A stretch of DNA of 64,000 nucleotides. Origin: Hydrogenovibrio sp. SC-1 (GTDB lineage: Bacteria; Pseudomonadota; Gammaproteobacteria; Thiomicrospirales; Thiomicrospiraceae). The stretch spans positions 62,001 to 126,000 of the forward strand of contig NZ_PKGB01000001.1 of assembly GCF_002848135.1 (NCBI RefSeq). Reading direction: 5' to 3'. Of the stretch, positions 1-64,000 are shown one piece after another. The notes under the pieces were generated by a model, which searched no databases, was not told where the DNA came from, and was given only the letters and a program-made list of their open reading frames with translations. Position 1 is the first letter of the stretch. Each line of letters opens with the position of its first letter. The position numbers and the translations under genes are program-made.

Positions 1-272
1 GTCTATTGGAATCAGGGCACTTTAATCAGTTTGATGATGGCTTGTTTGACGATGTCATTGCTTCGATGAAGTCTTCACAGGATCCCTGGATGACCCTAGC
101 GGATTTCAGAAGTTATATTGACGCACAGCACGAAGTGGCTTTGGCGTTCCAAAATCACGGTCGTTGGAATACCATGAGCATCATTAACTCGGCCCGAAGT
201 GGCGTATTTTCAACAGATCGCACTATGGCTGAATATAATAATGATATTTGGAAGCTAGAACCTATCCGGTAA
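1..272 (+). CDS. glgP: Glycogen/maltodextrin phosphorylase, C-terminal end (5' truncated by window)
   Basis: Only the last 90 or so residues are visible; the frame is open back to the window edge (first full codon at 3), so the start lies outside. The tail carries the family's closing block: a DPW-x3-ADF-x2-Y segment, then WNTMSIINSARSGVFSTDRT and a terminal EYNNDIWKLEPI. In GT35 phosphorylases this is the end of the C-terminal PLP-binding domain. The enzyme releases glucose-1-phosphate from storage polyglucose in the cytoplasm. The gene ends in a CCAGGCCTGG hairpin 20 bp after the stop. Identification is firm; full length and upstream partners cannot be seen. Confidence 0.88.
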   Translation, partial: LLESGHFNQFDDGLFDDVIASMKSSQDPWMTLADFRSYIDAQHEVALAFQNHGRWNTMSIINSARSGVFSTDRTMAEYNNDIWKLEPIR

Positions 273-291
273 AAGCTGGTGTTTGAACGTG

Positions 292-315
292 AAAATGGCC
301 AGGCCTGGTCATTTT
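292..315 (+). terminator. Hairpin with CCAGGCCTGG core after glgP
   Basis: A 24-bp near-perfect palindrome flanked by A4 and T4, with one G:T mismatch in the arms. It starts 20 bp after the glgP stop, and the next gene starts 13 bp downstream. It is one of six copies of the same core at or beside gene ends in this window. A terminator role is likely but partial read-through into the next gene is possible. Confidence 0.6.
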
Positions 316-327
316 AGGAGATAACGT

Positions 328-660
328 ATGGAATTTATCCTCGATTGGATTGGATTGGCCTCTCAGTGGATGCGGCCGCACTTATCCGACATAGGGATGG
401 CAATGATCGCAACCCTATTGGTAATATTTGGTTATAACATGACGCAACTGTTAAAACTGCAAATCGGTCGATATCATTTTGCAGTGAAAATAACGCTCTT
501 TGTGGTTTTTTGTGCTTTTGGTTTTGCCATATTGGCCAAGTTTGCTGCGCCCTTATTGACCGCACAATTGGCCAGTATTTCTGACAACTGGTTGGCGCCG
601 ATCGTGGTTGCCACTTTTTATGGGATTGGGTGGATCGCACAGAAAAAACAAATGATTTAA
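328..660 (+). CDS. DUF3392-family inner-membrane protein
   Basis: A 110-residue, mostly hydrophobic protein with about three predicted transmembrane stretches (roughly residues 22-40, 52-75 and 88-103). The patterns RPHLSDIGMAMIATLLVIFG and CAFGFAILAKF match my memory of the DUF3392 family, small gammaproteobacterial membrane proteins of unknown function. The length is normal for the family. The start is an ATG with AGGAG eight bases upstream (317-321). It lies between glgP and greB, facing greB. Nothing in the sequence gives a biochemical role. Confidence 0.65.
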   Translation: MEFILDWIGLASQWMRPHLSDIGMAMIATLLVIFGYNMTQLLKLQIGRYHFAVKITLFVVFCAFGFAILAKFAAPLLTAQLASISDNWLAPIVVATFYGIGWIAQKKQMI

Positions 661-715
661 CGCGACGGCCTTCATTAGCGACTGTCTAACAGGTGATTGA
701 TGAAAAGGGTGTTTG

Positions 716-1189
716 TCATTGTTCATAGTGAATATCCACAACAAACCATTCTTTTTTGCCGGATGGTGTTTGCACAATCACTTCATCGTCCACTTGCTTT
801 TTTAAGCAAGCGCGCGCCATGGGTGCATCTATTGAAATGTGGTTCTTTTCACCATAAATTTCTTCCGGACCGACAATTCTAAATGTTAGTGAATTGCCAT
901 CAATATCTTCTAGCTCAACCCAGGCGCCAAAAAAAATTTTGCCTGCTTGTTGCGGGTGGTACTCAACAATTTTGACAGCTTCAAGCGTTTTCTTTAGGAA
1001 GCGAACGCGCCGATCAATTTCTCGTAACCGCCGTTTATTATATTGATAGTCCGCATTTTCAGAACGATCCCCCAAACTTGCTGCCCAAGCGACAATTTTA
1101 GTCACTTCTGGCCGTTCTTTTTTCCATAGATAATCCAGTTCTGACTTTAGTTTTTCAAAGCCCTGTTTGGTGATCAGCTGTGTTTTCAT
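716..1189 (-). CDS. greB: Transcription elongation factor GreB
   Basis: 157 residues, the usual GreB length. GreB inserts its coiled coil into the secondary channel of RNA polymerase and stimulates cleavage of backtracked transcripts. The N-terminal coiled coil covers about residues 1-75 and includes the acidic tip SLGDRSENADYQYNKRRLRE. The C-terminal FKBP-like domain follows with a GPEEIYG...ISIDAPMARACL block. The Q-Y-N-K-R-R-L-R-E-I-D-R-R stretch points to GreB rather than GreA. The frame is open upstream to 1276, but the ATG at 1189 matches the family N-terminus (MKTQLIT) and has GGAG upstream, so I chose it. It is convergent with the DUF3392 gene. Confidence 0.93.
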   Translation of the reverse strand: MKTQLITKQGFEKLKSELDYLWKKERPEVTKIVAWAASLGDRSENADYQYNKRRLREIDRRVRFLKKTLEAVKIVEYHPQQAGKIFFGAWVELEDIDGNSLTFRIVGPEEIYGEKNHISIDAPMARACLKKQVDDEVIVQTPSGKKEWFVVDIHYEQ

Positions 1190-1331
1190 GTGATAGCAAG
1201 ACTCCGGTGAATTTGTTGCTCTCGAGAGGTGTCGCTTTTGCAACAGATTAAAACCCTGAAATTCGTTATAATTCATTTAAACGTCATTTTATCGTATTAA
1301 TATTATTCTTTATTAAAGAAAGGAACCGATT

Positions 1332-1928
1332 ATGCAACAGTACCGCGTTTTTCTAGGTTTAATCACCGTCTTAGTTTGGTTGAGTGGTTGTAGTACTGCA
1401 AAAGAAAAGCCGAAAGAGCCTGAATCGGCAACCACCTGTGTGTATCCTAATTCAACGGTGATTGCACCTGATTGGGTTTGTGATGCGCCTGTAAAAGAGC
1501 TGGTTCTGAGCGCGGTTGGTGTTGCTGAACCTTCTAAGGCTGGATTTAGCTATATGAAGGACATTGCTGCTGCCGACGGTCGGGGGCGATTGGCTGAACA
1601 ACTTCAGGTCGAAGTGAAAAAAATGGTTAAACAGTATTTGGGAACCACTGGCAAAGGCGATAACGAAACCGTTGATGCCGCGGCCAGTTCAACCTTGAAA
1701 ACGATTACACATCAAACACTTGTGGGGTCTCGTGTTCATCAGACGCGGACAGGGCCTAATGGGCGCCTATATGTGTTGGTGGGTATCGATGAGGCAGCTA
1801 AAACACAAGTTGTGAAGGCGGCTGTACAAACCTCAATGCGCAATGAAGCGGCTTTATGGCAACAGTTTAAGGCGCAGCAAAGTTTTGAAGAATTGGCTGC
1901 AGAAATTGCGCAGCAACCTATTCGATAG
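1332..1928 (+). CDS. LPP20-like lipoprotein
   Basis: A 198-residue lipoprotein precursor. A hydrophobic signal ends in the lipobox LSGC with the lipidated cysteine at residue 20, so it should be membrane-anchored and face the periplasm. After a Lys/Glu-rich linker the body starts with PDWVCDAP and VLSAVGVAEPS, then AAADGRGRLAEQLQVEV and a late LYVLVGID strand. This layout is typical of LPP20-type lipoproteins with an alpha/beta fold related to flagellar FlgT/FlgP proteins. The RBS AAAGGAA precedes the ATG. No flagellar genes are nearby, so the role is unknown. The lipoprotein call is strong, the family call moderate. Confidence 0.7.
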   Translation: MQQYRVFLGLITVLVWLSGCSTAKEKPKEPESATTCVYPNSTVIAPDWVCDAPVKELVLSAVGVAEPSKAGFSYMKDIAAADGRGRLAEQLQVEVKKMVKQYLGTTGKGDNETVDAAASSTLKTITHQTLVGSRVHQTRTGPNGRLYVLVGIDEAAKTQVVKAAVQTSMRNEAALWQQFKAQQSFEELAAEIAQQPIR

Positions 1929-1989
1929 CAAAACAGTTGGAGTGCTTTTTGCTTAATGAGGTGTCTCAATAATCGAATAGGAGAATAAT

Positions 1990-2277
1990 ATGGGTTGGGT
2001 GATTAAAGATTTGTATGAAGATGATTACGATTTTGAAGTGGATTGTATGAATTTAGAAGCGCTCGATATTACCGCTTTTTCTTGTCCAAAATTGCGAATC
2101 ATTGAAGTTCCGGTCGATGAGAAGGATACAAAAAAGCTTGAGCAGATTTATGAGGTATTGTTCCCAGGGTTATTCGAGGATATGCAACGGATGATGGAAG
2201 AAGAAAGTCGTGATCCGTATCAAGTTAGGTATTACTACAAAGTACGCAAGTCTGATTCTGAGGTATTGGATTCATAG
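1990..2277 (+). CDS. Small acidic hypothetical protein
   Basis: A 95-residue protein with a good RBS (AGGAG six bases before the ATG). It is rich in Asp and Glu, has no signal peptide or membrane segment, and ends in a polar tail. An EDMQRMMEEE helix lies in its C-terminal half. I do not recognise a family. The RBS and regular codon pattern support a real gene. It follows the LPP20-like gene by 61 bp in the same direction and may be co-transcribed with it. Confidence 0.6.
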   Translation: MGWVIKDLYEDDYDFEVDCMNLEALDITAFSCPKLRIIEVPVDEKDTKKLEQIYEVLFPGLFEDMQRMMEEESRDPYQVRYYYKVRKSDSEVLDS

Positions 2278-2682
2278 TTTATTTTATATAGTCTTTTCAA
2301 TAACTTGTCATTTTCGGTTTTGAGGCGAATGGCAAGTTTGGTTGCTTTTTAATAGCCACTTTGTTACACTACTGTCAATTTCATAGCCCAAAAGGTTAAG
2401 TTATCAAACGTTCAGCTGTATTTATTACACTGTCATTTGCGTTTAGGCGCCCCTCATTTATAGACCCCTTGTGGTCAAGTCTAATCCAAAGGATCAGTCC
2501 TGAGGAAGTTATCGTCTTTTGTTTTCGTTTGGCGAGCGTCAAGTTTGGCCGAGAAATATATCGAAAATTGACCGATGTAAAATCGATTTTTGCCATGTCA
2601 TTTCCTTAGTGAACCTGTGATAGTTGTGTAGCGTGATTCACTGAATAGCAATAAGATGACAATAAAAAAGGCAAGATTTGAT
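2278..2682 (+). promoter_or_regulatory. Leader/promoter region of the ectoine operon
   Basis: About 400 bases without a convincing gene. A sigma70-like pair TTGCTT (2342-2347) and TACACT (2365-2370) with a 17-bp spacer would start a leader of about 300 nt before ectA. The rest is AT-rich with no known riboswitch shape that I could recognise. Osmotic control of ect genes is known in other bacteria, but nothing here proves the mechanism. A 66-codon minus-strand frame in this interval has no RBS or family signal and is not annotated. Confidence 0.35.
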
Positions 2683-3198
2683 ATGACTCAAAACAATTTA
2701 GTTTTCCGTTCGCCAACCTTAGAAGATGGTTTGGCAATTTATGAATTGGTAAAGGCTTCTCCGCCGCTCGATGTTAACTCGAGTTATCTCTATTTTTTAC
2801 AGGCATCGCACTTTGCCGATACCTGCATCGTTGTGGAGCAGAACCGAGAAATCGTGGGTTTTTTATCAGGGTATTATCGACCTGATGATTCGCACTCACT
2901 CTTTGTTTGGCAGGTTGCCGTATCGGAAACGATGCGAGGTCAAGGCTTAGCTAAACGGATGATTCAGGCCTTGATTGCAAACCAAAGAGGCCGTGTTAAG
3001 GTCTCCTCCATATGTTGTACTATCAGTCCATCCAATCAAGCATCTCAGGCTTTGTTTAAGTCATTTGCAAAGCAATATGATTTGAAGATGACTGTAACAG
3101 AATTTATTACAGAGGCGCACTTCGGAGCAGAAGGGCATGAAGCAGAAGAGCTATATCTACTGTCGTCGCCAAATAAAGCGGATATCGCTTTGTTGTAA
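2683..3198 (+). CDS. ectA: L-2,4-diaminobutyrate N-acetyltransferase EctA
   Basis: 171 residues from the chosen start. It acetylates 2,4-diaminobutyrate with acetyl-CoA to N-gamma-acetyl-diaminobutyrate, the second step of ectoine synthesis, in the cytoplasm. It is a GNAT-fold protein: the N-terminal FRSPTLEDGLAIYELVKASP-type motif is characteristic, VAVSETMRGQGLAKRMI is the acetyl-CoA-binding loop, and TISPSNQASQALFKSFA follows. An upstream ATG at 2656 would add nine residues; I prefer 2683 because AAGG lies about ten bases upstream and the resulting length fits the family. It is followed by ectB 52 bp later. Confidence 0.93.
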   Translation: MTQNNLVFRSPTLEDGLAIYELVKASPPLDVNSSYLYFLQASHFADTCIVVEQNREIVGFLSGYYRPDDSHSLFVWQVAVSETMRGQGLAKRMIQALIANQRGRVKVSSICCTISPSNQASQALFKSFAKQYDLKMTVTEFITEAHFGAEGHEAEELYLLSSPNKADIALL

Positions 3199-3250
3199 TT
3201 CAGTACATAGCCCGTCACCCCCTAATTTTAATTTTAGAAAGGAAGTATCA

Positions 3251-4507
3251 ATGTCATTAGAAATATTTAATAAATATGAGTCAGAAGTTCGAGGTTATAT
3301 TCGATCTTTCCCAGTTATTTTTGAAAAAGCCAAAATGGCCGAAATCTGGGATGAAACCGGAAAACGGTATGTTGACTTTTTTGCCGGTGCTGGTGCACTG
3401 AACTACGGCCATAATAACCCAGAAATTAATACAGCCTTGATTGATTATCTACAAAATGATGGTATCGGTCATGCACTTGATATGGGAACTGTGGCTAAGA
3501 AATCTTTTATTGAAGCGTTTGTGTACAACATTCTGCAACCTAGAAATTTAGATTACAAGCTGCAGTTTGTTGGTCCAACGGGAACTAATGCGATTGAGAC
3601 AGCATTAAAGATTGCCCGTAAGGTTAAAGGACGTAAGCAGGTGATGTCGTTTACCAATGGTTTTCATGGTATGTCAATGGGGTCATTAAGTATTACTGGT
3701 AATAGTTATTATCACGATGAGAGCTATGGTGTTCCAGGTTATACCACCCAAATACCTTTCCACAAGTACCTTGGTGATAAGGTCGATACCGTTGCGTATT
3801 TGCGTAAAATTTTAGAAGACGCGTCAAGCGGGACTGAACTGCCGGCGGCTATTGTGTTAGAAACGATTCAGGCTGAAGGCGGTATCAACGTTGCTGGTGA
3901 ACAGTGGTTGCGAGATCTCCGTCAGATTTGTGATGACTTCGATATCCTAATGGTCACAGATGAAATTCAAGTAGGGAATGGTCGTTCAGGCGATTTCTTC
4001 AGTTTTGAAAGAGCGGGTATTGTTCCAGATATCGTTACTTTGTCTAAGTCAATTGGGGCTGGTCAACCAATGGCAATGGTCTTACTTAAACCTGAATTGG
4101 ATCAATGGAGCCCTGGTGAGCACTCAGGAACCTTCCGTGGTAATAACTTAGCCTTTGTTTCTTCTGCGGTTGCGCTGAACAATTATTGGTCAGATGATTC
4201 TTTCTCTAAAGCAGTCAAAGAAAAATCGGCTTTGGTACAACAGCGTCTTGAAAAAATTGCACTGCGTTTCCCGAACTATATTAAAGAAATTCGCGGCCAC
4301 GGTATGATCTGGGGCGCTGAATTTAAACAACCTGAAATGACTTCGAAGATTTGTGCTCAAGCATTTGAAGATGGCTTAGTCATTGAAACGGCTGGAGCGA
4401 GTGATGAAGTGATCAAGTTCCTTGGGCCATTGGTTATTACCCCAGAATTGATCAACGAAGGGTTTGACATTTTGGAAGGCGCGATTGAAAAAATCTGTCA
4501 GGCATAA
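3251..4507 (+). CDS. ectB: Diaminobutyrate-2-oxoglutarate transaminase EctB
   Basis: 418 residues. It transfers the amino group of glutamate to aspartate semialdehyde to give L-2,4-diaminobutyrate, the first committed ectoine step. It is a class III PLP aminotransferase: GPTGTNAIETALKIARK near residue 113, NGFHGMS, VTDEIQVGNGRSG, and the PLP lysine in SKSIG at about residue 266. The frame is open upstream to 3137, but the ATG at 3251 with AAAGGAAG upstream gives the canonical N-terminus (MSLEIFNKYESEVRGYIRSF). The gene is the middle of ectABC; ectC starts 20 bp after its stop. Confidence 0.96.
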   Translation: MSLEIFNKYESEVRGYIRSFPVIFEKAKMAEIWDETGKRYVDFFAGAGALNYGHNNPEINTALIDYLQNDGIGHALDMGTVAKKSFIEAFVYNILQPRNLDYKLQFVGPTGTNAIETALKIARKVKGRKQVMSFTNGFHGMSMGSLSITGNSYYHDESYGVPGYTTQIPFHKYLGDKVDTVAYLRKILEDASSGTELPAAIVLETIQAEGGINVAGEQWLRDLRQICDDFDILMVTDEIQVGNGRSGDFFSFERAGIVPDIVTLSKSIGAGQPMAMVLLKPELDQWSPGEHSGTFRGNNLAFVSSAVALNNYWSDDSFSKAVKEKSALVQQRLEKIALRFPNYIKEIRGHGMIWGAEFKQPEMTSKICAQAFEDGLVIETAGASDEVIKFLGPLVITPELINEGFDILEGAIEKICQA

Positions 4508-4527
4508 TGAATAGGGAGACCCAATAA

Positions 4528-4923
4528 ATGATTGTTAAAAATTTATATGATGATGTTGTGGGAACGGATGCGGATGTCGACTCTGATCAGTGGCGCAGTC
4601 GTCGGTTACTGTTAGCAAAAGATGGCATGGGCTTTTCATTGCATGACACTTTGATTAAAGAAGGCGAAGACTTGCACCTTTGGTATAAAGACCATTTAGA
4701 AGCGGTTTACTGTATCGAAGGGGAAGGCGAGATTGAAGAAAAGAAAAACGGCAAGGTGCATGCGATTCGTGAAGGAACGGTTTATGCCCTCAACGAAAAC
4801 GATCAGCATATTCTTCGTGCCAATAAAGGTACGCAGATGCGCATGGTGTGCGTTTTTAATCCCCCTGTGACAGGTCGAGAAACCCATGACAAAGATGGCT
4901 CTTATGAGCTGGTTGATGGCTAA
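4528..4923 (+). CDS. ectC: L-ectoine synthase EctC
   Basis: 131 residues, the standard EctC length. It cyclises N-gamma-acetyl-diaminobutyrate to ectoine by loss of water and is a small cupin-fold protein. It begins MIVKNLYDDVVGTDADVDS and carries WRSRRLLLAKDGMGFS, then the cupin core HLEAVYCIEGEGEIE and the metal-site region YALNENDQHILRA, all typical. The RBS GGGAG precedes the ATG. No ectD hydroxylase follows, so ectoine rather than hydroxyectoine is the expected product of this locus. A strong hairpin follows 17 bp after the stop. Confidence 0.96.
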   Translation: MIVKNLYDDVVGTDADVDSDQWRSRRLLLAKDGMGFSLHDTLIKEGEDLHLWYKDHLEAVYCIEGEGEIEEKKNGKVHAIREGTVYALNENDQHILRANKGTQMRMVCVFNPPVTGRETHDKDGSYELVDG

Positions 4924-4940
4924 AAGCGCCTATCAATACG

Positions 4941-4970
4941 ATTAAAATAACCAGGCTTGGTTATTTTAAT
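4941..4970 (+). terminator. Hairpin between ectC and ask
   Basis: A perfect 13-bp inverted repeat around the tetraloop GGCT, with an AT-rich lower stem ending in ATTTTAAT. The centre, CCAGGCTTGG, is a one-base variant of the core seen at other gene ends here. It sits between ectC and ask, genes often in one operon, so it could terminate ectABC, act as a partial terminator lowering ask expression, or protect the ectABC mRNA end. Confidence 0.55.
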
Positions 4971-5080
4971 CATTCAAATTTTATTTAAACTTAAACAAAG
5001 AGAGTAAATTATAACGATTCAATGGTCATTAGACGCGGCTAACCGCGGCATAATGATTGTTAACGTTGTTAAATAATAAG

Positions 5081-6523
5081 ATGTCAAAATTAAATCCTTC
5101 TTTAAGTGTTGAAAAAATCGGTGGCACTTCAATGAGTGAATACGAAGCTGTCCGCGATAATATTATTCTGTATCCGGAAAACCCGTATAACCGAATTTTT
5201 GTGGTATCCGCTTATGGTGGTATCACAGACGATTTGTTAGAGCACAAAAAAAACAATAAGCCTGGAGTCTATGGCTTATTTGCTAATGATGATGTCAATG
5301 AGGATTGGCGAATTGCGTTGGATCAGCTGAGTCTGAAGCTGAATAAAATCAATGCAAATCTGTTTGCGGATTCGGAATTACGCCAGCAAGCCAATGACTT
5401 TATTGATGAACGGATAGCGCAAACCAAGCAATTGTTAAATCATTTGCAAGACTTATGTCGTCATGGTCACTTTTCTTTGGAAACGCATTTACTAACTGTT
5501 CGCGAATTATTGGCGAGTATTGGTGAGGCCCACAGTGCCTGGAACTTAACCCATTTATTACAAGCAGAAGGGTTAAAAGCGCGATTGATTGATTTAACGG
5601 GCTGGCAATCAGAAGAACCTTTGGCGCTCGATGATATGATTCATCAGCATTTTGAAGGGGTTGACTTCACACAAGAACTGCCGATCGTTACGGGTTATAC
5701 ACACTGCAAAGAAAATTTGATGTATACCTTTGATCGTGGCTACAGTGAAATGACGTTTAGTCGTATCGCCGTGTTATGCCAAGCAACTGAAGCAGTGATT
5801 CATAAGGAATATCATTTAAGTAGTGCCGATCCGCGCTTGGTGGGCGAAGGAAACGTGGTACCCATTGGTCGAACCAATTATGATATCGCCGATCAGTTAG
5901 CTAATTTAGGCATGGAAGCCATTCATCCAAAAGCAGCGCAAGGACTCCGTTTGGCGCAAATTCCATTACGGATTAAGAATACCTTTGATCCAGCGCATCA
6001 TGGAACCCTGTTTACGGAAGATTACGTGAGTGAATCGCCACAGGTTGAAATTATTGCCGGTATGCGAAATTTGATTGCACTGGAGTTGTTTGATCAAGAA
6101 ATGATGGGTCAGCAAGGTGAATATGAAAAACAGATGATTGACACCAGTCGTCGTTTAACATGTGAAGTCATCACCAAAGACTTCAACGCCAATACCATTA
6201 CGCTATATTTAAATACGTCTTTGAAGAAAGCTAAGCGTTTGTCTGAGCAGTTACAACAAGCCTTGCCGACGGCTTCTATTCGAACCAGCAAAATTGCATT
6301 AGCCTCTGCAATGGGCAGTGATATGCGTATTAAAGGACTCTTAGCCAAAGCGGTGCAGACTTTATTTGACCAAGGGATTAATGTTGAAGCCATTCAGCAG
6401 AATATGCGACAGGTCGAAATGCAATTCTTTGTTAATGAAACCGATTATGATAAGGCGATAAAATCGCTACACGAAAATTTAATTGAAGTTCATGATCATG
6501 GAAAGGCGATATGCGAACATTAA
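5081..6523 (+). CDS. ask: Ectoine-associated aspartate kinase
   Basis: 480 residues. It phosphorylates aspartate, feeding aspartate semialdehyde into ectoine synthesis. The kinase signature VEKIGGTSMSEYEAVRDNII is at the N-terminus. The long insertion and sequence style (LYPENPYNRIFVVSAYGGIT...LLEHKKNNKPGVY, GYSEMTFSRIAVL, IHKEYHLSSADPRLVG) are those of the specialised Ask_Ect class, not of LysC or ThrA. Two ACT-like regions follow after about residue 320. The ATG at 5081 is chosen over an upstream TTG at 5057. It is separated from ectC by 157 bp with a hairpin, and its end overlaps the next gene by 13 bp. Confidence 0.92.
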   Translation: MSKLNPSLSVEKIGGTSMSEYEAVRDNIILYPENPYNRIFVVSAYGGITDDLLEHKKNNKPGVYGLFANDDVNEDWRIALDQLSLKLNKINANLFADSELRQQANDFIDERIAQTKQLLNHLQDLCRHGHFSLETHLLTVRELLASIGEAHSAWNLTHLLQAEGLKARLIDLTGWQSEEPLALDDMIHQHFEGVDFTQELPIVTGYTHCKENLMYTFDRGYSEMTFSRIAVLCQATEAVIHKEYHLSSADPRLVGEGNVVPIGRTNYDIADQLANLGMEAIHPKAAQGLRLAQIPLRIKNTFDPAHHGTLFTEDYVSESPQVEIIAGMRNLIALELFDQEMMGQQGEYEKQMIDTSRRLTCEVITKDFNANTITLYLNTSLKKAKRLSEQLQQALPTASIRTSKIALASAMGSDMRIKGLLAKAVQTLFDQGINVEAIQQNMRQVEMQFFVNETDYDKAIKSLHENLIEVHDHGKAICEH

Positions 6524-7383
6524 TCGTTTGGTTGAGTTTATGTAGTCTGTTGATGGGGTCAACAGCCTTTGCTGCTGAACGACATTCCAAAGAAACGCAA
6601 GACATTGAACAGCTACAGGAGCCGATGTACAACCCCTTTGTGGAACGCTACGTCATGGATGAGCTGCGTCAATTGCGTGTTGATATGAATGATTTGCATG
6701 TTGAAATCACCAAAGAAGTGGTGGATCGTGAGTTGACCGCGACATCACGAGCCGTCGGCTATGCGACTGATACCATTACCTATTTCTTTTACCTGATTGC
6801 CGGTATTTCATCGGTATTATTATTGGTGGGATGGACTTCCATTCGTGAAATAAAAGAAAAAGTGATGCATCTTGCGGATGAAAAAGTCAGTAAAGTCATT
6901 GATGAGTACGAGTCACGTTTAGCTAAGCTTGAAGAGGAACTGAATCGAAAATCCCGAGGGATTACCAGTGCGCAAAAACGGTTATCTCAACATAAAGATA
7001 TTCACAGTTTGTGGTTGAAAGCGGGGCAGGAAACCATTTCCAGTAATCGCATGGCCATTTATGATCAGATTTTGGAGTTAGATCCAGCCAATGCGGAAGC
7101 CTTAACCTACAAAGCGGATATTGCACTTGAAATGGAAGAGCCTTTATGGGCAATCAATCTTTGTAATCAAGCTTTGAAAATTGATCCGCAGAATAAACAT
7201 GCGTTTTACCAAATGGCTGGTGCTTACGCGTGTTTGGATAAGCCAGCGGAATCGATGGAGTTTTTGAGAAAGGCATTAGAAGATTCTGAAGGTTATAAAG
7301 AGCAAGTGCAAGCCGATCCCGTGTTTGCCAATATTAAAGACGATCCGGAATTCAAGGTTTTGATAGCAGAAGGCGAAAGCTAA
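6511..7383 (+). CDS. Membrane-anchored TPR protein downstream of ask
   Basis: 290 residues. A signal-like N-terminus ends near AFA-A (about residue 21). A second hydrophobic segment follows at about 90-110 (YFFYLIAGISSVLLLVGW), then a charged coiled coil at about 115-155. The C-terminal half holds TPR-type repeats (YDQILELDPANAEALTYKAD; INLCNQALKIDPQNKHAFYQ) and a TPR end-of-group block, DPVFANIKDDPEFKVLI. Its start overlaps ask by 13 bp, so translation is probably coupled. Membrane scaffold is the most that can be inferred. A link to osmoadaptation is suggested only by position. Confidence 0.7.
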   Translation: MRTLIVWLSLCSLLMGSTAFAAERHSKETQDIEQLQEPMYNPFVERYVMDELRQLRVDMNDLHVEITKEVVDRELTATSRAVGYATDTITYFFYLIAGISSVLLLVGWTSIREIKEKVMHLADEKVSKVIDEYESRLAKLEEELNRKSRGITSAQKRLSQHKDIHSLWLKAGQETISSNRMAIYDQILELDPANAEALTYKADIALEMEEPLWAINLCNQALKIDPQNKHAFYQMAGAYACLDKPAESMEFLRKALEDSEGYKEQVQADPVFANIKDDPEFKVLIAEGES

Positions 7384-7408
7384 TGCTAGCAGAGGTTATC
7401 ATCTATCG

Positions 7409-7434
7409 TTGAGGTTAAGTCTCTTTAACCTCAA
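7409..7434 (+). terminator. Hairpin after the ask-TPR operon
   Basis: A perfect 10-bp inverted repeat (TTGAGGTTAA / TTAACCTCAA) with a 6-base loop, starting 25 bp after the TPR stop. It lacks an immediate T-run, so intrinsic termination may be weak. Confidence 0.4.
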
Positions 7435-7529
7435 TATGCATTCTCACTTTCCATTTTTTAGTCACAATTCCGACTAAACTTTACGTTAAGCTATGGCGTT
7501 ATTAGAATTTGATGATATTCGAGGATTTC

Positions 7530-8033
7530 ATGAAAACCCTGCAATTATTTGGCTTAATCAGTGGCCTGTTCTTCACTACAATCAGCTTTTCAGCAGACTT
7601 TTTTGACGAAACCTTTGGCAATTTGCAAGAGGAATTGGAGCTTGCTAAAGAAAATGATAAACAAGGGGTTTTTATCTTCTTTCACATGGAAGAATGCCCT
7701 TTTTGCGATCGTATGAAAAAAACCATTTTAAATCAACCCGATGTGATTGCGTTTTACAAAAAACACTTCTTGACCTATCAAATGGATATTGAAGGTTCCA
7801 ATCAGATGGTTGATTTTGATGGCACTGAAGGGACGTCACAACAATTATCAGAAAAAAAATATCGCGTTAGAGCAACACCCGTGATGATTATTTTTGATTT
7901 AGAGGGGCAGCCATTGGTGCGTTATACCGGACCGACACGAACCAAGGAAGAGTTCCTGCTACTGGGGCAATTTGTAATAGATGGCAGCTATCAGCAGATG
8001 TCATTTACACGCTATAAACGTTCGCAAAAATAG
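7530..8033 (+). CDS. Periplasmic thioredoxin-fold protein (SoxW-like)
   Basis: 167 residues from the ATG at 7530, which has GAGGA upstream. An N-terminal signal peptide is predicted to be cleaved near residue 22 (SFS-A). The redox motif is CPFC (Cys56, Cys59) in a FFHMEECPFCDRMKK context, and the cis-proline loop is RATPVMII. This pattern fits thioredoxin-related periplasmic reductases such as SoxW or DsbD-gamma-like proteins. It is the first gene of a tight cluster with a TolC-like and an HlyD-like gene (7-bp and 3-bp gaps). The partner protein cannot be told from the sequence. Confidence 0.75.
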   Translation: MKTLQLFGLISGLFFTTISFSADFFDETFGNLQEELELAKENDKQGVFIFFHMEECPFCDRMKKTILNQPDVIAFYKKHFLTYQMDIEGSNQMVDFDGTEGTSQQLSEKKYRVRATPVMIIFDLEGQPLVRYTGPTRTKEEFLLLGQFVIDGSYQQMSFTRYKRSQK

Positions 8034-8040
8034 GCGTCAA

Positions 8041-9378
8041 ATGAAACTAACCTTTCCGTTGACCAACTCGTTGTGGCATTGCCTAATTTTTATCTTTGGA
8101 TTTAGCTTTTCAACGACCAGTATTGGACAATCTAACGACGCTCTGAGCTTACCAGAGCCGTTAACGTTAGAAAGTTTAATGTCATTACCAATGACCATCA
8201 GTCCCCAGGTTCAATTACAACAGGCCAAGCAGAACCAGGCTGTCGCACTGCTGGAGCAACAACAGTCTATAGATGCTTTTGAGCTGAATGTGATTGGTCG
8301 CCTGGGTTGGCGAGAGTTTGCCAATGAAACCCAAAATAACCACCAATTGGCATTACACTTGGGTAAGCAGCTTTACGATTTTGGCCGGCAAACCGCTTTA
8401 ACGCATGCACAGCAGCATCTTGCAAACGCTGAAGACCAGTCTGGGCTTCGCCAGCAACATTACTATCAATTACAGTTAATGCAGGCTTTCTTTAATGTCA
8501 TCTTGGCGGACTATCAATATCGGGTTCAAAATGAAGCCATGGCAGTGGCTTATGTCACGCTGGATAAAGCAAAGGATCGACACGCCTTACAACAAATTTC
8601 CGATGTCAGTTATTTAAAATTACAAAATGATTATGAAAAAATTCTACTATTGCGCTCTAAAGCCGAATATGAACAAAGGCGCACTCGGAGCTTTTTAGCC
8701 AATTTAGTCGGGCAACCGCAACAGTTGTCCGATAAACTGGTTTTTCCGAAGCTTGATGCTTATACAGATCGAGTCTTACCATCTTTAGAAACGTTACAGC
8801 AGCAAATATTATCCAATAGTCTCCAGTTAAAGGCCTTAAAGCTTCAATTGCAAGCCGCTCTGTCGCAGTTACAGGGGGAAGAAGTGGCGAACTATCCGGT
8901 ATTTCGTTTAGATGCCTGGGGCGGTCAGCTTTCCAGTTATGAAAAACGCTATGAAGGCAACTGGAGGGTTGATTTGTCGATGCAAATGCCGTTAGTTGAT
9001 GGTGGCCTAAAATCCGCTAGCGTCGCTAACCAAAAGGCAAAAGTCAATCAAATTCAAGCGGAAATTGCGGCGATGGAACAAGCGTTACGCGATGAAGCTG
9101 CGACTCTGTTCTTTGACTTAAAGTTAGCCAAGGCAGAACGTAAACAGGTGCAATTGCAGGCTGATTACGCAGACTTATATTTAGATTTTAGTCGGGCGCT
9201 CTATGAAAATGAATCCCAAACTGATTTAGGGGATTCAATGGTTCAGCTAAGTGAGTCGAATTATCAAATTATTGCCCAACAATTCAAGCAAGTACTTGCT
9301 TGGGCGCAATTAGACTTTTTAAGTGGACAGCCACCGTTTAACGTTCATCAAGCACAGATGAATCATCATGAGGAGTAG
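8041..9378 (+). CDS. TolC-family outer-membrane efflux protein
   Basis: 445 residues with a signal peptide (hydrophobic segment at about 13-28, cleavage near SIGQ). The sequence consists mainly of long Gln/Ala/Leu-rich helices arranged as two similar halves (about 55-230 and 260-430), as in outer membrane factors: LGKQLYDFGRQTALTHAQ in the first half and MQMPLVDGGLKSASVANQKA in the second. TolC-family proteins form trimeric channels from outer membrane through periplasm. The frame is open upstream to 7981, but the ATG at 8041 gives the signal peptide. It is placed between the thioredoxin and the membrane-fusion gene. Confidence 0.85.
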   Translation: MKLTFPLTNSLWHCLIFIFGFSFSTTSIGQSNDALSLPEPLTLESLMSLPMTISPQVQLQQAKQNQAVALLEQQQSIDAFELNVIGRLGWREFANETQNNHQLALHLGKQLYDFGRQTALTHAQQHLANAEDQSGLRQQHYYQLQLMQAFFNVILADYQYRVQNEAMAVAYVTLDKAKDRHALQQISDVSYLKLQNDYEKILLLRSKAEYEQRRTRSFLANLVGQPQQLSDKLVFPKLDAYTDRVLPSLETLQQQILSNSLQLKALKLQLQAALSQLQGEEVANYPVFRLDAWGGQLSSYEKRYEGNWRVDLSMQMPLVDGGLKSASVANQKAKVNQIQAEIAAMEQALRDEAATLFFDLKLAKAERKQVQLQADYADLYLDFSRALYENESQTDLGDSMVQLSESNYQIIAQQFKQVLAWAQLDFLSGQPPFNVHQAQMNHHEE

Positions 9379-9381
9379 CAA

Positions 9382-9912
9382 ATGAGACCGTTATTGAAGA
9401 GTGTCATGAAAAAAACTGTTTTAACTTATTCGCTTGGCTTCGTTGTGTTATTAGGTTTGAGTATGACTGTTCAGGCTGCAAAAATTCAGATTGGTGCTTT
9501 GGTGTCAGGTCAAGTAGAGCAGGTTGCTGTCAAAGTTGGGCAAATGGTTAAGCCAGGACAACTCTTGTTGCAGATTGATGACCGAGCTTACCAAGCCGAA
9601 TTGGCCATGCAGGCTGCAGAGTTAAAAGCGCTTGAACTTAAATTTGCCGATGCCCAAATTGAATTGGATCAAGCAGCGGACTTATATGATCGTACGGTCA
9701 CCGCTAAAAGAGAGTTTGATGCGGCCAAGCTGGCTTATGATTTGGCTGAACAGGCTGTGTTAAAAGCGAAAGCACAGCTAGAATCGACCCAGGCCTGGCA
9801 AAAATATTACCGAATAGAAGCGCCCGTTCGAGCAAGAGTCAAAGCCATTCAAGCACCAAAAGGCACAACGGTGTTCGGTGAAAATAATCCGCTCATATTG
9901 TTAGAAAAATAA
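9382..9912 (+). CDS. Short membrane-fusion (HlyD/RND-type) protein
   Basis: 176 residues, much shorter than the usual 300-400 for periplasmic adaptors. An N-terminal hydrophobic segment ends at VQA-A (about residue 33). Then comes half of a lipoyl-like domain (IGALVSGQVEQVAVKVGQMV KPGQ), a helical hairpin at about 63-130, and the returning lipoyl strand (YYRIEAPVRARVKAI). The beta-barrel and membrane-proximal domains that normally follow are missing; the stop at 9910-9912 is clean and there is no frameshift sign. No inner-membrane pump is adjacent, so it may pair with one elsewhere. Confidence 0.75.
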   Translation: MRPLLKSVMKKTVLTYSLGFVVLLGLSMTVQAAKIQIGALVSGQVEQVAVKVGQMVKPGQLLLQIDDRAYQAELAMQAAELKALELKFADAQIELDQAADLYDRTVTAKREFDAAKLAYDLAEQAVLKAKAQLESTQAWQKYYRIEAPVRARVKAIQAPKGTTVFGENNPLILLEK

Positions 9913-9955
9913 TTTAAGGACATGGAAAGGAGGGCCATCACTTATTAATAGGGTT

Positions 9956-10324
9956 CTAGATAAGGATCTCTGTGCCAGAACTGAAGAACCCACCACGGAT
10001 TCCAACTTGTTTATCAATTGCGTTGAGACCTTTAACGCTGCGGATGATCAACCATATTAGCCACCAACATAAAATAAGCCAGCCGATAATAAAAGCAGTA
10101 AAGAAAAATCCTACTAACAGGTAGATGAGTCCAAACCAAAAGGTTTGAATTTGAAAGCGATAATGCTGTTCCAGCCAAGCGGGAGAATCAATTTCACCTC
10201 GTTTAATAATGGCAATGATCAGGCCAATTAATGCGGTAATAGGAAATAAAAGCCCTAGCAGATAAATAATATAAACCGCTTTAGCATAATTGCCATTGAT
10301 GCGTTCTGTATCGTTTGATTCCAT
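9956..10324 (-). CDS. Small multi-pass membrane protein (DUF4870-like)
   Basis: 122 residues with a polar N-terminus and three hydrophobic segments (about 15-40, 58-80 and 82-96). The pattern YAKAVYIIYLLGLLFPITALIGLIIA followed by a short polar turn and HYRFQIQTFWFGLIYLLVGF resembles DUF4870/Tic20-like membrane proteins. It is divergent from no nearby gene; a 140-bp gap separates it from the GNAT-like gene on the same strand. No function is known. Confidence 0.6.
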   Translation of the reverse strand: MESNDTERINGNYAKAVYIIYLLGLLFPITALIGLIIAIIKRGEIDSPAWLEQHYRFQIQTFWFGLIYLLVGFFFTAFIIGWLILCWWLIWLIIRSVKGLNAIDKQVGIRGGFFSSGTEILI

Positions 10325-10438
10325 AAGCCTTGTATAGTACTGTTACGAAATATTGTATCTTACGGGTAATATTAGAATACAGCAATGGTCTTTTCATTTT
10401 TGACGAGTCTTGGCTGAAGCAAGCAAAGCTTATCGTCT

Positions 10439-10460
10439 AAAAAAAACCAAGTTTTTTGGT
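10439..10460 (-). terminator. Weak terminator after the GNAT-like gene
   Basis: On the minus strand a 5-bp stem (ACCAA/TTGGT) with a 5-base loop is followed by a run of seven to eight T. It lies 8 bp after the stop of the acyltransferase gene. The stem is short, so strength is uncertain. Confidence 0.4.
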
Positions 10461-10467
10461 ATTGTCT

Positions 10468-11568
10468 TTAAAAAGTATGGGTTGAGAATAAATGTTTTAA
10501 GGGGCGGGTTATGAGTTTAGCAAAGCCTTTGATTAACCAGCGTTGCCTTTTAGGTAGGTGATTAACGTAGAAAGCACAATATTCAATCTCAGACTGACCG
10601 CCTCTCAGGGTTTTAAAGTGACCTGCACCGGAACTTAAATTCATCGCCATTCCTGATTCGTAGGTGCGTTTTAATATTTGTGTTATCAGTAATCGATAGA
10701 GCCCGAGTGATTTCGGTTGTTGCGTATCGTATCCTAGAATCGGTGAAGTGATGACGTTCTGCTGAATGAGGTATCCGACCACTCCAATAATTTGCCCCTG
10801 ATTATCGCGAAAGCCTTCAAATTCAACCAGGCCTGACTGATGGAGTTGTTGGTAGTAAGTCGCTGTAAATTGCGGATTGTAAATGGAGTGCTTTTCAATA
10901 AACAATTGATTAAAGCACCATTCAATTTGGGGATAATCGGTTTCGTTAAATTCGGCATTACTGACGAATTGTAGTGGTGTTTTACGTAATAATCGTTGGT
11001 CATTTTTGCAGTTATTTCTTTGCCACCAGTCGGTTTGTTGGCCATCGAATAGAAAAATTTGTCGTGCGGGTAGCAGAAGCCATTTTTGTTCCTTTAGCGT
11101 GTTGATGAGCGATTGATGATGCGTATGATTCAGTGATCGAATTTGAATTGAATGGTTGGGGTAGCGCTGAATCCAACCCTGGGTAGCCATATGTAAGTCG
11201 ATTGCAGACCAGTTCTTGGGTAAGTTCGTTGAGAACAGCCAATTATTAATCGATAAGGTTTGGTTTATTTTGGCCGCCTTTAACCAAACGCCTGCCAACC
11301 GCAACCCAATTGCAGCCCCCTTTTCCAAAAGGGGGCAATTCAGTAATGGCAGCTCTTGTTTGGCGTAAGAAATGTACGCGGTATAAGGCGAGCAGACATA
11401 GCTATTGTCGTATTCTGAGTTATTCAGCGTGGCGGGCACCCACTCATGACCAATAGGCTCTAATAAGGTCTGTGTCCGCACATTGCGAATCGCTTTCCCA
11501 TTCGCCAGTTGTTGATGGATTTTCAGCCAAGTTTTTGCAGCTTGGCTGTGTTGAGTGGGCATAGACAT
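10468..11568 (-). CDS. GNAT-like (Acetyltransf_6-type) acyltransferase coupled to BtaA
   Basis: 366 residues from the ATG at 11568, which lies 5 bp after the BtaA stop; this suggests translational coupling. The C-terminal half has an acyl-CoA N-acyltransferase look: EFEGFRDNQGQIIGVVGYLI, LGYDTQQPKSLGLYRLLITQ and the late motif SSGAGHFKTLRGG followed by EIEYCAFYV. That last block recalls the FKxxRGG motif of CelD/BcsL-type (Acetyltransf_6) proteins. No signal or membrane segment is seen. The acyl donor and acceptor are unknown. Its tight pairing with a diacylglycerol-modifying enzyme suggests a lipid head-group acceptor, which is inference. Confidence 0.6.
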   Translation of the reverse strand: MSMPTQHSQAAKTWLKIHQQLANGKAIRNVRTQTLLEPIGHEWVPATLNNSEYDNSYVCSPYTAYISYAKQELPLLNCPLLEKGAAIGLRLAGVWLKAAKINQTLSINNWLFSTNLPKNWSAIDLHMATQGWIQRYPNHSIQIRSLNHTHHQSLINTLKEQKWLLLPARQIFLFDGQQTDWWQRNNCKNDQRLLRKTPLQFVSNAEFNETDYPQIEWCFNQLFIEKHSIYNPQFTATYYQQLHQSGLVEFEGFRDNQGQIIGVVGYLIQQNVITSPILGYDTQQPKSLGLYRLLITQILKRTYESGMAMNLSSGAGHFKTLRGGQSEIEYCAFYVNHLPKRQRWLIKGFAKLITRPLKHLFSTHTF

Positions 11569-11573
11569 TGGCG

Positions 11574-12821
11574 TTATGCCGATAGCGTATAGGCAAATAC
11601 ACCGCCATAAATGGCTGATCGATCTTGTTTCGTCCAGCGTTGATTGGCTTCTGCATCCGTTGCCCATTTTTGTAAAATGGCTGCGGGAAGTTTTTCTTCC
11701 AGTGGCGAGGTTTCGCCTGCCGTTCTAAAGACGACTTTAGCACCCGGTTGTGCCGTGCGATTAATTTGCTGCCAGAGTTCGGTCAGTTGTTCAGCGTCCA
11801 TCCAATCTTGAGCATCCAATAATAAGTAGGCATTTAGGCTATTGGCTGGCATGGCCTTTAACCTTTCTGTCATGGATTGATGGTGTAAGCTTAGGTGTTC
11901 TAGGTTTGTCTTTAGCGTGTCAAAGCTCTCTCTTTTTAAGTAGCGAGGCACTGCCTGACGATATTTGATGTCATAGCTACGATTAAAGGCTTGCCAAGCA
12001 AAATAGTTGTCTTTCAGCGGGAAGTCGCAAGCCAATCGGCGTGCGCGTTCTTTTAGTAGCAGGTGCATGCCTTGTTGTTGCTGTTGAGCGTCTTTTACCA
12101 TTTCATCAAACTGAGCGGGCGGGATGCCAAGGCTGTAAAGCACAATGGAACGACGGCATAAAAACTTGACCAGTCGGGTATCAAATACCGGTGCGATGTG
12201 TTCGTCAAACAACTGTTGTTGTTCTTGTTCGTTACGGGCATTCATCACTTGACTGATATCATAGCCCAATTGCCTGCTGATCCAGTGAATAGCGCCAATA
12301 AAGCGCCCAAGAAGTCCATGTTGGTAAAAACCATCACTGAAGAACTCAATGCGTTTTTTCCCAAAAAATCCTTCTTTTCCCTCCCAATATTGCAAGGTTT
12401 TCTCGTCCAGATGGGGGCGCAGGTGTATGGCATAACTATCTTGGTTTTTTGCAAGGTTGGCACGACCGAAGAAATCAAAGAAGGATTCTGCATCCGGTAG
12501 ATATTTAATGGCTGTCAATTTTAAATTGAGTAACGCCAAATGGGCTTCATTCAAATCCACGACCGTAATTGATTGGGGCGCTACGGTTAGATAATTCAAT
12601 ACGTTGCATCCACCCGATGAAATGGTAAAAATTCGAGACTGTTCATTCAGAGATAGGGCCTCAATATCCACTTCGGGGTCTTCCCATATTTGTGGATAAA
12701 CTAGGCGGTCAAACCAGTGTGCGAAAAGCCGATTCAATAGGCCTTTACGACTTAGAAAAGGTGTATTGTGAACCGCCGTCTTAACCAGGTTTTTTGTTGC
12801 AGTTTCAGCACTTTCTAACAT
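11574..12821 (-). CDS. BtaA-like S-adenosylmethionine:diacylglycerol 3-amino-3-carboxypropyl transferase (DUF3419)
   Basis: 415 residues, close to the BtaA length. BtaA moves the aminocarboxypropyl group of SAM to diacylglycerol, giving diacylglyceryl-homoserine, the precursor of betaine lipids. The N-terminal part has LVYPQIWEDPEVDIEAL, then the SAM-binding block IFTISSGGCNVLNYLT...ITVVDLNEAHLALLNLKL, both typical of DUF3419. A later RSIVLYSLGIPPAQFDEM block also fits. The ATG at 12821 is preferred to the TTG at 12836 because GGAGAA precedes it at the right distance. No btaB methyltransferase is adjacent; the only partner is the GNAT-like gene downstream. Confidence 0.75.
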   Translation of the reverse strand: MLESAETATKNLVKTAVHNTPFLSRKGLLNRLFAHWFDRLVYPQIWEDPEVDIEALSLNEQSRIFTISSGGCNVLNYLTVAPQSITVVDLNEAHLALLNLKLTAIKYLPDAESFFDFFGRANLAKNQDSYAIHLRPHLDEKTLQYWEGKEGFFGKKRIEFFSDGFYQHGLLGRFIGAIHWISRQLGYDISQVMNARNEQEQQQLFDEHIAPVFDTRLVKFLCRRSIVLYSLGIPPAQFDEMVKDAQQQQQGMHLLLKERARRLACDFPLKDNYFAWQAFNRSYDIKYRQAVPRYLKRESFDTLKTNLEHLSLHHQSMTERLKAMPANSLNAYLLLDAQDWMDAEQLTELWQQINRTAQPGAKVVFRTAGETSPLEEKLPAAILQKWATDAEANQRWTKQDRSAIYGGVFAYTLSA

Positions 12822-12916
12822 TGTCTTCTCCACCAATTGTGTTTAACTCATGGTACAAGGTAGAGATGACAATTCAGTGATGCTTTTATCACGCGTTTAT
12901 GAGAGATTTATGACAA

Positions 12917-12940
12917 AACGCTAGCTGATTGGCTAGCGTT
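12917..12940 (-). terminator. Terminator of the mscS-DUF481 operon
   Basis: A perfect 9-bp inverted repeat (AACGCTAGC / GCTAGCGTT) with a 6-base loop. Read on the minus strand the right arm runs into TTTTGT. It lies 19 bp after the stop of the DUF481 gene, in the expected orientation. Confidence 0.75.
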
Positions 12941-12958
12941 GAGAAAGGTGAGTTTTGG

Positions 12959-13690
12959 CTAGAAATCGTAAATTAATGTTAAAAAGGTTTCGGTGTCTTT
13001 TTTAACATTGCCAGCAGCAGGGGTATCATTGTGACGGATTTTATTGTTCGCTTTTAAACTTAGGCTACCATTTAGCTTTACCTTGATTCCCGTGTTGGTT
13101 TCATATTGCATTTGGTCGCTACCACTGTAAACGGCGATGTCCTGTAAAAAACGAACGTTTTGGTTGAAACCATATTCAAAGTTGGCTGAAGCTTTTAGGA
13201 TGGATTGAGATAGGTCTTTTTGGCCACTGGCGTTGGCATAATTGGTGGTTTGACGACCTAAACCGACTTCTGTTGCTAATATGAGGTCGGTTTCATCGTA
13301 AAAGCTGTAGCCCATCCCGGCGAGCAAATAGGTGTTTAAATCAATATCGACAAAGCGATCATTCTCTAATCGAACCTGGCCAAAACCATAGGCTTGAGGA
13401 TAAGCGTTGAGAAACCAGTCTGCTTGCACTTCGCCAACATAGCGTTCTTCAGTGGCAACCTTATCTTCCGATTTATTCTTGGCTTCAACCAATCCTTTTA
13501 AACGGTAGTCTGTCTGTTTGTAGTCGGCAGTGAGCGCAGCATACATAGATTCTGAAATCACGTTTCCGGTGGTATTGGCATAACCTGCTTCCCCTGCACC
13601 GCTTAAGCCATGTTTGGGTTCGTCTTCAGCCAAAACGGGTTGCGTGATGAGCGTGCTACCGAGAGCAAGCAGTAAAACATTTTTGTTCAT
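12959..13690 (-). CDS. DUF481 (YdiY-like) outer-membrane beta-barrel protein
   Basis: 243 residues. A signal peptide is cleaved near VLA-E (residue 22). The mature part alternates short amphipathic strands: SGAGEAGYANTTGNVISESM, YRLKGLVEAKNKSED, RYVGEVQADWFLNAYPQAYGFGQVRLENDRF and a final FLTLIYDF ending in phenylalanine, as outer-membrane barrels do. The TGN-x5-ES and Y-x-F-G-x3-L-E-x-D-RF patterns match DUF481 proteins. The start overlaps the mscS stop by 4 bp (ATGA), so the two are co-translated. The function of DUF481 proteins is not known. Confidence 0.82.
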   Translation of the reverse strand: MNKNVLLLALGSTLITQPVLAEDEPKHGLSGAGEAGYANTTGNVISESMYAALTADYKQTDYRLKGLVEAKNKSEDKVATEERYVGEVQADWFLNAYPQAYGFGQVRLENDRFVDIDLNTYLLAGMGYSFYDETDLILATEVGLGRQTTNYANASGQKDLSQSILKASANFEYGFNQNVRFLQDIAVYSGSDQMQYETNTGIKVKLNGSLSLKANNKIRHNDTPAAGNVKKDTETFLTLIYDF

Positions 13691-14559
13691 AATTTGTCCT
13701 TAAGTTCTTTTGAAGTAATCGTTGGATTGTTGGTGTGTAAATGCACGTCCATTTGGGGATAGGGAATGCCAATATTGGCCGCATCAAAGGCCTGTTTGAC
13801 CTTCTCATTCATATCCCAAAGTACAGGCCAGTAATCAGATGATTTGACCCAGGGGCGGACATTGAAATCAATGCTAGAAGCACCCAATTGGGCGATATTG
13901 ACAACAGGTTCTGGATCTTTTAACACCCGTTCGTCAGCTTCGAGGAGTTGTATTAAAATCGACTTGGCCAATGCAATATCATCGTCGTAGCCAATGCCAA
14001 ACACCATGTCCACTCGACGTGTGGGTTTGGCAGAATAATTGATAATGGTATCTTTATAAAGATTGCCATTGGGGATGATAATGGTTTTGTTATCGCCCGT
14101 TCTCATCTGAGTACTGAAAATGCCGATGGATTCAATGGTGCCCATTACGCCAGCGGCTTCGACAAAGTGACCGACTTGGAAAGTCTTAAACACGATTAAC
14201 ATCACGCCCGAGGCAAAGTTTTGTAATGAATCTTTCAGAGCTAACCCAATGGCGATACCGGCAGCCCCAACCAATGCCACCAGCGAGGTGGTATCGATGC
14301 CGAGTTGACTGAGCGCAGCGATGACCACAAATAACAGTAGCAGCGCATTGACAATGGCGGTAATAAAATTGATCAGCATGGCTTCCATCTTGGCTTTTTC
14401 AAGCAATTTGGTCGCAATTTTTACGATGCCCTTAACAACCATTTTTCCCACTAGAAAAATGAGGAGGGCAAAGATCAGATTGGTTCCCCAGCCAATAATG
14501 AAGGTATCCCAAATCAGTTGTGGATCAATTTGTTCGAAGTTCAAGTTTGATATGTCCAT
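13687..14559 (-). CDS. mscS: Small-conductance mechanosensitive channel MscS
   Basis: 290 residues, the E. coli MscS size. It opens under membrane tension and releases solutes during hypo-osmotic shock. Transmembrane helices are near 20-45, 62-84 and 90-125; the pore helix reads LVALVGAAGIAIGLALKDSL with the packed Gly/Ala pattern, followed by QNFASGVMLIVFKTFQVGHF. The cytoplasmic beta domain has IESIGIFSTQMRTGDNKTIIIPNG. Its presence complements ectoine accumulation. It heads a two-gene minus-strand operon with the DUF481 gene. Confidence 0.92.
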   Translation of the reverse strand: MDISNLNFEQIDPQLIWDTFIIGWGTNLIFALLIFLVGKMVVKGIVKIATKLLEKAKMEAMLINFITAIVNALLLLFVVIAALSQLGIDTTSLVALVGAAGIAIGLALKDSLQNFASGVMLIVFKTFQVGHFVEAAGVMGTIESIGIFSTQMRTGDNKTIIIPNGNLYKDTIINYSAKPTRRVDMVFGIGYDDDIALAKSILIQLLEADERVLKDPEPVVNIAQLGASSIDFNVRPWVKSSDYWPVLWDMNEKVKQAFDAANIGIPYPQMDVHLHTNNPTITSKELKDKL

Positions 14560-14647
14560 AAATGCCCTTTGGAATGGCTCAAGTAGCAGATTTGCATAAG
14601 TTGGGTCAAACCAGTTATTTTAAAGCATTTAAATGCTAGTACGTTAA

Positions 14648-14671
14648 AAAATGGCCAGGCCTGGCCATTTT
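14648..14671 (-). terminator. Perfect CCAGGCCTGG palindrome after pfk
   Basis: A perfect 24-bp palindrome with A4 and T4 ends. It lies just after the phosphofructokinase stop and before mscS, both on the minus strand, so it most likely terminates pfk transcription. Confidence 0.65.
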
Positions 14672-14676
14672 CAATG

Positions 14677-15954
14677 CTATTTGACGATTTTATAGGGCGG
14701 GAGTTGCTTGGCCATACAGTGATATTGAATAGGGGTAATGGCTGGCAAACCATGTTGATAGGGAATCGCTCTTTGGCCTTTGACTAAAGGAGTTAGGTAA
14801 GCTAAAGCGGCAGGGGTGATGTCCATGCCATCGTCACTGATAAAGCTATCCGGCACGCGTTTTTCCAGGTCAGCGACTTTCTCTAAATCGACATTTTGGT
14901 AACGCCACACTAGAGGTTGTTCACCGATGACTTGGATGGTTGGGAGGACGCCATGACAGCCATCCAAGGCAGCTTGAACCGATGCTTTTCCGGCACGATA
15001 AGCCATCTCCCAGTCGGTTTCAGACACAATGTGGCTGGCAGATCGTTGCAGATAATCGGGAACGGCACTGTGGGTCTTGCAGTTAAAGGTTTGTGCAACG
15101 AGGTTCGATAGCGTGTGTGCCACTCCTCCCAGTTGGGTGTAGTCATGATTGTGGGTGTGTTCGACATTTTCAATAGAGATATAACTGCCATCGGCATTAG
15201 TCAAGCCTTCAGACACGACACACACACAATAGCCTTGGTGTTCGATAAAGTGGTCCACTTTAGCAAGAAAGGCTTGCTGATTGAAAGCACGTTCGGCAGG
15301 GAGTACGATTAAGGGCACGTCTGGTATTTGCGTTTTAATTAAGCCGCCGGCGATTGCCAGCCACCCCGCGTTTCGGCCCATAGCTTCTAGGGCAAAAAAC
15401 TTAGTTGAGGTACGGTGCATGGATATCAAGTCTAAAGTTGCTTCGAGCAAGCTGGTGGCAATATATTTTGCAGCACTGCCAAACCCAGGGCTACAGTGAG
15501 AGAGAGCAAGGTCATTATCAATGGTCTTCGCCACACCGATACAGGTGACTGGGTGGCCATGCGCGGTGCAGTAATCAGCCACTTTTTGTGCTGTAACCAT
15601 AGAGCCATTGCCGCCATTGTAGAAAAAATAACCAATATCATACTGGCGGAATACATCCAATACCCGTTGATACTGATCTGGATTCTCTGCTAGGGTGTCC
15701 AAATCAAAGCGGCATGATTGAAAGGTCGCGCCTGGCTGTATTTTGAGTTGATCAAGAGTTTCTTCACTGAGCTGAGATGTGTCAACGAGTGTTTCTTCTA
15801 GTACGCCGACAATGCCATTGATTGCTGCATAAATTTTGCCAAATTTTTCAGGGTGTCGGCGTGCCATTTCGATGACTCCAGCCGCACTGGCATTAATGAC
15901 GGCGGTCACACCACCGGCTTGAGCATAAAGGACATTATTCGCTTGTTGAGGCAT
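14677..15954 (-). CDS. 6-phosphofructokinase, probably PPi-dependent
   Basis: 425 residues, longer than the 320-residue bacterial ATP enzyme and in the range of diphosphate-dependent forms. It interconverts fructose-6-phosphate and fructose-1,6-bisphosphate; the PPi form is reversible. Catalytic TIDNDL is present with a lysine before it (AKTIDNDL), a mark of PPi use. The phosphoryl-donor loop reads GGNGSM, where PPi enzymes usually have Asp in the GGDD position, so donor use is not fully clear. MGRNAGWLAIAGG and a late YLQRSASH block also fit. It has a CCAGGCCTGG palindrome just after its stop. Confidence 0.82.
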   Translation of the reverse strand: MPQQANNVLYAQAGGVTAVINASAAGVIEMARRHPEKFGKIYAAINGIVGVLEETLVDTSQLSEETLDQLKIQPGATFQSCRFDLDTLAENPDQYQRVLDVFRQYDIGYFFYNGGNGSMVTAQKVADYCTAHGHPVTCIGVAKTIDNDLALSHCSPGFGSAAKYIATSLLEATLDLISMHRTSTKFFALEAMGRNAGWLAIAGGLIKTQIPDVPLIVLPAERAFNQQAFLAKVDHFIEHQGYCVCVVSEGLTNADGSYISIENVEHTHNHDYTQLGGVAHTLSNLVAQTFNCKTHSAVPDYLQRSASHIVSETDWEMAYRAGKASVQAALDGCHGVLPTIQVIGEQPLVWRYQNVDLEKVADLEKRVPDSFISDDGMDITPAALAYLTPLVKGQRAIPYQHGLPAITPIQYHCMAKQLPPYKIVK

Positions 15955-16007
15955 GTTACGAGGTTCCTGTTATCGTTTACACTGAGTTTAAATGGGTTTC
16001 GTTTGAA

Positions 16008-17153
16008 TTAAATGACGGATTTTTGAAGTAGCTGATGATTGCCATAGCTCAAGGCTGTTTTACCATCTAAAAAATCGCGCAATGGCTTTTCAACCAGCAA
16101 GTGACGCCAACCTTGCAAAACGGAGCCCGGTTGGCGAATAATGGCCAGCAAATCTGTCCTATTGATTATATTATGCGGATTGATATGATAAATTAAAGCC
16201 ATCTGGTTTGCCCAGGCAAATCCGATATCCAATAAAATTGCTTCTTGAGGCGTTGGTGGGGCAACCGGAGTCGGCGGCGTTGGCCAAAGGTCAGGGTGCG
16301 CAAATACATCATCAATCTCTTTAATCCAAGTCTCACCGTACTGTTTGATTGAGGCAGGTTTGATATGAGGCACTTTATAAAGTGCCTCTACGCAATCAGG
16401 TGGGCGCTTGGCAATAGCGACCAGAACATCATCAGACAGTACCCAGCGTTTAGGTTGGTTATGTTCAATCGCATGACGTTCGCGCCATTCTGCGAGTCGA
16501 TAGGCAATTGCACGATTTTTCCGAGATAATTTATGGGTGGCTTTGATTTTAGCCCCCGCTGCTTCAGGTGACAATTCATATAACCGGATGTCCAATAAGG
16601 CATCAAAATCTTGTTGTAATGCATTGAGTTGTTCTGGCGTCAATTGACTCAGGCATTTTTCATATAAAGGCGCTAAGGTACGAACATCATCTATAGCATA
16701 AGCGAGTTGTTGTTCGGTGAGAGGGCGTTGTTGCCAATCGGTTCGGGTTTGATCTTTTTCTAACTTGATATCGAGTTCAGCTGCGACCACGCGGGCTAAT
16801 CCTGCCAAATCGCCGTGCCCTAAAAATAAACAAGCAATCTGAGTATCAAAAATATTAACTGGTAATTGTCCTGAAACTTGGTAGAGCACTTCTAGGTCTT
16901 GTCGAGCCGAATGGAAGACCTTGATGATATCAGGATTTTGTAATAATTCCCATAAAGGACTGAGATCATTAACCGCAATGGGATCAATAATGGCAGAAAT
17001 TCCTTCAGGATTTTGGGTTTGAATTAAGCTTAATATTGGAAAATAGGTATCCGTTCGCACAAATTCAGTATCGATTGCCAGCCATGGACTGGATTCGATG
17101 GATTGGCAAAATTGGATTAAGGCGTCGGTGTGATCAATAAATTGGTAGGTCAT
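16008..17153 (-). CDS. rnd: Ribonuclease D
   Basis: 381 residues. A 3'-5' exoribonuclease that trims tRNA precursors in the cytoplasm. DEDDy residues are visible: LAIDTEFVRTDTYFP (Asp28, Glu30), HSARQDLEVL, and YAIDDVRTL carrying the tyrosine and final aspartate. The HRDC domain follows at about 205-290 (LAEWRERHAIEHNQPKRWVLSDDVL). The length and order fit E. coli Rnd. It lies 53 bp upstream of pfk on the same strand and is divergent from mpl. Confidence 0.93.
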   Translation of the reverse strand: MTYQFIDHTDALIQFCQSIESSPWLAIDTEFVRTDTYFPILSLIQTQNPEGISAIIDPIAVNDLSPLWELLQNPDIIKVFHSARQDLEVLYQVSGQLPVNIFDTQIACLFLGHGDLAGLARVVAAELDIKLEKDQTRTDWQQRPLTEQQLAYAIDDVRTLAPLYEKCLSQLTPEQLNALQQDFDALLDIRLYELSPEAAGAKIKATHKLSRKNRAIAYRLAEWRERHAIEHNQPKRWVLSDDVLVAIAKRPPDCVEALYKVPHIKPASIKQYGETWIKEIDDVFAHPDLWPTPPTPVAPPTPQEAILLDIGFAWANQMALIYHINPHNIINRTDLLAIIRQPGSVLQGWRHLLVEKPLRDFLDGKTALSYGNHQLLQKSVI

Positions 17154-17311
17154 AACGGAAGTTTACGGTTTAAAAGTGGTTTCGGCAAGCAAAAGCCGTT
17201 GGCTTTTTTCAGGATTCTTCAATATGATACGTGTCTGAAGCAACCTTGCCATATTATCGCGCAAAGAGGCCTCATCAATAACGCAAAATAACGGCTTTAT
17301 AAACTGTTTAA

Positions 17312-17320
17312 AAGGGGTGA
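17312..17320 (+). promoter_or_regulatory. Strong ribosome-binding site that selects a TTG start for mpl
   Basis: The sequence AAGGGGTGA closely matches the anti-SD complement. It places the TTG at 17323 at normal spacing, while the in-frame GTG at 17317 overlaps the site itself. Starting at TTG also gives the family N-terminus (M)KIHILGIAGTFMGG. Confidence 0.6.
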
Positions 17321-17322
17321 GT

Positions 17323-18720
17323 TTGAAAATTCATATTTTAGGGATTGCAGGTACCTTCATGGGAGGGATTGCCCAGTTAGCGAAGGCAAAAGGGGTGACT
17401 GTTTCTGGTTCGGATCACGCCGTGTATCCGCCTATGAGCACTCAGCTCGAACAAGCCGATATCGAGGTAATGGCGGACGATTCACTCGCTTTCCTGCAAC
17501 AATTTCCTGATACGGTGGTCATTGGTAATGCGTTAAGTCGAGGACAGGTCGCGGTTGAAGCAACATTGAATGCTCAGCAAGTCTATACATCGGGCCCTCA
17601 GTGGTTGGCTGACAATATCTTAAAGGATCGCTGGGTGGTAGCTGTTGCCGGTACCCATGGTAAAACCTCTACAGCTTCAATGGTGGCTTGGATTTTAGAG
17701 GTTGCTGGCTTAGCGCCGGGATTCTTGATTGGGGGGGTGCCAGAAAATTTTGGTGTTTCTGCTCGATTAGGGGATGCGCCATTTTTTGTGGTTGAAGCCG
17801 ATGAATATGACACCGCCTTTTTTGATAAACGCTCAAAGTTTGTTCACTATCATCCCCGTACTTGTGTGTTGAATAATTTAGAATTTGATCATGCCGATAT
17901 TTTCGATAGTTTGGCAGCCATTCAAAAGCAATTTCACCACCTACTGAGAACCGTCCCTAGTAATGGGCTGGTGGTGATGCCAAATGATGATCCCGCTCTG
18001 GATGAAGTCGTTGCTCAAGGATGTTGGACGCCCATCCAACATCAAGGCGAAGGAGGGGATTGGTCTGCGGTATTAAAGCAGCAAGATGCCAGTGTGTTTG
18101 AGGTGTTCTATCAGCAGCAGTCATTAGGAGACATAGCGTGGCAAATGACTGGAGCTCATAATGTCCGTAATGCCCTTAGTGCAATAGCTGGAGCAGTGCA
18201 TTGTGGTGTTCCTCCCAAATTAGCGGTAGAAAGTTTATCTAGCTTTAAAGGCATTCGTCGCAGAATGACATTGGTTGATACGGTTAATGAAATTCGTGTG
18301 TATGATGATTTTGCCCATCATCCGACGGCGATTGCAACCTCTCTTGCTGGAGTACGGGCAAAAATGCAGCAATCGCATTCGTCTGTCGGGCGGTTAATCG
18401 CCGTATTTGAACCGAGGTCCAATACCATGCGTTTGGGGATTCATCGTCATTCGTTACCAAAGGCATTTGACGCAGCAGATGCGGTTTTTGGGTTTATTGA
18501 TCCCGGTTGGCATTGGCAGTTAGCATCTGATCAGTTTCAGTGTGATGTCACGTTGGTGGATAGCTATGATAAACTATATGAAGCTCTATTGGGGGCTTGT
18601 CAGCCTCATGATCAGGTGGTATTTATGAGTAATGGTAGTTTTGGTGGGCTACATCAAAGATTGATTGAGGGATTAAAACAAAAATATAGTTTCTCTCAGT
18701 CAGAAAAAGGAAAGTTATGA
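17323..18720 (+). CDS. mpl: UDP-N-acetylmuramate:L-alanyl-gamma-D-glutamyl-meso-diaminopimelate ligase Mpl
   Basis: 465 residues from a TTG start. Mpl recycles murein tripeptide by ligating it to UDP-MurNAc. The N-terminal Rossmann block is KIHILGIAGTFMGGIAQLAK. The Mur-ligase P-loop is AGTHGKTSTASMVAWILE at about residues 107-124, followed by EADEYDTAFFDKRSKF and NNLEFDHADIF, both diagnostic of Mpl. A C-terminal ligase domain contains YDDFAHHPTAI. The stop overlaps the next ATG (ATGA), so the GGDEF-like gene is translated from the same message. Confidence 0.95.
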   Translation: MKIHILGIAGTFMGGIAQLAKAKGVTVSGSDHAVYPPMSTQLEQADIEVMADDSLAFLQQFPDTVVIGNALSRGQVAVEATLNAQQVYTSGPQWLADNILKDRWVVAVAGTHGKTSTASMVAWILEVAGLAPGFLIGGVPENFGVSARLGDAPFFVVEADEYDTAFFDKRSKFVHYHPRTCVLNNLEFDHADIFDSLAAIQKQFHHLLRTVPSNGLVVMPNDDPALDEVVAQGCWTPIQHQGEGGDWSAVLKQQDASVFEVFYQQQSLGDIAWQMTGAHNVRNALSAIAGAVHCGVPPKLAVESLSSFKGIRRRMTLVDTVNEIRVYDDFAHHPTAIATSLAGVRAKMQQSHSSVGRLIAVFEPRSNTMRLGIHRHSLPKAFDAADAVFGFIDPGWHWQLASDQFQCDVTLVDSYDKLYEALLGACQPHDQVVFMSNGSFGGLHQRLIEGLKQKYSFSQSEKGKL

Positions 18721-19739
18721 AGAGACAGTTGATTGCCAATAAGACCCTAGAATATCTTATCGACAATAAATTGGACATTAATCCGATGATGTTCAGTATT
18801 TGGTATTCCTATTTTTTAGGTGAGAACAAAAACCTCATTTCTCGAATTAAATCATTGCGTGGCAGTGAGAATGGTTTGACTGAGACTTCCTATCACCGCT
18901 TGTATGAATCTTACATTCTTAGAGAACATTTTCGAGATTCATTAGGTATCAATGAAAAAACGTCTCAGATTATTGATAGAGCCAATGAATTGAGAGAACG
19001 TATTCATGAGTTTGTTGAAAATATTCAAGGTCATCAAGCCGTTATTGGTGATATGAGTGATAGTTTATCAGTTGCGAAAACTCGAGAAGCTATTCAGATC
19101 ATTCTCAATGAAGCCTTGTCAGAAATGAAAACAGTGGAAAAAGAATCTGAGAAAACCACTATTTGGATGAAGCGGAATGTGCAAGAGTTGGATGCGGTTA
19201 AAAAGGATGTGATTGATATTGAACAGAATATGAATCGTGATTTTTTAACAGGATTGCCTGATAGAACTTATTATGAAAAGGAGTTAGAGGCATTTTTGAA
19301 CAATTCCATGTCAGGTATTATTTCCAAAAAATATTTCGTGGTGTTCGATATTGAAGATTTGGATCATTACAATCAACAATATTCCTGGCTGGTCGGAGAC
19401 AGTATTTTACGTCTGGTGGTGAAAATTATTCAAACTGAGACCGAACAAAATTGGGAGATGATGCGTCTTGAAGAAGATGAATTGGCTGTTTTTACTCCCA
19501 ATGGCTTTCCCGTTCACAAGATTCCTGAGTATGTTGAAAGAGTTCGGACTCTGATTGAAGGCAAGCAAGTCATGTTAAAAAATCAGCAAAAGTCGATTAA
19601 AAATATTACTGTGAATGCGGCGATTATTAAGGTCGAGGTGTTTGATGACCTAAAAACCGTGCAAGAAAAAGTGAAAAAAGGCTTGAAGCAAATTAAAGAC
19701 GACCCAGATTTACACGTTGTACAGGTTGATAAGCTTTAG
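18717..19739 (+). CDS. Degenerate GGDEF-domain protein
   Basis: 340 residues, no signal or membrane segment. Residues 1-170 are helical and charged, with coiled-coil character (about 85-170). The C-terminal part starts DFLTGLPDRTYYEKEL (about 175), the usual entry to a GGDEF domain, and has VVFDIEDLDHYNQQYSWLVGDSILR. The signature site reads LEEDEL (about 248-253) where GG(D/E)EF is needed, so diguanylate cyclase activity is unlikely. The allosteric I-site RxxD is not evident either. It may bind c-di-GMP or GTP, or act as a protein-interaction module. It overlaps mpl by 4 bp. Confidence 0.78.
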   Translation: MKRQLIANKTLEYLIDNKLDINPMMFSIWYSYFLGENKNLISRIKSLRGSENGLTETSYHRLYESYILREHFRDSLGINEKTSQIIDRANELRERIHEFVENIQGHQAVIGDMSDSLSVAKTREAIQIILNEALSEMKTVEKESEKTTIWMKRNVQELDAVKKDVIDIEQNMNRDFLTGLPDRTYYEKELEAFLNNSMSGIISKKYFVVFDIEDLDHYNQQYSWLVGDSILRLVVKIIQTETEQNWEMMRLEEDELAVFTPNGFPVHKIPEYVERVRTLIEGKQVMLKNQQKSIKNITVNAAIIKVEVFDDLKTVQEKVKKGLKQIKDDPDLHVVQVDKL

Positions 19740-19741
19740 TC

Positions 19742-19834
19742 ATGTGGGCATTTTTAGAAGTCGGCATACTGTTCGGGCTAGTATTTATTGTTGTCTGGGC
19801 GATCTTTAGCAAGCCCAAACCTCCTAAAAAATAG
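19742..19834 (+). CDS. Putative 30-residue single-pass membrane peptide
   Basis: A short frame starting 2 bp after the stop of the GGDEF-like gene: Met-Trp-Ala, then a strongly hydrophobic stretch at residues 4-22 (FLEVGILFGLVFIVVWAIF), ending in the basic tail SKPKPPKK. A single hydrophobic helix with a positive C-terminus is a typical small-membrane-protein layout. No clear RBS is present, so translation would depend on coupling to the upstream gene. Whether it is expressed cannot be told from sequence. Confidence 0.45.
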   Translation: MWAFLEVGILFGLVFIVVWAIFSKPKPPKK

Positions 19835-19869
19835 CTATACTCAAAGGGCACGACGAACCTAGGCATTTA

Positions 19870-20415
19870 TTATTGTGTTAACTGAAATTCTGTTAGGCTT
19901 AAAGTCCAGTTAGGACGATAATGCTGGATTAAGCAAGTTGTCCAGATCTGAGCGTCCCGAGGTAATCCTTCAGTTAGATAGATTTCTACTTGAGCCTGTA
20001 CCGCTTTTTTAAAGCGGTTAGAGGGCTGGTTGTTCAATGAGAGGTTATCAGCACTGAAGTGAAACGTAAAATTTGCAGCTTGGGAAAAAATCCATTCTAA
20101 TGCTTGAGGTTTTACCTCCACCTGTTCAAATTCAGCTTGGCGTTTTTCAGAGCGCCCATCTGGTTCATACCAATAACCAAAATCCTCAAGCAATCGCCTT
20201 TTGGGCCCAGCAACGCACCAGTGAGCGATTTCATGTAATGCTGAAGCAAAAAAACCGTGTGCAAAAATAATGCGATGGTAGGGATGTTTTTTATCTGCTG
20301 GTCGATAGATTGGTTCCTTTTCACAGCACACCAAATGCGTGTGCTGGCTTTCTGAAAAGGTTGCATTAAAAAGCGCAATGAGGGTTTGCGCTTGATGAGG
20401 TGAATGGTCGAGCAT
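19870..20415 (-). CDS. epmC: Elongation factor P hydroxylase EpmC (YfcM)
   Basis: 181 residues. EpmC hydroxylates the lysylated lysine of EF-P, the last step of that modification. The signature ALHEIAHWCVAGPKRRLLED with its HExxH metal motif is followed by DFGYWYEPDGRSEKRQAEFE and VEVKPQALEWIFSQAA, all typical of YfcM. EpmA and EpmB, needed for the preceding steps, are not in the window. It follows hemL by 11 bp on the same strand and is probably in the same transcript. Confidence 0.88.
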   Translation of the reverse strand: MLDHSPHQAQTLIALFNATFSESQHTHLVCCEKEPIYRPADKKHPYHRIIFAHGFFASALHEIAHWCVAGPKRRLLEDFGYWYEPDGRSEKRQAEFEQVEVKPQALEWIFSQAANFTFHFSADNLSLNNQPSNRFKKAVQAQVEIYLTEGLPRDAQIWTTCLIQHYRPNWTLSLTEFQLTQ

Positions 20416-20426
20416 AGATGTTCGGG

Positions 20427-21707
20427 TTAAAGCGTTGCCATCACCTTGCGAGCGGCTGCTAAGGTTGCATCTATGTCTGCATCGGTATGCATTATGGAGA
20501 CAAAACCAGCTTCAAATGCAGATGGGGCTAAATAAATCCCTTCATTTAACATGCCATGATAGAAGGCCTTGAAGCGTTCCATGTCGCCTTGTGCAACTTG
20601 TGCAAAACGAGAAATGGACTTTTGTTCACTAAAGAAGAAACCGAACATACCGCCGACCTGATTGGTCGTGAAAGGGATACCAGCTTCGTCCGCGACGGCT
20701 TGCAAACCATTAACCAGTTTGGTGGTTTTAGCCTCTAAGCTCTCAAAAAATCCCGGTTGACTAATCAGTTCTAAGGTCTTTAAACCAGCTGCCATAGCGA
20801 TAGGGTTGCCCGATAAAGTACCGGCTTGATAAACCGGACCCAGTGGCGCGATATGTTGCATGATTTCGCGTTTCCCACCAAATGCACCGACGGGCATGCC
20901 GCCGCCAATGACTTTGCCAAACGTAACAAGGTCGGCATCAACATTGTAACGTGCCTGAGCGCCACCAAGACCCACACGGAATCCACACATGACTTCATCA
21001 AAAATCAGTACGGCACCGGATTCGTCACAGACTTCTCTCAAGGTTTCTAAAAAGCCAGGTTCTGGCGGGATACAGTTCATATTGCCGGCAACGGGTTCAA
21101 CAATAATACAAGCTACCTGGTCGCCGATTTCGGAAAAGACACGACGAACTTCATCCGCATCGTTGTGCGTTAAGGTTAAAGTTTCCTCAGCCAAGCAAGC
21201 AGGCACACCAGGTGAGGACGGTACGCCTAACGTTAGTGCGCCAGACCCAGCTTTGACGAGCAATGAATCAGAATGACCGTGGTAGCAACCTTCAAACTTA
21301 ACAATTTTATCCCTGCCGGTATAACCACGTGCGAGACGAATTGCCGTCATGGTGGCTTCGGTACCTGAACTCACCATTCGTACCATGTCCATAGAAGGCA
21401 CTAGGTTGCAAACATAGTCTGCCATGGTGGTTTCAATGGCTGTTGGCGCACCGAAGGATAGTCCGTGTTCGGCTTTTTCTTGAACGGCACGAATAACTTC
21501 AGGGTGGGCATGTCCCAATATAGCAGGACCCCAAGAACCGACATAGTCAATATAGCGTTTATCGTCTTCATCTACGAGATAGGCGCCTTTTGCTTCCTTA
21601 AAGAATACAGGTGTTCCACCCACACTTTTAAAAGCTCTAACCGGGGAATTTACACCGCCAGGAATGTGGTTTTGAGCGGCTTCAAATAAATCTTGAGAAT
21701 GTGACAT
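20427..21707 (-). CDS. hemL: Glutamate-1-semialdehyde 2,1-aminomutase HemL
   Basis: 426 residues, normal length. It converts glutamate-1-semialdehyde to 5-aminolevulinate in the C5 tetrapyrrole pathway. The N-terminus reads [40 protein letters not shown] binds PLP phosphate, [11 protein letters not shown] holds the PLP aspartate, and the PLP lysine is in [18 protein letters not shown] (about residue 265). It is placed downstream of tlpA-like and rpiA and upstream of epmC on the minus strand. Confidence 0.97.
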
Positions 21708-21754
21708 GCGCGTCCTTATTACTAGTTTGGGGGTTAAAATTCTGGAGTAAAAAC

Positions 21755-22258
21755 TTATAAATCAGGGGTCATTTGATCAAGGGTCTGGACAACCCAGTCA
21801 AAATCCACTTCGCCCACTTTACGATATTTAATATTGCCATTCGGAGCAATTAAGTAACTGGTAGGCGTCAGTAAGACTTCACCAAAGGCCGAGGCAATTT
21901 TCCCTTCAGTGTCTTTGACGAACGAAAAGGGGTAAGGGTTTTTGGCAGTAAATTTTTCGACCTGTTCAGCGGGATCATATTCCATTGATACCGCGACCAG
22001 TTCAAATTGATCACCAAACTGTTGTTTGATTTTAGCAAGGTGTGGCATTTCGGCAATACAGCCAGAGCAGGTGGTTGCCCAAAAGGTCACCATAACCGGC
22101 TTCATAGGTCGATCCAGTTCAAGCATTTGCCCTTGGGCCGTTTTAACGGTGATGGCAGGCGCCTTTCCTAAGCCATCTGAAAAGACGGTCAAATAGACCA
22201 AAGTCCCAATAAGTGCTAGGACAGCTAATCCAAAAAATTGTCGTGCCATATTTTGCAT
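21755..22258 (-). CDS. TlpA-like periplasmic thiol:disulfide oxidoreductase
   Basis: 167 residues. An N-terminal hydrophobic anchor (about 8-26) holds a thioredoxin-like domain in the periplasm. The redox motif is CSGC in [20 protein letters not shown] (about 65-68), with [13 protein letters not shown] as the cis-proline loop. The AhpC/Redoxin style ([13 protein letters not shown]) fits TlpA/ResA proteins, which reduce cytochrome c apoproteins or SCO/copper-site cysteines. SCO is encoded three genes upstream, a suggestive but unproven link. rpiA ends 10 bp before it. Confidence 0.8.
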
Positions 22259-22268
22259 GGGGAAACCC

Positions 22269-22937
22269 TTAGTCAGTTACGGTGATGGTTTCAACACCAT
22301 TTGCCGTGCCACACAAGAAAATATCTGCATTACGGGCTGCGAAAAGACCATTGGTTACAACGCCGACAATACTGTTGAGTTCCGTTTCCATTGCGACAGG
22401 ATCTGTAATTTCCAAACCGTGAATATCTAAGATAACATTACCGTTGTCGGTGGTAAAACCGTCTCTAAGTACTGGTTCACCGCCAAAGCGCTTAACCACT
22501 TCACGAGCAACATAGCTACGAGCCATTGGGATGACTTCGATGGGGAGTGGGAATTTGCCAAGCACATCAACTTTTTTACTGTCATCGGCAATACAAACAA
22601 ATTGTTTGGCAACCGCTAGTACGATTTTTTCGCGTGTTAAAGCACCACCGCCACCTTTAATTAAATTGAGCTGAGGATCAGCCTCATCGGCGCCATCAAT
22701 ATAGACAGACATTTCATCAACGGCATTCAGCTCTAACACAGGAATACCATGTCCTTTTAGTCGTTCAGCAGTGGCCTCTGAGCTGGCAACCGCGCCTTTA
22801 ATACTGCCTTTGATTTTGGCCAGTTCATCAATAAAGAAATTGGCCGTAGAACCTGTCCCAACACCAATATAAGTATCTGGTACAACGTATTCAATGGCGG
22901 CTTTTGCAACTTGTTGCTTTAATTCATCTTGTGTCAT
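22269..22937 (-). CDS. rpiA: Ribose-5-phosphate isomerase A
   Basis: 222 residues. It interconverts ribose-5-phosphate and ribulose-5-phosphate; in a Calvin-cycle autotroph it also feeds phosphoribulokinase. The motifs are all present: [16 protein letters not shown] for phosphate binding, [48 protein letters not shown] with the catalytic residues, and LPIEVIPMA. Length is standard. Confidence 0.97.
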
Positions 22938-23045
22938 GGTTTTTCTCGTCGTTTTTAAAAAGGCTTGCCTTTGCGTTTAAATTGGGTGACATTTTAATCA
23001 TTTTAGTGCTTAAAGTATAGCTTGAGACATTACTCTAATTGATGG

Positions 23046-23537
23046 CTAATGGTGCTTTGAACCACCAGGTGCATTGAATAACACTGGCGGTGCTTGCGTT
23101 TCAGGCACGGATTCACTCAGTTTTGGGGGCATCTCGCCGGGTTTTCTTTCATAGTGACCAACGACCATTCCTGACTGGGTGACATAATAGTGGCTGTCAT
23201 AAACATGCACCGTTTTAAAAACCATAGGGCGAATTTGTTTTGACGTTTCGGAAAGCGGCTTGCCTAATGTCATGTACATACCGCACATGGTACAACCGTT
23301 GACAACTTGACCTTTCGCAAAGTTAGCATGGTCTTCAACACTTAACTGACCGCGTCGGTCCAATTCTTTTATATAAGCGGTTTTCTGGGCTGAATCCGTT
23401 AGGTCGAAATAGTCCACGCAAAGTGTCAATGTTTTTGCGGATTCTAAAGAGCTGTCTGAGTCGGCTAGAGCAATGCCATTGAAAGAAACTAGACTCGCCA
23501 ACAGAATAGCATTTAATGAGAAGTACTTTTTTATCAT
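23046..23537 (-). CDS. Periplasmic Cys/Met-rich hypothetical protein
   Basis: 163 residues with a signal peptide (cleavage near ALA-D, residue 25). The mature part contains Cys40 and a CTMCGMYM motif (Cys82, Cys85, Met84, Met87, Met89) and ends in a flexible Pro/Glu-rich stretch and GGSKHH. Cys, Met and His clusters of this type can bind copper, and the next gene upstream encodes SCO, a copper chaperone. I do not recognise the family. A metal-related role is inference from composition and position only. Confidence 0.6.
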   Translation of the reverse strand: MIKKYFSLNAILLASLVSFNGIALADSDSSLESAKTLTLCVDYFDLTDSAQKTAYIKELDRRGQLSVEDHANFAKGQVVNGCTMCGMYMTLGKPLSETSKQIRPMVFKTVHVYDSHYYVTQSGMVVGHYERKPGEMPPKLSESVPETQAPPVLFNAPGGSKHH

Positions 23538-23719
23538 ATAAAAGACCTTTGAATAAGATAAGGGAGTTATAAACTGTCAATCACTATAAGCATTCTTGAA
23601 ACCTTTTCAAGATTGAATTGAATAGAAATGCTGACAAAATCCTTGAGCCATGCATTAAAACCCTTATTAGGGATAGTAAAAATACACAGGGTGCCTTTGC
23701 TTAGGGGTATGACAGGGCA

Positions 23720-24349
23720 TCAAGGATTTGGTTGAAGAGCTTGTTCAATAGCGTGTTGGAATTGTTTGGGGTTAGTGCCGTGCGGTAATTGTTTGACCAG
23801 TTTACCCTCTGGGTTGATCAAGTAAGTAAAAGCCGAGTGGTCAACCGAGTAGTTCTTGTCGTTGTCGGGTGTTTTATGTAGAGCATAAACGACGCCATAA
23901 CGCTGGGTAATGTTATCTATATCGGCTTTGCTACCGGTTAAGCCAATGATGTCACTGTTAAAAAAATTGACATACTCTGCCAGTTTTGCAGGCGTGTCTC
24001 TTTCGGGATCAACCGATATAAACAGGATTTGTACTTGAGACTGTTGTGCTTCGCTCAGTCTACGGTAGGCCAAGGATAAGTTGCCGAGGTTGGTTGGGCA
24101 AATATCTGGGCAAAAGGTGTAGCCAAAATATATAAAAACCCACTGGTTACGAAACTGGCTGAGGGATACGGGGCCTTGGTGAGCATCCAAGGTGAAATCA
24201 CCGCCAGTTGGCGCTTCCGACAGTTGAAGCTGAGCTGTCGCGTATTCCGAATTGAAAAAGGGCGCTTTTTCAGCAGTGACAACGAAATAGCCTGTTACAG
24301 CCAGTAATAGGATGAGTAAAATAATACGCCAATTTTTATGCCAGCTCAT
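23720..24349 (-). CDS. SCO1/SenC-family copper chaperone
   Basis: 209 residues with an N-terminal membrane anchor (about 8-25) and a periplasmic thioredoxin-like domain. The copper ligands are seen: YTFCPDICPTNLG (CxxxC) and the histidine in SVDHSAFTYLINPEG. SCO proteins deliver copper to the CuA site of cytochrome oxidase or act as periplasmic thiol reductases. The RBS AAGGGTC precedes the ATG. No oxidase genes are in the window. It is the first of the minus-strand run down to epmC, but 182 bp separate it from the next gene. Confidence 0.9.
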   Translation of the reverse strand: MSWHKNWRIILLILLLAVTGYFVVTAEKAPFFNSEYATAQLQLSEAPTGGDFTLDAHQGPVSLSQFRNQWVFIYFGYTFCPDICPTNLGNLSLAYRRLSEAQQSQVQILFISVDPERDTPAKLAEYVNFFNSDIIGLTGSKADIDNITQRYGVVYALHKTPDNDKNYSVDHSAFTYLINPEGKLVKQLPHGTNPKQFQHAIEQALQPNP

Positions 24350-24463
24350 AGTGACCCTTTTGTTGTAATTTGCATCAATGCAGTGTCAATTGAATTGAGA
24401 AGATTGTAGCGACTGTTGATGCAAAAAGCATTAAAAACCGGCGAAAGCACTGTTGAATAAACG

Positions 24464-24519
24464 TTGAGTTAAGTTGAAACCTAACTCAAAAACACAGGAA
24501 GATTGGCATTTGCTATAAT
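24464..24519 (+). promoter_or_regulatory. ilvA promoter: extended -10 with an upstream inverted repeat
   Basis: TGCTATAAT at 24511-24519 is a perfect extended -10 element; no good -35 is visible. Just upstream lies an 8-bp inverted repeat TTGAGTTA (24464-24471) / TAACTCAA (24482-24489), a possible operator. The start codon of ilvA is 40 bp downstream. Confidence 0.55.
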
Positions 24520-24558
24520 CCGGTGATTATCTGAATTTTCTAATACTAAGGATGCTTG

Positions 24559-26082
24559 ATGCCTGAAACCATTTTGAGACGTGTTTTAAAAGCGCCAGTT
24601 TATGATGTGGCGGAACAAACGCCCTTAGAACCGGCTCCGCTTATATCTAAGCGTGTCCGCAACCAGGTATGGTTAAAACGTGAAGATCTACAGCCCGTTT
24701 TCTCATTTAAATTACGTGGTGCCTATAATTGTTTGTATCACCTGACGGATCAGCAAAAACAGCGTGGAGTGATCGCAGCGTCTGCCGGCAATCATGCACA
24801 AGGGGTTGCGCTCGCGGCCACTAAAATGGGGATTAAGGCAACGATTGTTATGCCTAGAACCACACCAACCATTAAGGTTGATTCCGTTCGCAATCGCGGA
24901 GGGGAAGTAGTGCTCTTTGGTGACGCCTATGATGAAGCCGCGCAACATGCTCAACAGTTATGTCAAGAAAATGGTTATACCTACATCCCGCCTTATGATG
25001 ATATGGATGTGATAGCAGGGCAAGGCACCATTGCTTTGGAAATGTTGCGGCAAGCCAAGCCTTTTGATGTGATTTTTATCCCAGTGGGCGGCGGAGGGTT
25101 GATTGCCGGTATTGCTGCCGTCATTAAACAAGTGGCTCCGGAAACTCGCATTGTTGGGGTGGAGCCGGAAGATGCGGCTTGTATGACGGCAGCTTTAAAG
25201 GCAAATTCCCGCGTAAAGTTGGATTCGGTTGGGATTTTTGCCGATGGCGTTGCGGTGGCTCAGGCAGGAGAAATTCCCTTTAGAATTGCTCAGAGTTGTG
25301 TCGATGAAATGGTAACGGTTAAGACCGATGAAATTTGTGCGGCTGTCAAAGATATTTTTCAGGAAACACGCGTGATTTCAGAGCCGGCAGGCGCCTTAGC
25401 GTTAGCGGGAATGAAAAAGTTTGTGACCGAAAAGGGCGTTGCGGATTTAAAGCTGGCCGTGATTGTTAGTGGCGCGAATATGAATTTTGATGCGTTACGG
25501 TATATTTCAGAAAGAACCGAAATTGGTGAAAAGCGGGAATCCATTTTTGCAGTGACTATTCCTGAAACCCCAGGGAGTTTTAAGCAATTCTGTGAGTTAC
25601 TGGGAGATAGGCGTGCGATTACCGAATTTAACTATCGGTATTCAGATGAGGACTCGGCAGTGGTTTTTGTCGGAGTACGAACGGAAGGGGGTGTTGCTGA
25701 AAAAGAGCAACTGGTTGAGCAGCTCAAAAAATGCCAATACGACTTGGTGGACTTAAGTGACGATGAAATGGCCAAGTTACACCTGCGTCATATGGTTGGT
25801 GGTCATGCGCATGGGGTTGCTCATGAATTACTATATCGATTCCAGTTTCCAGAACGTCCCGGAGCGTTATTGCAGTTTTTGTCGCAAATGAGTGAAGAGT
25901 GGAATATAAGTTTGTTCCATTATCGCAATCATGGTGCGGCTTATGGACGAGTCTTGGTCGGGGTGCAGGTTCCGCCACACCAGCAGCAGCAATTTGAAGA
26001 CTATTTAAACACCTTGGGATATCCATTTTTTGCCGAGCAAGACAATCCTGGCTACCAGCTTTTTTTAAGGCCTGTTGATTAA
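24559..26082 (+). CDS. ilvA: Threonine ammonia-lyase, biosynthetic IlvA
   Basis: 507 residues. It deaminates threonine to 2-oxobutanoate, the first step of isoleucine synthesis. The PLP lysine is in PVFSFKLRGAYN (about 50), SAGNHAQGVA binds the substrate, and VPVGGGGLIAGIA-type loop binds the phosphate. Two C-terminal ACT-like regulatory domains (about 325-410 and 420-507; FPERPGALLQFLSQM) mark the isoleucine-sensitive biosynthetic form. The ATG at 24559 has AAGGA six bases upstream. It is convergent with ygfA, sharing a bidirectional terminator. Confidence 0.96.
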   Translation: MPETILRRVLKAPVYDVAEQTPLEPAPLISKRVRNQVWLKREDLQPVFSFKLRGAYNCLYHLTDQQKQRGVIAASAGNHAQGVALAATKMGIKATIVMPRTTPTIKVDSVRNRGGEVVLFGDAYDEAAQHAQQLCQENGYTYIPPYDDMDVIAGQGTIALEMLRQAKPFDVIFIPVGGGGLIAGIAAVIKQVAPETRIVGVEPEDAACMTAALKANSRVKLDSVGIFADGVAVAQAGEIPFRIAQSCVDEMVTVKTDEICAAVKDIFQETRVISEPAGALALAGMKKFVTEKGVADLKLAVIVSGANMNFDALRYISERTEIGEKRESIFAVTIPETPGSFKQFCELLGDRRAITEFNYRYSDEDSAVVFVGVRTEGGVAEKEQLVEQLKKCQYDLVDLSDDEMAKLHLRHMVGGHAHGVAHELLYRFQFPERPGALLQFLSQMSEEWNISLFHYRNHGAAYGRVLVGVQVPPHQQQQFEDYLNTLGYPFFAEQDNPGYQLFLRPVD

Positions 26083-26106
26083 AAAACGACCAGGCCTGGT
26101 CGTTTT
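26083..26106. terminator. Bidirectional CCAGGCCTGG terminator between ilvA and ygfA
   Basis: A perfect 24-bp palindrome with A4/T4 ends starting immediately after the ilvA stop and 17 bp from the ygfA stop. Because the genes converge and the element is symmetric it can serve both. Confidence 0.7.
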
Positions 26107-26122
26107 GAGTGATAAGTTTTAC

Positions 26123-26707
26123 TTAAAACTCATACAAATGGTTCTCTGTAATGAGCCCGTCTAATGGAATGTCCCATGCATTTGGCTGGATCTGGTCAAT
26201 TTGCTGGCACTGATGCGCCCAACCAATGAGTTTGGGTTTATTGGACGGTGCGCCTGCCCTTCGTTTAAAGGCAAAAGTTCGATCATAATAGCCCCCGCCC
26301 ATACCGATTCGATTGCCTTGATGGTCAAAACACGTTAAAGGCATCAAGACTATATCCAGTTGATTGCCTGTTAAATGTTGATGATGTGGAACCTTGGGTT
26401 CTAAGATGCCAAATTGATTCAATTGATAGTGTGTAGCGACGGTTACTTCTGCAAAGGCCATCGATCGACCACGGTGGCTTTGAAGGACAGGTAAATACGT
26501 ACGGTGATGACGCTGCCATAATGCTCGAAAAAGAAGTTCAGTAGGCAGTTCGCCATCCTGAGCTAAAAATAGCGCGATTTTTTTAGGGCGTTGAGTCCAC
26601 CGTGAGCGCATGAGCCACCGCATCGCTTTATTAGCGTGCTGATATTGCTGCTCAGCTGTCAATGCATTTCGCTTTTGGCGACAAAGTTGGCGGGCATCTG
26701 ATGTCAT
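26123..26707 (-). CDS. ygfA: 5-formyltetrahydrofolate cyclo-ligase family protein YgfA
   Basis: 194 residues. It converts 5-formyl-THF to 5,10-methenyl-THF with ATP. Recognisable blocks are CRQKRNALTAEQQ at the N-terminus, IALFLAQDGELPTELLFRAL, and the C-terminal DIVLMPLTCFDHQGNRIGMGGGYYDRTF signature. It lies immediately downstream of 6S RNA on the same strand, the same order as ssrS-ygfA in E. coli, so the RNA and the mRNA are probably co-transcribed in part. Confidence 0.92.
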   Translation of the reverse strand: MTSDARQLCRQKRNALTAEQQYQHANKAMRWLMRSRWTQRPKKIALFLAQDGELPTELLFRALWQRHHRTYLPVLQSHRGRSMAFAEVTVATHYQLNQFGILEPKVPHHQHLTGNQLDIVLMPLTCFDHQGNRIGMGGGYYDRTFAFKRRAGAPSNKPKLIGWAHQCQQIDQIQPNAWDIPLDGLITENHLYEF

Positions 26708-26759
26708 TACAAAGGTGTAAAACTTTTAATTTTAGAGTTGGTTGTGTGAATAGATAATT

Positions 26760-26919
26760 AAAAAAGCGTGGGCTGAGCCATTATCCCTGAACCGTTAAGT
26801 TCAGGTGGCAGCCTCCACTAAAAATTTAGGTGTCTCGGACAAAAGCGAGACGCTCACCATTTAAAGTTTCTGGCCCCGAGGTCAAAGTTATCGGCAGGGG
26901 ATTTGAACTCAACCCACGA
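26760..26919 (-). ncRNA. ssrS: 6S RNA (SsrS)
   Basis: About 160 nt. The ends form a 10-bp closing stem: GTGGGTTGAG at the 5' side (plus-strand 26908-26917) pairs with CTCAGCCCAC at the 3' side (26769-26778), one G:U pair. Inside, blocks such as CCCCTGCCGAT, GTCCGAGA and the CACCTGAAC / GGTTCAGGG hairpin match gammaproteobacterial 6S RNA. The 3' end runs into T6 at 26760-26765. 6S RNA mimics an open promoter and binds sigma70 RNA polymerase. Position upstream of ygfA supports the call. Exact ends are estimates. Confidence 0.88.
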
Positions 26920-26925
26920 GTCCAT

Positions 26926-26953
26926 TTTATAACAATTAAATATTTTGTGTCAT
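26926..26953 (-). promoter_or_regulatory. Promoter of 6S RNA
   Basis: On the minus strand ATGACA (26948-26953) and TATAAA (26926-26931) are spaced by 16 bp, placing the transcript start near 26919, just before the closing stem of 6S RNA. Confidence 0.6.
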
Positions 26954-27124
26954 TCTTTCATTAACCCGGAGGGGGCATATATTGGCGTAGAATGGGAAAA
27001 GTGAATTGATTTATCAGGAAATTATCCTAATAAATATTCTATTTATTACGTGCGGCCGACTGACACTATATGGCTTGTGCGTAAAAGGCGGGTAACATTA
27101 GAGCAAATTATATGAAATATCACG

Positions 27125-27811
27125 CTAAGATTCGTTGGTGTTTTTAGCACTATTAGAGCCTGTTTGTGTGTCTTTTTCAGAAGGTCTAAATAGTTTTTCA
27201 GTATTAATCAACTCTTCGAGGAAGTATCCCGTCAGTTTTGCCCGTCCAGATAATTGTGCCTTTTTATAAATAATAGTGGCATGTTGGCGCACAGTTCCTT
27301 CGCCTCGATGACAGTTTTCTGCAATTTCTTTTAAGCTGTGCCCAAGAATGAGCAGGGATGCAACTTTTTGCTCAGCTGCTGTGAGTTTCCATTCTTTAAA
27401 GGTGGTTTGCATTTGCGTGGCAAGACAGGGTGCAAAGGTTGTGTCATTTATTTCAGTTGGTTGAACCGTGCTTATATTATTATCGGTTGTATCGGTTGTA
27501 TCGGTTGTATCGGTTGCATCAGTTGTATCAGTTGTATCAGTTTTCGTTTCTGCATTGTCAGAATCCATTTCATTGGTGATGTATTCTTGGGGTTGAAATG
27601 GAGCTGGACCGGTTAAGATCAGCACAATAATAGATATATAGAGTATGAATACTGCAACTTTAACCCCGAGATGGAGGGGGTCTAGGTTGGAATAACCCTC
27701 TAAATAGAGGTCAAAAACGTGCAAAAACATCGCTAGAAATAGAATACTTAATAGTGTCAAACGATTTTTTTTATTTAAATTTTGAAAAAACTGCACAGAA
27801 GTCAAATTCAT
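27125..27811 (-). CDS. Membrane-anchored LuxR-type HTH regulator
   Basis: 228 residues. Two hydrophobic helices (about 18-36 and 47-67) form a membrane hairpin. A linker follows with an Asp/Thr repeat (about 91-110: units of TTD/ATD). The C-terminal LuxR-type helix-turn-helix (about 141-200) reads LTAAEQKVASLLILGHSLKEI then RGEGTVRQHATIIYKKA. There is no receiver or autoinducer domain, so sensing would be through the membrane part. The RBS GAGGAT precedes the ATG. It is divergent from the cyc2-like gene, which suggests local control. I know no named family with this layout. Confidence 0.78.
   Translation of the reverse strand: MNLTSVQFFQNLNKKNRLTLLSILFLAMFLHVFDLYLEGYSNLDPLHLGVKVAVFILYISIIVLILTGPAPFQPQEYITNEMDSDNAETKTDTTDTTDATDTTDTTDTTDNNISTVQPTEINDTTFAPCLATQMQTTFKEWKLTAAEQKVASLLILGHSLKEIAENCHRGEGTVRQHATIIYKKAQLSGRAKLTGYFLEELINTEKLFRPSEKDTQTGSNSAKNTNES
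27481..27543. repeat. 9-bp in-frame tandem repeat in the LuxR-type linker
   Basis: Seven adjacent 9-bp units of the form ATCGGTTGT or ATCAGTTGT (plus strand), the last unit imperfect. Each unit is three codons (Thr/Asp), so unit gain or loss would change linker length without shifting the frame. Confidence 0.9.
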
Positions 27812-28120
27812 TCTATCCTCACAATTTTGGTACCAAAAGCGCTTTTATGTTCCAAGAAAAGTCACTGTCTGCCTGAATAGGGCTTATTGTAGCGCATTTT
27901 TTACATTTGTTAGGGGTTTTAATGATGGGGTCATTAAAAATTCATATTGTTGTCATAATGTTTATAACATAAGTTAGTGTGTGGTTTTTTTGATACATTT
28001 TTAGTTTCGAACATTTGTTATATATACACTTTGGTCGGTTTTTTTTAAGGTTGCGTCCAGGTATCGAAAACGATGCTTTTTGAAATTTAGTTCCTATCTA
28101 TTAACGAGGATACAAATAAT
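27812..28120. promoter_or_regulatory. Divergent regulatory region between the luxR-type and cyc2-like genes
   Basis: 309 bases, AT-rich, no gene. It holds a perfect 9-bp-arm palindrome TTTTAATGA / TCATTAAAA (27917-27939, 5-base spacer) and a smaller one, ATGTT / AACAT (27958-27970). A TATATATACACT stretch at 28019-28030 is a likely -10 zone for the cyc2-like gene, though no good -35 could be paired with it. The gene's RBS GAGGAT lies about ten bases before its ATG. The palindromes are candidate operators. Confidence 0.45.
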
Positions 28121-29365
28121 ATGAAAATGAAGAAGACTCAAGGTATTGCTTCTAAAGCGTTACTTTCTGTTGCAGGTTTTGCTGCTTTCGGATTAACTTT
28201 AACTCCGCCATCAGCTGAAGCTGTCCCAGCATTCGCACGTCAAATGGGCATGCAATGTTCAATGTGTCACTCAGTAGCTTTCCCAGCGATCAACTCTTTC
28301 GGTCGTGCTTTTAAAGCGTCTGGTTACACTATGACTGGTGCACAGCAACAAATCAAAGGTACTGATTTCGCTCTACCTTCAACTCTTAACATGTCAATGA
28401 TCTCTAAATTGCGTTATGTTGAGTCTGCTGGTAATGGTGAAGTTGTATGGCCTGATGAGCAAGCTTTCCTATTCGGTGGTAAAGTTTCTGACGGTATTGG
28501 TGCATTGGTTGAAGGTGCTCTAGCTGGTGGTGTTGTAACTATCGAAGATGGTTCTGGTAACGCAACTCTAGGTAACTCTACTGCGCATGATCTTGAAGGA
28601 ACTGCAAACTGGTCTTTAGGTTATAAGATCATGTTTGAAGCGGCGAAAATGGGTAACACTCGTGTTTCGATCGTTCCTTTCTCAACTGACGCTTTAGGGC
28701 CAGGGTATTCTTTCGAACTACTAAACACTGGTGCTCAACGTTCACAACGTATGATCGAAGATCGTAAAGCATTAAGTGCTTCTAACGTACTTGGTGTTGG
28801 TACAGGTGCTGCAACTGGTTTAGCGGTTGTTATCTCTGATCCTTCATACTTCGTTAACATCGCTCAGTATACTCCAGGCTGGTGGACTCATAGTACTGCT
28901 GCTAAGATCACTAACCTAGCAACTTATGTACGTGCTGCTGCTATGCAACAAGTTGCTGGTATGGATGGCGCAATTGGTGTTCAAATGATTTCTGGTGAAG
29001 TAACTGGTAATGACGGTTCAACTGCTGCTAAGCTTGACGGTTATGTAATTGACTCACAGCTTGAAGGTAAAGTTGCTGGTCGTAACTTCGCTGCTTACCT
29101 AAGCTATGGTGATGTTAAGAACCCTAATGACGGTGCTTCTGCAACTACAGGTACTTCAGCTAAGTCTACTAACCTTGCTGTGTTAATGGGTATTACTGAT
29201 ACTGTTAACGGTTATGTTGCCACTCGTTCTTCTAAAGAAAAAGGTGACTCAAACACTGTTGGTGTTGCATGGTCTATGCGTCAGAACATGAAGTTAGAAT
29301 TGTTCCACGCTATGCCTAAAGGTGGTGATGCTACCACTACTCTACAAATGTTCACTGCTTGGTAA
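28121..29365 (+). CDS. Cyc2-like outer-membrane fused cytochrome c-porin
   Basis: 414 residues. A signal peptide is cleaved near AEA-V (residue 34). Directly after it comes one heme site CSMCH (46-50) in the context FARQMGMQCSMCHSVAFPAI followed by NSFGRAFKASGYTM, the N-terminal pattern I know from Cyc2. The remaining 340 residues look like an outer-membrane barrel: alternating strands, Gly/Asn/Thr turns, terminal tryptophan. Cyc2 proteins take electrons from extracellular Fe(II). The codon set is narrow (GCT, GGT, GTT, AAC, TTC), suggesting high expression. Alternative: another porin-cytochrome with a different donor. Substrate is not provable here. Confidence 0.68.
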   Translation: MKMKKTQGIASKALLSVAGFAAFGLTLTPPSAEAVPAFARQMGMQCSMCHSVAFPAINSFGRAFKASGYTMTGAQQQIKGTDFALPSTLNMSMISKLRYVESAGNGEVVWPDEQAFLFGGKVSDGIGALVEGALAGGVVTIEDGSGNATLGNSTAHDLEGTANWSLGYKIMFEAAKMGNTRVSIVPFSTDALGPGYSFELLNTGAQRSQRMIEDRKALSASNVLGVGTGAATGLAVVISDPSYFVNIAQYTPGWWTHSTAAKITNLATYVRAAAMQQVAGMDGAIGVQMISGEVTGNDGSTAAKLDGYVIDSQLEGKVAGRNFAAYLSYGDVKNPNDGASATTGTSAKSTNLAVLMGITDTVNGYVATRSSKEKGDSNTVGVAWSMRQNMKLELFHAMPKGGDATTTLQMFTAW

Positions 29366-29387
29366 GTTTGATTACCTTCAGTTAACT

Positions 29388-29445
29388 TTCCTAACCCTTG
29401 GGTTAGGAAGCTCTGTAGAAAGAACCACCTTCGGGTGGTTTTTTT
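29388..29445 (+). terminator. Tandem hairpins ending the cyc2-like transcript
   Basis: Two hairpins follow the stop. The first is a 10-bp perfect repeat TTCCTAACCC / GGGTTAGGAA (29388-29409) without a T-run. The second is AACCACC-TTCG-GGTGGTT followed by T5 (29423-29445), a classic intrinsic terminator with a stable UUCG loop. The first may protect the mRNA 3' end. Confidence 0.82.
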
Positions 29446-29534
29446 ATGTCTGGAATAAAGTTTTATATTGTAACGAGCGGCTGTTTTATTCTGGGGATGC
29501 TGCTATTGATGTGTGGATTCTACTTTATGGAGGA

Positions 29535-29810
29535 CTAAGAAGGGGTATCTTGTGTGTCTGTCGTCGCTTGTTGTTGGATGGATTCGAGTTGTTGATCCAG
29601 TCTTAAACAATATTGGGTGGTATCTTGTTTCATTTGCAAATAGTCATAACACAAATTTAAAGCAACCATTAGCACTTTGCTTTCCCCTTGTAAGTTGCTG
29701 ACTTGGTCTAACTTATCTTCTAACAAAGTGGCTGCTTCAATTAGCAGTTCACGGTCTTCTGGCGCACACGGAACTTCAAAAGTGTGGTTCATCAGTGAAA
29801 GCGTTAACAT
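29535..29810 (-). CDS. zapA: Cell division protein ZapA
   Basis: 91 residues. ZapA cross-links FtsZ filaments at the division ring. The N-terminal beta part (LSLMNHTFEVPCAPEDRELLIEAATLLEDKLDQV) and the helix LMVALNLCYDYLQMKQDT followed by a coiled coil match the family. It is convergent with the cyc2-like gene and divergent from ygfB. In E. coli zapA, ssrS and ygfA are contiguous; here two genes lie between zapA and ssrS. Confidence 0.85.
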   Translation of the reverse strand: MLTLSLMNHTFEVPCAPEDRELLIEAATLLEDKLDQVSNLQGESKVLMVALNLCYDYLQMKQDTTQYCLRLDQQLESIQQQATTDTQDTPS

Positions 29811-29913
29811 GGTATTTCCTTTTGAGTCATGTTCTTCGATAATCTATTTTATTTATGGTACGCACTTTAAAAGAATTTGTCATTAAAAAAACTGGATTGG
29901 TTAGGTCCTGTCT

Positions 29914-29941
29914 TTGGTTGTCGTTGAAGCTATGGTATGAT
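29914..29941 (+). promoter_or_regulatory. Promoter of the ygfB-pepP-ubiH operon
   Basis: TTGGTT (29914-29919) and TATGAT (29936-29941) with a 16-bp spacer, 34 bp before the ygfB start codon. AAGGGAA serves as RBS. Confidence 0.5.
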
Positions 29942-29975
29942 TCAAACCAATATTTTGGTGTTTTAAGGGAAACAG

Positions 29976-30560
29976 ATGCAAAGCAAAACGAACTCGTTTG
30001 ATGAGATAAGTGCCGTTATTGAGCCTTATTCTGAATTGGAGTCCCCGGCCTTTTTACAAGGGATGTTAATGGGTACTCTGTGTGGCGAAGGTGAAATAAA
30101 GGAAGCCGTCTGGTTAAAGCGGCTACTCGAAGAGGCAAAAGTGACTTCGGTTAAAGAAAGTTTTCTGGTGTCGATGCATCAATTGTATTTGGATGCGGAA
30201 GGTGCACTCAATGGTTCTGGATTTGAACTAAATTTATGCCTGCCTGCTGACACAGAGCATCTGTCGTTTCGTGCGCAAATGCTCGGGCAATTTTGTGAGG
30301 GATTTTTATATGGACTCGGTTTAGCTGGTAAACCTGAATCTAAATTAACTGGCGAGGTCGCAGAGTTGTGTCAGGACTTTGGTAGTATTGCCCGTATTGA
30401 TATTGCCGATTTATCAGATACCTCTGAACAGGATGAGTCTGACTATATGGAATTGGTTGAGTTTGTCAAGATTGGCGTGATGACAATAAATGAAACCTTA
30501 AATCCGATAGAAGGCTCCCCGATTATGACCATGGAACCGCCAACGGAGTCACGACATTAA
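29976..30560 (+). CDS. ygfB: YgfB / UPF0149 family protein
   Basis: 194 residues, no signal or membrane segment. The family blocks are SPAFLQGMLMGTLCGEGEI near the start, LSFRAQMLGQFCEGFLYGLGLAG in the middle, and SDYMELVEFVKIGVMTI near the end. UPF0149 proteins are small helical cytoplasmic proteins, and in Pseudomonas YgfB affects gene regulation; the role here is unknown. Its position before pepP and ubiH is the conserved gammaproteobacterial order. The stop and the next ATG share one base. Confidence 0.88.
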   Translation: MQSKTNSFDEISAVIEPYSELESPAFLQGMLMGTLCGEGEIKEAVWLKRLLEEAKVTSVKESFLVSMHQLYLDAEGALNGSGFELNLCLPADTEHLSFRAQMLGQFCEGFLYGLGLAGKPESKLTGEVAELCQDFGSIARIDIADLSDTSEQDESDYMELVEFVKIGVMTINETLNPIEGSPIMTMEPPTESRH

Positions 30561-31879
30561 TGAAAGCCAATGCCATCTATATTGCAAGGCGCCAAGCGTT
30601 AGTCGAACAGCTTCCTGAAAATAGTGTGGTTTGGGTCGCATCTGGAGAAGAGAGAATCCGTAACCGAGATGTGGAATATGATTTTCGGCCGGCGTCTGAC
30701 TTTTTTTACTTAACGGGCTTTACAGAACCGGATGCCGTCTTGATGCTAAAAAAGCAGGCAGGCAACGTTTCAACAGGCTTGTTTTTAAGACCCAAGGACA
30801 GTGAAAAAGAGGTTTGGCAAGGTCGGCGTTTAGGGGTTGAGTTTGCGCCACGTCAGCTGAATATTGACCAGGCCTGGGACATTTCAGAGTTGATTGACGA
30901 AGGTTGTGCTCTCTTAACCGGGATAGAAAACGTCTATGTGAGTTTTTCGGAATTGTCCGAGTGGACGGAAACCCTTGCGGATTGGGTTGCGCAACATAAA
31001 GCAAACAGTCGAAAAGGTGATGAGGCAATAAAGACGATTGCGGATCTAGATTCGGTGTTACATGAAATGCGACTTATTAAATCTAAAGCGGAGATTGAGA
31101 TTATGCGTCAAGCGGCACGCGTTTCCGTTCAAGGGCATTTGTCTGCAATGAAATCGGTTGCATCGGAAAAATTTGAATATCAAGTCCAAGCCGATATTGA
31201 GAATACCTTCAAGCAACATGGTTCCCCTCGAGTGGCATTTAATTCGATTGTCGCCAGTGGTGAAAATGCATGTGTCCTTCATTACACTGAAAATAACGCG
31301 AAAATCCAAAATGGCAATTTGGTTTTGGTTGATGCTGGCGCTGAATTTGGTGGCTATGCAGGCGATATTACCAGTACTTTCCCGGCCAATGGGCATTTCA
31401 CCAAGCCTCAGGCAGCGGTTTATGAATGGGTGTTGGCGGCGCAACAGGCTGTGATTGACCGGGTACGTCCCGGTGTGTTGTTTGAAGAGTTGCAGCAAGT
31501 CGCCATTGAGAAGATTACCACGGGCTTGGTAGAGCTGGGCATATTGTCAGGAAAAGTGTCGGTGTTAATCGAAGATGAAGCTTACAAGCCGTTTTATATG
31601 CATGGTGTAAGTCATTGGTTGGGGATGGATGTGCATGATGTGGGGGCGTATAAAGTGGCCGGACAATCACGTCCCTTACAAGCGGGTATGGTGTTAACGG
31701 TTGAGCCGGGCTTGTATTTGCCAAAATCCTCAACTGACGTTCCCGAATCCTATCGAGGCATGGGGATTCGAATCGAAGATGATGTGTTGGTTACGGAAAC
31801 AGGCTGTGACGTGTTAACTGTTGGGATGCCGAGACGCGTTACTGAAATTGAACGCTGGATGGCTGCAAATCGTGGTTAG
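30560..31879 (+). CDS. pepP: Xaa-Pro aminopeptidase PepP
   Basis: 439 residues. It removes N-terminal residues preceding proline. The N-terminal creatinase-like domain has VEYDFRPASDFFYLTGF. The pita-bread catalytic domain shows the five metal ligands: LVDAGAEFGGYAGDITSTFP (two Asp), HGVSHWLGMDVHDVG (His), VLTVEPGLYL (Glu) and GIRIEDDVLV (Glu). It starts on the last base of the ygfB stop and is followed by ubiH 24 bp later. Confidence 0.95.
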   Translation: MKANAIYIARRQALVEQLPENSVVWVASGEERIRNRDVEYDFRPASDFFYLTGFTEPDAVLMLKKQAGNVSTGLFLRPKDSEKEVWQGRRLGVEFAPRQLNIDQAWDISELIDEGCALLTGIENVYVSFSELSEWTETLADWVAQHKANSRKGDEAIKTIADLDSVLHEMRLIKSKAEIEIMRQAARVSVQGHLSAMKSVASEKFEYQVQADIENTFKQHGSPRVAFNSIVASGENACVLHYTENNAKIQNGNLVLVDAGAEFGGYAGDITSTFPANGHFTKPQAAVYEWVLAAQQAVIDRVRPGVLFEELQQVAIEKITTGLVELGILSGKVSVLIEDEAYKPFYMHGVSHWLGMDVHDVGAYKVAGQSRPLQAGMVLTVEPGLYLPKSSTDVPESYRGMGIRIEDDVLVTETGCDVLTVGMPRRVTEIERWMAANRG

Positions 31880-31903
31880 TTGACTTTTGTTTAAGGGGGC
31901 CGT

Positions 31904-33085
31904 ATGGCAATAGAGTTAAAATCAGCAGTGATTGTCGGAGGGGGACCTGTCGGGCTCATATTGGCGGTTGCTTTGGCCAAGCAAGGTAAAGCGGTTACGG
32001 TCATTGAAAAAAACAGCTTTGAGCAAGGAGAGGCTGGTTCCTTTGATGGTCGGGTTCTGGCGCTCACTTATGGTTCTATGCAGTTTCTGGAAAAACTGGG
32101 CTTGGGCGCAGCGCTTCAGCCCTATATCACGCCCATTGAACACGTTCATGTTTCGCAAAAAGGGTATTTAGGCTTAACCTATTTACATGCGGATGAAATG
32201 CAGGTGCCCGCCTTGGGATACAGTATTACCGCGGCTGATCTGGGCAAGGTGTTATGGCATCAGGTGAAGGCGGATGCCAATATTGAAACCTTTAGCGGTT
32301 CAGGCCTGGTTGAATTTGGGGTTGAAAATGACTACCAAAAAGTCTCTTTTCAGCAGGGCGATGGTGTGCAAGTGCGGACTACGCAACTGTTGGTTGGGGC
32401 GGATGGCACTCAGTCGGCCGTTCGTAAACAGCTTGGCCTGACGATGACCGAGAAATCTTATCAGGCATTTGGCGTTATTAGTAAAGTCACGACCGCTGAA
32501 CCGGCAAATGGTTGGGCCTTTGAGCGGTTTACCGAAACCGGTCCTGTGGCCTTGTTGCCGATGCAGGGCAATGAACATAAAGCTGTTTGGGTGGTGCCGG
32601 AACAACAAATAGATTCCGTTCGAAATATGGATGATCAGGTTTTTTTAGAGGCCTTTTCAGCGCAAATCGGAGAGCGATTTGGGGGCTTTGAACAGGTAAG
32701 TGAACGAGTGGTTTATCCTTTAATTGAAACCTATGTACCGAATTTTATCGGGCCAAGAGCCGTTCTAATGGGGAATGCCGCCCATACGCAGCACCCAGTT
32801 GCGGCACAGGGACTCAATTTGGGAATTGCTGATATTATAGAGTTTATAGAAATGGCCGTGTCGACACCGGATATTGGAGAAGCTGAATTTTTATCAACGT
32901 ATGCACAAAATCGACATCACCACCATCAGTCGGTGATGGGCTTAACTGATAGCTTGATTCAATTGTTTCAAGCGCCATCGCCCGTGGTCGGTCATTTCCG
33001 AGGCTTAGGGTTAATGGCAATGCATTCGTTACCACGGCTACGGAAGCGATTTGCATCTTTTACAATGGGGTTGAATCATGACTAA
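31904..33085 (+). CDS. ubiH: UbiH-type FAD monooxygenase, ubiquinone synthesis
   Basis: 393 residues. It belongs to the flavin hydroxylases that act on the ubiquinone ring, at the inner-membrane face. The FAD dinucleotide-binding motif is VIVGGGPVGLILAVALAKQG with a terminal VIEK, DGxxS-type LLVGADGTQSAVRK follows at about 160, and the second FAD motif is GNAAHTQHPVAAQGLNLGIAD. UbiH versus UbiI or UbiF cannot be settled by motif alone; the first of two such genes after pepP is ubiH in E. coli. It overlaps the next gene by 8 bp. Confidence 0.87.
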   Translation: MAIELKSAVIVGGGPVGLILAVALAKQGKAVTVIEKNSFEQGEAGSFDGRVLALTYGSMQFLEKLGLGAALQPYITPIEHVHVSQKGYLGLTYLHADEMQVPALGYSITAADLGKVLWHQVKADANIETFSGSGLVEFGVENDYQKVSFQQGDGVQVRTTQLLVGADGTQSAVRKQLGLTMTEKSYQAFGVISKVTTAEPANGWAFERFTETGPVALLPMQGNEHKAVWVVPEQQIDSVRNMDDQVFLEAFSAQIGERFGGFEQVSERVVYPLIETYVPNFIGPRAVLMGNAAHTQHPVAAQGLNLGIADIIEFIEMAVSTPDIGEAEFLSTYAQNRHHHHQSVMGLTDSLIQLFQAPSPVVGHFRGLGLMAMHSLPRLRKRFASFTMGLNHD

Positions 33086-34340
33086 CAATCATTCTAAGGC
33101 ATCATCGTCACCCGTTGAGATTGCCGAAAAAGCGGGTTGGGATGTGATTGTTGTTGGGGGTGGCATGGTCGGCGCCACAGCTGCACTGGGGTTGGCTCAA
33201 CAGCAATTTAACGTGTTATTGCTCGAACAGTATGAACCGGATTTGTCCTGGTCAACACAGCAGCCCTATCAGGTTCGTGTCAGTGCCTTAACGCGCGCTT
33301 CTGAAAATATCTTAAAAGCATTAGGGGCTTGGCCGGGGATTGAGGCACGGCGCTGTCATGCATTTACTGATATGCATGTTTGGGAGTCGTCTTCTGAAGC
33401 AGAAGTTCATTTTTCGGCGGCCGATATTCACCAAGCCAATTTGGGGCATGTCGTTGAAAATTCGGTGATACAAGCCGCACTGTGGGAACAGCTTTTAGCA
33501 CATCCTTCGGTTACCATTCGTACGGGTGATGAGGTGGTCGATTTAAGCTTGACCTCGCAAGGTGCGGAAGTGTTTTTAAGTAATGGTGAGTCCCTGTTAA
33601 CCCAATTGGTGGTGGGCGCTGATGGTGCAGCCTCCAAAACTCGGCAATTGGCAGGTATTGAATTGACAACACATGATTATCATCAATGTGCTGTGGTCGG
33701 ATGCGTTGAAACCGAACTGTCTCATCAAAATACTTGTTGGCAACGTTATCAGGCGGATGGCCCCTTTGCGTTTTTAGCCATGCCTGATAATCAGAGTTCA
33801 ATTGCCTGGTATTTGCCGATTGAAAAAATGCAGTGGGCATTAGCTCTGTCTGACGAGGCTTTTGCGGAAGCCATTACAGAAGCCTCGGCGAACAAGTTAG
33901 GTCAGGTCATTAAGGTCGGTGAGCGCGGCGCATTTCCTTTGATTCGCCGTCATGCCAATCATTATATTCAACCCCATTTTGTATTGATAGGTGATGCGGC
34001 GCATACTGTCCATCCTCAAGCGGGACAAGGCGTCAATTTGGGGCTATTAGATGCAGCGGCATTGATTGACACCTTGGCCAATGCACGACAACAGGCACCC
34101 GAAAAAGATTGGAGTCGCCGCAGTGTGTTGCGTCGATATGAGCGTTGGCGACGTGGGGATAATGTGATTGTACAACGGTCAATGGAAGGGTTTGATTGGA
34201 TGTTTCAACAAGACCAATCCGTTAAAAACAAGCTGCGTTCAAAAATATTGCCACTAGCCAATCAAGCTACGCCGATTAAGAACTGGCTAATGTCGCAAGT
34301 GTTAAAAGGGCGTGAAGTCCTTCCTTCGTTAGCCCAATGA
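33078..34340 (+). CDS. UbiI/VisC-type FAD monooxygenase, ubiquinone synthesis
   Basis: 420 residues, same family as the preceding gene. The dinucleotide fold is DVIVVGGGMVGATAALGLAQ, the DG motif is VVGADGAASKTRQ, and the second FAD motif is LIGDAAHTVHPQAGQGVNLGLLDAA. The block SVLRRYERWRRGDN is typical of the UbiI/UbiF branch. Position after ubiH matches E. coli ubiI (visC). Which ring carbon it hydroxylates is not clear. The first 15 residues are a polar extension. The stop overlaps the next ATG by 4 bp. Confidence 0.85.
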   Translation: MTNNHSKASSSPVEIAEKAGWDVIVVGGGMVGATAALGLAQQQFNVLLLEQYEPDLSWSTQQPYQVRVSALTRASENILKALGAWPGIEARRCHAFTDMHVWESSSEAEVHFSAADIHQANLGHVVENSVIQAALWEQLLAHPSVTIRTGDEVVDLSLTSQGAEVFLSNGESLLTQLVVGADGAASKTRQLAGIELTTHDYHQCAVVGCVETELSHQNTCWQRYQADGPFAFLAMPDNQSSIAWYLPIEKMQWALALSDEAFAEAITEASANKLGQVIKVGERGAFPLIRRHANHYIQPHFVLIGDAAHTVHPQAGQGVNLGLLDAAALIDTLANARQQAPEKDWSRRSVLRRYERWRRGDNVIVQRSMEGFDWMFQQDQSVKNKLRSKILPLANQATPIKNWLMSQVLKGREVLPSLAQ

Positions 34341-35308
34341 CGTTTCAGACATTTAATCGCATCAATATTAAAGCGGTACTGGGCGTAGAAGGTGTTTCAG
34401 AGTCAGAGCCTTCCAATGCACGTCAAATTGGCCGCTATTTTTCTTTCTTGGTCTTAATTGCATTATTGGTTGTGGTCGTGCAGTTGGTGCTTGATTATGC
34501 AGGGCATCAGCAGTATCAGTCGATTCTTTCCATTGGCGTGTGGTCGGTTTTTGTATTAGAGTTTGGGGTTAATTTACTCTTTGTTACTAATCGAAAGCGT
34601 TATCTTCTTCATAATTGGCTAAATGCTTTAATCATCATTATCGCGTTGCCCTGGTGGGAGGTCAGTCACGATTGGGCAGTCCTATTTAGAAGCTTGCGGT
34701 TATTTTTGTTTTTGAGAATTATTTTGAATGTCTTTGGGGCTTTTGTGGCCTTGCTGCGTCAAAATAGTTTTGGTCTGGTGTTATTTGGGGCAATGGTTTT
34801 TATAATTGTCGCGGGTTCAATTTTTTCAGTTATTGAAGAGGTCGAATTTATTGATGGCGTTTGGTACGCCTTGGTGACGATAACGACCGTCGGCTATGGT
34901 GATTTGGTGCCGCTAACCGAAACGGGGCGACTCTTTGGTGCGGTTTTGATTGTGGTCGGTGTGATGCTGTTTTCATTGGTGACAGCAAATGTATCGGCTT
35001 TTCTGATTGGCACTGAGCAAAAGAACCGTGAAAAGGAGATTTTGAAACAAGTCCGGTTAATGCAAACACATTTAGAACAGCTCTCTGAGAACAATGAGCA
35101 ACGTATGGTGCGTGTGTTGGAGCATGTCTCCGAGCATCTGGATCAATTGGAACATCGCATTGAATCACTGCATTTGCAATCGCACGAGCGCAATGTGGTT
35201 TATCATGATGCCAAAATTCAGCAGGAAAGCGAGCAGTTGTTATTAAAGATGAAGGCAGAAAATAAAAAACTATTAGAGGAAGTGAAACGACTAGTAAAAG
35301 GTGTTTAG
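34337..35308 (+). CDS. Voltage-gated-type potassium channel with C-terminal coiled coil
   Basis: 323 residues. Six hydrophobic segments between about residue 35 and 230, with a short arginine-bearing S4-like helix (FRSLRLFLFLRI) and a pore region holding the K+ selectivity filter in VTITTVGYGDLVPL. After the last helix comes a 90-residue charged coiled coil (about 235-320), likely the tetramer stalk. The S4 has only three arginines, so voltage sensing may be weak. It overlaps the ubiI-like gene by 4 bp, which is unusual company and probably reflects co-transcription only. Confidence 0.85.
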   Translation: MTFQTFNRINIKAVLGVEGVSESEPSNARQIGRYFSFLVLIALLVVVVQLVLDYAGHQQYQSILSIGVWSVFVLEFGVNLLFVTNRKRYLLHNWLNALIIIIALPWWEVSHDWAVLFRSLRLFLFLRIILNVFGAFVALLRQNSFGLVLFGAMVFIIVAGSIFSVIEEVEFIDGVWYALVTITTVGYGDLVPLTETGRLFGAVLIVVGVMLFSLVTANVSAFLIGTEQKNREKEILKQVRLMQTHLEQLSENNEQRMVRVLEHVSEHLDQLEHRIESLHLQSHERNVVYHDAKIQQESEQLLLKMKAENKKLLEEVKRLVKGV

Positions 35309-35442
35309 TTTGAATTTTATATCGGATACCCATAAGCGATTCTAAGGGTGGGGTATAAAATATTTTGACTTTTGTACCAAGCGGCACTATAGTCTATTCC
35401 TTAAAAAGTTATTTAGATAGTTACAATAAGGGCACCTTCAGT

Positions 35443-36378
35443 ATGGCTGATAGACGGCTTCAAGTTTTTTACACAGTTGCAAGAGTATTGAGTTTTACCA
35501 AAGCAGCTGAAACCCTTCATATGACCCAACCCGCAGTAACCTTTCAAGTTAAGCAGCTCGAAGAATTTTTTAATACCCGCCTCTTTGACAGAACGCATAA
35601 TAAAATTACCCTCACGGAAGCCGGAAAGCTAGTCTATGACTACGCTGAAAAAATACTCGATCATTATGACAAAATGAATTCTGAGGTTCGAGAGCTGACC
35701 GGAGAGGTCACGGGTAGTTTGTTGATCGGAGCGAGTACGACGATTGCCGAATACTTACTGCCGAATTTGCTTGGTGTCTTCAATAAAAAATTTGAAGATG
35801 TCAATATTCGCCTTCAAGTGGGCAATACTGATGCGATTGTGGCCATGGTTGAAAACAATATGATTGATTTGGGGATTGTTGAGGCGCCTGTCTATAACAA
35901 AAACCTAGAAGTGGAAGTCTGTCGTATTGATGAAATGGTGTTGATTGTTCCCCCCGATCACCCCTTGGCAAACCGCAATAAAATTTCGATTGAAGATATG
36001 CGTCAGTATCGTTATATCTCTCGTGAAGAAGGATCTGGTTCTCGTTCGGTCATTGATACCTATATCCGAGAACAGGGTTTGAGTTATTCAGATTTAAATG
36101 TGGTAATGGAATTGGGTAGCCCTGAATCGGTCAAAATGGCGGTTGAAGCAGGGGTGGGCATTGCCATCGTTTCTCGTACCACTTTGGCCAAAGAATTAAA
36201 GTTAGGCACCCTAAAAGCTCTTCCTTTGGATCCGCCTTTGCAAAGACCTTTTTCTCATGTTCGCCAAAAACACAAGTTCCGTCATCGTGCGGTTGGTGAA
36301 TTGTTAGAGTTTGCCGTGGGGTATTGTAAGATTAACGCCTCAGAACAAGGCTTTAAAGTCCCTGAAGAAAAGAAATAA
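35443..36378 (+). CDS. LysR-family transcriptional regulator
   Basis: 311 residues from the ATG at 35443; the frame is open to 35365 but the start chosen gives the normal N-terminus. The winged HTH is LQVFYTVARVLSFTKAAETLHMTQPAVTFQVKQLEEFF, followed by the linker helix and a substrate-binding domain starting at GSLLIGASTTIAEYLLP. The pattern resembles CbbR/CysL-type activators, which control carbon fixation or sulfur genes in autotrophs, but the effector cannot be read. No divergent target gene is adjacent, so its regulon lies elsewhere. Confidence 0.87.
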   Translation: MADRRLQVFYTVARVLSFTKAAETLHMTQPAVTFQVKQLEEFFNTRLFDRTHNKITLTEAGKLVYDYAEKILDHYDKMNSEVRELTGEVTGSLLIGASTTIAEYLLPNLLGVFNKKFEDVNIRLQVGNTDAIVAMVENNMIDLGIVEAPVYNKNLEVEVCRIDEMVLIVPPDHPLANRNKISIEDMRQYRYISREEGSGSRSVIDTYIREQGLSYSDLNVVMELGSPESVKMAVEAGVGIAIVSRTTLAKELKLGTLKALPLDPPLQRPFSHVRQKHKFRHRAVGELLEFAVGYCKINASEQGFKVPEEKK

Positions 36379-36395
36379 ATCTAAATTAAACTTAT

Positions 36396-36441
36396 AAAAA
36401 AAGCCCCAAATGACCAGGCCTGGTCATTTGGGGCTTTTTTT
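36396..36441. terminator. 46-bp perfect palindromic bidirectional terminator
   Basis: A 46-bp perfect palindrome centred on CCAGGCCTGG, with AAATGA arms, GCCCC/GGGGC clamps, and A7 and T7 ends. It lies between the convergent LysR and phoH genes and can terminate both directions. It is the longest form of the element in this window. Confidence 0.85.
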
Positions 36442-36448
36442 TATACTC

Positions 36449-37858
36449 TTATAAGTTTTCCGAAGAAAACTCTGCTAAGCGAGAACGTTCGCCTTGTTGC
36501 AAGGTGATATGAGCACTGTGCTCCCATTCTTTAAAGCGATCAACAATATAGGTTAGCCCAGTGGTTGTTTCGGTTAGATAAGGCGAATCAATTTGACCGA
36601 TATTTCCTAAGCAAACAATTTTGGTGCCTTCACCTGCTCTTGTAATCAGGGTTTTCATTTGCTTGGGTGTGAGGTTTTGCGCTTCATCTAAAATAATAAA
36701 CTTGTTTTGAAAGGTTCGCCCTCGCATAAAGTTCAATGATTTGATTTTAATGCGTTTATTAAGCAGTTCTTGGGTTGAGGCTTTTTCCCAATCCGTTGCA
36801 TGACCATCGGTCTGGGTGAGTACCTCAAGATTATCCATTAGCGCCCCCATCCAAGGTGTCATTTTTTCTTCTTCTGTGCCGGGTAAAAAGCCGATGTCAT
36901 CGCCAATCGGGATGGTCGCGCGCGTCATAATAATTTCGTTATAAATGCCTTCATCCAAGGTTTGTTCAAGGGCGGCCGCTAAGGTGATTAGGGTCTTTCC
37001 GGTACCGGCAGTCCCTAAGAGCGAAACGAAATCGATTTCAGGATCCAATAAAAATTTGAGCGCCATATTTTGTTCTTGGTTACGGGCAGTGACGCCCCAA
37101 ACGGATGTGCGGGATTGTGAGAAGTTAGGTAGGTATTCTAAGGTGGCGCGTCCATGTTCAATTTTTCGTACGATGGCACTAAAGCCAGAATCATTTTCAC
37201 TAATCAAACATTCGTTTGGATACCAGAGCAAGCTGTCATCGAGTTCCAGCTCATAAAAGGTTTTATCATCCTCTTGCCAAGATTTCATTTTGTCAAAATG
37301 GTTCTCAAAAAAGTGCTCGGGTAGCAGCTCCCAACCAGTAAACAGTAAGTCGGCATCTTCTAAAACCCGATCATTATAGTAATCTTCGGAGTGGAGGCCC
37401 ACTGCCGATGATTTAATGCGCATATTGATGTCTTTGGTCACTAGGGTGACATTGCGACTGGGGTACTGGGTTTTAAGGGCTAGGCCGGTTTGCAGGATAT
37501 GATTATCTGCTTTATGACTCGGGAGTGATTCGGGTAGTTTTGCTAATAGCGGTTCAGTTTCAAAAAAGAGTTTGCCAAGATGAAGCGTGGTGCTTTCTTT
37601 GTTTGGGTGAATGCGCTCTAGGTCTAGCCCAAGTTTAATTTCTTCAAAAGAGGCATTGCTAATGATTTGGTCAATAAGTCGGTTGGTTTCACGGACATTG
37701 CGAGAAACTTCCGACATGCCTTTTTTACCTGCATCCAGCTCTTCTAACACTGTCATTGAAATAAAAATGTCATGTTCTTCAAAGTTGAAGAGTGCCATCG
37801 GGTCGTGCATCAATACATTGGTGTCTAATATGAAGAGACGGTTTGGATTATCTGTCAT
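36449..37858 (-). CDS. PIN-PhoH family ATPase
   Basis: 469 residues. An N-terminal PIN domain (about 5-140: LFILDTNVLMHDPMALFNF, and acidic residues typical of PIN nucleases) is fused to a PhoH ATPase domain (about 235-460) with Walker A LLGTAGTGKTLITLAAALEQ and Walker B FIILDEAQNLTPKQMKTLIT. This PhoH2-like architecture is known for RNA-unwinding and cleaving activity in mycobacteria. The cellular role here is not known. It is distinct from the shorter PhoH beside ybeY. Confidence 0.9.
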   Translation of the reverse strand: MTDNPNRLFILDTNVLMHDPMALFNFEEHDIFISMTVLEELDAGKKGMSEVSRNVRETNRLIDQIISNASFEEIKLGLDLERIHPNKESTTLHLGKLFFETEPLLAKLPESLPSHKADNHILQTGLALKTQYPSRNVTLVTKDINMRIKSSAVGLHSEDYYNDRVLEDADLLFTGWELLPEHFFENHFDKMKSWQEDDKTFYELELDDSLLWYPNECLISENDSGFSAIVRKIEHGRATLEYLPNFSQSRTSVWGVTARNQEQNMALKFLLDPEIDFVSLLGTAGTGKTLITLAAALEQTLDEGIYNEIIMTRATIPIGDDIGFLPGTEEEKMTPWMGALMDNLEVLTQTDGHATDWEKASTQELLNKRIKIKSLNFMRGRTFQNKFIILDEAQNLTPKQMKTLITRAGEGTKIVCLGNIGQIDSPYLTETTTGLTYIVDRFKEWEHSAHITLQQGERSRLAEFSSENL

Positions 37859-37913
37859 GGTTGCATTCCTTTGCTATTGGGCTTTTTAGGACTTTTGGCA
37901 GTGCTTTACAGTA

Positions 37914-38396
37914 TTAAGTCTGTTGTGCTTGGACAGCGGCCAAAACTTCTTGAACATGACCAATAACCTTGACTTTACGCCAGTCCTTGACGACTTTACC
38001 CTGAGGGTCAATTAAAAAGGTACTGCGTTCAATTCCCAAATAAGTTTTACCATAGTTCTTTTTCAGTTTAATGACATCAAATAGGTTGCAGAGCGTTTCA
38101 TCTGGGTCTGAGATGAGCTCAAATGGAAACTGATACTTGGCTTTGAAATTTTCATGTTTGCGGATAGAGTCCCGTGAGACGCCATAAATTTCAGTATTGA
38201 GCGCTTTAAACTCGGGGTAAGCCGCTGTAAAGTCTTGCCCTTCTGTTGTGCAGCCAGGGGTATTGTCTTTTGGGTAAAAGTACAAGACAGTATAGTGGTT
38301 TAATAAATCCGATTCGGTAATGGTTTGATTGCTTGTTGTTTCGAGCGTGAAGGCAGGTACGGTATCATTGAGTCCAATTTGGGCTGTTTCAGTCAT
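37914..38396 (-). CDS. bcp: Thioredoxin-dependent peroxiredoxin Bcp
   Basis: 160 residues. It reduces hydroperoxides. The peroxidatic cysteine is in YPKDNTPGCTTEGQDF (about residue 50), with no resolving cysteine five residues later (that position is Gln or nearby), so the 1-Cys or atypical mode is possible. STFLIDPQGKVVKDWRKVKV closes the fold. The frame is open upstream to 38450, but AAGGAGAT before the ATG at 38396 fixes the start. Confidence 0.92.
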   Translation of the reverse strand: MTETAQIGLNDTVPAFTLETTSNQTITESDLLNHYTVLYFYPKDNTPGCTTEGQDFTAAYPEFKALNTEIYGVSRDSIRKHENFKAKYQFPFELISDPDETLCNLFDVIKLKKNYGKTYLGIERSTFLIDPQGKVVKDWRKVKVIGHVQEVLAAVQAQQT

Positions 38397-38578
38397 GTTT
38401 ATCTCCTTGCTTTTAGTGATTAGTATGCAAGGTTTTGAAGGTAAGCACAATTAAAAAATACTGAAAAAAACGTTCATGAGTATCAGGCGATTGTCACTGA
38501 AATAAGCGCTTGAAGAAACGGGGGTGAAAGGTTAATATTACCGTTTAAAATTTTGCTAATGGTTGGAGATAAATCATC

Positions 38579-39460
38579 GTGTTTAGAGGCAGTATGGTGG
38601 CATTGGTCACACCGATGTTGGAAGACGAGTCAGTGGACTACGAAACGCTTGAGAAATTAATTGAATTTCACATCGAGTCTAAGACGAAAGCCATTGTTGC
38701 GATGGGCACGACAGGTGAATCAGCAACCTTAGATTTTCAAGAACATCGTGATGTGATTCGTTTTGCCGTGGAAAAATCAGCAGGCCGTATTCCCATTATC
38801 GCAGGAACGGGAGCCAACTCCACTGCGGAAGCGATTGGATTGACCCAATATGCTAAGGATGTGGGCGCTGATGCCTGTTTGTTGGTGACACCTTATTATA
38901 ATAAACCCACTCAAGAAGGGCTTTATCTGCATTACAAGAAAATTGCAGAGACAGTGGATATTGATCAGATTTTGTACAATGTTCCTGGGCGAACGGCCTG
39001 CGATTTATTGCCTGAAACGGTGGGTCGTTTGGCAAGCATTCCGAATATCATTGGTATAAAGGAAGCAACCGGTGATGTGAGCCGTGTGGCGCAGATCAAA
39101 GCTTTAGCTGGAGATGCGTTTGATCTTTATACGGGAGATGATGCAACCGCGGTGGAGTTTATCCTTGCTGGTGGTCATGGTGGCATCTCTGTGACGGCCA
39201 ATGTTGCACCAGCACAATTGTCTGAAGTCTATGAAGCGGCTCTTAGCGGGGATGCGGAATTAGCTCGGCGTCTCGATGTGGCATTATCAGAGTTGCATAC
39301 TAATTTATTTCTGGAAGCGAACCCGATTCCGGTGAAATGGGCTATGGCTCAGATGGGATTAATGAATGGCGCTATTCGTCTGCCGTTAACGCCTTTATCA
39401 GAAAAATATCATCCACAGGTTCGCCATGCCTTACAAGTCGCAGGAGTTCTGTCTGAATGA
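38579..39460 (+). CDS. dapA: 4-hydroxy-tetrahydrodipicolinate synthase DapA
   Basis: 293 residues from a GTG start with GGAG ten bases upstream. It condenses pyruvate and aspartate semialdehyde in lysine and diaminopimelate synthesis. The N-terminus MFRGSMVALVTPM is canonical, GTTGESATL binds pyruvate, YYNKPTQEGLY and YNVPGRTACD follow, and the Schiff-base lysine is in IIGIKEATGDV (about 161). The start chosen matches the E. coli protein. The next gene begins within its stop region by 4 bp. Confidence 0.97.
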   Translation: MFRGSMVALVTPMLEDESVDYETLEKLIEFHIESKTKAIVAMGTTGESATLDFQEHRDVIRFAVEKSAGRIPIIAGTGANSTAEAIGLTQYAKDVGADACLLVTPYYNKPTQEGLYLHYKKIAETVDIDQILYNVPGRTACDLLPETVGRLASIPNIIGIKEATGDVSRVAQIKALAGDAFDLYTGDDATAVEFILAGGHGGISVTANVAPAQLSEVYEAALSGDAELARRLDVALSELHTNLFLEANPIPVKWAMAQMGLMNGAIRLPLTPLSEKYHPQVRHALQVAGVLSE

Positions 39461-39705
39461 ATGTTAAATCAACGTTATTTCAAAATCTATGGTCGCTAAA
39501 GGCGCAAGCTGGTGTTCGTTTAATGTCAACAGTAGTATTGGCTGTGACCTTGGCCGGCTGTTCTTTGACGCCTTGCCAAGAAGCGGATGCTGATCCAGAA
39601 GCTGATCAACAGAGAGTGGCGAAAGATCTTGCGATCCCGCCGGATTTGTTAAATCCAGCGATTGAAAATAAACCTTTTAATGAAGCCATCAAACCTGCTT
39701 CTTAA
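39457..39705 (+). CDS. Short BamC-like lipoprotein
   Basis: 82 residues. A signal with lipobox LAGC (Cys near residue 35) is followed by an acidic linker and VAKDLAIPPDLLNPAIENKP. The L-x-I/V-PPDL motif is what I recall from the flexible N-terminal segment of BamC homologues, the part that contacts BamD. The two folded BamC domains are missing and the stop is clean. The position right after dapA (4-bp overlap) is the normal place of bamC (nlpB). It may be a natural minimal BamC; loss by deletion is also possible. Confidence 0.6.
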   Translation: MNVKSTLFQNLWSLKAQAGVRLMSTVVLAVTLAGCSLTPCQEADADPEADQQRVAKDLAIPPDLLNPAIENKPFNEAIKPAS

Positions 39706-39829
39706 GATTATTCATGATCATGCAAAGCTTAACGATACAACCGAAAAAAGCGATTAAGCGGCAGCAAACACAACCTATTTTGAATGCTTTAGAGCTCGCT
39801 CTTTAGCGCAATATCGATTACTTGCCCTC

Positions 39830-39849
39830 GTCCCTTTCGGGGGCTTTTT
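39830..39849 (+). terminator. Possible terminator between the bamC-like gene and purL
   Basis: A short GC-rich hairpin (CCC-TTTC-GGG with one G:T extension) followed by C and T5, ending 15 bp before the purL start. It is weak, and could act as an attenuator for purL. Confidence 0.4.
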
Positions 39850-39864
39850 GTATAAGGAACCACC

Positions 39865-42800
39865 ATGCAAATCATTTGGGGAAATTCGGCGCATTCCGAT
39901 TATCGTCTTAATCAACTTCATCAAACACTCTCCACTGTTGGTGCCATATCGAGTTTAAGGTCGCAAGCCATTTATGTTGTCGAATTAAAGACACCGACTA
40001 CTCAATTAACAGAGCAAGCTTTAACTAAGTTAAGACAGTTAGTGAATGATTCGCCTGACGTTGTTTCTGGTGAACTGACGCCATCGAGTTGTATTGTTTT
40101 GCCTCGTTTAGGAACGATTTCGCCGTGGTCGTCAAAAGCAACAGATATAACGCATACCTGCGGATTAGAGGAAGTGAGTCGGATTGAGCGTGGGGTTGTT
40201 TTCTATTTTGAAGGGGTTTCAGAATCCGATCGTCCTGCAATGGAAGCGCTGTTGTTTGATCGAATGATGGAGCAGGTGGTCCATGATACGGAAGCCTTAG
40301 CGGATTTGTTTTCGCATCAATCACCTCGTCCCTTCCAAACCGTGGACATTTTGCAGGGTGGGTTTGATGCGCTCAAGCAAGCCAATCAGGCGATGGGCTT
40401 AGCCTTATCCGATGATGAAATGACGTATTTAGTTGACGCCTTTACCAGCTTAGGGCGTAATCCGGTGGATGCCGAGCTTATGATGTTTGCCCAAGCGAAT
40501 TCAGAACATTGTCGACACAAAATTTTTAATGCTGATTGGACCATTGATGGCCAAGCTCAATCGCATTCGCTGTTTGGCATGATTCGGAATACTTATCAAA
40601 AGAACCCGCAAGGGGTGCTATCCGCCTATAGTGATAATGCGGCAGTTTTAGAAGGCTATCCTGCCTCGCGTTTTTTTCCGAATCCGCAGACCGCTCAGTA
40701 TCAAACGGTTGAGGAGCCTGTTCACTTTCAAATCAAAGTGGAAACCCACAACCATCCAACGGCAATTTCACCTTGGCCAGGTGCTGCGACTGGATCAGGG
40801 GGCGAAATTCGGGATGAAGGCGCTACCGGTCGCGGGTCTAAACCAAAAGCTGGGTTAACCGGATTTACGGTGTCCAATTTGAATATTCCAGAATTTGAGC
40901 AGCCTTGGGAAAGACCTTATGGTAAGCCGAGCCGAATTGTTTCTGCACTGGATATTATGTTGGAAGGGCCTTTAGGTGCAGCAGGGTTTAATAATGAGTT
41001 TGGTCGTCCAGCGATTAATGGCTATTTCCGTACTTATGAAAATGCCTTATTAACAAATGAGGGCGATGAGGTTCGAGGGTATCATAAACCGATTATGTTG
41101 GCCGGTGGTTTGGGTTCTATTCGGGATATGCATGTTCAAAAAGAAACCATTCCTGTTGGCGCTAAACTAGTGGTTTTAGGTGGCCCGGCGATGCTGATTG
41201 GTCTGGGTGGTGGCGCAGCTTCTTCTGTAGACAGTGGTGCCGGTTCCGAAAGCTTGGATTTCGCCTCTGTTCAGCGTGAAAATCCAGAAATGGAAAGGCG
41301 AGCGCAGGAAGTCATTGACCGTTGTACCTATTTGGGAGGAGCCTCACCAATTGCATCCATTCATGACGTGGGCGCGGGTGGTTTGTCGAATGCTTTTCCC
41401 GAATTAGTGAATGATGCAGGTCGGGGCGGACACTTTAATCTAAGAGCGGTTCCTAATGATGAACCGGGCATGTCGCCGATGGAAATTTGGTGTAATGAAT
41501 CGCAAGAGCGTTATGTGATTGCGATTTATCCTGACAAGCTTGCAGAATTTGAACGCATTTGCCGTCGTGAACGCTGTTTGTATGCAATTGTAGGCGAAGC
41601 CACTGCTGAGCAGAAGTTGGTGGTGAATGATACGGTATTTGATAATAACCCAGTAGATATGCCATTGAATGTCCTGCTAGGAAAACCACCCAAAATGCAC
41701 CGTGATGTCGTTTCTCGTCAGGTTCCTCAGCCCGGTTTTGAACCGGCTGTTTTGGCTATGGATGAGGTGGTGGAGCGGTTATTGAAGTTACCCACTATAG
41801 CCAGTAAGAGTTTCCTTATCACTATCGGTGATCGGACGATTACGGGGATGGTGACTCGAGATCAAATGGTCGGGCCTTGGCAGGTTCCGGTAGCAGATGC
41901 GGGTATTACTTGCGCGGATTATAACGGTGTAACAGGTGAAGCGATGGCATCCGGTGAAAGGCCGCCAGTCGCCTTAATTAATCCAAAAGCTTCGGCACGT
42001 TTGTCAATCGCCGAAGCGATTACCAATATCGCCTGTGCCAAAATTGAGAAAATGAGCGATATCAAAATCTCTGCGAACTGGATGGCTGCAGCTGGTCATC
42101 CAGGCGAAGATGCCGCACTCTATCAAGCCGTAGAAGCAGTTGGGTTGGAGTTATGTCCTCAGTTGGGAATTGCCGTACCGGTTGGTAAGGACTCCATGTC
42201 AATGAAAACCGTGTGGCAGGAAGCTGATGATATTAAATCGGTTACCTCACCAGTTTCATTGAATATTACTACCTTCGCACCCGTACAGGATGTGCGTAAG
42301 ACGTTGACCCCTCAATTACGAACGGATTTAGGTGAAACCTGTTTATTGGCAATTGACCTAGGTCGTGGTCAAAATCGTTTAGGGGGAAGTTGTTTAGCGC
42401 AAGTCTATAATCAAATAGGGGATGAATCTGCTGATTTGGATTCGGCGAATGACTTAATACAGTTGTTTGACTTTGTACAAACTGTAATGGCCGATGAGTT
42501 GGCGTTAGCCTACCATGACCGATCGGACGGTGGATTTTTAGTCACCTTATTAGAAATGGCATTTGCTGGGCACTGTGGTTTAGATCTAGATGTGTCTGCC
42601 TTAGGCGATGAGCCAGTTGCCGCTTTATGTTCAGAGGAAGTCGGTGCGATTATTCAAATTTTAGAATCAGATCGCCCCGCAGTTGAAAGATTAATCGCGA
42701 CCTATGGTTTAACGGAGATGACACACTTTATTGGTCAAGTCACAGAAGGTGATGAGATTGAAATACGTGCACAAGGTCAGAAAGTGTTACAGGGGTCACG

Positions 42801-43743
42801 TAAAACCTACCAGGCCTGCTGGGCGGAAACCAGCTACCGTATGCAAGCCTTGCGCGATAATGAGCACTGTGCAAAACAAGAATTTGATGCTATTACCGAT
42901 GATACTCAAGTGCAGATAGCGCCTGTGGTCACTTTCGATGTCAATGACGATATTACTGCTGAGTTTGCTGGACAGCCGCGACCTAAAGTGGCTATTTTGC
43001 GGGAGCAAGGGGTGAACGGGCAGCAAGAAATGGCCGCCGCGTTTAATCGTGCTGGGTTTGATGCCATTGATGTTCACATGTCTGATGTCTTATCTGGAGC
43101 GGTTGCATTCGATGACTTCCGTGGATTGGTTGCTTGTGGTGGCTTTTCTTACGGTGATGTATTGGGTGCAGGGCGAGGCTGGGCAAACTCCATCTTATTG
43201 AACGAGCAAGCGAGAAGCCAGTTTGAAAGCTTCTTCAATCGTGAAGATACCTTTACTCTAGGGGTTTGTAATGGCTGTCAAATGTTGTCAAACCTTAAGG
43301 ATATTATTCCGGGGGCTGCGCATTGGCCAAAATTTGTGCGTAATCAATCAGAGCAATTTGAAGCACGTTTTTCATTGGTTGAAATTCAGGACTCACCATC
43401 CATTTTATTACAAGGCATGGCGGGTACGCGAATTCCGGTGGCCGTTGCTCATGGAGAAGGCCGTATGGATTTTGGCGGTGACCTACCGAGGGATATTGAT
43501 GCAATGGTGAGTTTACGTTATGTTGATGCTCAAGGTCAGCCATCGGAAGTTTATCCGGCGAATCCGAATGGAACCGTTAATGGCATGACCGGGTTAACGA
43601 CCCAAGATGGCCGCGTCACTATTATGATGCCGCACCCAGAAAGGGTGTTTAGAACGGTGCAAAATTCATGGCATCCGGATGATTGGCTAGAAGATGCGCC
43701 TTGGATGCGTTTGTTCCGAAATGCCAGGAAGTGGGTGGGGTAA
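39865..43743 (+). CDS. purL: Phosphoribosylformylglycinamidine synthase PurL
   Basis: 1292 residues, the large single-chain gammaproteobacterial form. It makes FGAM from FGAR with glutamine and ATP in purine synthesis. Order: PurS-like N-terminal domain, linker, two synthetase halves ([52 protein letters not shown]), and a C-terminal class I glutaminase at about 1035-1292 with nucleophile in [15 protein letters not shown] and the late [10 protein letters not shown]. The RBS AAGGAAC precedes the ATG. Confidence 0.97.
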
Positions 43744-43845
43744 TCATTTTATAGTCGAGACAGGTACATAAAACCTAACCCCAGTTTGTGGATAAATAAT
43801 ATCGAAGATAAGATAAGCAGACTCTATTAGACTTTTTATTAGGGA

Positions 43846-43874
43846 TTGCTTATATTTATCAAACTTTGTATATT
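43846..43874 (+). promoter_or_regulatory. Likely soxB promoter
   Basis: TTGCTT (43846-43851) and TATATT (43869-43874) with a 17-bp spacer, about 65 bp before the soxB start codon. This is the best sigma70-type match in the 196-bp gap after purL. Confidence 0.5.
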
Positions 43875-43939
43875 TTGGGTTGGCGGCAATTGTGCGCGCC
43901 ACTCAATTCGATTTTTTAACCTAAACGGAGTAGGGCAAT

Positions 43940-45853
43940 ATGTCTTTAAATCGTCGTGAATTCCTTCATGTTATGTCTCTAGCAGCAGCTGCTGGAATGC
44001 TTCCAGGTACAGCGGGTGCTATGTCGTCTAGCCCAGAAAAGAAACAAGGCGCTGCCGCCACTATGGATATGTATAACTTACCGATGAACGGTAAGGTTCG
44101 TTTATTGCATATTACCGATACTCATGCCCAATTAAAGCCGATCTATTTCCGTGAACCGAATGTGAATTTGGGAACGGGTCCTGCCTTTGGTAAGCTGCCA
44201 CATGTGGTCGGAACAAAATTACTGAAAGAATTAAACCTTAAGCCGGGCACACCTTTGGCTCATGCATTTACTTATCTGAACTTCCAGGATGCATCAGAAC
44301 AGTATGGTAAAGTCGGTGGCTTTGCTCATTTAAAAACCTTGTTAGATAAGTTACGTGAAGGTGCTGGTGGTCGTGAAAATACGTTGACCATGGACGGCGG
44401 AGATTTATGGCATGGTTCTGGTACGGCTTTATTTACCCGTGGTCAAGATATGGTTGAAGCGTCGAATTTGATTGGCGTTGATATTATGACCGGTCACTGG
44501 GAATTTACCTATAAAGAAGAGGAAGTCCTAAGAAACCTCGGTCAATTTAAGGGTGAATTCTTAGCGCAAAATATTCGGATTAAAGAAGATTCATTATTTG
44601 GTGATGAATACCGTGAAATGACTGAACGTCACAATGGCATCGGTATGTATTCGGAAGATGACGGTCGTGCCTTTAAGCCATATACGGTGAAAGTGATTAA
44701 TGGTGAACGTATTGCTGTGGTGGGTCAAGCATTCCCAAGAACGGCAAATGCAAACCCTCAGTCTAACTTCCCAGATTGGTCATTTGGTTTACGTGAAGAC
44801 GCTTTGCAAGAAACAGTTGACCACATTCGTGAAACGGAAAAAGTCGCTGCGGTAGTCATGATCTCTCATAATGGTATGGATGTAGATATTAAAATGGCTT
44901 CTCGTGTCAGTGGTATTGATGCTATCTTTGGTGGCCATACCCATGATGGGATTCCTAAGACCATTCCAGTGAAAAACCCTGAAGGGGGTGTGTGTCATGT
45001 GACCAACGCTGGGTCAAATGCCAAATATGTGGGTTGTATGGATTTAGATATTCAAAACGGTAAATTGCGAGGCGTTCACTATAACCTTTTACCTGTTTTC
45101 TCTAATGTGTTGCCTGCAGATGAAACCGTTAAAAAGTATATCGACAATCTTTACACTCGTAAGTACGACAACGCCATTATTGAGTCAAGAGATCCAGCGC
45201 GTGCCGTCAACAAAGACCGATTAGGTAAAACTTATGGTGAGATTCTTTCTGAAGAATTGGCTGTGGCCGAAGATACCCTTTACCGTCGTGGTAATTTTAT
45301 GGGGACTTGGGATCAGATTATCGTGAATTCATTGCGTGAAGAACATGATGCACAAATCGCTATGTCTGCCGGAGTTCGTTGGGGGACCTCTGTGCTTGCG
45401 GGTGAAATGATTACCATGGAACGCGTGATGGATGAGACGTCAATGACTTATGGTGAAACCTATAAATCTGAATTGACTGGCGCGCAAATGAAGGATATTT
45501 TGGAAGGGATATGTGAAAACCTTTTCCAAAAAGACCCATACTTGCAGTCAGGTGGTGATATGGTCCGTTTAGGGGGTATGGATTATACTTGTGAACCGAA
45601 CGCCTCATTTGGTAATCGTATTTCTGACTTGCGCTTAGATGATGGTACACCACTTGAAGCCAGTAAGTCTTATTCTGTTGCCGGTTGGGCGCAAGTTGAT
45701 ACGGTCGGTGATGGTCGTTTAATGTGGGATGTTGCGGCGGATTATTTGCGTAATCATAAGCAAGATATGAAGCTGAAGAAAGTCAACCATCCTAAGTTAA
45801 AGGGCGTGAAAAACAATCCAGGGATTGAAGATTACGCAGGTGATCTTGCCTAA
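43940..45853 (+). CDS. soxB: Thiosulfohydrolase SoxB
   Basis: 637 residues. SoxB hydrolyses the terminal sulfone from SoxYZ-bound S-sulfonate, releasing sulfate, in the periplasm. The N-terminus has a Tat-type signal (NRREFLHVMSLAAAAGML). The dinuclear-manganese calcineurin-like domain shows LLHITDTHAQLKPIYFREP, TMDGGDLWHGSGTALF, TGHWEFTYKEEEV and FGGHTHDG, followed by a 5'-nucleotidase-like C-terminal domain. It stands alone, without soxXYZA, as described for this bacterial group. RBS CGGAGTAGGG precedes the ATG and a strong terminator follows. Confidence 0.96.
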   Translation: MSLNRREFLHVMSLAAAAGMLPGTAGAMSSSPEKKQGAAATMDMYNLPMNGKVRLLHITDTHAQLKPIYFREPNVNLGTGPAFGKLPHVVGTKLLKELNLKPGTPLAHAFTYLNFQDASEQYGKVGGFAHLKTLLDKLREGAGGRENTLTMDGGDLWHGSGTALFTRGQDMVEASNLIGVDIMTGHWEFTYKEEEVLRNLGQFKGEFLAQNIRIKEDSLFGDEYREMTERHNGIGMYSEDDGRAFKPYTVKVINGERIAVVGQAFPRTANANPQSNFPDWSFGLREDALQETVDHIRETEKVAAVVMISHNGMDVDIKMASRVSGIDAIFGGHTHDGIPKTIPVKNPEGGVCHVTNAGSNAKYVGCMDLDIQNGKLRGVHYNLLPVFSNVLPADETVKKYIDNLYTRKYDNAIIESRDPARAVNKDRLGKTYGEILSEELAVAEDTLYRRGNFMGTWDQIIVNSLREEHDAQIAMSAGVRWGTSVLAGEMITMERVMDETSMTYGETYKSELTGAQMKDILEGICENLFQKDPYLQSGGDMVRLGGMDYTCEPNASFGNRISDLRLDDGTPLEASKSYSVAGWAQVDTVGDGRLMWDVAADYLRNHKQDMKLKKVNHPKLKGVKNNPGIEDYAGDLA

Positions 45854-45876
45854 TTTAGATTGATCGTCATAAAATA

Positions 45877-45903
45877 AAACCCGCATTATTTGCGGGTTTT
45901 TTT
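45877..45903 (+). terminator. soxB terminator
   Basis: A 9-bp perfect stem (AAACCCGCA / TGCGGGTTT) with a 5-base loop and a T7 run, 23 bp after the soxB stop. Classic intrinsic terminator. Confidence 0.92.
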
Positions 45904-45994
45904 ATTTGTAATTCATGATTTTTTAAAGTATTGTTACACTTATATTAAAATTTTACAGAAATGATTCTGCACTGGCTGAGACCTTCTATTATCT

Positions 45995-48826
45995 ATGCAA
46001 ACTTTGATTCATCGCTATCAGTCAAATGATGCCCTTCAAGCCTTTCTCCAGCAAATACCGCCTTCAGTAGACCATTTGTTATTACAGGTCATGACAGGTA
46101 ATCAGAATCAAGATCAAATCACATCTGTCTTAGTGCTTATTCAAGAAAAACTACCCAATGTCGTGATTATTGGAACCTCAACCAGCGGTGAAATTGACCA
46201 AGGTCAGGTCTCGGATGGTGAATTACTATTGGTTTTTTCAGTGTTTGAAAGCACGCAACTCCACCCATTTTATGTCGATGAATTATCACAACAGACCGGA
46301 CAGCAGATTGCAAACCAAGCAAATCAATTGGCTGCGAAGTGTGCGATCCTGTTTGGTAATACCTTAACGGGGCAGCCACAGGCATTTTTAGATGGCATGG
46401 CAAAAAACGCACCAGGACTGGTAATTTCTGGTGGCAATGCAGGGGATTTAGATCAATTTCATCGAACCTTTGTGATAACCGGTTGTGAGTTTCATGAACA
46501 AGGTATGGCCGGGGTATTACTGGTTAATCCTGATTTAGAGGTTTATCAGGATTATGTATTGAATTGGACACCTGTTGGGCCGCTTTTGACGGTTACAGAA
46601 TGCGACGATCAAGGTACGATCTATTGTTTGAATGATAAACCGATCAGCGAGGTATACCAACGGTATTTAGGGGCAGAAATTCTTGAGGATTTACCTGCTA
46701 GTGCGATGGAGTTTCCACTCCTGAAGCAACAGGATGATTTACAAGTTGGGCGCTCCATGGTGGCGGCCTCTTTGCAAGATGGCTTTCGTTACGCAGGTGT
46801 TTTCCAAGAGGGCGATCAAGTCCGTTTTGGTATTGCAGATGTAAATTCAATTTTGAATCAAGCGGCGGATAGGGCGAAATATGCTTATGATTACTATCCG
46901 ATTGAGTCGATCTTTATCTATTCATGTACCGCAAGGCGCGCTTTCTTAGGAGAGCATATTCAGGCGGAAATTCACGCGTTGAGTGAAATTGCGCCTACCG
47001 CCGGATTCTTTACCTATGGAGAGTACTTTACTCATCAGAATCAGCCCAAACTCTTAAATTTAACCACCACTTTTATCGCTCTATCTGAACAGAAGCATCC
47101 TTTAAAACGCTCATCGCCCAATTTTGATTTGAAGCACCATTTAGCCAAAGCGTCAACTATCCGCTCCTTAAACCACTTGAATCGCGTGGTGTTGGATGAA
47201 TTAGATGAACATACCGCTTCTTTGGAGCAATACAAAAATGCGTTGGATCAAACCGCTATCGTTTCGAAAGCAGACATTACGGGACGCATTACCTATGTTA
47301 ATGAAGCGTTTGAAAAGATTTCAGGCTACTCTTCAAGTGAGGTGTTAGGGAAGAATCATAATATTTTGCGTCATCCAGAAATGCCTAGTTCAGTATTTGC
47401 TGATCTCTGGCAAACCATTCAGGCTAAAAAAGTCTGGCGTGGCGTTATTCAAAATATCAAAAAAGATGGTTCTAATTATTACGTGAAGAGTGTGATTGTG
47501 CCAATTTTAGATTTGGATCAAAATATTACGGAATATATTAGTATTCGCTCTGATGTGACAGACTTGATCAAGCAAGCTGAAATCATAAAGAGTCATCGCC
47601 TAGATGATTTGACAGGATTGCCTAACCGAATCCAACTCTTTGAAGATATAGCCAATACACGGTGTGAGCAGTTAGGTATTTTGGATATTAAAGGATTTCG
47701 GTTTATTAACCAGTATTACGGATTTGAATTTGGTGATACGTTAATTCAGCAGTTTTCTAAGGTGCTTTTAGAGCTTTGTGAAAAATATAATTTAGTTCTC
47801 TATCGGTTACAGACGGACGTCTTTGTGGTGCGTCCTGAACGCTTGCGCTCAAGAAAGCAGAAAAAACCTTTTGAAGAAAAAATGCAGACAATTCAACAGA
47901 AGATCGGTTTGCACAACTTTCTTATCGAAAATATCGAAATTGATGTCGATGTCGAGGTTGGGATTGGTCAAGGCGTAGATCATCTATTGAAAATGGCAGA
48001 AACGGCACTGTATCAAGCAAAACATCAGTCACACCATACAGGGGTTACAACGGTCATTCAGGATTCTGACGCCACTAAAACCCACATGGCCTGGCTAGAG
48101 AAATTAAAACTGGCATTAAAAGAAGATCGGGTGGTGAATTATTATCAACCTATTATTAATCCTCTCGATCCAGATGATATTAAATATGAAGCATTGGTGC
48201 GCTTGATAGATGAAGATGGATCAGTGGTATCCCCTTACTACTTTTTAGAAATCGCTAAAAAGAGTCGATATTATGCTCAGTTAACGCAAGTTGTTGTCAG
48301 AAAAGCGGTTGAATTTATTAACGAAACTAGGTATCAAGTGGCTGTCAACTTATCGATTGTTGATATTGAAGACCCTTTAATTCGTCAATATTTACTAGAG
48401 CAATTATCAAAAGTTGCACAGGGTAAATTAACTTTTGAACTGACGGAAAGTGAGTCGATTAGTGATTATCAGGTTGTACAAGATTTTATTCATCAGGCAA
48501 AAGCACTCGGTGCAGAAATTGCCATAGATGATTTTGGCAGTGGCTATTCGAATTTTTCTTATTTAGCAAATATGCAAGCAGACTATTTAAAAATCGATGG
48601 CTCGATTATCAAACAAATTTTAACGGATCAAAAAAGTTGGTTGGTCGCCACCAGCATCGTTGATATCGCGAACAAATTAGGTATTAAAGTGGTAGCCGAG
48701 TATGTCAGTGATGAAGCGATTAAAGAAAAGCTACTGGAATATAAAGTGTCCTATCTCCAAGGGTTCCATCTAGGAGAGCCCTTGCCCTTAGAAAGCTTTC
48801 CGCTAAATCATTCTGATGATGACTAA
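45995..48826 (+). CDS. FIST-PAS-GGDEF-EAL sensory protein
   Basis: 943 residues, no membrane segment. FIST N and C domains fill about 1-375 (VIIGTSTSGEIDQGQV, GVLLVNPDLEVYQDY, IFIYSCTARRAFLG). A PAS domain follows (about 412-525) with GKNHNILRHPEMP. The GGDEF domain (about 535-690) has DDLTGLPNR but its active loop reads LQTDVF, so it is probably not a cyclase. The EAL domain (about 700-935) keeps YEALVRL and DDFGSGYSNFSYL, so c-di-GMP phosphodiesterase activity is likely. FIST domains are thought to bind small ligands such as amino acids. It faces the chemoreceptor gene. Confidence 0.9.
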   Translation: MQTLIHRYQSNDALQAFLQQIPPSVDHLLLQVMTGNQNQDQITSVLVLIQEKLPNVVIIGTSTSGEIDQGQVSDGELLLVFSVFESTQLHPFYVDELSQQTGQQIANQANQLAAKCAILFGNTLTGQPQAFLDGMAKNAPGLVISGGNAGDLDQFHRTFVITGCEFHEQGMAGVLLVNPDLEVYQDYVLNWTPVGPLLTVTECDDQGTIYCLNDKPISEVYQRYLGAEILEDLPASAMEFPLLKQQDDLQVGRSMVAASLQDGFRYAGVFQEGDQVRFGIADVNSILNQAADRAKYAYDYYPIESIFIYSCTARRAFLGEHIQAEIHALSEIAPTAGFFTYGEYFTHQNQPKLLNLTTTFIALSEQKHPLKRSSPNFDLKHHLAKASTIRSLNHLNRVVLDELDEHTASLEQYKNALDQTAIVSKADITGRITYVNEAFEKISGYSSSEVLGKNHNILRHPEMPSSVFADLWQTIQAKKVWRGVIQNIKKDGSNYYVKSVIVPILDLDQNITEYISIRSDVTDLIKQAEIIKSHRLDDLTGLPNRIQLFEDIANTRCEQLGILDIKGFRFINQYYGFEFGDTLIQQFSKVLLELCEKYNLVLYRLQTDVFVVRPERLRSRKQKKPFEEKMQTIQQKIGLHNFLIENIEIDVDVEVGIGQGVDHLLKMAETALYQAKHQSHHTGVTTVIQDSDATKTHMAWLEKLKLALKEDRVVNYYQPIINPLDPDDIKYEALVRLIDEDGSVVSPYYFLEIAKKSRYYAQLTQVVVRKAVEFINETRYQVAVNLSIVDIEDPLIRQYLLEQLSKVAQGKLTFELTESESISDYQVVQDFIHQAKALGAEIAIDDFGSGYSNFSYLANMQADYLKIDGSIIKQILTDQKSWLVATSIVDIANKLGIKVVAEYVSDEAIKEKLLEYKVSYLQGFHLGEPLPLESFPLNHSDDD

Positions 48827-48874
48827 GCTTTAAATTAAACCATTAAAACCGATGTGCTCGCACCGGTAATCACA

Positions 48875-51871
48875 TTAAAAAATGGTTTCATCAATTAACT
48901 GATTCAATAATGTTACGACCTTGTCAGATTGTGCATCCATTTGCTCTATGCCACTTTCAACTGTTTCAAAATCATCAATATCAAACGCTTCCATAATGAT
49001 ACGGATTAGAGCATGCATTTGGGCATGTTCTTCACCAAGCTGTTTCATTAATGGTAAATGCATGAGGTTTTGGCCTTCTGAACTGTAGTACCATTTACCC
49101 AAAACACATGCTGTATGATCTGCTGCTGTATCAACGGTTACGCCGATGTCGGCACCATCGATAAATTTACGGATTTTGGCTTTCCAATTTAAATGCGCTT
49201 CTATCATGGTTAAGAATTGTTTGGCCTGTGGGTTTTTGTCGACTTTTAGTTGTCGGATGTTCTTTTGCGCTTGTGCCAATAATTCTGGGTTCGGTGAGCA
49301 TTTGAATTGATTTAAGGTCTGTTTGAGAGTCTCTAGCTTTAAGGGTTTGTGTAGAACTTCATTCATATTCGCTGCCCGCAATTTTTCATCGAAGTCCTTG
49401 CCATGCCCCGTAAAGGCGATAATCGGTTTTTGATACCCTTGTTTTCTCAATTGCTGGGTCGCTGTTATCCCATCCATGACGGGCATTTCGATGTCCATTA
49501 GAATCAAGCTGGGTTGATAACGTTGAACTTGATTCAATGCTTCACGACCATTGTTGGCCACTTTGGATAAATAGCCTAATTTCTTCAGCATCATGACGGC
49601 GACTTTTTGATTGGAGATATTATCATCCACCACTAAGACCAAGCTGCTTTGATCTGCTAGCTGTGTCGATTGTCCCGTTTGATCACAGTCGCCCAGTTCA
49701 AAGGTGCCAACCAAGTTGTCCATATTAGCTGCGACTTCTCCTAAATATTCTGCGAGGGAAGCGTTTTCAGTCACTAGGGTTGCACTTTTCTCAGCTGTTT
49801 GATTGAGGCTTTGTATTGATTGATTAACTTCAGAAATTTGTTGAGACTGTTGCTGTGCATTTTCTGAAATCAGGCTCATATTATCCGTCATTTCAGTCAC
49901 TTGCTCGATAATGGCTGTTAAGGATTCTCCAGTCACCTCGACTTTCTGTGTGCCTTGTTGAATTTTCTCAGAGGTGGAGTCAATTAATGTTTTAATCTCT
50001 CTGGCTGCATCAGCTGATTTTTGTGCTAATTGACGGACCTCACCCGCAACCACGGCAAATCCACGACCGTGATCGCCTGCTCTTGCCGCTTCCACGGCGG
50101 CATTGAGCGCGAGTAGATTGGTTTGAAAGGCAATATTGTCAATTAAGGAAACAATGCCGGTAATTTGTTCACTGACATTGCTAATTTCGCTCATTGCCGC
50201 AATGGCTTCCTGCATATTCGCATTCCCTTCACTCACACCCTGCTGGGTTTGTTGTGCGAGTCCGTTAGACGCTTGTGCCTGATCAGCTGTGGCATTGACC
50301 TTTTCAGTGAGTAAGCGCATGGCTTGGGAGGTTTTTAACAATTCAGATTCTTGCGTTTTAATGGCATCTGTTAGCTCTTGATTGCTGGTTGCAACATGAT
50401 TGGCCGATTCATACACATCTTCAGCCAAGCCATTGACTTTACAAAAATCTTGTCTAAGAGATTCAATACCACTGGCAAGCGTTTTTAGCGTCCAGCCATA
50501 TTGTCCAGAATGGGTTTTATTAAGCTTTAGAGTTAAATCTTTTGCAGGTAAGCCACCTATAAGCACGGAAATATCTGTTAAGGTTTCTTGTAAGCTATCC
50601 ATTAACTGGTTGATATCAACGCATAGGTCTTTATAAAAGCCAGTTAATTGCCCTGAATCCAAGCGAGTATGTAATCGACCTGCACTGGCATCCAATACTA
50701 AATTCTTAATGCTATTTTGAACATATAGTTCTTGGTAAACATCCTGCCATTCAATCGCAACGCCGATGGATTCATTCTGTTCGTTTAAGATAGGAAGAAT
50801 CACCAGTTGCACTTCTGAGCCAAAGAAATTTAGATTTAAGGTTTGTTTTGAGGTTAAGTTTATACAAGCGTCTAAAGCTTCTGGGTTTTGACTAAATAGA
50901 TGACTGATGTTCTTGCCAATCAGCTGGAGTGGTTCAGGGTCATTCATTGCCTGTTTTAGTTTTGATTCAAGCGGTTTTAAAAAGTTATTCAAAGCCTGGT
51001 TGCTATAAACAATCGTATGGTTATGATCCATCAAAAGAATATTGGTTTGAATATCATTGAGTGCAGCTTTGAGTCGGGTGTTGAGTTTTTCCTCATATAG
51101 AATTTCATTTTGCTGAGCTTGCATGCGGATTTGCATCGATTTTAAGCGTCGATTGAGTTTTCCAGCAATGTTGCCACCGTGGGTATTAATGTCTTCCGAT
51201 AAGTTATTGTTGGCAATCTCATCTACCACTTTGATGGAATCTTTAATGCGGTAAATAAAATACATGACATGGAGCGTTGAAAAAATAATCAGAATAATAT
51301 TAACGATTTTAATGTAGTCACTGATTACGCCAAGATCAGGAAAAGCTTTATCAAATAAGGCTAAAACCGTTGCGGGGATGAGTGTTAATAGGGGCGGCCA
51401 ATGCGCCATCACATTGAAGCGTTTTGAAAAACTATTGGGTTGGCCATTGGTCAGAGACAGCTGCTTATTGGCAATCGCTTGATATGCTTGAGCGGCGGCC
51501 TTTTTTTGAGTGTTAGATGCCGTTCTACGAACGCTCATATAACCGGTAATTTTGCCATTTTCAAAAATGGGTGTCGCATTCGCTTCAACCCAATAAAAAT
51601 CGCCATTCTTGCGACGGTTTTTGACAATCTGATTCCAGGGACGGCCCGCTTGAAGCGTTTTCCAAAAATCGGCAAACACCGCTTTTGGGACATCTGGATG
51701 ACGAAGTATATTGTGGGGTTGGCCAATTAACTCATCATAGTCATAGCCACTGGCTTCAACAAAATCCTCGTTAGCATAGGTAATGTTTCCCTGTAAGTCG
51801 GTTTTGGAAACTAAAAGGCTCCCTTCAGGTAAATTGTATTCGTTTTGTGTAATCGAGATGTCTTGGCGCAT
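48875..51871 (-). CDS. PAS-MCP-receiver-CZB hybrid chemoreceptor
   Basis: 998 residues. An Aer-like PAS (about 10-120; [20 protein letters not shown]) is followed by two hydrophobic segments (about 158-174 and 187-210), a second PAS-like region (about 270-385), and an MCP signalling domain (about 480-735) with hairpin [20 protein letters not shown]. Then come a receiver domain (about 743-865; [18 protein letters not shown], lysine in HKPLK) and a C-terminal zinc-binding CZB domain (about 890-965) with His and [13 protein letters not shown] and EEHAQMH. It senses by PAS, probably redox or energy state, and may be tuned by phosphorylation and zinc. No che genes adjoin. Confidence 0.9.
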
Positions 51872-52026
51872 AATATTTAAGGCTTCAAATAAGAATGAAT
51901 CGGAAGTTTTTATGTTAAACCAATAGGCAATTGATTTTTAGGATAAAAACCCAGCCTTTAATTATAACCAAGACAGGTTGCTGAGTCTATGATTTGTACC
52001 GGAATATGGTGGGACACATTAGTTGA

Positions 52027-54513
52027 CTAATCAGAAGCCACTTCAGACGTGATTTTGCTAAGGTGCTGACGTAGCGCATCCGATTGTGAACGAATGGCAA
52101 AGGTTAAACGTGCGACCTCATCAAAATGCTTAGCGAAGTGCACTTGCATGTCTGTTTTGAGATAGTTTGGCAGTTCTTCATAATCTTTACGGTTATCTTC
52201 CGGCAAAATCAGTCGTTTGATACCGACTCGTCGAGCGGCGATCACCTTTTCACGGATTCCTCCAACAGGTAAAACTTGGCCGATTAAGCTGAGCTCGCCG
52301 GTCATCGCCAAAGGAGATTGAATGGATTCATTTCGCGCTAAAGACAGCAGGGCTGTTGCCATGGTAATACCAGCACTGGGCCCATCTTTCGGTGTGGCTC
52401 CATCCGGCACATGCAAATGGACAAAGGCCTTGTCGAAAAACTCTGGGTCGGCTTTGTATTTTTGTAAATTGGAGGCAATGTAACTGTACGCAATGCTGGC
52501 AGATTCTTGCATAACGTCGCCCAATTGTCCTGAGAGCTTAAAACCTCGGTTGAGGGTATGCACTCGACTGGCTTCAATCGATAAGGTCGCGCCGCCCATT
52601 GAAGTCCACGCCAAGCCAGTGACCGTACCAATCTGTTGGCTGGGTTTTTCATTAACAAAATGCGGTTTGCCCAGTAGCGGTTCAATGTCTTTGACATGCA
52701 GCGTGGCTTGTTCAATTTCGCCATTGACAAAACGGATGGCCAGCTTTCGAATCAGTTTTGCTAATTGCTTTTTAAGGTTTCGAACACCGGCTTCTCGAGC
52801 ATAGCCTTCAACCACATGACGAAGGGTGGCTTGGGTGATTTTGAGCTGATTTTTAACCAGGCCTGCTTCTTCAAGCAGCGTTGGCCAAAGGTGGTGTTTG
52901 GCTATTTGGACTTTTTCCTCGGTAATATAACCCGACAATCGTATCACTTCCATGCGATCTAATAGTGCATGGGGAATGGAATCTAGTGTATTTGCTGTGC
53001 AAATAAACAGCGTTTTTGAGAGGTCAAAACGCAGATCCATAAAGTGATCCATGAACTCGCTGTTCTGTTCTGGATCGAGTACTTCAAGTAATGCCGATGC
53101 GGGGTCACCTTGATAAGATGAGCCAATTTTATCAATTTCGTCCAGCATTACTACTGGATTCGCTGTGCCACAGTCCTTTAAAGCTTGAATAAATTTACCC
53201 GGCATGGCTCCAATATAAGTGCGTCTATGTCCTTTTATTTCCGCTTCATCACGCATGCCTCCGACCGAAAACCGATAAAATTGTCGGCCTAAGGATTCGG
53301 CAATAGAACGGCCAATCGAAGTTTTTCCAACCCCCGGCGGCCCAACCAAGCAGATAATGGAACCGGAAATTTCACCTTTCAAAGCCCCAACCGCTAAGAA
53401 TTCAACAATACGATCCTTCACATCGTCTAAGCCATCATGGCCTTTGTTTAGGATTCTTCGTGCCCGTTTCAAGTCCAGTTTGTCGTTACTGTATTGTCCC
53501 CAAGGTAGTTGGGTCAGCCAGTCTAGCCAGTTTCTCGCTACACCATATTCGGGTGATTGCGGATCCAGTATTTTAATTTTATTTAGTTCTTCATCGGCTT
53601 TTTTGTGCGCTTCTGCTGATAGAGATAAAGCTTCAATCCGTTCTTCAAATAATTCTGCATCAGCGGTACGGTCATCCTTGACCATACCTAGCTCTTTTTG
53701 GATTTCTTTAAGTTGTTGCCTTAAGAAAAAATCGCGTTGCTGTTGATTAAGGTTTTCTTCAACACGTTCACGAATATTGAATTGCAATTTGGTGACTTCG
53801 ATTTCGTGTTTGAAGAGTGCTAGCACTTTTTCAAGGCGTTCAACCAAGTCTAAGGTATCGAGCAAATCCTGAAGCTTTTCATTGCTCGCTGCCGTTAAAC
53901 CAGCCGCAAAATCGGCTAAATGGTGTGAATCAGAAGCGCTATAACGGTTCAAAAAATACTTTAACTCTTCACTGTATAGCGGATTGAGAGGCAATAACTC
54001 TTTAAATGCGTTCATAATGGCCAAGCCATAGGCCTTAAATTCTTTTTTACTGCCATTTCGAATATCGGCCGGATAAGTAACGCTGGCCTGATAGGGCGCT
54101 TTTGTGTGAATCCACTGACTAATTTGAAAGCGACACAGGCCTTCCGCGACCAATTGGATATAATCTGATTTGATTTTAGGATCGTGGATGCGAATTAATG
54201 TTCCCGTCAGTGCGAAGTCTTCGGGGGTGGCTTTGCTATGATCATCGGCTTCAACATAGATAATGCCGATATAGTGAATGCCTTCTTCAATCATACGTTC
54301 GAAGGTTTCGCCCCAGATGGCTTTATCTAAAATAATAGGCAAGGTTTGCCCAGGGAAAAAGGGGCGCTCTTTAACCGGCAATAAGAATAGCGTATCGGGC
54401 TTGTTGGAATCAGCTCGAACCATTTCGGTGCCAGTTGTCGACATTTCCAAGTGTTCACCTTCAATGGCTTCCATCTCTTCGGCAAGGTTGTCTAAGTCTG
54501 TGGTTTGAGTCAT
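52027..54513 (-). CDS. lon: ATP-dependent protease Lon
   Basis: 828 residues. It degrades misfolded and regulatory proteins in the cytoplasm. The N-terminal substrate-binding domain is at about 38-235, the coiled coil follows, Walker A is [20 protein letters not shown] (about 394), Walker B is [11 protein letters not shown], and the Ser-Lys dyad lies in [14 protein letters not shown] (Ser about 709) and [18 protein letters not shown] (Lys about 752). All are intact. The N-terminal 30 residues are an acidic extension. It is not followed by hupB or preceded by clpX as in E. coli. Confidence 0.96.
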
Positions 54514-54679
54514 AGCAAAATCTTTCGTTTTTTGGAGACAGGTTTTATAGGGTGGAATGATTCAGATTCAACCCTAGCAGCCAAATATTGTAAGAAATAT
54601 TCGGGTTGATCGTGACTGGCAATAAACAAGATGCGGTATCATACCCAGATGTAAAATTTAAGCATTAGAAGGATTTGTT

Positions 54680-55234
54680 ATGAAGCACATCAAAATCGGT
54701 TTTGTCACTATCTCGGATAGAGCCAGTCGAGGTGAATATGAAGATTTGGGTGGGCCTGCGATGCAGGAATGGATTGGCCAAGCGCTCAAAAGTGATTGGC
54801 AGGGTGTGTCACGCGTCATCGCCGATGAACGTGAACTCATTGAGCAAACCCTTCGTGAACTGGCAGATAAAGAAGATTGTGACCTGATTTTAACGACAGG
54901 TGGAACTGGGCCAGCAAAACGGGATGTAACACCAGAAGCCACTGAAGCAGTCTGCGATAAAATTTTAGATGGCTTCGCTGAACAAATGCGTGCCGTATCT
55001 TTGCAGTTTGTGCCAACCGCCATTTTATCTCGACAAATTGCCGGCACTCGTGGTCACAGTTTAATCATTAATTTGCCAGGGAAGCCCTCTGCGATCAGTG
55101 ATTGCTTGGGGGCGGTTTTTCCGGCCGTTCCGTATTGTATTGATCTGATTGAAGGTGGCTATATCGAAACGAATGAAGACTTTATTAAAGCCTTTCGTCC
55201 CAAACATGCGGTTAAACCCGCTTTTGTTAAGTGA
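54680..55234 (+). CDS. mogA: Molybdopterin adenylyltransferase MogA
   Basis: 184 residues. It adenylates molybdopterin before molybdenum insertion. The N-terminus IGFVTISDRASRGEYEDLGG and the GTP/MPT loop LILTTGGTGPAKRDVTPEAT are typical, and SLIINLPGKPSAI occurs near 135. The RBS AAGGA precedes the ATG. The stop of this gene and the start of prmB are 7 bp apart, so the two are likely one operon. No other moa, mob or mod gene is near. Confidence 0.93.
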   Translation: MKHIKIGFVTISDRASRGEYEDLGGPAMQEWIGQALKSDWQGVSRVIADERELIEQTLRELADKEDCDLILTTGGTGPAKRDVTPEATEAVCDKILDGFAEQMRAVSLQFVPTAILSRQIAGTRGHSLIINLPGKPSAISDCLGAVFPAVPYCIDLIEGGYIETNEDFIKAFRPKHAVKPAFVK

Positions 55235-55241
55235 GACAATC

Positions 55242-56183
55242 ATGACATTATTAAAATATCCAATGAATTACCAGCATGAATTTCTGGACACGGTGATTGA
55301 TTTTGTGCGCTGGGGCGGCACGCTGTTTCAACAAGCTGGGTTGAGTTATGGACAGGGTACGGACAATGCATTTGATGATGCACGGGTATTGGTCTTTTAT
55401 GCGTTAAAGTTACCTTGGGATTTGCCTGATGCTTATTTGACGGCAAAATTAACGCAATCCGAACAGGTGTTAATTGCGGACTTGTTTCGTGAGCGTATCG
55501 AAACGCGTCAGCCAACAGCCTACATTATTGGTGAAGCTTGGTTTGCGGGGATGCGATTCAAAGTGACTTCAGATACCTTAGTGCCGCGTTCCCCCATTGC
55601 TGAATTGATTGCACAGCGTTATGAGCCTTGGGTTGAGGCAGATGAGGTCACCCGTATTTTAGATTTATGTACCGGCAGTGGTTGTATCGGTATTGCCAGT
55701 TTGCAAGCTTGTCCAAATGCTGAAGTGGACTTGGTCGATATTTCACCAGCCGCCTTGGCGGTGGCACAGCAGAATATTGAGTTGTATGGACTGGAATCGG
55801 TCGCACAGACCATTGAATCCGACTTGTTTTCAGCACTAGAAGGTAAACGGTATGACTTGATTGTGTCAAACCCACCTTATGTGGATGCTATTGAAATGTC
55901 TGCCTTGCCAGTTGAGTTTCAGAAGGAACCGGCTTTAGGGTTAGCGGCAGGCGAGGATGGGTTGGATTTAGTTCGACGCATTTTGGCTGAGGCTGATAAC
56001 CATTTAAATGAAGGAGGCACTTTAATCGTTGAAGTGGGGGTGTCGCAATATTATTTAGAACAGGCCTATCCCGAGCTCCCTTTCTATTGGTTTGAATTTG
56101 AGCAGGGTGGTGAAGGCGTGTTTGCCATTCAAAAATCTGAGTTAGCCGTTTTTCAATCGTTGTTAGATGATCGAAAAGCCTAA
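55242..56183 (+). CDS. prmB: 50S ribosomal protein L3 glutamine N5-methyltransferase PrmB
   Basis: 313 residues from the ATG at 55242; the longer open frame begins inside mogA and is not used. It methylates a glutamine of ribosomal protein L3 with SAM. Motifs are YIIGEAWFAGMRFKVTSDTLVPRSPIAEL, the SAM site ILDLCTGSGCIGIASLQACP, and the catalytic SNPPYVDAIEMSALP (about 208). The VPRSPIAEL and the DAxEM context separate PrmB from PrmC. Confidence 0.93.
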   Translation: MTLLKYPMNYQHEFLDTVIDFVRWGGTLFQQAGLSYGQGTDNAFDDARVLVFYALKLPWDLPDAYLTAKLTQSEQVLIADLFRERIETRQPTAYIIGEAWFAGMRFKVTSDTLVPRSPIAELIAQRYEPWVEADEVTRILDLCTGSGCIGIASLQACPNAEVDLVDISPAALAVAQQNIELYGLESVAQTIESDLFSALEGKRYDLIVSNPPYVDAIEMSALPVEFQKEPALGLAAGEDGLDLVRRILAEADNHLNEGGTLIVEVGVSQYYLEQAYPELPFYWFEFEQGGEGVFAIQKSELAVFQSLLDDRKA

Positions 56184-56335
56184 CATGGCTGTTTTACCCA
56201 AAGGATTTAGCTATTCTGGCTAATTGGTTAGATATTTGCTTATCAAAACTTTTACAGATTTTAGTTCGATAGTGTCATGAAATATTTAGCTAAGCATCCA
56301 GTGCTTGATCACAGTTTTAAGTTTGAGGAAGTAGT

Positions 56336-57313
56336 ATGAAAAATGGGTTGATGATAACGGTTTTTGTAAGCTTGATAATGCCGCTATACAGTTCAGTATT
56401 TGCCGCAGTTGAGCCTCTAATTGATTTAAAGGCTGAAGCCAAAAAATATGGCGAAGTGGTTGAAGAAAAACCGGTGGCAAAGCCAACCCATCGTCAGCCA
56501 GAACCCGCGCCCAAAAAAGAAACCATTGACCATCAACCAGAGGCAAAAGCCAAAGTTGACAAGCCGTCTCACTCAACTCCCGAACATCCTCCTCATTGGA
56601 GTTATTTTGGCGAAACCGGCCCTCGTTATTGGGGAGAGTTGTCAGATCAATTCAGTTTGTGTCAAACTGGCAAAAACCAGTCTCCTATTAACTTAAAGAT
56701 GCAACAAGCAGTTGGCACCACCAGTTTGCCAGGGTTCGATGTTTATTATCGTGAAACCGCATTAAAGATGATTAATAATGGCCATACCTTACAAGTCAAT
56801 ATTCCGTTAGGGAGTTATATCGAAATTGATGGTCATCGGTTTGAATTGTTGCAATACCATTTTCACACCCCGTCGGAACATCAGCGGGATGGTTTTAATT
56901 ACCCCATGGAAATGCATCTAGTACATAAAGATGCTGATGGAAATTTAGCCGTTATCGGTGTCCTCTTTCAAGAAGGGGAAGAAAACGAAGCCTTAGCGCA
57001 AATTCTTCCGGTTTTACCGCAGACCAAAGAGAAAGTCGATATTCATGAGTGGATAAAGATTCATCCTGCCACTTTCTTTCCGGCCGATAAAAAGTTTTAT
57101 AAATACAGTGGCTCTTTAACCACGCCACCTTGTTCAGAAGGGGTTTATTGGATGGTTTTCAAAGACCCGATTCAAGCATCGGTGATGCAATTAAAGCAAT
57201 TGCATGATTATCTCGGCTCAAATGCACGTCCGGTACAACCGAACTATGCCAGAAGTTTATTAAAATCCTGGCAAGATATTCCGCTTCAAAACCGCGTTTA
57301 CGAATTTTATTAG
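56336..57313 (+). CDS. Periplasmic alpha-carbonic anhydrase
   Basis: 325 residues. A signal peptide is cleaved near VFA-A (residue 23). A Lys/Pro/Glu-rich linker at about 30-85 follows, then the alpha-CA domain. Zinc histidines are in LLQYHFHTPSEH (two) and MEMHLVHKD (third), with the gate residue before them, and GSLTTPPCSEGVYWMVF as the conserved C-terminal motif. The two cysteines (FSLCQ and TPPCS) can form the bacterial alpha-CA disulfide. It hydrates CO2 in the periplasm, useful for carbon supply in autotrophs. RBS GAGGAAG is present. The linker is longer than usual. Confidence 0.95.
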   Translation: MKNGLMITVFVSLIMPLYSSVFAAVEPLIDLKAEAKKYGEVVEEKPVAKPTHRQPEPAPKKETIDHQPEAKAKVDKPSHSTPEHPPHWSYFGETGPRYWGELSDQFSLCQTGKNQSPINLKMQQAVGTTSLPGFDVYYRETALKMINNGHTLQVNIPLGSYIEIDGHRFELLQYHFHTPSEHQRDGFNYPMEMHLVHKDADGNLAVIGVLFQEGEENEALAQILPVLPQTKEKVDIHEWIKIHPATFFPADKKFYKYSGSLTTPPCSEGVYWMVFKDPIQASVMQLKQLHDYLGSNARPVQPNYARSLLKSWQDIPLQNRVYEFY

Positions 57314-57320
57314 ATTTATC

Positions 57321-57358
57321 GCTGCCAAAACCACCCAGGCCTGGTCGTTTTTGGCAGC
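57321..57358 (+). terminator. CCAGGCCTGG hairpin after the carbonic anhydrase gene
   Basis: An imperfect 19-bp inverted repeat, three mismatches, outer arms GCTGCCAAAA. It begins 8 bp after the stop. T-run is interrupted (GTTTTT within the arm). Confidence 0.55.
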
Positions 57359-57459
57359 CTTTTCGATGACTGAAAGGTCATGAGTCCCTCCTTGTTGAAC
57401 CGCACTTTCTGATAAAATAACGGTCATTCTCCTCTATTTGACGTATCAGGCCATTATCC

Positions 57460-59820
57460 ATGTCTTTTAAAAACACTTTTGTCATAAAAACGCGCTTTAA
57501 AGTCCTCATGACATTGGTGTTGGTTACACTGTCATTCATCATGTTACTGCCGTGGGTCGTTGAAAAAACGCTGCAAAAGGTGTTGATTGATCAAGGACTT
57601 CAGTCAGTTGAGGTAGCCGAACTCGATTTGGATTTATGGGCGGGTGAAATTCGCATAACCGAGGGTGTATTGCAAGCGCAACACCAGCCACCTTTGCAAT
57701 TTAGAGAACTGCTGCTACGAATTTCTTGGTCGGCGCTTTGGCAAAAGCGCCTGTTGGTTGAGCAACTGACCTTAAAGCAGCTTCAATTAACAGCGCATTT
57801 CGACGAATCAGGCAATATCCGTGTTTTAGGCTTGCCTACACCGAACGAAAGCCATTCAGCCGCGGAGTCAAAAGGCGACTCTCTATTCGATGGTTGGCAG
57901 GTCGGGCTGCAACAGTTCAATTTGCAAGGCCTGGCGCTGACATTGAAGACCCCACAGCAAACTTGGCCTTTGGTAGTTGATTCATTACAACTTTCCAATG
58001 TCTTGAGTTGGCAGACCAGTCAACAAATGCAGTTTGCTATGCAGTTGCGTTATCAACAAACCCGGTGGCAGATGGAAGGTCAAGGTCAACCTTTTGCGGA
58101 TGTGCGCTCAGTCAACGGGCAACTTCAATTATCCGATCTGGACTTGACTCTGGCAGATTCATTTCTCCCCAAATCTTTATCGCTGGCTGCTGGCCAAGGG
58201 CAAACGAAGCTAGATTGGTCTGTGAAACAGGGTCAGGAGACGATTGAACTTGACTGGAAAGGGCGGATTTCTGTGAACGATTTGCAACTACAAAGAGACG
58301 ACTTATCGCTCGCCAATCGAGATTTTAGCTGGACAGGTCAAGGACAGCTTGGTTTTAATACGGCACTCTCTCAGCTAACGGATTTGGCGCTCACAGGGCA
58401 AGTGGCAGCCAATCAACTGCAACTGACTTCGGCAGGCGTTCAACAACCGCTGTTATCCATGGAACAGGCTGGTTTTGGTATCGATTTACAGGGAATGAAC
58501 CAGATCACGCTATCGGAATTGGATTTAACGCAACTGCAATTGAATGCCCTGACTAACCAAATGGTGCCGCTGTGGGTTGCCAAGTCAATCAACGTTGACC
58601 AACTTCAGTTGAGCGAATCGAATCACTTTGATATCGGACACCTTGTCGGTCAGGAGTGGCAAATGGCGATTCAGATGAATGCACAGCAACAGCCTCAGCA
58701 GTGGTTGGATTGGTTAAATACCGTCAAGCCGGGCAAGGCCACTCTGAGCGCTAAGGCTGCGGAACAACCGGAATCGCAGTTAAACTCACCGCAACTGACC
58801 GCCGCTAAGGGTGCTCCCTTTAGCTTAAAACTAGAGGTCTTTGAGTTGCAAGACAGTGTCGTCGATCTTGAGTTGCTGCAATATCAGCCAAGCTTGCAAA
58901 AGCAACTCCAAATCAAATCGTTGACGTTTGGACCCCTCAATACCCAACAGCCGACGGCGTCCTCAAATGTGGATTTACAAGCCAGTGTCGATCAATATTC
59001 CAATGTTTTGGTAACCGGAACCGTGTCACCTCTGCTGGAAAAAATTCAAACTAAGCTTCAAGTGACGCTGAAAGGTGTGGATTTACATTCCTTTTCGCCC
59101 ATTATTGAACCGATACTCGCACATCGTATTCAAAGTGGTAGTCTAAGCTCGGTTTCCAAGATTCAACTGGCACAGGATCAACTGACCAGCGAGCATCAAC
59201 TCACGTTGAAAGGCCTCAGTTTGACTGAACGGGATTCCTCTATGACAGGGTTAAGCTCGATAAAGCTTGGACTTAATTTATTGCGCGATGATCAGGATCA
59301 AATTGCGTTAAAAATCCCTATCAATGGCGATGTGGCTTCGCCCAATTTTGAAATTAAGAGCGTAATCAATAAAGCTTTATTAAAAACATTAAAAAGTGGC
59401 ACCAAAACGTATTTGGCGCTCACCTTACAGCCTTATGGCTCCCTTTATCTAGCCGCGGATTATGCCTATAAAAAGCTGGGGCAGGTAGTATTGCAACCTG
59501 TTGAGTTTGCAGTGGGGCAAACCACTTGGCTCGATTCGATGCCAGATTATTTGCATAAAGTCGCTGAAATGTTATTAAATAAACCCCAATTGAATATGAA
59601 GCTTTGTGGTTTTTACACGGCACAAGATCAAAATTTCTGGCAGCAAAAGGGATTAAAGGATGAGGCCTTAACCCAAAAATTACGGGAAATGGCCAATATT
59701 CGGCAAAATAGTGTCAAGGCTTGGTTGATTGATCATGAAGATATTGATGTCGAACGACTCAGCACCTGCCAGCCGGAGTTAGAACCCTTAGCCGAAACAG
59801 GCGTGCTTTTATCCATGTAG
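57460..59820 (+). CDS. AsmA-like DUF748-type inner-membrane/periplasmic protein
   Basis: 786 residues. One N-terminal transmembrane segment (about 13-32) is followed by a long periplasmic region of Leu/Gln-rich beta repeats. The first part (VLIDQGLQSVEVAELDLDLWAGEIRITEGVL; LRISWSALWQKRLLVEQLTLKQLQL) and late segments (LKIPINGDVASPNFEIKSVI; LTLQPYGSLYLAADYAY) follow the AsmA/DUF748 style, thought to move or organise outer-membrane lipids. Glutamine content is high (many CAA/CAG codons). No partner gene. The family call is moderate. Confidence 0.72.
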   Translation: MSFKNTFVIKTRFKVLMTLVLVTLSFIMLLPWVVEKTLQKVLIDQGLQSVEVAELDLDLWAGEIRITEGVLQAQHQPPLQFRELLLRISWSALWQKRLLVEQLTLKQLQLTAHFDESGNIRVLGLPTPNESHSAAESKGDSLFDGWQVGLQQFNLQGLALTLKTPQQTWPLVVDSLQLSNVLSWQTSQQMQFAMQLRYQQTRWQMEGQGQPFADVRSVNGQLQLSDLDLTLADSFLPKSLSLAAGQGQTKLDWSVKQGQETIELDWKGRISVNDLQLQRDDLSLANRDFSWTGQGQLGFNTALSQLTDLALTGQVAANQLQLTSAGVQQPLLSMEQAGFGIDLQGMNQITLSELDLTQLQLNALTNQMVPLWVAKSINVDQLQLSESNHFDIGHLVGQEWQMAIQMNAQQQPQQWLDWLNTVKPGKATLSAKAAEQPESQLNSPQLTAAKGAPFSLKLEVFELQDSVVDLELLQYQPSLQKQLQIKSLTFGPLNTQQPTASSNVDLQASVDQYSNVLVTGTVSPLLEKIQTKLQVTLKGVDLHSFSPIIEPILAHRIQSGSLSSVSKIQLAQDQLTSEHQLTLKGLSLTERDSSMTGLSSIKLGLNLLRDDQDQIALKIPINGDVASPNFEIKSVINKALLKTLKSGTKTYLALTLQPYGSLYLAADYAYKKLGQVVLQPVEFAVGQTTWLDSMPDYLHKVAEMLLNKPQLNMKLCGFYTAQDQNFWQQKGLKDEALTQKLREMANIRQNSVKAWLIDHEDIDVERLSTCQPELEPLAETGVLLSM

Positions 59821-59864
59821 CGAATGGATGCCAATCGTTAGATGATCAAATCAATGGAGAACAG

Positions 59865-61997
59865 ATGAATTTGCAACAAAATAATCCTGCCACCGCTGTC
59901 AACCTGATAGAGGGAACCGTTGAATCAAAACGCGCAGAGATCAAAGCCTATTTTGAAACGACCTATTCACACTATGAAGCCTTGTTTGAAACGCTAAAAA
60001 GTGATCAAGCTTATTATGAACGTGCTTGTTCTTTGCGCCATCCGCTGATTTTCTACTTTGGCCATACGGCTACTTTTTTTGTGAATAAATTGGTACTGGC
60101 GAAACTCTTACCAGAGCGCATTAATCCCAAAGTTGAAGCCCTTTGTGCCATCGGCGTAGATGAAATGTCATGGGATGATTTAAACGAAGCCCATTATGAC
60201 TGGCCAACGGTTGACGAAGTTCGTCAATATCGCCAGCAGGTACATGAAGCGGTGCTGCGGGTGATTGATGAAACCGACTTTCGGTTGCCCATTGATTGGG
60301 AAAGCCCAATGTGGCCGGTGTTAATGGGGATTGAACATGAACGCATTCATTTAGAAACGTCATCGGTCTTAATTCGTCAGTTGCCCCTAGAATTTGTCCA
60401 ACCGCACCCGCAGTTTCCGGTCTGTCCAGAGCAGGGCGAAGCACCGGAAAATATTTTATTTGAGGTGCCCGCGGGGCAAGTGTTAATCGATCATCATGAT
60501 CCTGCTGACAGCTATGGGTGGGACAATGAGTATGGCTATCATCAAGCTGATATTGACGCTTTTAAAGCCAGTGCCTTTTTGGTCTCTAATAGTGAATATT
60601 TAGAATTTGTGGAAGCGGGTGGCTATGACAACCCGGCTTTTTGGTCAGAGGAAGGCAATCGCTGGCGGCAGTTTACCCCAGATAAACATCCCACCTTTTG
60701 GGTAAAGCAAACCGAAGGTGACTGGTTGCTGCGTTGCATGACCGAAGAAATTGCCATGCCGTGGAATTGGCCAGTTGAGGTCAATGCGTTAGAGGCAGAA
60801 GCTTTTTGCCAATGGAAAGCACACGAAACCGGGCGATCCATTCGGTTGCCGAGTGAGGATGAATATTTACGGTTAAGAGATTTCACTCAGGCGTTGGATA
60901 AAGCACACTTAGCCAATCAAAATTTGCAGTTTTATGCATCATCGATGCCGGTTAATCAATTTGAAACGGGCGACTTTTTTGATGTGATTGGCAATGTTTG
61001 GCAGTGGACCCATACACCCATCTATCCATTTACTGGGTTCAAAGTGCATCCTCTCTATGATGACTTTACGACGCCGACGTTTGACAATCAGCACAATATC
61101 ATTAAAGGCAGTAGTTGGATTTCGACGGGTAATGAAATTAATGGTCATTCTCGCTATGCATTTCGCCGACATTTCTTTCAGCACGCAGGCTTCCGTTATA
61201 TTGAATCTGCACAACAGGTGCCGACCTATATTTCCACTTATGAAACCGATCAGGCGGTAGCGCAATATTGTGAATTCCATTATGGCCAAAGTTATTTTGG
61301 TGTCGATAATTTTGCCCAGGCCTGTGCCGATAAAGTGATTGAGAAGGTGCGGGCAGACAGTGATTTCAAACAGCGGGAAGATATTAATTGTTTAGAAGTC
61401 GGCTGCTCGGTGGGACGTACCAGTTTTGAACTGGCTCATGCGTTTGCCCAAGTCACCGGAATTGATTTTTCTGCACGCTTTATTCAAGTCGCCAATCAAC
61501 TTAAGGAAACGGGTGAAATTCGTTACACGCGACCTTTGGAAGGCGACTTAGTTGATTATCAATCGCAAAACTTAGCCGCACTCGGCTTGGCAGGTGTAGT
61601 GGATCGTTGCCAGTTTTTACAGCAAGATGCGGCCAATTTAAAACCGCATTTAACCGATTATGATGTGGTGGTTGCACTTAACCTAATCGACCGACTGTAT
61701 GACCCCAAACGCTTTTTATCGATGATTCATCAACGAATGACCGAGGGCGGCTTGTTGTTTATCGCTTCTCCCTATACTTGGCTGGAAGACTACACTGAAA
61801 AAACCAATTGGTTGGGTGGTTATAAGGATGCGGAAACCGGTGAAAATGTCACAACCTTGGATGGCTTGCATCAAGTATTGGATGCCGAGTTTGAATGCCT
61901 AGGTCAACCGATTGAGATGCCATTTGTAATTCGGGAAACCCAGCGCAAATTCCAACATACCTTGTCAGAATTGACCGTTTGGAAAAAGCGCCATTAA
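59865..61997 (+). CDS. ovoA: 5-histidylcysteine sulfoxide synthase / methyltransferase OvoA
   Basis: 710 residues. OvoA joins cysteine and histidine through a C-S bond using O2 and nonheme iron, then methylates the later product. The N-terminal DinB-like domain gives iron ligands: HPLIFYFGHTATF (about 59-71) and GIEHERIHLETSS (HxxxH, about 155). The FGE-sulfatase-like domain (about 225-450) has WQWTHTPIYPFTGF and RHFFQHAGFRYI. The C-terminal SAM methyltransferase (about 500-705) has CLEVGCSVGRTSFEL. The three-domain layout separates OvoA from EgtB. Its stop is directly followed by the ATG of ovoB. Confidence 0.93.
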   Translation: MNLQQNNPATAVNLIEGTVESKRAEIKAYFETTYSHYEALFETLKSDQAYYERACSLRHPLIFYFGHTATFFVNKLVLAKLLPERINPKVEALCAIGVDEMSWDDLNEAHYDWPTVDEVRQYRQQVHEAVLRVIDETDFRLPIDWESPMWPVLMGIEHERIHLETSSVLIRQLPLEFVQPHPQFPVCPEQGEAPENILFEVPAGQVLIDHHDPADSYGWDNEYGYHQADIDAFKASAFLVSNSEYLEFVEAGGYDNPAFWSEEGNRWRQFTPDKHPTFWVKQTEGDWLLRCMTEEIAMPWNWPVEVNALEAEAFCQWKAHETGRSIRLPSEDEYLRLRDFTQALDKAHLANQNLQFYASSMPVNQFETGDFFDVIGNVWQWTHTPIYPFTGFKVHPLYDDFTTPTFDNQHNIIKGSSWISTGNEINGHSRYAFRRHFFQHAGFRYIESAQQVPTYISTYETDQAVAQYCEFHYGQSYFGVDNFAQACADKVIEKVRADSDFKQREDINCLEVGCSVGRTSFELAHAFAQVTGIDFSARFIQVANQLKETGEIRYTRPLEGDLVDYQSQNLAALGLAGVVDRCQFLQQDAANLKPHLTDYDVVVALNLIDRLYDPKRFLSMIHQRMTEGGLLFIASPYTWLEDYTEKTNWLGGYKDAETGENVTTLDGLHQVLDAEFECLGQPIEMPFVIRETQRKFQHTLSELTVWKKRH

Positions 61998-63185
61998 ATG
62001 ACCGATTTTAATCAATCCTTAGATCGACTGGGCACCGATGCTGAAAAGTATGAGTTGCGCACAACGTTATTTGGCACAGATAAGGTATTGCCGATGTGGG
62101 TGGCAGATCAAGATTTGGCCACCCCAGATTTTATTGTGCAAGCGTTACAAAATCGATTAACGCATCCGGTTTTAGGGTATACCTTAATGTCAGATCGCTT
62201 GTATCAAGCGATTATCAATTGGCAGGCACAATATCACTATGATGTTAAAGCTTCTGAAATCGTCTTTACCCATAATGTTGCTAATGGCTTTCATTTAGCG
62301 GTGCAAGCGTTTACGGAACCTGGTGATGCGGTATTGGTACAAACGCCTGTTTATCCGCCATTTTTAAAGGCCGCGCCGCATAATCAGCGCAAAACAGTAA
62401 CGGCCCCTTTGCAATGGCAGGATGGACATTATCAAATTGATTTTGAGGCATTAGAAAGCATCATACTTGAGCAACAAGTCAAGTTGCTACTGTTTTGCCA
62501 TCCGCAAAACCCATCCGGTCGGGTTTGGCAAAAATCCGAATTGCTGAAGCTAGCAGAACTTTGCCTAAAACATCAAGTATTGGTGGTGTCGGATGAGATT
62601 CATGCCGATATGACGTTTGCCCCCCATCAGCACGTGCCCATGGCTTCGTTATCCGCTGAAATCGCACAAAATACCGTGACTTTAAGCTCCCCTGGTAAGA
62701 CGTTTAATTTAGGGGGCTTGCAGACGGGATATGCCATTATTGCTAATCCAAGATTGCGTCGTCGCTATATTCAAGCTTGTCAATCGGTGTCGATTTTGGA
62801 ACCGAATCTATTTGCTAATGTGGCGATGGAAGCTGCCTATTCGGAAGATGGCAAATCCTATCGAGATGAACTGGTATCGTTTTTACAAGACAATATTCAA
62901 ACAGTCACTGAGTTTTTTCAACAGCATTTTCCGCAAGTGGGGGTGGTGCAGCCGCAAGCCTCTTTTTTAATTTGGCTCGATTTTTCAGCGCTGTTTTCAG
63001 AGCAATCGGCGTTAAAAAACTGGTTAATCCATGAAGCAGGATTGGGGTTGAATGATGGTGAAACCTTTGGCGAAAATGGCACAGGCTTTATGCGAATGAA
63101 TATCGCTGTGTCACCCAGCCAATTAGCCCAAGCCTTATCCCAACTAGAAACCGCTAAGTCAGCATTACCCAATTATCAGCGTTAA
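61998..63185 (+). CDS. ovoB: PLP-dependent C-S lyase, probable OvoB
   Basis: 395 residues of the MalY/PatB class of PLP beta-lyases. The signature VLPMWVADQDLATPDFIVQAL near the start, FCHPQNPSGRVW, VVSDEIHADM and the PLP lysine in LSSPGKTFNLGGLQTGY (about 233) are visible. Such enzymes cleave cystathionine-type thioethers. Because it begins immediately after the ovoA stop it is best read as OvoB, which cleaves 5-histidylcysteine sulfoxide to 5-thiohistidine. Cystathionine lyase activity is the alternative. A CCAGGCCTGG element follows the stop. Confidence 0.85.
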   Translation: MTDFNQSLDRLGTDAEKYELRTTLFGTDKVLPMWVADQDLATPDFIVQALQNRLTHPVLGYTLMSDRLYQAIINWQAQYHYDVKASEIVFTHNVANGFHLAVQAFTEPGDAVLVQTPVYPPFLKAAPHNQRKTVTAPLQWQDGHYQIDFEALESIILEQQVKLLLFCHPQNPSGRVWQKSELLKLAELCLKHQVLVVSDEIHADMTFAPHQHVPMASLSAEIAQNTVTLSSPGKTFNLGGLQTGYAIIANPRLRRRYIQACQSVSILEPNLFANVAMEAAYSEDGKSYRDELVSFLQDNIQTVTEFFQQHFPQVGVVQPQASFLIWLDFSALFSEQSALKNWLIHEAGLGLNDGETFGENGTGFMRMNIAVSPSQLAQALSQLETAKSALPNYQR

Positions 63186-63210
63186 AAATCACCAGGCCTG
63201 GGTATTATTT
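63185..63210 (+). terminator. CCAGGCCTGG element after ovoB
   Basis: An imperfect palindrome around the core at 63192-63201, starting right at the ovoB stop and followed by an AT-rich run (ATTATTTTA). Two mismatches in ten arm positions make it a weaker hairpin than the other copies. Confidence 0.45.
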
Positions 63211-63235
63211 TAAAAGGGCGTTGATCCCTTAATTC

Positions 63236-63291
63236 TTAACGCCTCAATAACCGGCGCAGCTTTGCTGCGTCCGAGTGCTTTGACTTGTTAA
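63236..63291 (-). other. Integron attC-like recombination site
   Basis: An imperfect inverted repeat of about 56-60 bp with the layout of an attC site. Outer arms TTAAC (63236-63240) and GTTAA (63287-63291); inner arms TCAA (63244-63247) and TTGA (63280-63283), separated by unpaired bases; and a central stem CGG-CGCAGC (63252-63260) against GCTGCG-T-CCG (63264-63273) with one extrahelical base and a TTT loop. Read on the minus strand, the spacing and GGCGTTAAG end resemble classic aadA-type attC sites. The GTTRRRY and RYYYAAC boxes are not perfect. It lies 4 bp after the adjacent stop, the normal cassette position. Confidence 0.68.
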
Positions 63292-63295
63292 CTCT

Positions 63296-64000
63296 TTATC
63301 CTGACAGGTATTCGAAAACAGCAGAGGTAGCTTCATTCTTAATATACCTAGAGCGTACCTCGCCCACGTAATATGCTCTCTGGATAGTCTCCTCAGTGGC
63401 ATCTAGAACATCTCTGATCGAATTTAGAGATAGACCTTTTAACGCATCGATAAGCCACTCAGGTAAATCAAGAAAATCGACAGGCTTTCTAAGTTGGTCA
63501 TCTAAAGCTGAGCTAATGGTTTGATCATCGAAATCATCTAAATCTGTTTCAAGGTTGCTGAATGTTGGGTGATTGGCTCCATACTCCGTCATTCTTTTAA
63601 TGGTAAGATTACGAACGATGTTGTTTCCAGTTGAAGCTGGGGTATTTTCTAACGATAGCAAACACCCCATATTCACACTATATCTTGCTCCAACACCGCT
63701 TCTCGTGGCTTTTACCGCATCAGAATGCAATGAAATAATCCCGGTATAGCAAAGTAGCCCTAAAGCTTTTTTGATCTTTGCGGGTGAATCTTTGTGAATC
63801 CAGAAGAAACATGACGTTTTCTTGTCATCAGATAAATATGCATCATTTTTTTGCTTTATTTCTGGCAGAACGTGTTCTTCAACAAAGTCCCTACCCCAAT
63901 TGATAAAATCCACAAATCCCAAATATTTATCGGCAAGCAATGAATGCTCTTCCCATATATCGCTTTTGTAAAACTCTTTAATTGCAGTATTTACTTCGCG
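63296..64000 (-). CDS. Hypothetical protein, C-terminal part, probable integron cassette gene (5' end outside window)
   Basis: At least 234 residues; the frame is open to the window edge, so the start is outside. No signal or membrane segment is seen. The middle (IHKDSPAKIKKALGLLCYTGIISLHSDAV, then GVGARYSVNMGCLLSLE) looks like a winged-helix fold. The C-terminus (LSLNSIRDVLDATEETIQRAYYVGEVRSRYI) resembles a helix-hairpin-helix motif. Together these hint at nucleic-acid binding. I do not recognise the family. The stop is 4 bp from the attC-like site, so the gene is probably the last cassette of an array running to the right. Confidence 0.6.
   Translation of the reverse strand, partial: REVNTAIKEFYKSDIWEEHSLLADKYLGFVDFINWGRDFVEEHVLPEIKQKNDAYLSDDKKTSCFFWIHKDSPAKIKKALGLLCYTGIISLHSDAVKATRSGVGARYSVNMGCLLSLENTPASTGNNIVRNLTIKRMTEYGANHPTFSNLETDLDDFDDQTISSALDDQLRKPVDFLDLPEWLIDALKGLSLNSIRDVLDATEETIQRAYYVGEVRSRYIKNEATSAVFEYLSG

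Follow-up and report, generated by a model that had tools for sequence, protein, structure and literature searches.

What are a gene for a LuxR-type regulator and a gene for a Cyc2-like cytochrome-porin doing between ssrS and zapA in Hydrogenovibrio sp. SC-1, and do the two belong together? Cyc2 is used to mark iron oxidation by neutrophiles; to our knowledge the host family is not known as Cyc2-bearing. We analysed a window of 64,000 nucleotides around the locus, to which all positions refer. Coordinates and profile searches confirmed the gene identities, strands and order (ssrS, LuxR-type gene, Cyc2-like gene, zapA) given by an earlier sequence-only reading. The minus strand carries ygfA (26123–26707; 5-formyltetrahydrofolate cyclo-ligase; PF01812, TIGR02727) as one flank of the insertion site, ssrS (6S RNA; 26766–26919), the gene for a membrane-anchored regulator of 228 aa (27125–27811; PF00196 above cut-off, family, alignment and tree) and, as the other flank, zapA (29535–29810; PF05164). 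The Cyc2-like gene (28121–29365, plus strand; 414 aa) was recognized by its ORF, relatives, tree, alignment and codon bias. It diverges from the regulator gene across an intergenic region (27812–28120) of exactly the 309 bp claimed. Past zapA come, in order, genes for UPF0149 (ygfB-type), PepP-type, UbiH-type and UbiH/UbiF/VisC-family hydroxylase proteins (Pfam/NCBIfam). In E. coli, zapA, ssrS and ygfA are presumably contiguous, beside ygfB-pepP-ubiH-ubiI.

The available parts of two papers (PMC8406198, PMC7029218) define Cyc2 by a signal peptide, an AXPXFAR[Q/K][T/Y] motif before the haem, a single CXXCH, PXL four residues on and a length of at least 365 aa, and expect it to fold as a 16-stranded porin barrel. 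The protein here, long enough at 414 aa, has a signal peptide to about residue 34 (by inspection), AVPAFARQM, a single CXXCH haem-binding motif (CSMCH, residues 46–50; 28256–28270, plus strand; sequence and tree alignment), PAI, a porin-like remainder and a terminal W. AVPAFARQM agrees with the first motif at eight of nine positions, its last residue being M rather than T/Y; two orthologues with intact N-termini (G019, G081) keep all nine. All three proteins have PAI in place of PXL, at the retained four-residue spacing. Because two published motif positions deviate, we call the protein Cyc2-like and not a certified Cyc2. A strict Cyc2 motif filter would exclude this copy.

In a tree, the Cyc2-like clade had support of 100/100 inside a group of 13 Cyc2-like proteins. 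Its closest relatives cluster with proteins having the CHFQHFP-type Cyc2 motif, and one relative (G408) has a cytochrome c gene directly downstream. All 12 complete members of the group end in an aromatic residue in the alignment. The well-supported clade and the published motif, with its two deviating positions, point to the Cyc2-like identity first proposed. Profile searches were equivocal on this point. Pfam and NCBIfam gave no match to the protein and a PDB sequence search none that was convincing, which counts against the proposal; these libraries yielded no Cyc2 profile. Porin_4 matched only 1 of the 13 group members. Strand-like peaks numbered 15–16, a modest excess (15 vs 10.3 ± 1.9 by chance), and an AlphaFold model built with two sequences had a mean pLDDT of 26.8, too low for use.

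The gene was also said to have a narrow codon set and its own double-hairpin terminator, and both descriptions held up. At 32.5, its effective number of codons was below that of every other non-overlapping window ORF of 200 aa or longer (35 in all; next lowest 41.2; median of 50.9). The double hairpin and following T run (29387–29445, plus strand), identified by folding, reached −30 kcal/mol (z −3.1; equalled by 1 shuffle in 200); it was absent from the terminator-scan list. The promoter scan gave no sigma-70-like site for cyc2, finding 4 sites vs 7.4 expected.

The regulator is predicted to consist of a two-helix membrane hairpin (residues 14–38 and 45–67; 27611–27772, minus strand; AlphaFold with two sequences, pLDDT about 70–85), a disordered linker and a LuxR-type helix-turn-helix DNA-binding domain (residues 130–205; 27197–27424, minus strand; PF00196, AlphaFold, alignment). 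PF00196 (GerE) scored 26.2 bits against a cut-off of 23.5. The NCBIfam LIC13292 regulator family scored 40.3 bits, below its curated cut-off of 200, and no autoinducer or receiver domain was found with Pfam. Across 46 regulators the hairpin tip conserves D34, an acid at 38 and H47, within a cluster of the form D-x3-D...H-x3-E, whose E51 gives way to K, H, D or H in the Cyc2 lineage. Residues C167 and G172 mark all four Cyc2-linked regulators, whereas the others have R167 in 42/42 and K172 in 40/42.

This Cyc2-like type occurs in 4 of 62 family genomes, every time with the divergent regulator gene adjoining. The pair lies at two loci, between zapA and ssrS in this genome and a sister genome (G003), and beside amtB in another genus (G019, G081). 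Outside the family we inspected 29 Cyc2-like loci and found no such regulator beside any of them, so Cyc2 generally does not need it. Regulator relatives often have other cytochrome neighbours. Those within the family adjoin cytochrome c-fccB (flavocytochrome c sulfide dehydrogenase) in 17 of 22 loci; at class loci, cytochrome b561 is a neighbour in 19 of 28. These three neighbour counts were repeated by tblastn and were unchanged. These b561- and cytochrome c-fccB-linked regulators have no Pfam name beyond GerE.

The intergenic region contains three candidate operator sites with an ACAWWTGT core, identified by word counts and core comparison and given no strand: site A, TTACATTTGTTA (27901–27912); site B, TAACATAAGTTA (27965–27976), with one core mismatch; and site C, GAACATTTGTTA (28009–28020). 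The core is common to the palindrome RGACAWWTGTCY of regulator relatives in other Gammaproteobacteria; the flanks are unlike. Exact cores numbered 2, 2, 1 and 3 in the four cyc2/regulator intergenic regions, against shuffle means of at most 0.09; site B carries a one-base mismatch in this genome and the sister genome, as do sites B and C in G019. Upstream of cytochrome c-fccB, 12 of the 14 new loci matched RGACAWWTGTCY at 11 or more of its 12 positions (mean of 0.17 in shuffles, maximum 1 of 200), and near the regulator start 14 of the 27 class loci did so (mean of 0.28 in shuffles, maximum 2). A site that good was missing from two of the 18 fccB loci and from 13 of the 27 class loci. The altered flanks of the Cyc2-linked loci are paralleled by C167/G172, unique to their regulators. 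A literature search for the palindrome GGACATATGTCC found no report among the results listed. A genome-wide regulon of the motif was considered and rejected (21 matches vs 18 for the reversed control).

We think it probable that the pair is a co-inherited, relocated two-gene module in which a Cyc2-type cytochrome-porin has its own membrane-anchored regulator and operator, the proposed electron uptake and switching included. That judgement also takes in when the module was inserted at the zapA–ssrS junction, namely in a common ancestor of the two sister species. The pairing itself, the insertion, the co-inheritance, the common site core and the clade-specific residues are evident from the sequences. 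In the mechanism that we infer, which extends to DNA binding at the sites, the sign of regulation, the signal, the outer-membrane location and the electron donor, the Cyc2-like protein would be exported, bind one haem at CSMCH and fold into the outer membrane. There it would take up electrons outside the cell, with Fe(II) or the surface of an Fe/S mineral as the likeliest donor, and hand them to periplasmic cytochromes and the haem-copper oxidase. The regulator's hairpin tip (D, D/E, H) would report a periplasmic or membrane redox/metal signal, and its tethered LuxR-type domain would bind the ACAWWTGT palindromes in the 309-bp region, switching cyc2 and probably also the regulator's own gene. 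No electron acceptor is encoded within the two genes, which the earlier reading took for a self-contained module. Each of the four genomes with the pair has one COX1 gene, and the sole haem-copper oxidase gene found here lies on another contig.

Judged from sequence, extracellular electron uptake, with Fe(II) as donor, is plausible. A route through a periplasmic cytochrome fits, given the CHFQHFP-type grouping of the closest relatives and the cytochrome c gene downstream in G408. The same two facts argue against the most serious alternative, to which we assign a lesser but real chance: that the cytochrome-porin has another donor or role, such as surface sulfide, sulfur or thiosulfate, cathode-like mineral contact, or periplasmic redox/metal homeostasis, with the regulator logic unchanged. 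The cytochrome c-fccB genes adjoining the regulator relatives speak for it, since with such neighbours the signal may be linked to sulfur/quinone redox rather than to iron. So does a different Cyc2-like type in G010, which adjoins metal-handling-like genes (L057; names from reading). Keffer et al. (PMC8406198), in the part of the paper available, likewise caution that distant Cyc2 homologues may function otherwise.

Whichever the donor, the link between the two genes could be spurious. Common inheritance alone might have kept them as neighbours, the LuxR-type gene not controlling cyc2 and the site words arising by chance in A+T-rich DNA. A single ancestral arrangement could underlie all four pairs, the de novo word counts were weak (in 10 of 100 shuffles some 8-mer was equally frequent) and there was no genome-wide enrichment. 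We nonetheless consider this improbable: the pair has been kept together at two chromosomal places, the intergenic core counts exceed those of shuffles, and the same core stands, well above shuffles, at promoters of other cytochrome genes beside regulator relatives. The suggestion of a dedicated regulator is supported by the pairing in 4/4 genomes, the two locations and the candidate operator between the genes.

Gene order in relatives bears on how the module, as we read it, came to lie here. Its ssrS flank is divergent: against Rfam RF00013 it scored 26.1 bits (E 0.0022), short of the gathering score of 46.4, at which no 6S RNA was found in the window, the genome or 11 relative stretches. We therefore assessed it by alignment and covariation in place of that score. 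An RNA beside ygfA is common to 12 genomes, with 13 of 39 predicted pairs changed on both sides, so ssrS is real though divergent; a promoter-like site lies directly upstream (26953–26924, minus strand; promoter scan). In 19 relatives ygfA and zapA share a contig; they lie 264–568 nt apart in 18 of these and 5.8 kb apart in the exception (G015), compared with about 2.8 kb here; the identical insertion is present in the one sister genome. The short gaps bear out the view that the genes were inserted, and a family-wide presence of the pair between ssrS and zapA, which would mean that it is ancestral, was looked for and not found. That the pair is ancestral and was lost from most relatives is very improbable: gene loss is common and the pair is present in 2 of the 11 genomes of the genus, but in 18 relatives, among them 9 of the 10 from the genus, ssrS alone separates zapA from ygfA and the gaps are short, and another genus carries the pair at a different chromosomal place. 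No direct repeats resembling a target duplication were found at the insertion borders. A plasmid collection gave three records, none of which covered more than 24% of the query, and thus no sign of plasmid carriage.

A broader proposal, on which we are evenly divided, is that b561, cytochrome c-FccB and Cyc2 genes in Gammaproteobacteria are under the control of one widespread family of one-component regulators, membrane-anchored and apparently not yet described, which senses a redox/metal signal at the D-x3-D...H-x3-E hairpin tip and binds palindromes of the RGACATATGTCY type. The sensor (E51), recognition helix (R167C, K172G) and operator flanks would have changed together in the Cyc2 lineage, so that an iron oxidase-like module acquired a switch of its own. 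The palindrome and the regulator family may reveal cytochrome control across many Gammaproteobacteria. With a candidate regulator and operator beside the Cyc2-like gene, it can be tested directly whether that gene is induced by Fe(II), by sulfide or by an electrode. A literature search found no paper naming a dedicated Cyc2 regulator. The available text on earlier-analysed genomes of Hydrogenovibrio and related genera reports no cyc2 (PMC6501319), and that on Fe(II)-oxidizing Hydrogenovibrio describes cyc2 as undetected (PMC11439405); given such reports, a Cyc2-like gene in Hydrogenovibrio is a new lead.

Among known systems, Cyc2 of Mariprofundus PV-1 and Acidithiobacillus ferrooxidans and Cyt572 of Leptospirillum, as described in the accessible parts of the papers (PMC8406198, PMC7029218), share with the protein here a signal peptide, the FAR motif, a single CXXCH close to the N-terminus, a length of about 400 aa, a porin-like remainder, an aromatic C-terminus and signs of high expression. 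The Cyc2-like protein differs from them in having M for T/Y and I for L, and in its LuxR-type membrane regulator partner. Extracellular electron uptake has been proposed for the related sulfur-oxidizing genus Thiomicrorhabdus (PMC9751133, PMC13293256) through a 30-gene multihaem cytochrome cluster, the available text not mentioning Cyc2, compared with two genes here. LuxR/GerE (NarL-type) regulators share the PF00196 domain, above cut-off, with the regulator, which adds a predicted two-helix membrane hairpin, its D, D/E and H residues conserved, a disordered linker and the ACAWWTGT palindrome. The b561- and cytochrome c-fccB-linked regulators of other Gammaproteobacteria come closer, with the same architecture, tip residues and palindrome core upstream of the cytochrome gene. 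They combine RG...CY site flanks with R167 and K172 (40/42), whereas the Cyc2-linked regulators combine T/A flanks with C and G at these positions.

The minus strand of the window (G000:C1:62001-126000, in a genome of 2.45 Mb and 41 contigs) carries zapA and, further along, ssrS and ygfA. The sequence-only reading had placed two divergent genes between ssrS and zapA, and order and strands are indeed so: a LuxR-type regulator gene (27125-27811, minus strand) and a Cyc2-like gene (28121-29365, plus strand). Its claim that the pair had been inserted there was upheld by gene order. ygfA and zapA were sought in 31 relatives and lay on one contig in 19, the window genome not counted; the matched stretches were 264–568 nt apart in 18 of these, versus 2,830 nt in the window genome, and in the nineteenth (G015) they were 5.8 kb apart on opposite strands. 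The gap was likewise short in nine of the ten other genomes of the genus. In the remaining one, G003, the genes for ygfA, the regulator and the Cyc2-like protein follow one another as in the window until the contig stops, and zapA opens another contig. Most simply, this is explained by a single insertion in an ancestor shared by the two sister species, G000 and G003. No target-site-like repeats were found at the insertion.

ssrS is divergent, scoring 26.1 bits where the gathering threshold is 46.4. The RNA was found immediately 5' of ygfA in 12 genomes, with 86% mean column identity, and across these 12 both partners had changed in 13 of the 39 pairs of the predicted fold; this sequence comparison confirms ssrS at the window locus. 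A promoter-like site is still present just upstream, so the insertion did not part ssrS from it. In none of the stretches searched did the 6S RNA of the window (26766-26919) or of ten relatives reach the Rfam gathering score; routine annotation would therefore overlook the family's 6S RNA.

A three-row Cyc2-like profile matched 5 of the 62 genomes of the family. The G010 match was weak and N-terminal only, to a different protein of 396 aa; the other four genomes (G000, G003, G019 and G081) share one Cyc2-like type, 45–72% identical to the window protein, which the regulator divergently adjoins in 4/4. That the pair might occur throughout the family was dismissed, since this type with its regulator is in just 4 of 62 genomes. 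In G019 and G081, from another genus, the pair adjoins an amtB-like gene. Outside the family, some Cyc2-like match occurred in 61 of 369 class genomes searched (window genome excluded), and within the stretches fetched around 29 such loci the regulator was near none; a tblastn repeat agreed. Given 0/29 outside versus 4/4 inside, the pairing is specific to the lineage. By gene reading only, the G010 gene (L057:5827-7017) lies near metal-handling/efflux-type genes for Met-rich and large ATPase-like proteins, and a Cyc2-like gene of G054 (L055:6352-7725) near an RND-like efflux set.

According to Keffer et al. (PMC8406198), Cyc2 is marked by a signal peptide, by AXPXFAR[Q/K][T/Y] preceding a single CXXCH, by PXL four residues past that CXXCH, by a length of 365 aa or more, and by a porin of 16 strands. 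Set against these, the window protein has AVPAFARQM, CSMCH, PAI and 414 aa, while those of G019 and G081 have AAPAFARQT and PAI. In a 27-row tree of Cyc2-like proteins the four family members formed one clade (support 100/100) inside a 13-row group (99/96), in which CHFQHFP or a near match follows the haem motif of most other members; CHTVFPEL-type motifs mark most of the other group. The clade's neighbours, with weaker support (85/75), were G408 and G271. In 12/12 complete members of the first alignment the last residue is F, Y or W, which is usual for outer-membrane barrels. Strand-like alternation gave 15–16 peaks versus 10–12 in shuffles, agreeing weakly with a 16-strand barrel; AlphaFold gave no usable model of the Cyc2-like protein. 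The narrow codon set noted earlier for the gene was borne out as the strongest bias among 35 ORFs, consistent with an abundant protein. Of the Cyc2-like genes from outside the family, that of G408 is the closest, and directly 3' of it lies a two-CXXCH cytochrome c gene (L105:741-1403; PF13442 and PF00034), a candidate electron acceptor.

In a model of the regulator built from 2 sequences (mean pLDDT 61.5), residues 14-38 and 45-67 are helices, 70-127 lack confident structure, and 130-205 form a helix-turn-helix domain. Among 46 regulators, D34 is kept in 43, D38 in 45 (the window regulator has E), H47 in 44 and E51 in 39; these four positions would lie together at the tip of a predicted hairpin. 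Tandem 9-nt repeats at 27472-27543 (TATCGGTTG), whose copy number might vary, encode a Thr/Asp-rich linker from the membrane hairpin to the DNA-binding domain. At 17 of the family's 22 non-Cyc2 regulator loci, the fetched stretch held fccB (flavocytochrome c sulfide dehydrogenase; PF21706 in the one checked). Two tandem cytochrome c-fccB gene pairs adjoin the regulator relative in L160, L162, L165 and L166; a second paralogue in G081 (L174:5546-6085) had no cytochrome neighbor within its fetched stretch. The regulator family was found in 34 of 369 class genomes at E up to 1e-12, with a cytochrome b561 neighbor at 19 of 28 loci read in genomes outside the window's own family (PF01292 in 5/5 reference proteins).

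Candidate operators with the core ACAWWTGT occur at three places (A, B and C), in the same order, in all four Cyc2/regulator intergenic regions, with one-base core mismatches at B in G000 and G003 and at B and C in G019. De novo discovery of the site is suggestive only, 10 of 100 shuffles having some equally frequent 8-mer. Exact cores numbered 2, 2, 1 and 3 in the four regions versus shuffle means of 0.09, 0.09, 0.04 and 0.06; G000, G019 and G081 all had one or more in only 1 of 2000 shuffle sets. The 64-kb window holds four cores, two of them in this intergenic region.

Four fccB loci, including those of the close relatives G012 and G018, suggested the pattern RGACAWWTGTCY. Of 24 fccB-type stretches, 18 were examinable (one was cut by a contig end and five did not contain both genes): 10 carried an exact core close to where the cytochrome c-fccB operon begins, and in 16 at least 11 of 12 positions matched. 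With the four suggesting loci removed, the latter count was 12/14 (shuffles mean 0.17, max 1) and the former 6/14 (mean 0.68, max 4). Near the regulator start in class loci, at least 11 of 12 positions matched in 14/27 (mean 0.28, max 2) and all 12 in 5/27 (mean 0.01); no site reaching 11 of 12 was found there in 13/27. Because sites exceed shuffles at both fccB and class regulator loci, the palindrome, as judged from sequence, goes with the regulator family. The Cyc2 intergenic regions keep the core with flanks of T/A instead of G/C. Positions 167 and 172, both inside the DNA-binding domain, are C and G in 4/4 Cyc2-linked regulators; the others have R in 42/42 and K in 40/42. That flank and residues changed together is a prediction, not proof. 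The pattern showed no genome-wide enrichment (21 matches versus 18 of a reversed control), which a private switch fits better than a large regulon.

Held in the inner membrane, the regulator may read a redox or metal signal at its periplasmic tip and bind the three candidate sites, setting cyc2 transcription; placed in the outer membrane, the Cyc2-like protein would relay electrons through a periplasmic cytochrome to a haem-copper oxidase (PF00115, one match in each of the four pair-bearing genomes). Iron is the electron donor in Cyc2 biology, and by analogy may be the donor here. Sulfide or quinone redox may be involved instead, given the regulator relatives that adjoin fccB.

No description of a dedicated Cyc2/regulator pairing, its operator or a cytochrome-linked regulator family turned up in the literature searched; Cyc2 and LuxR-type regulators are themselves already known kinds. 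In published accounts, related sulfur-oxidising genera are described as lacking cyc2 (PMC6501319) and as electrotrophic via a multihaem cluster (PMC9751133, PMC13293256).
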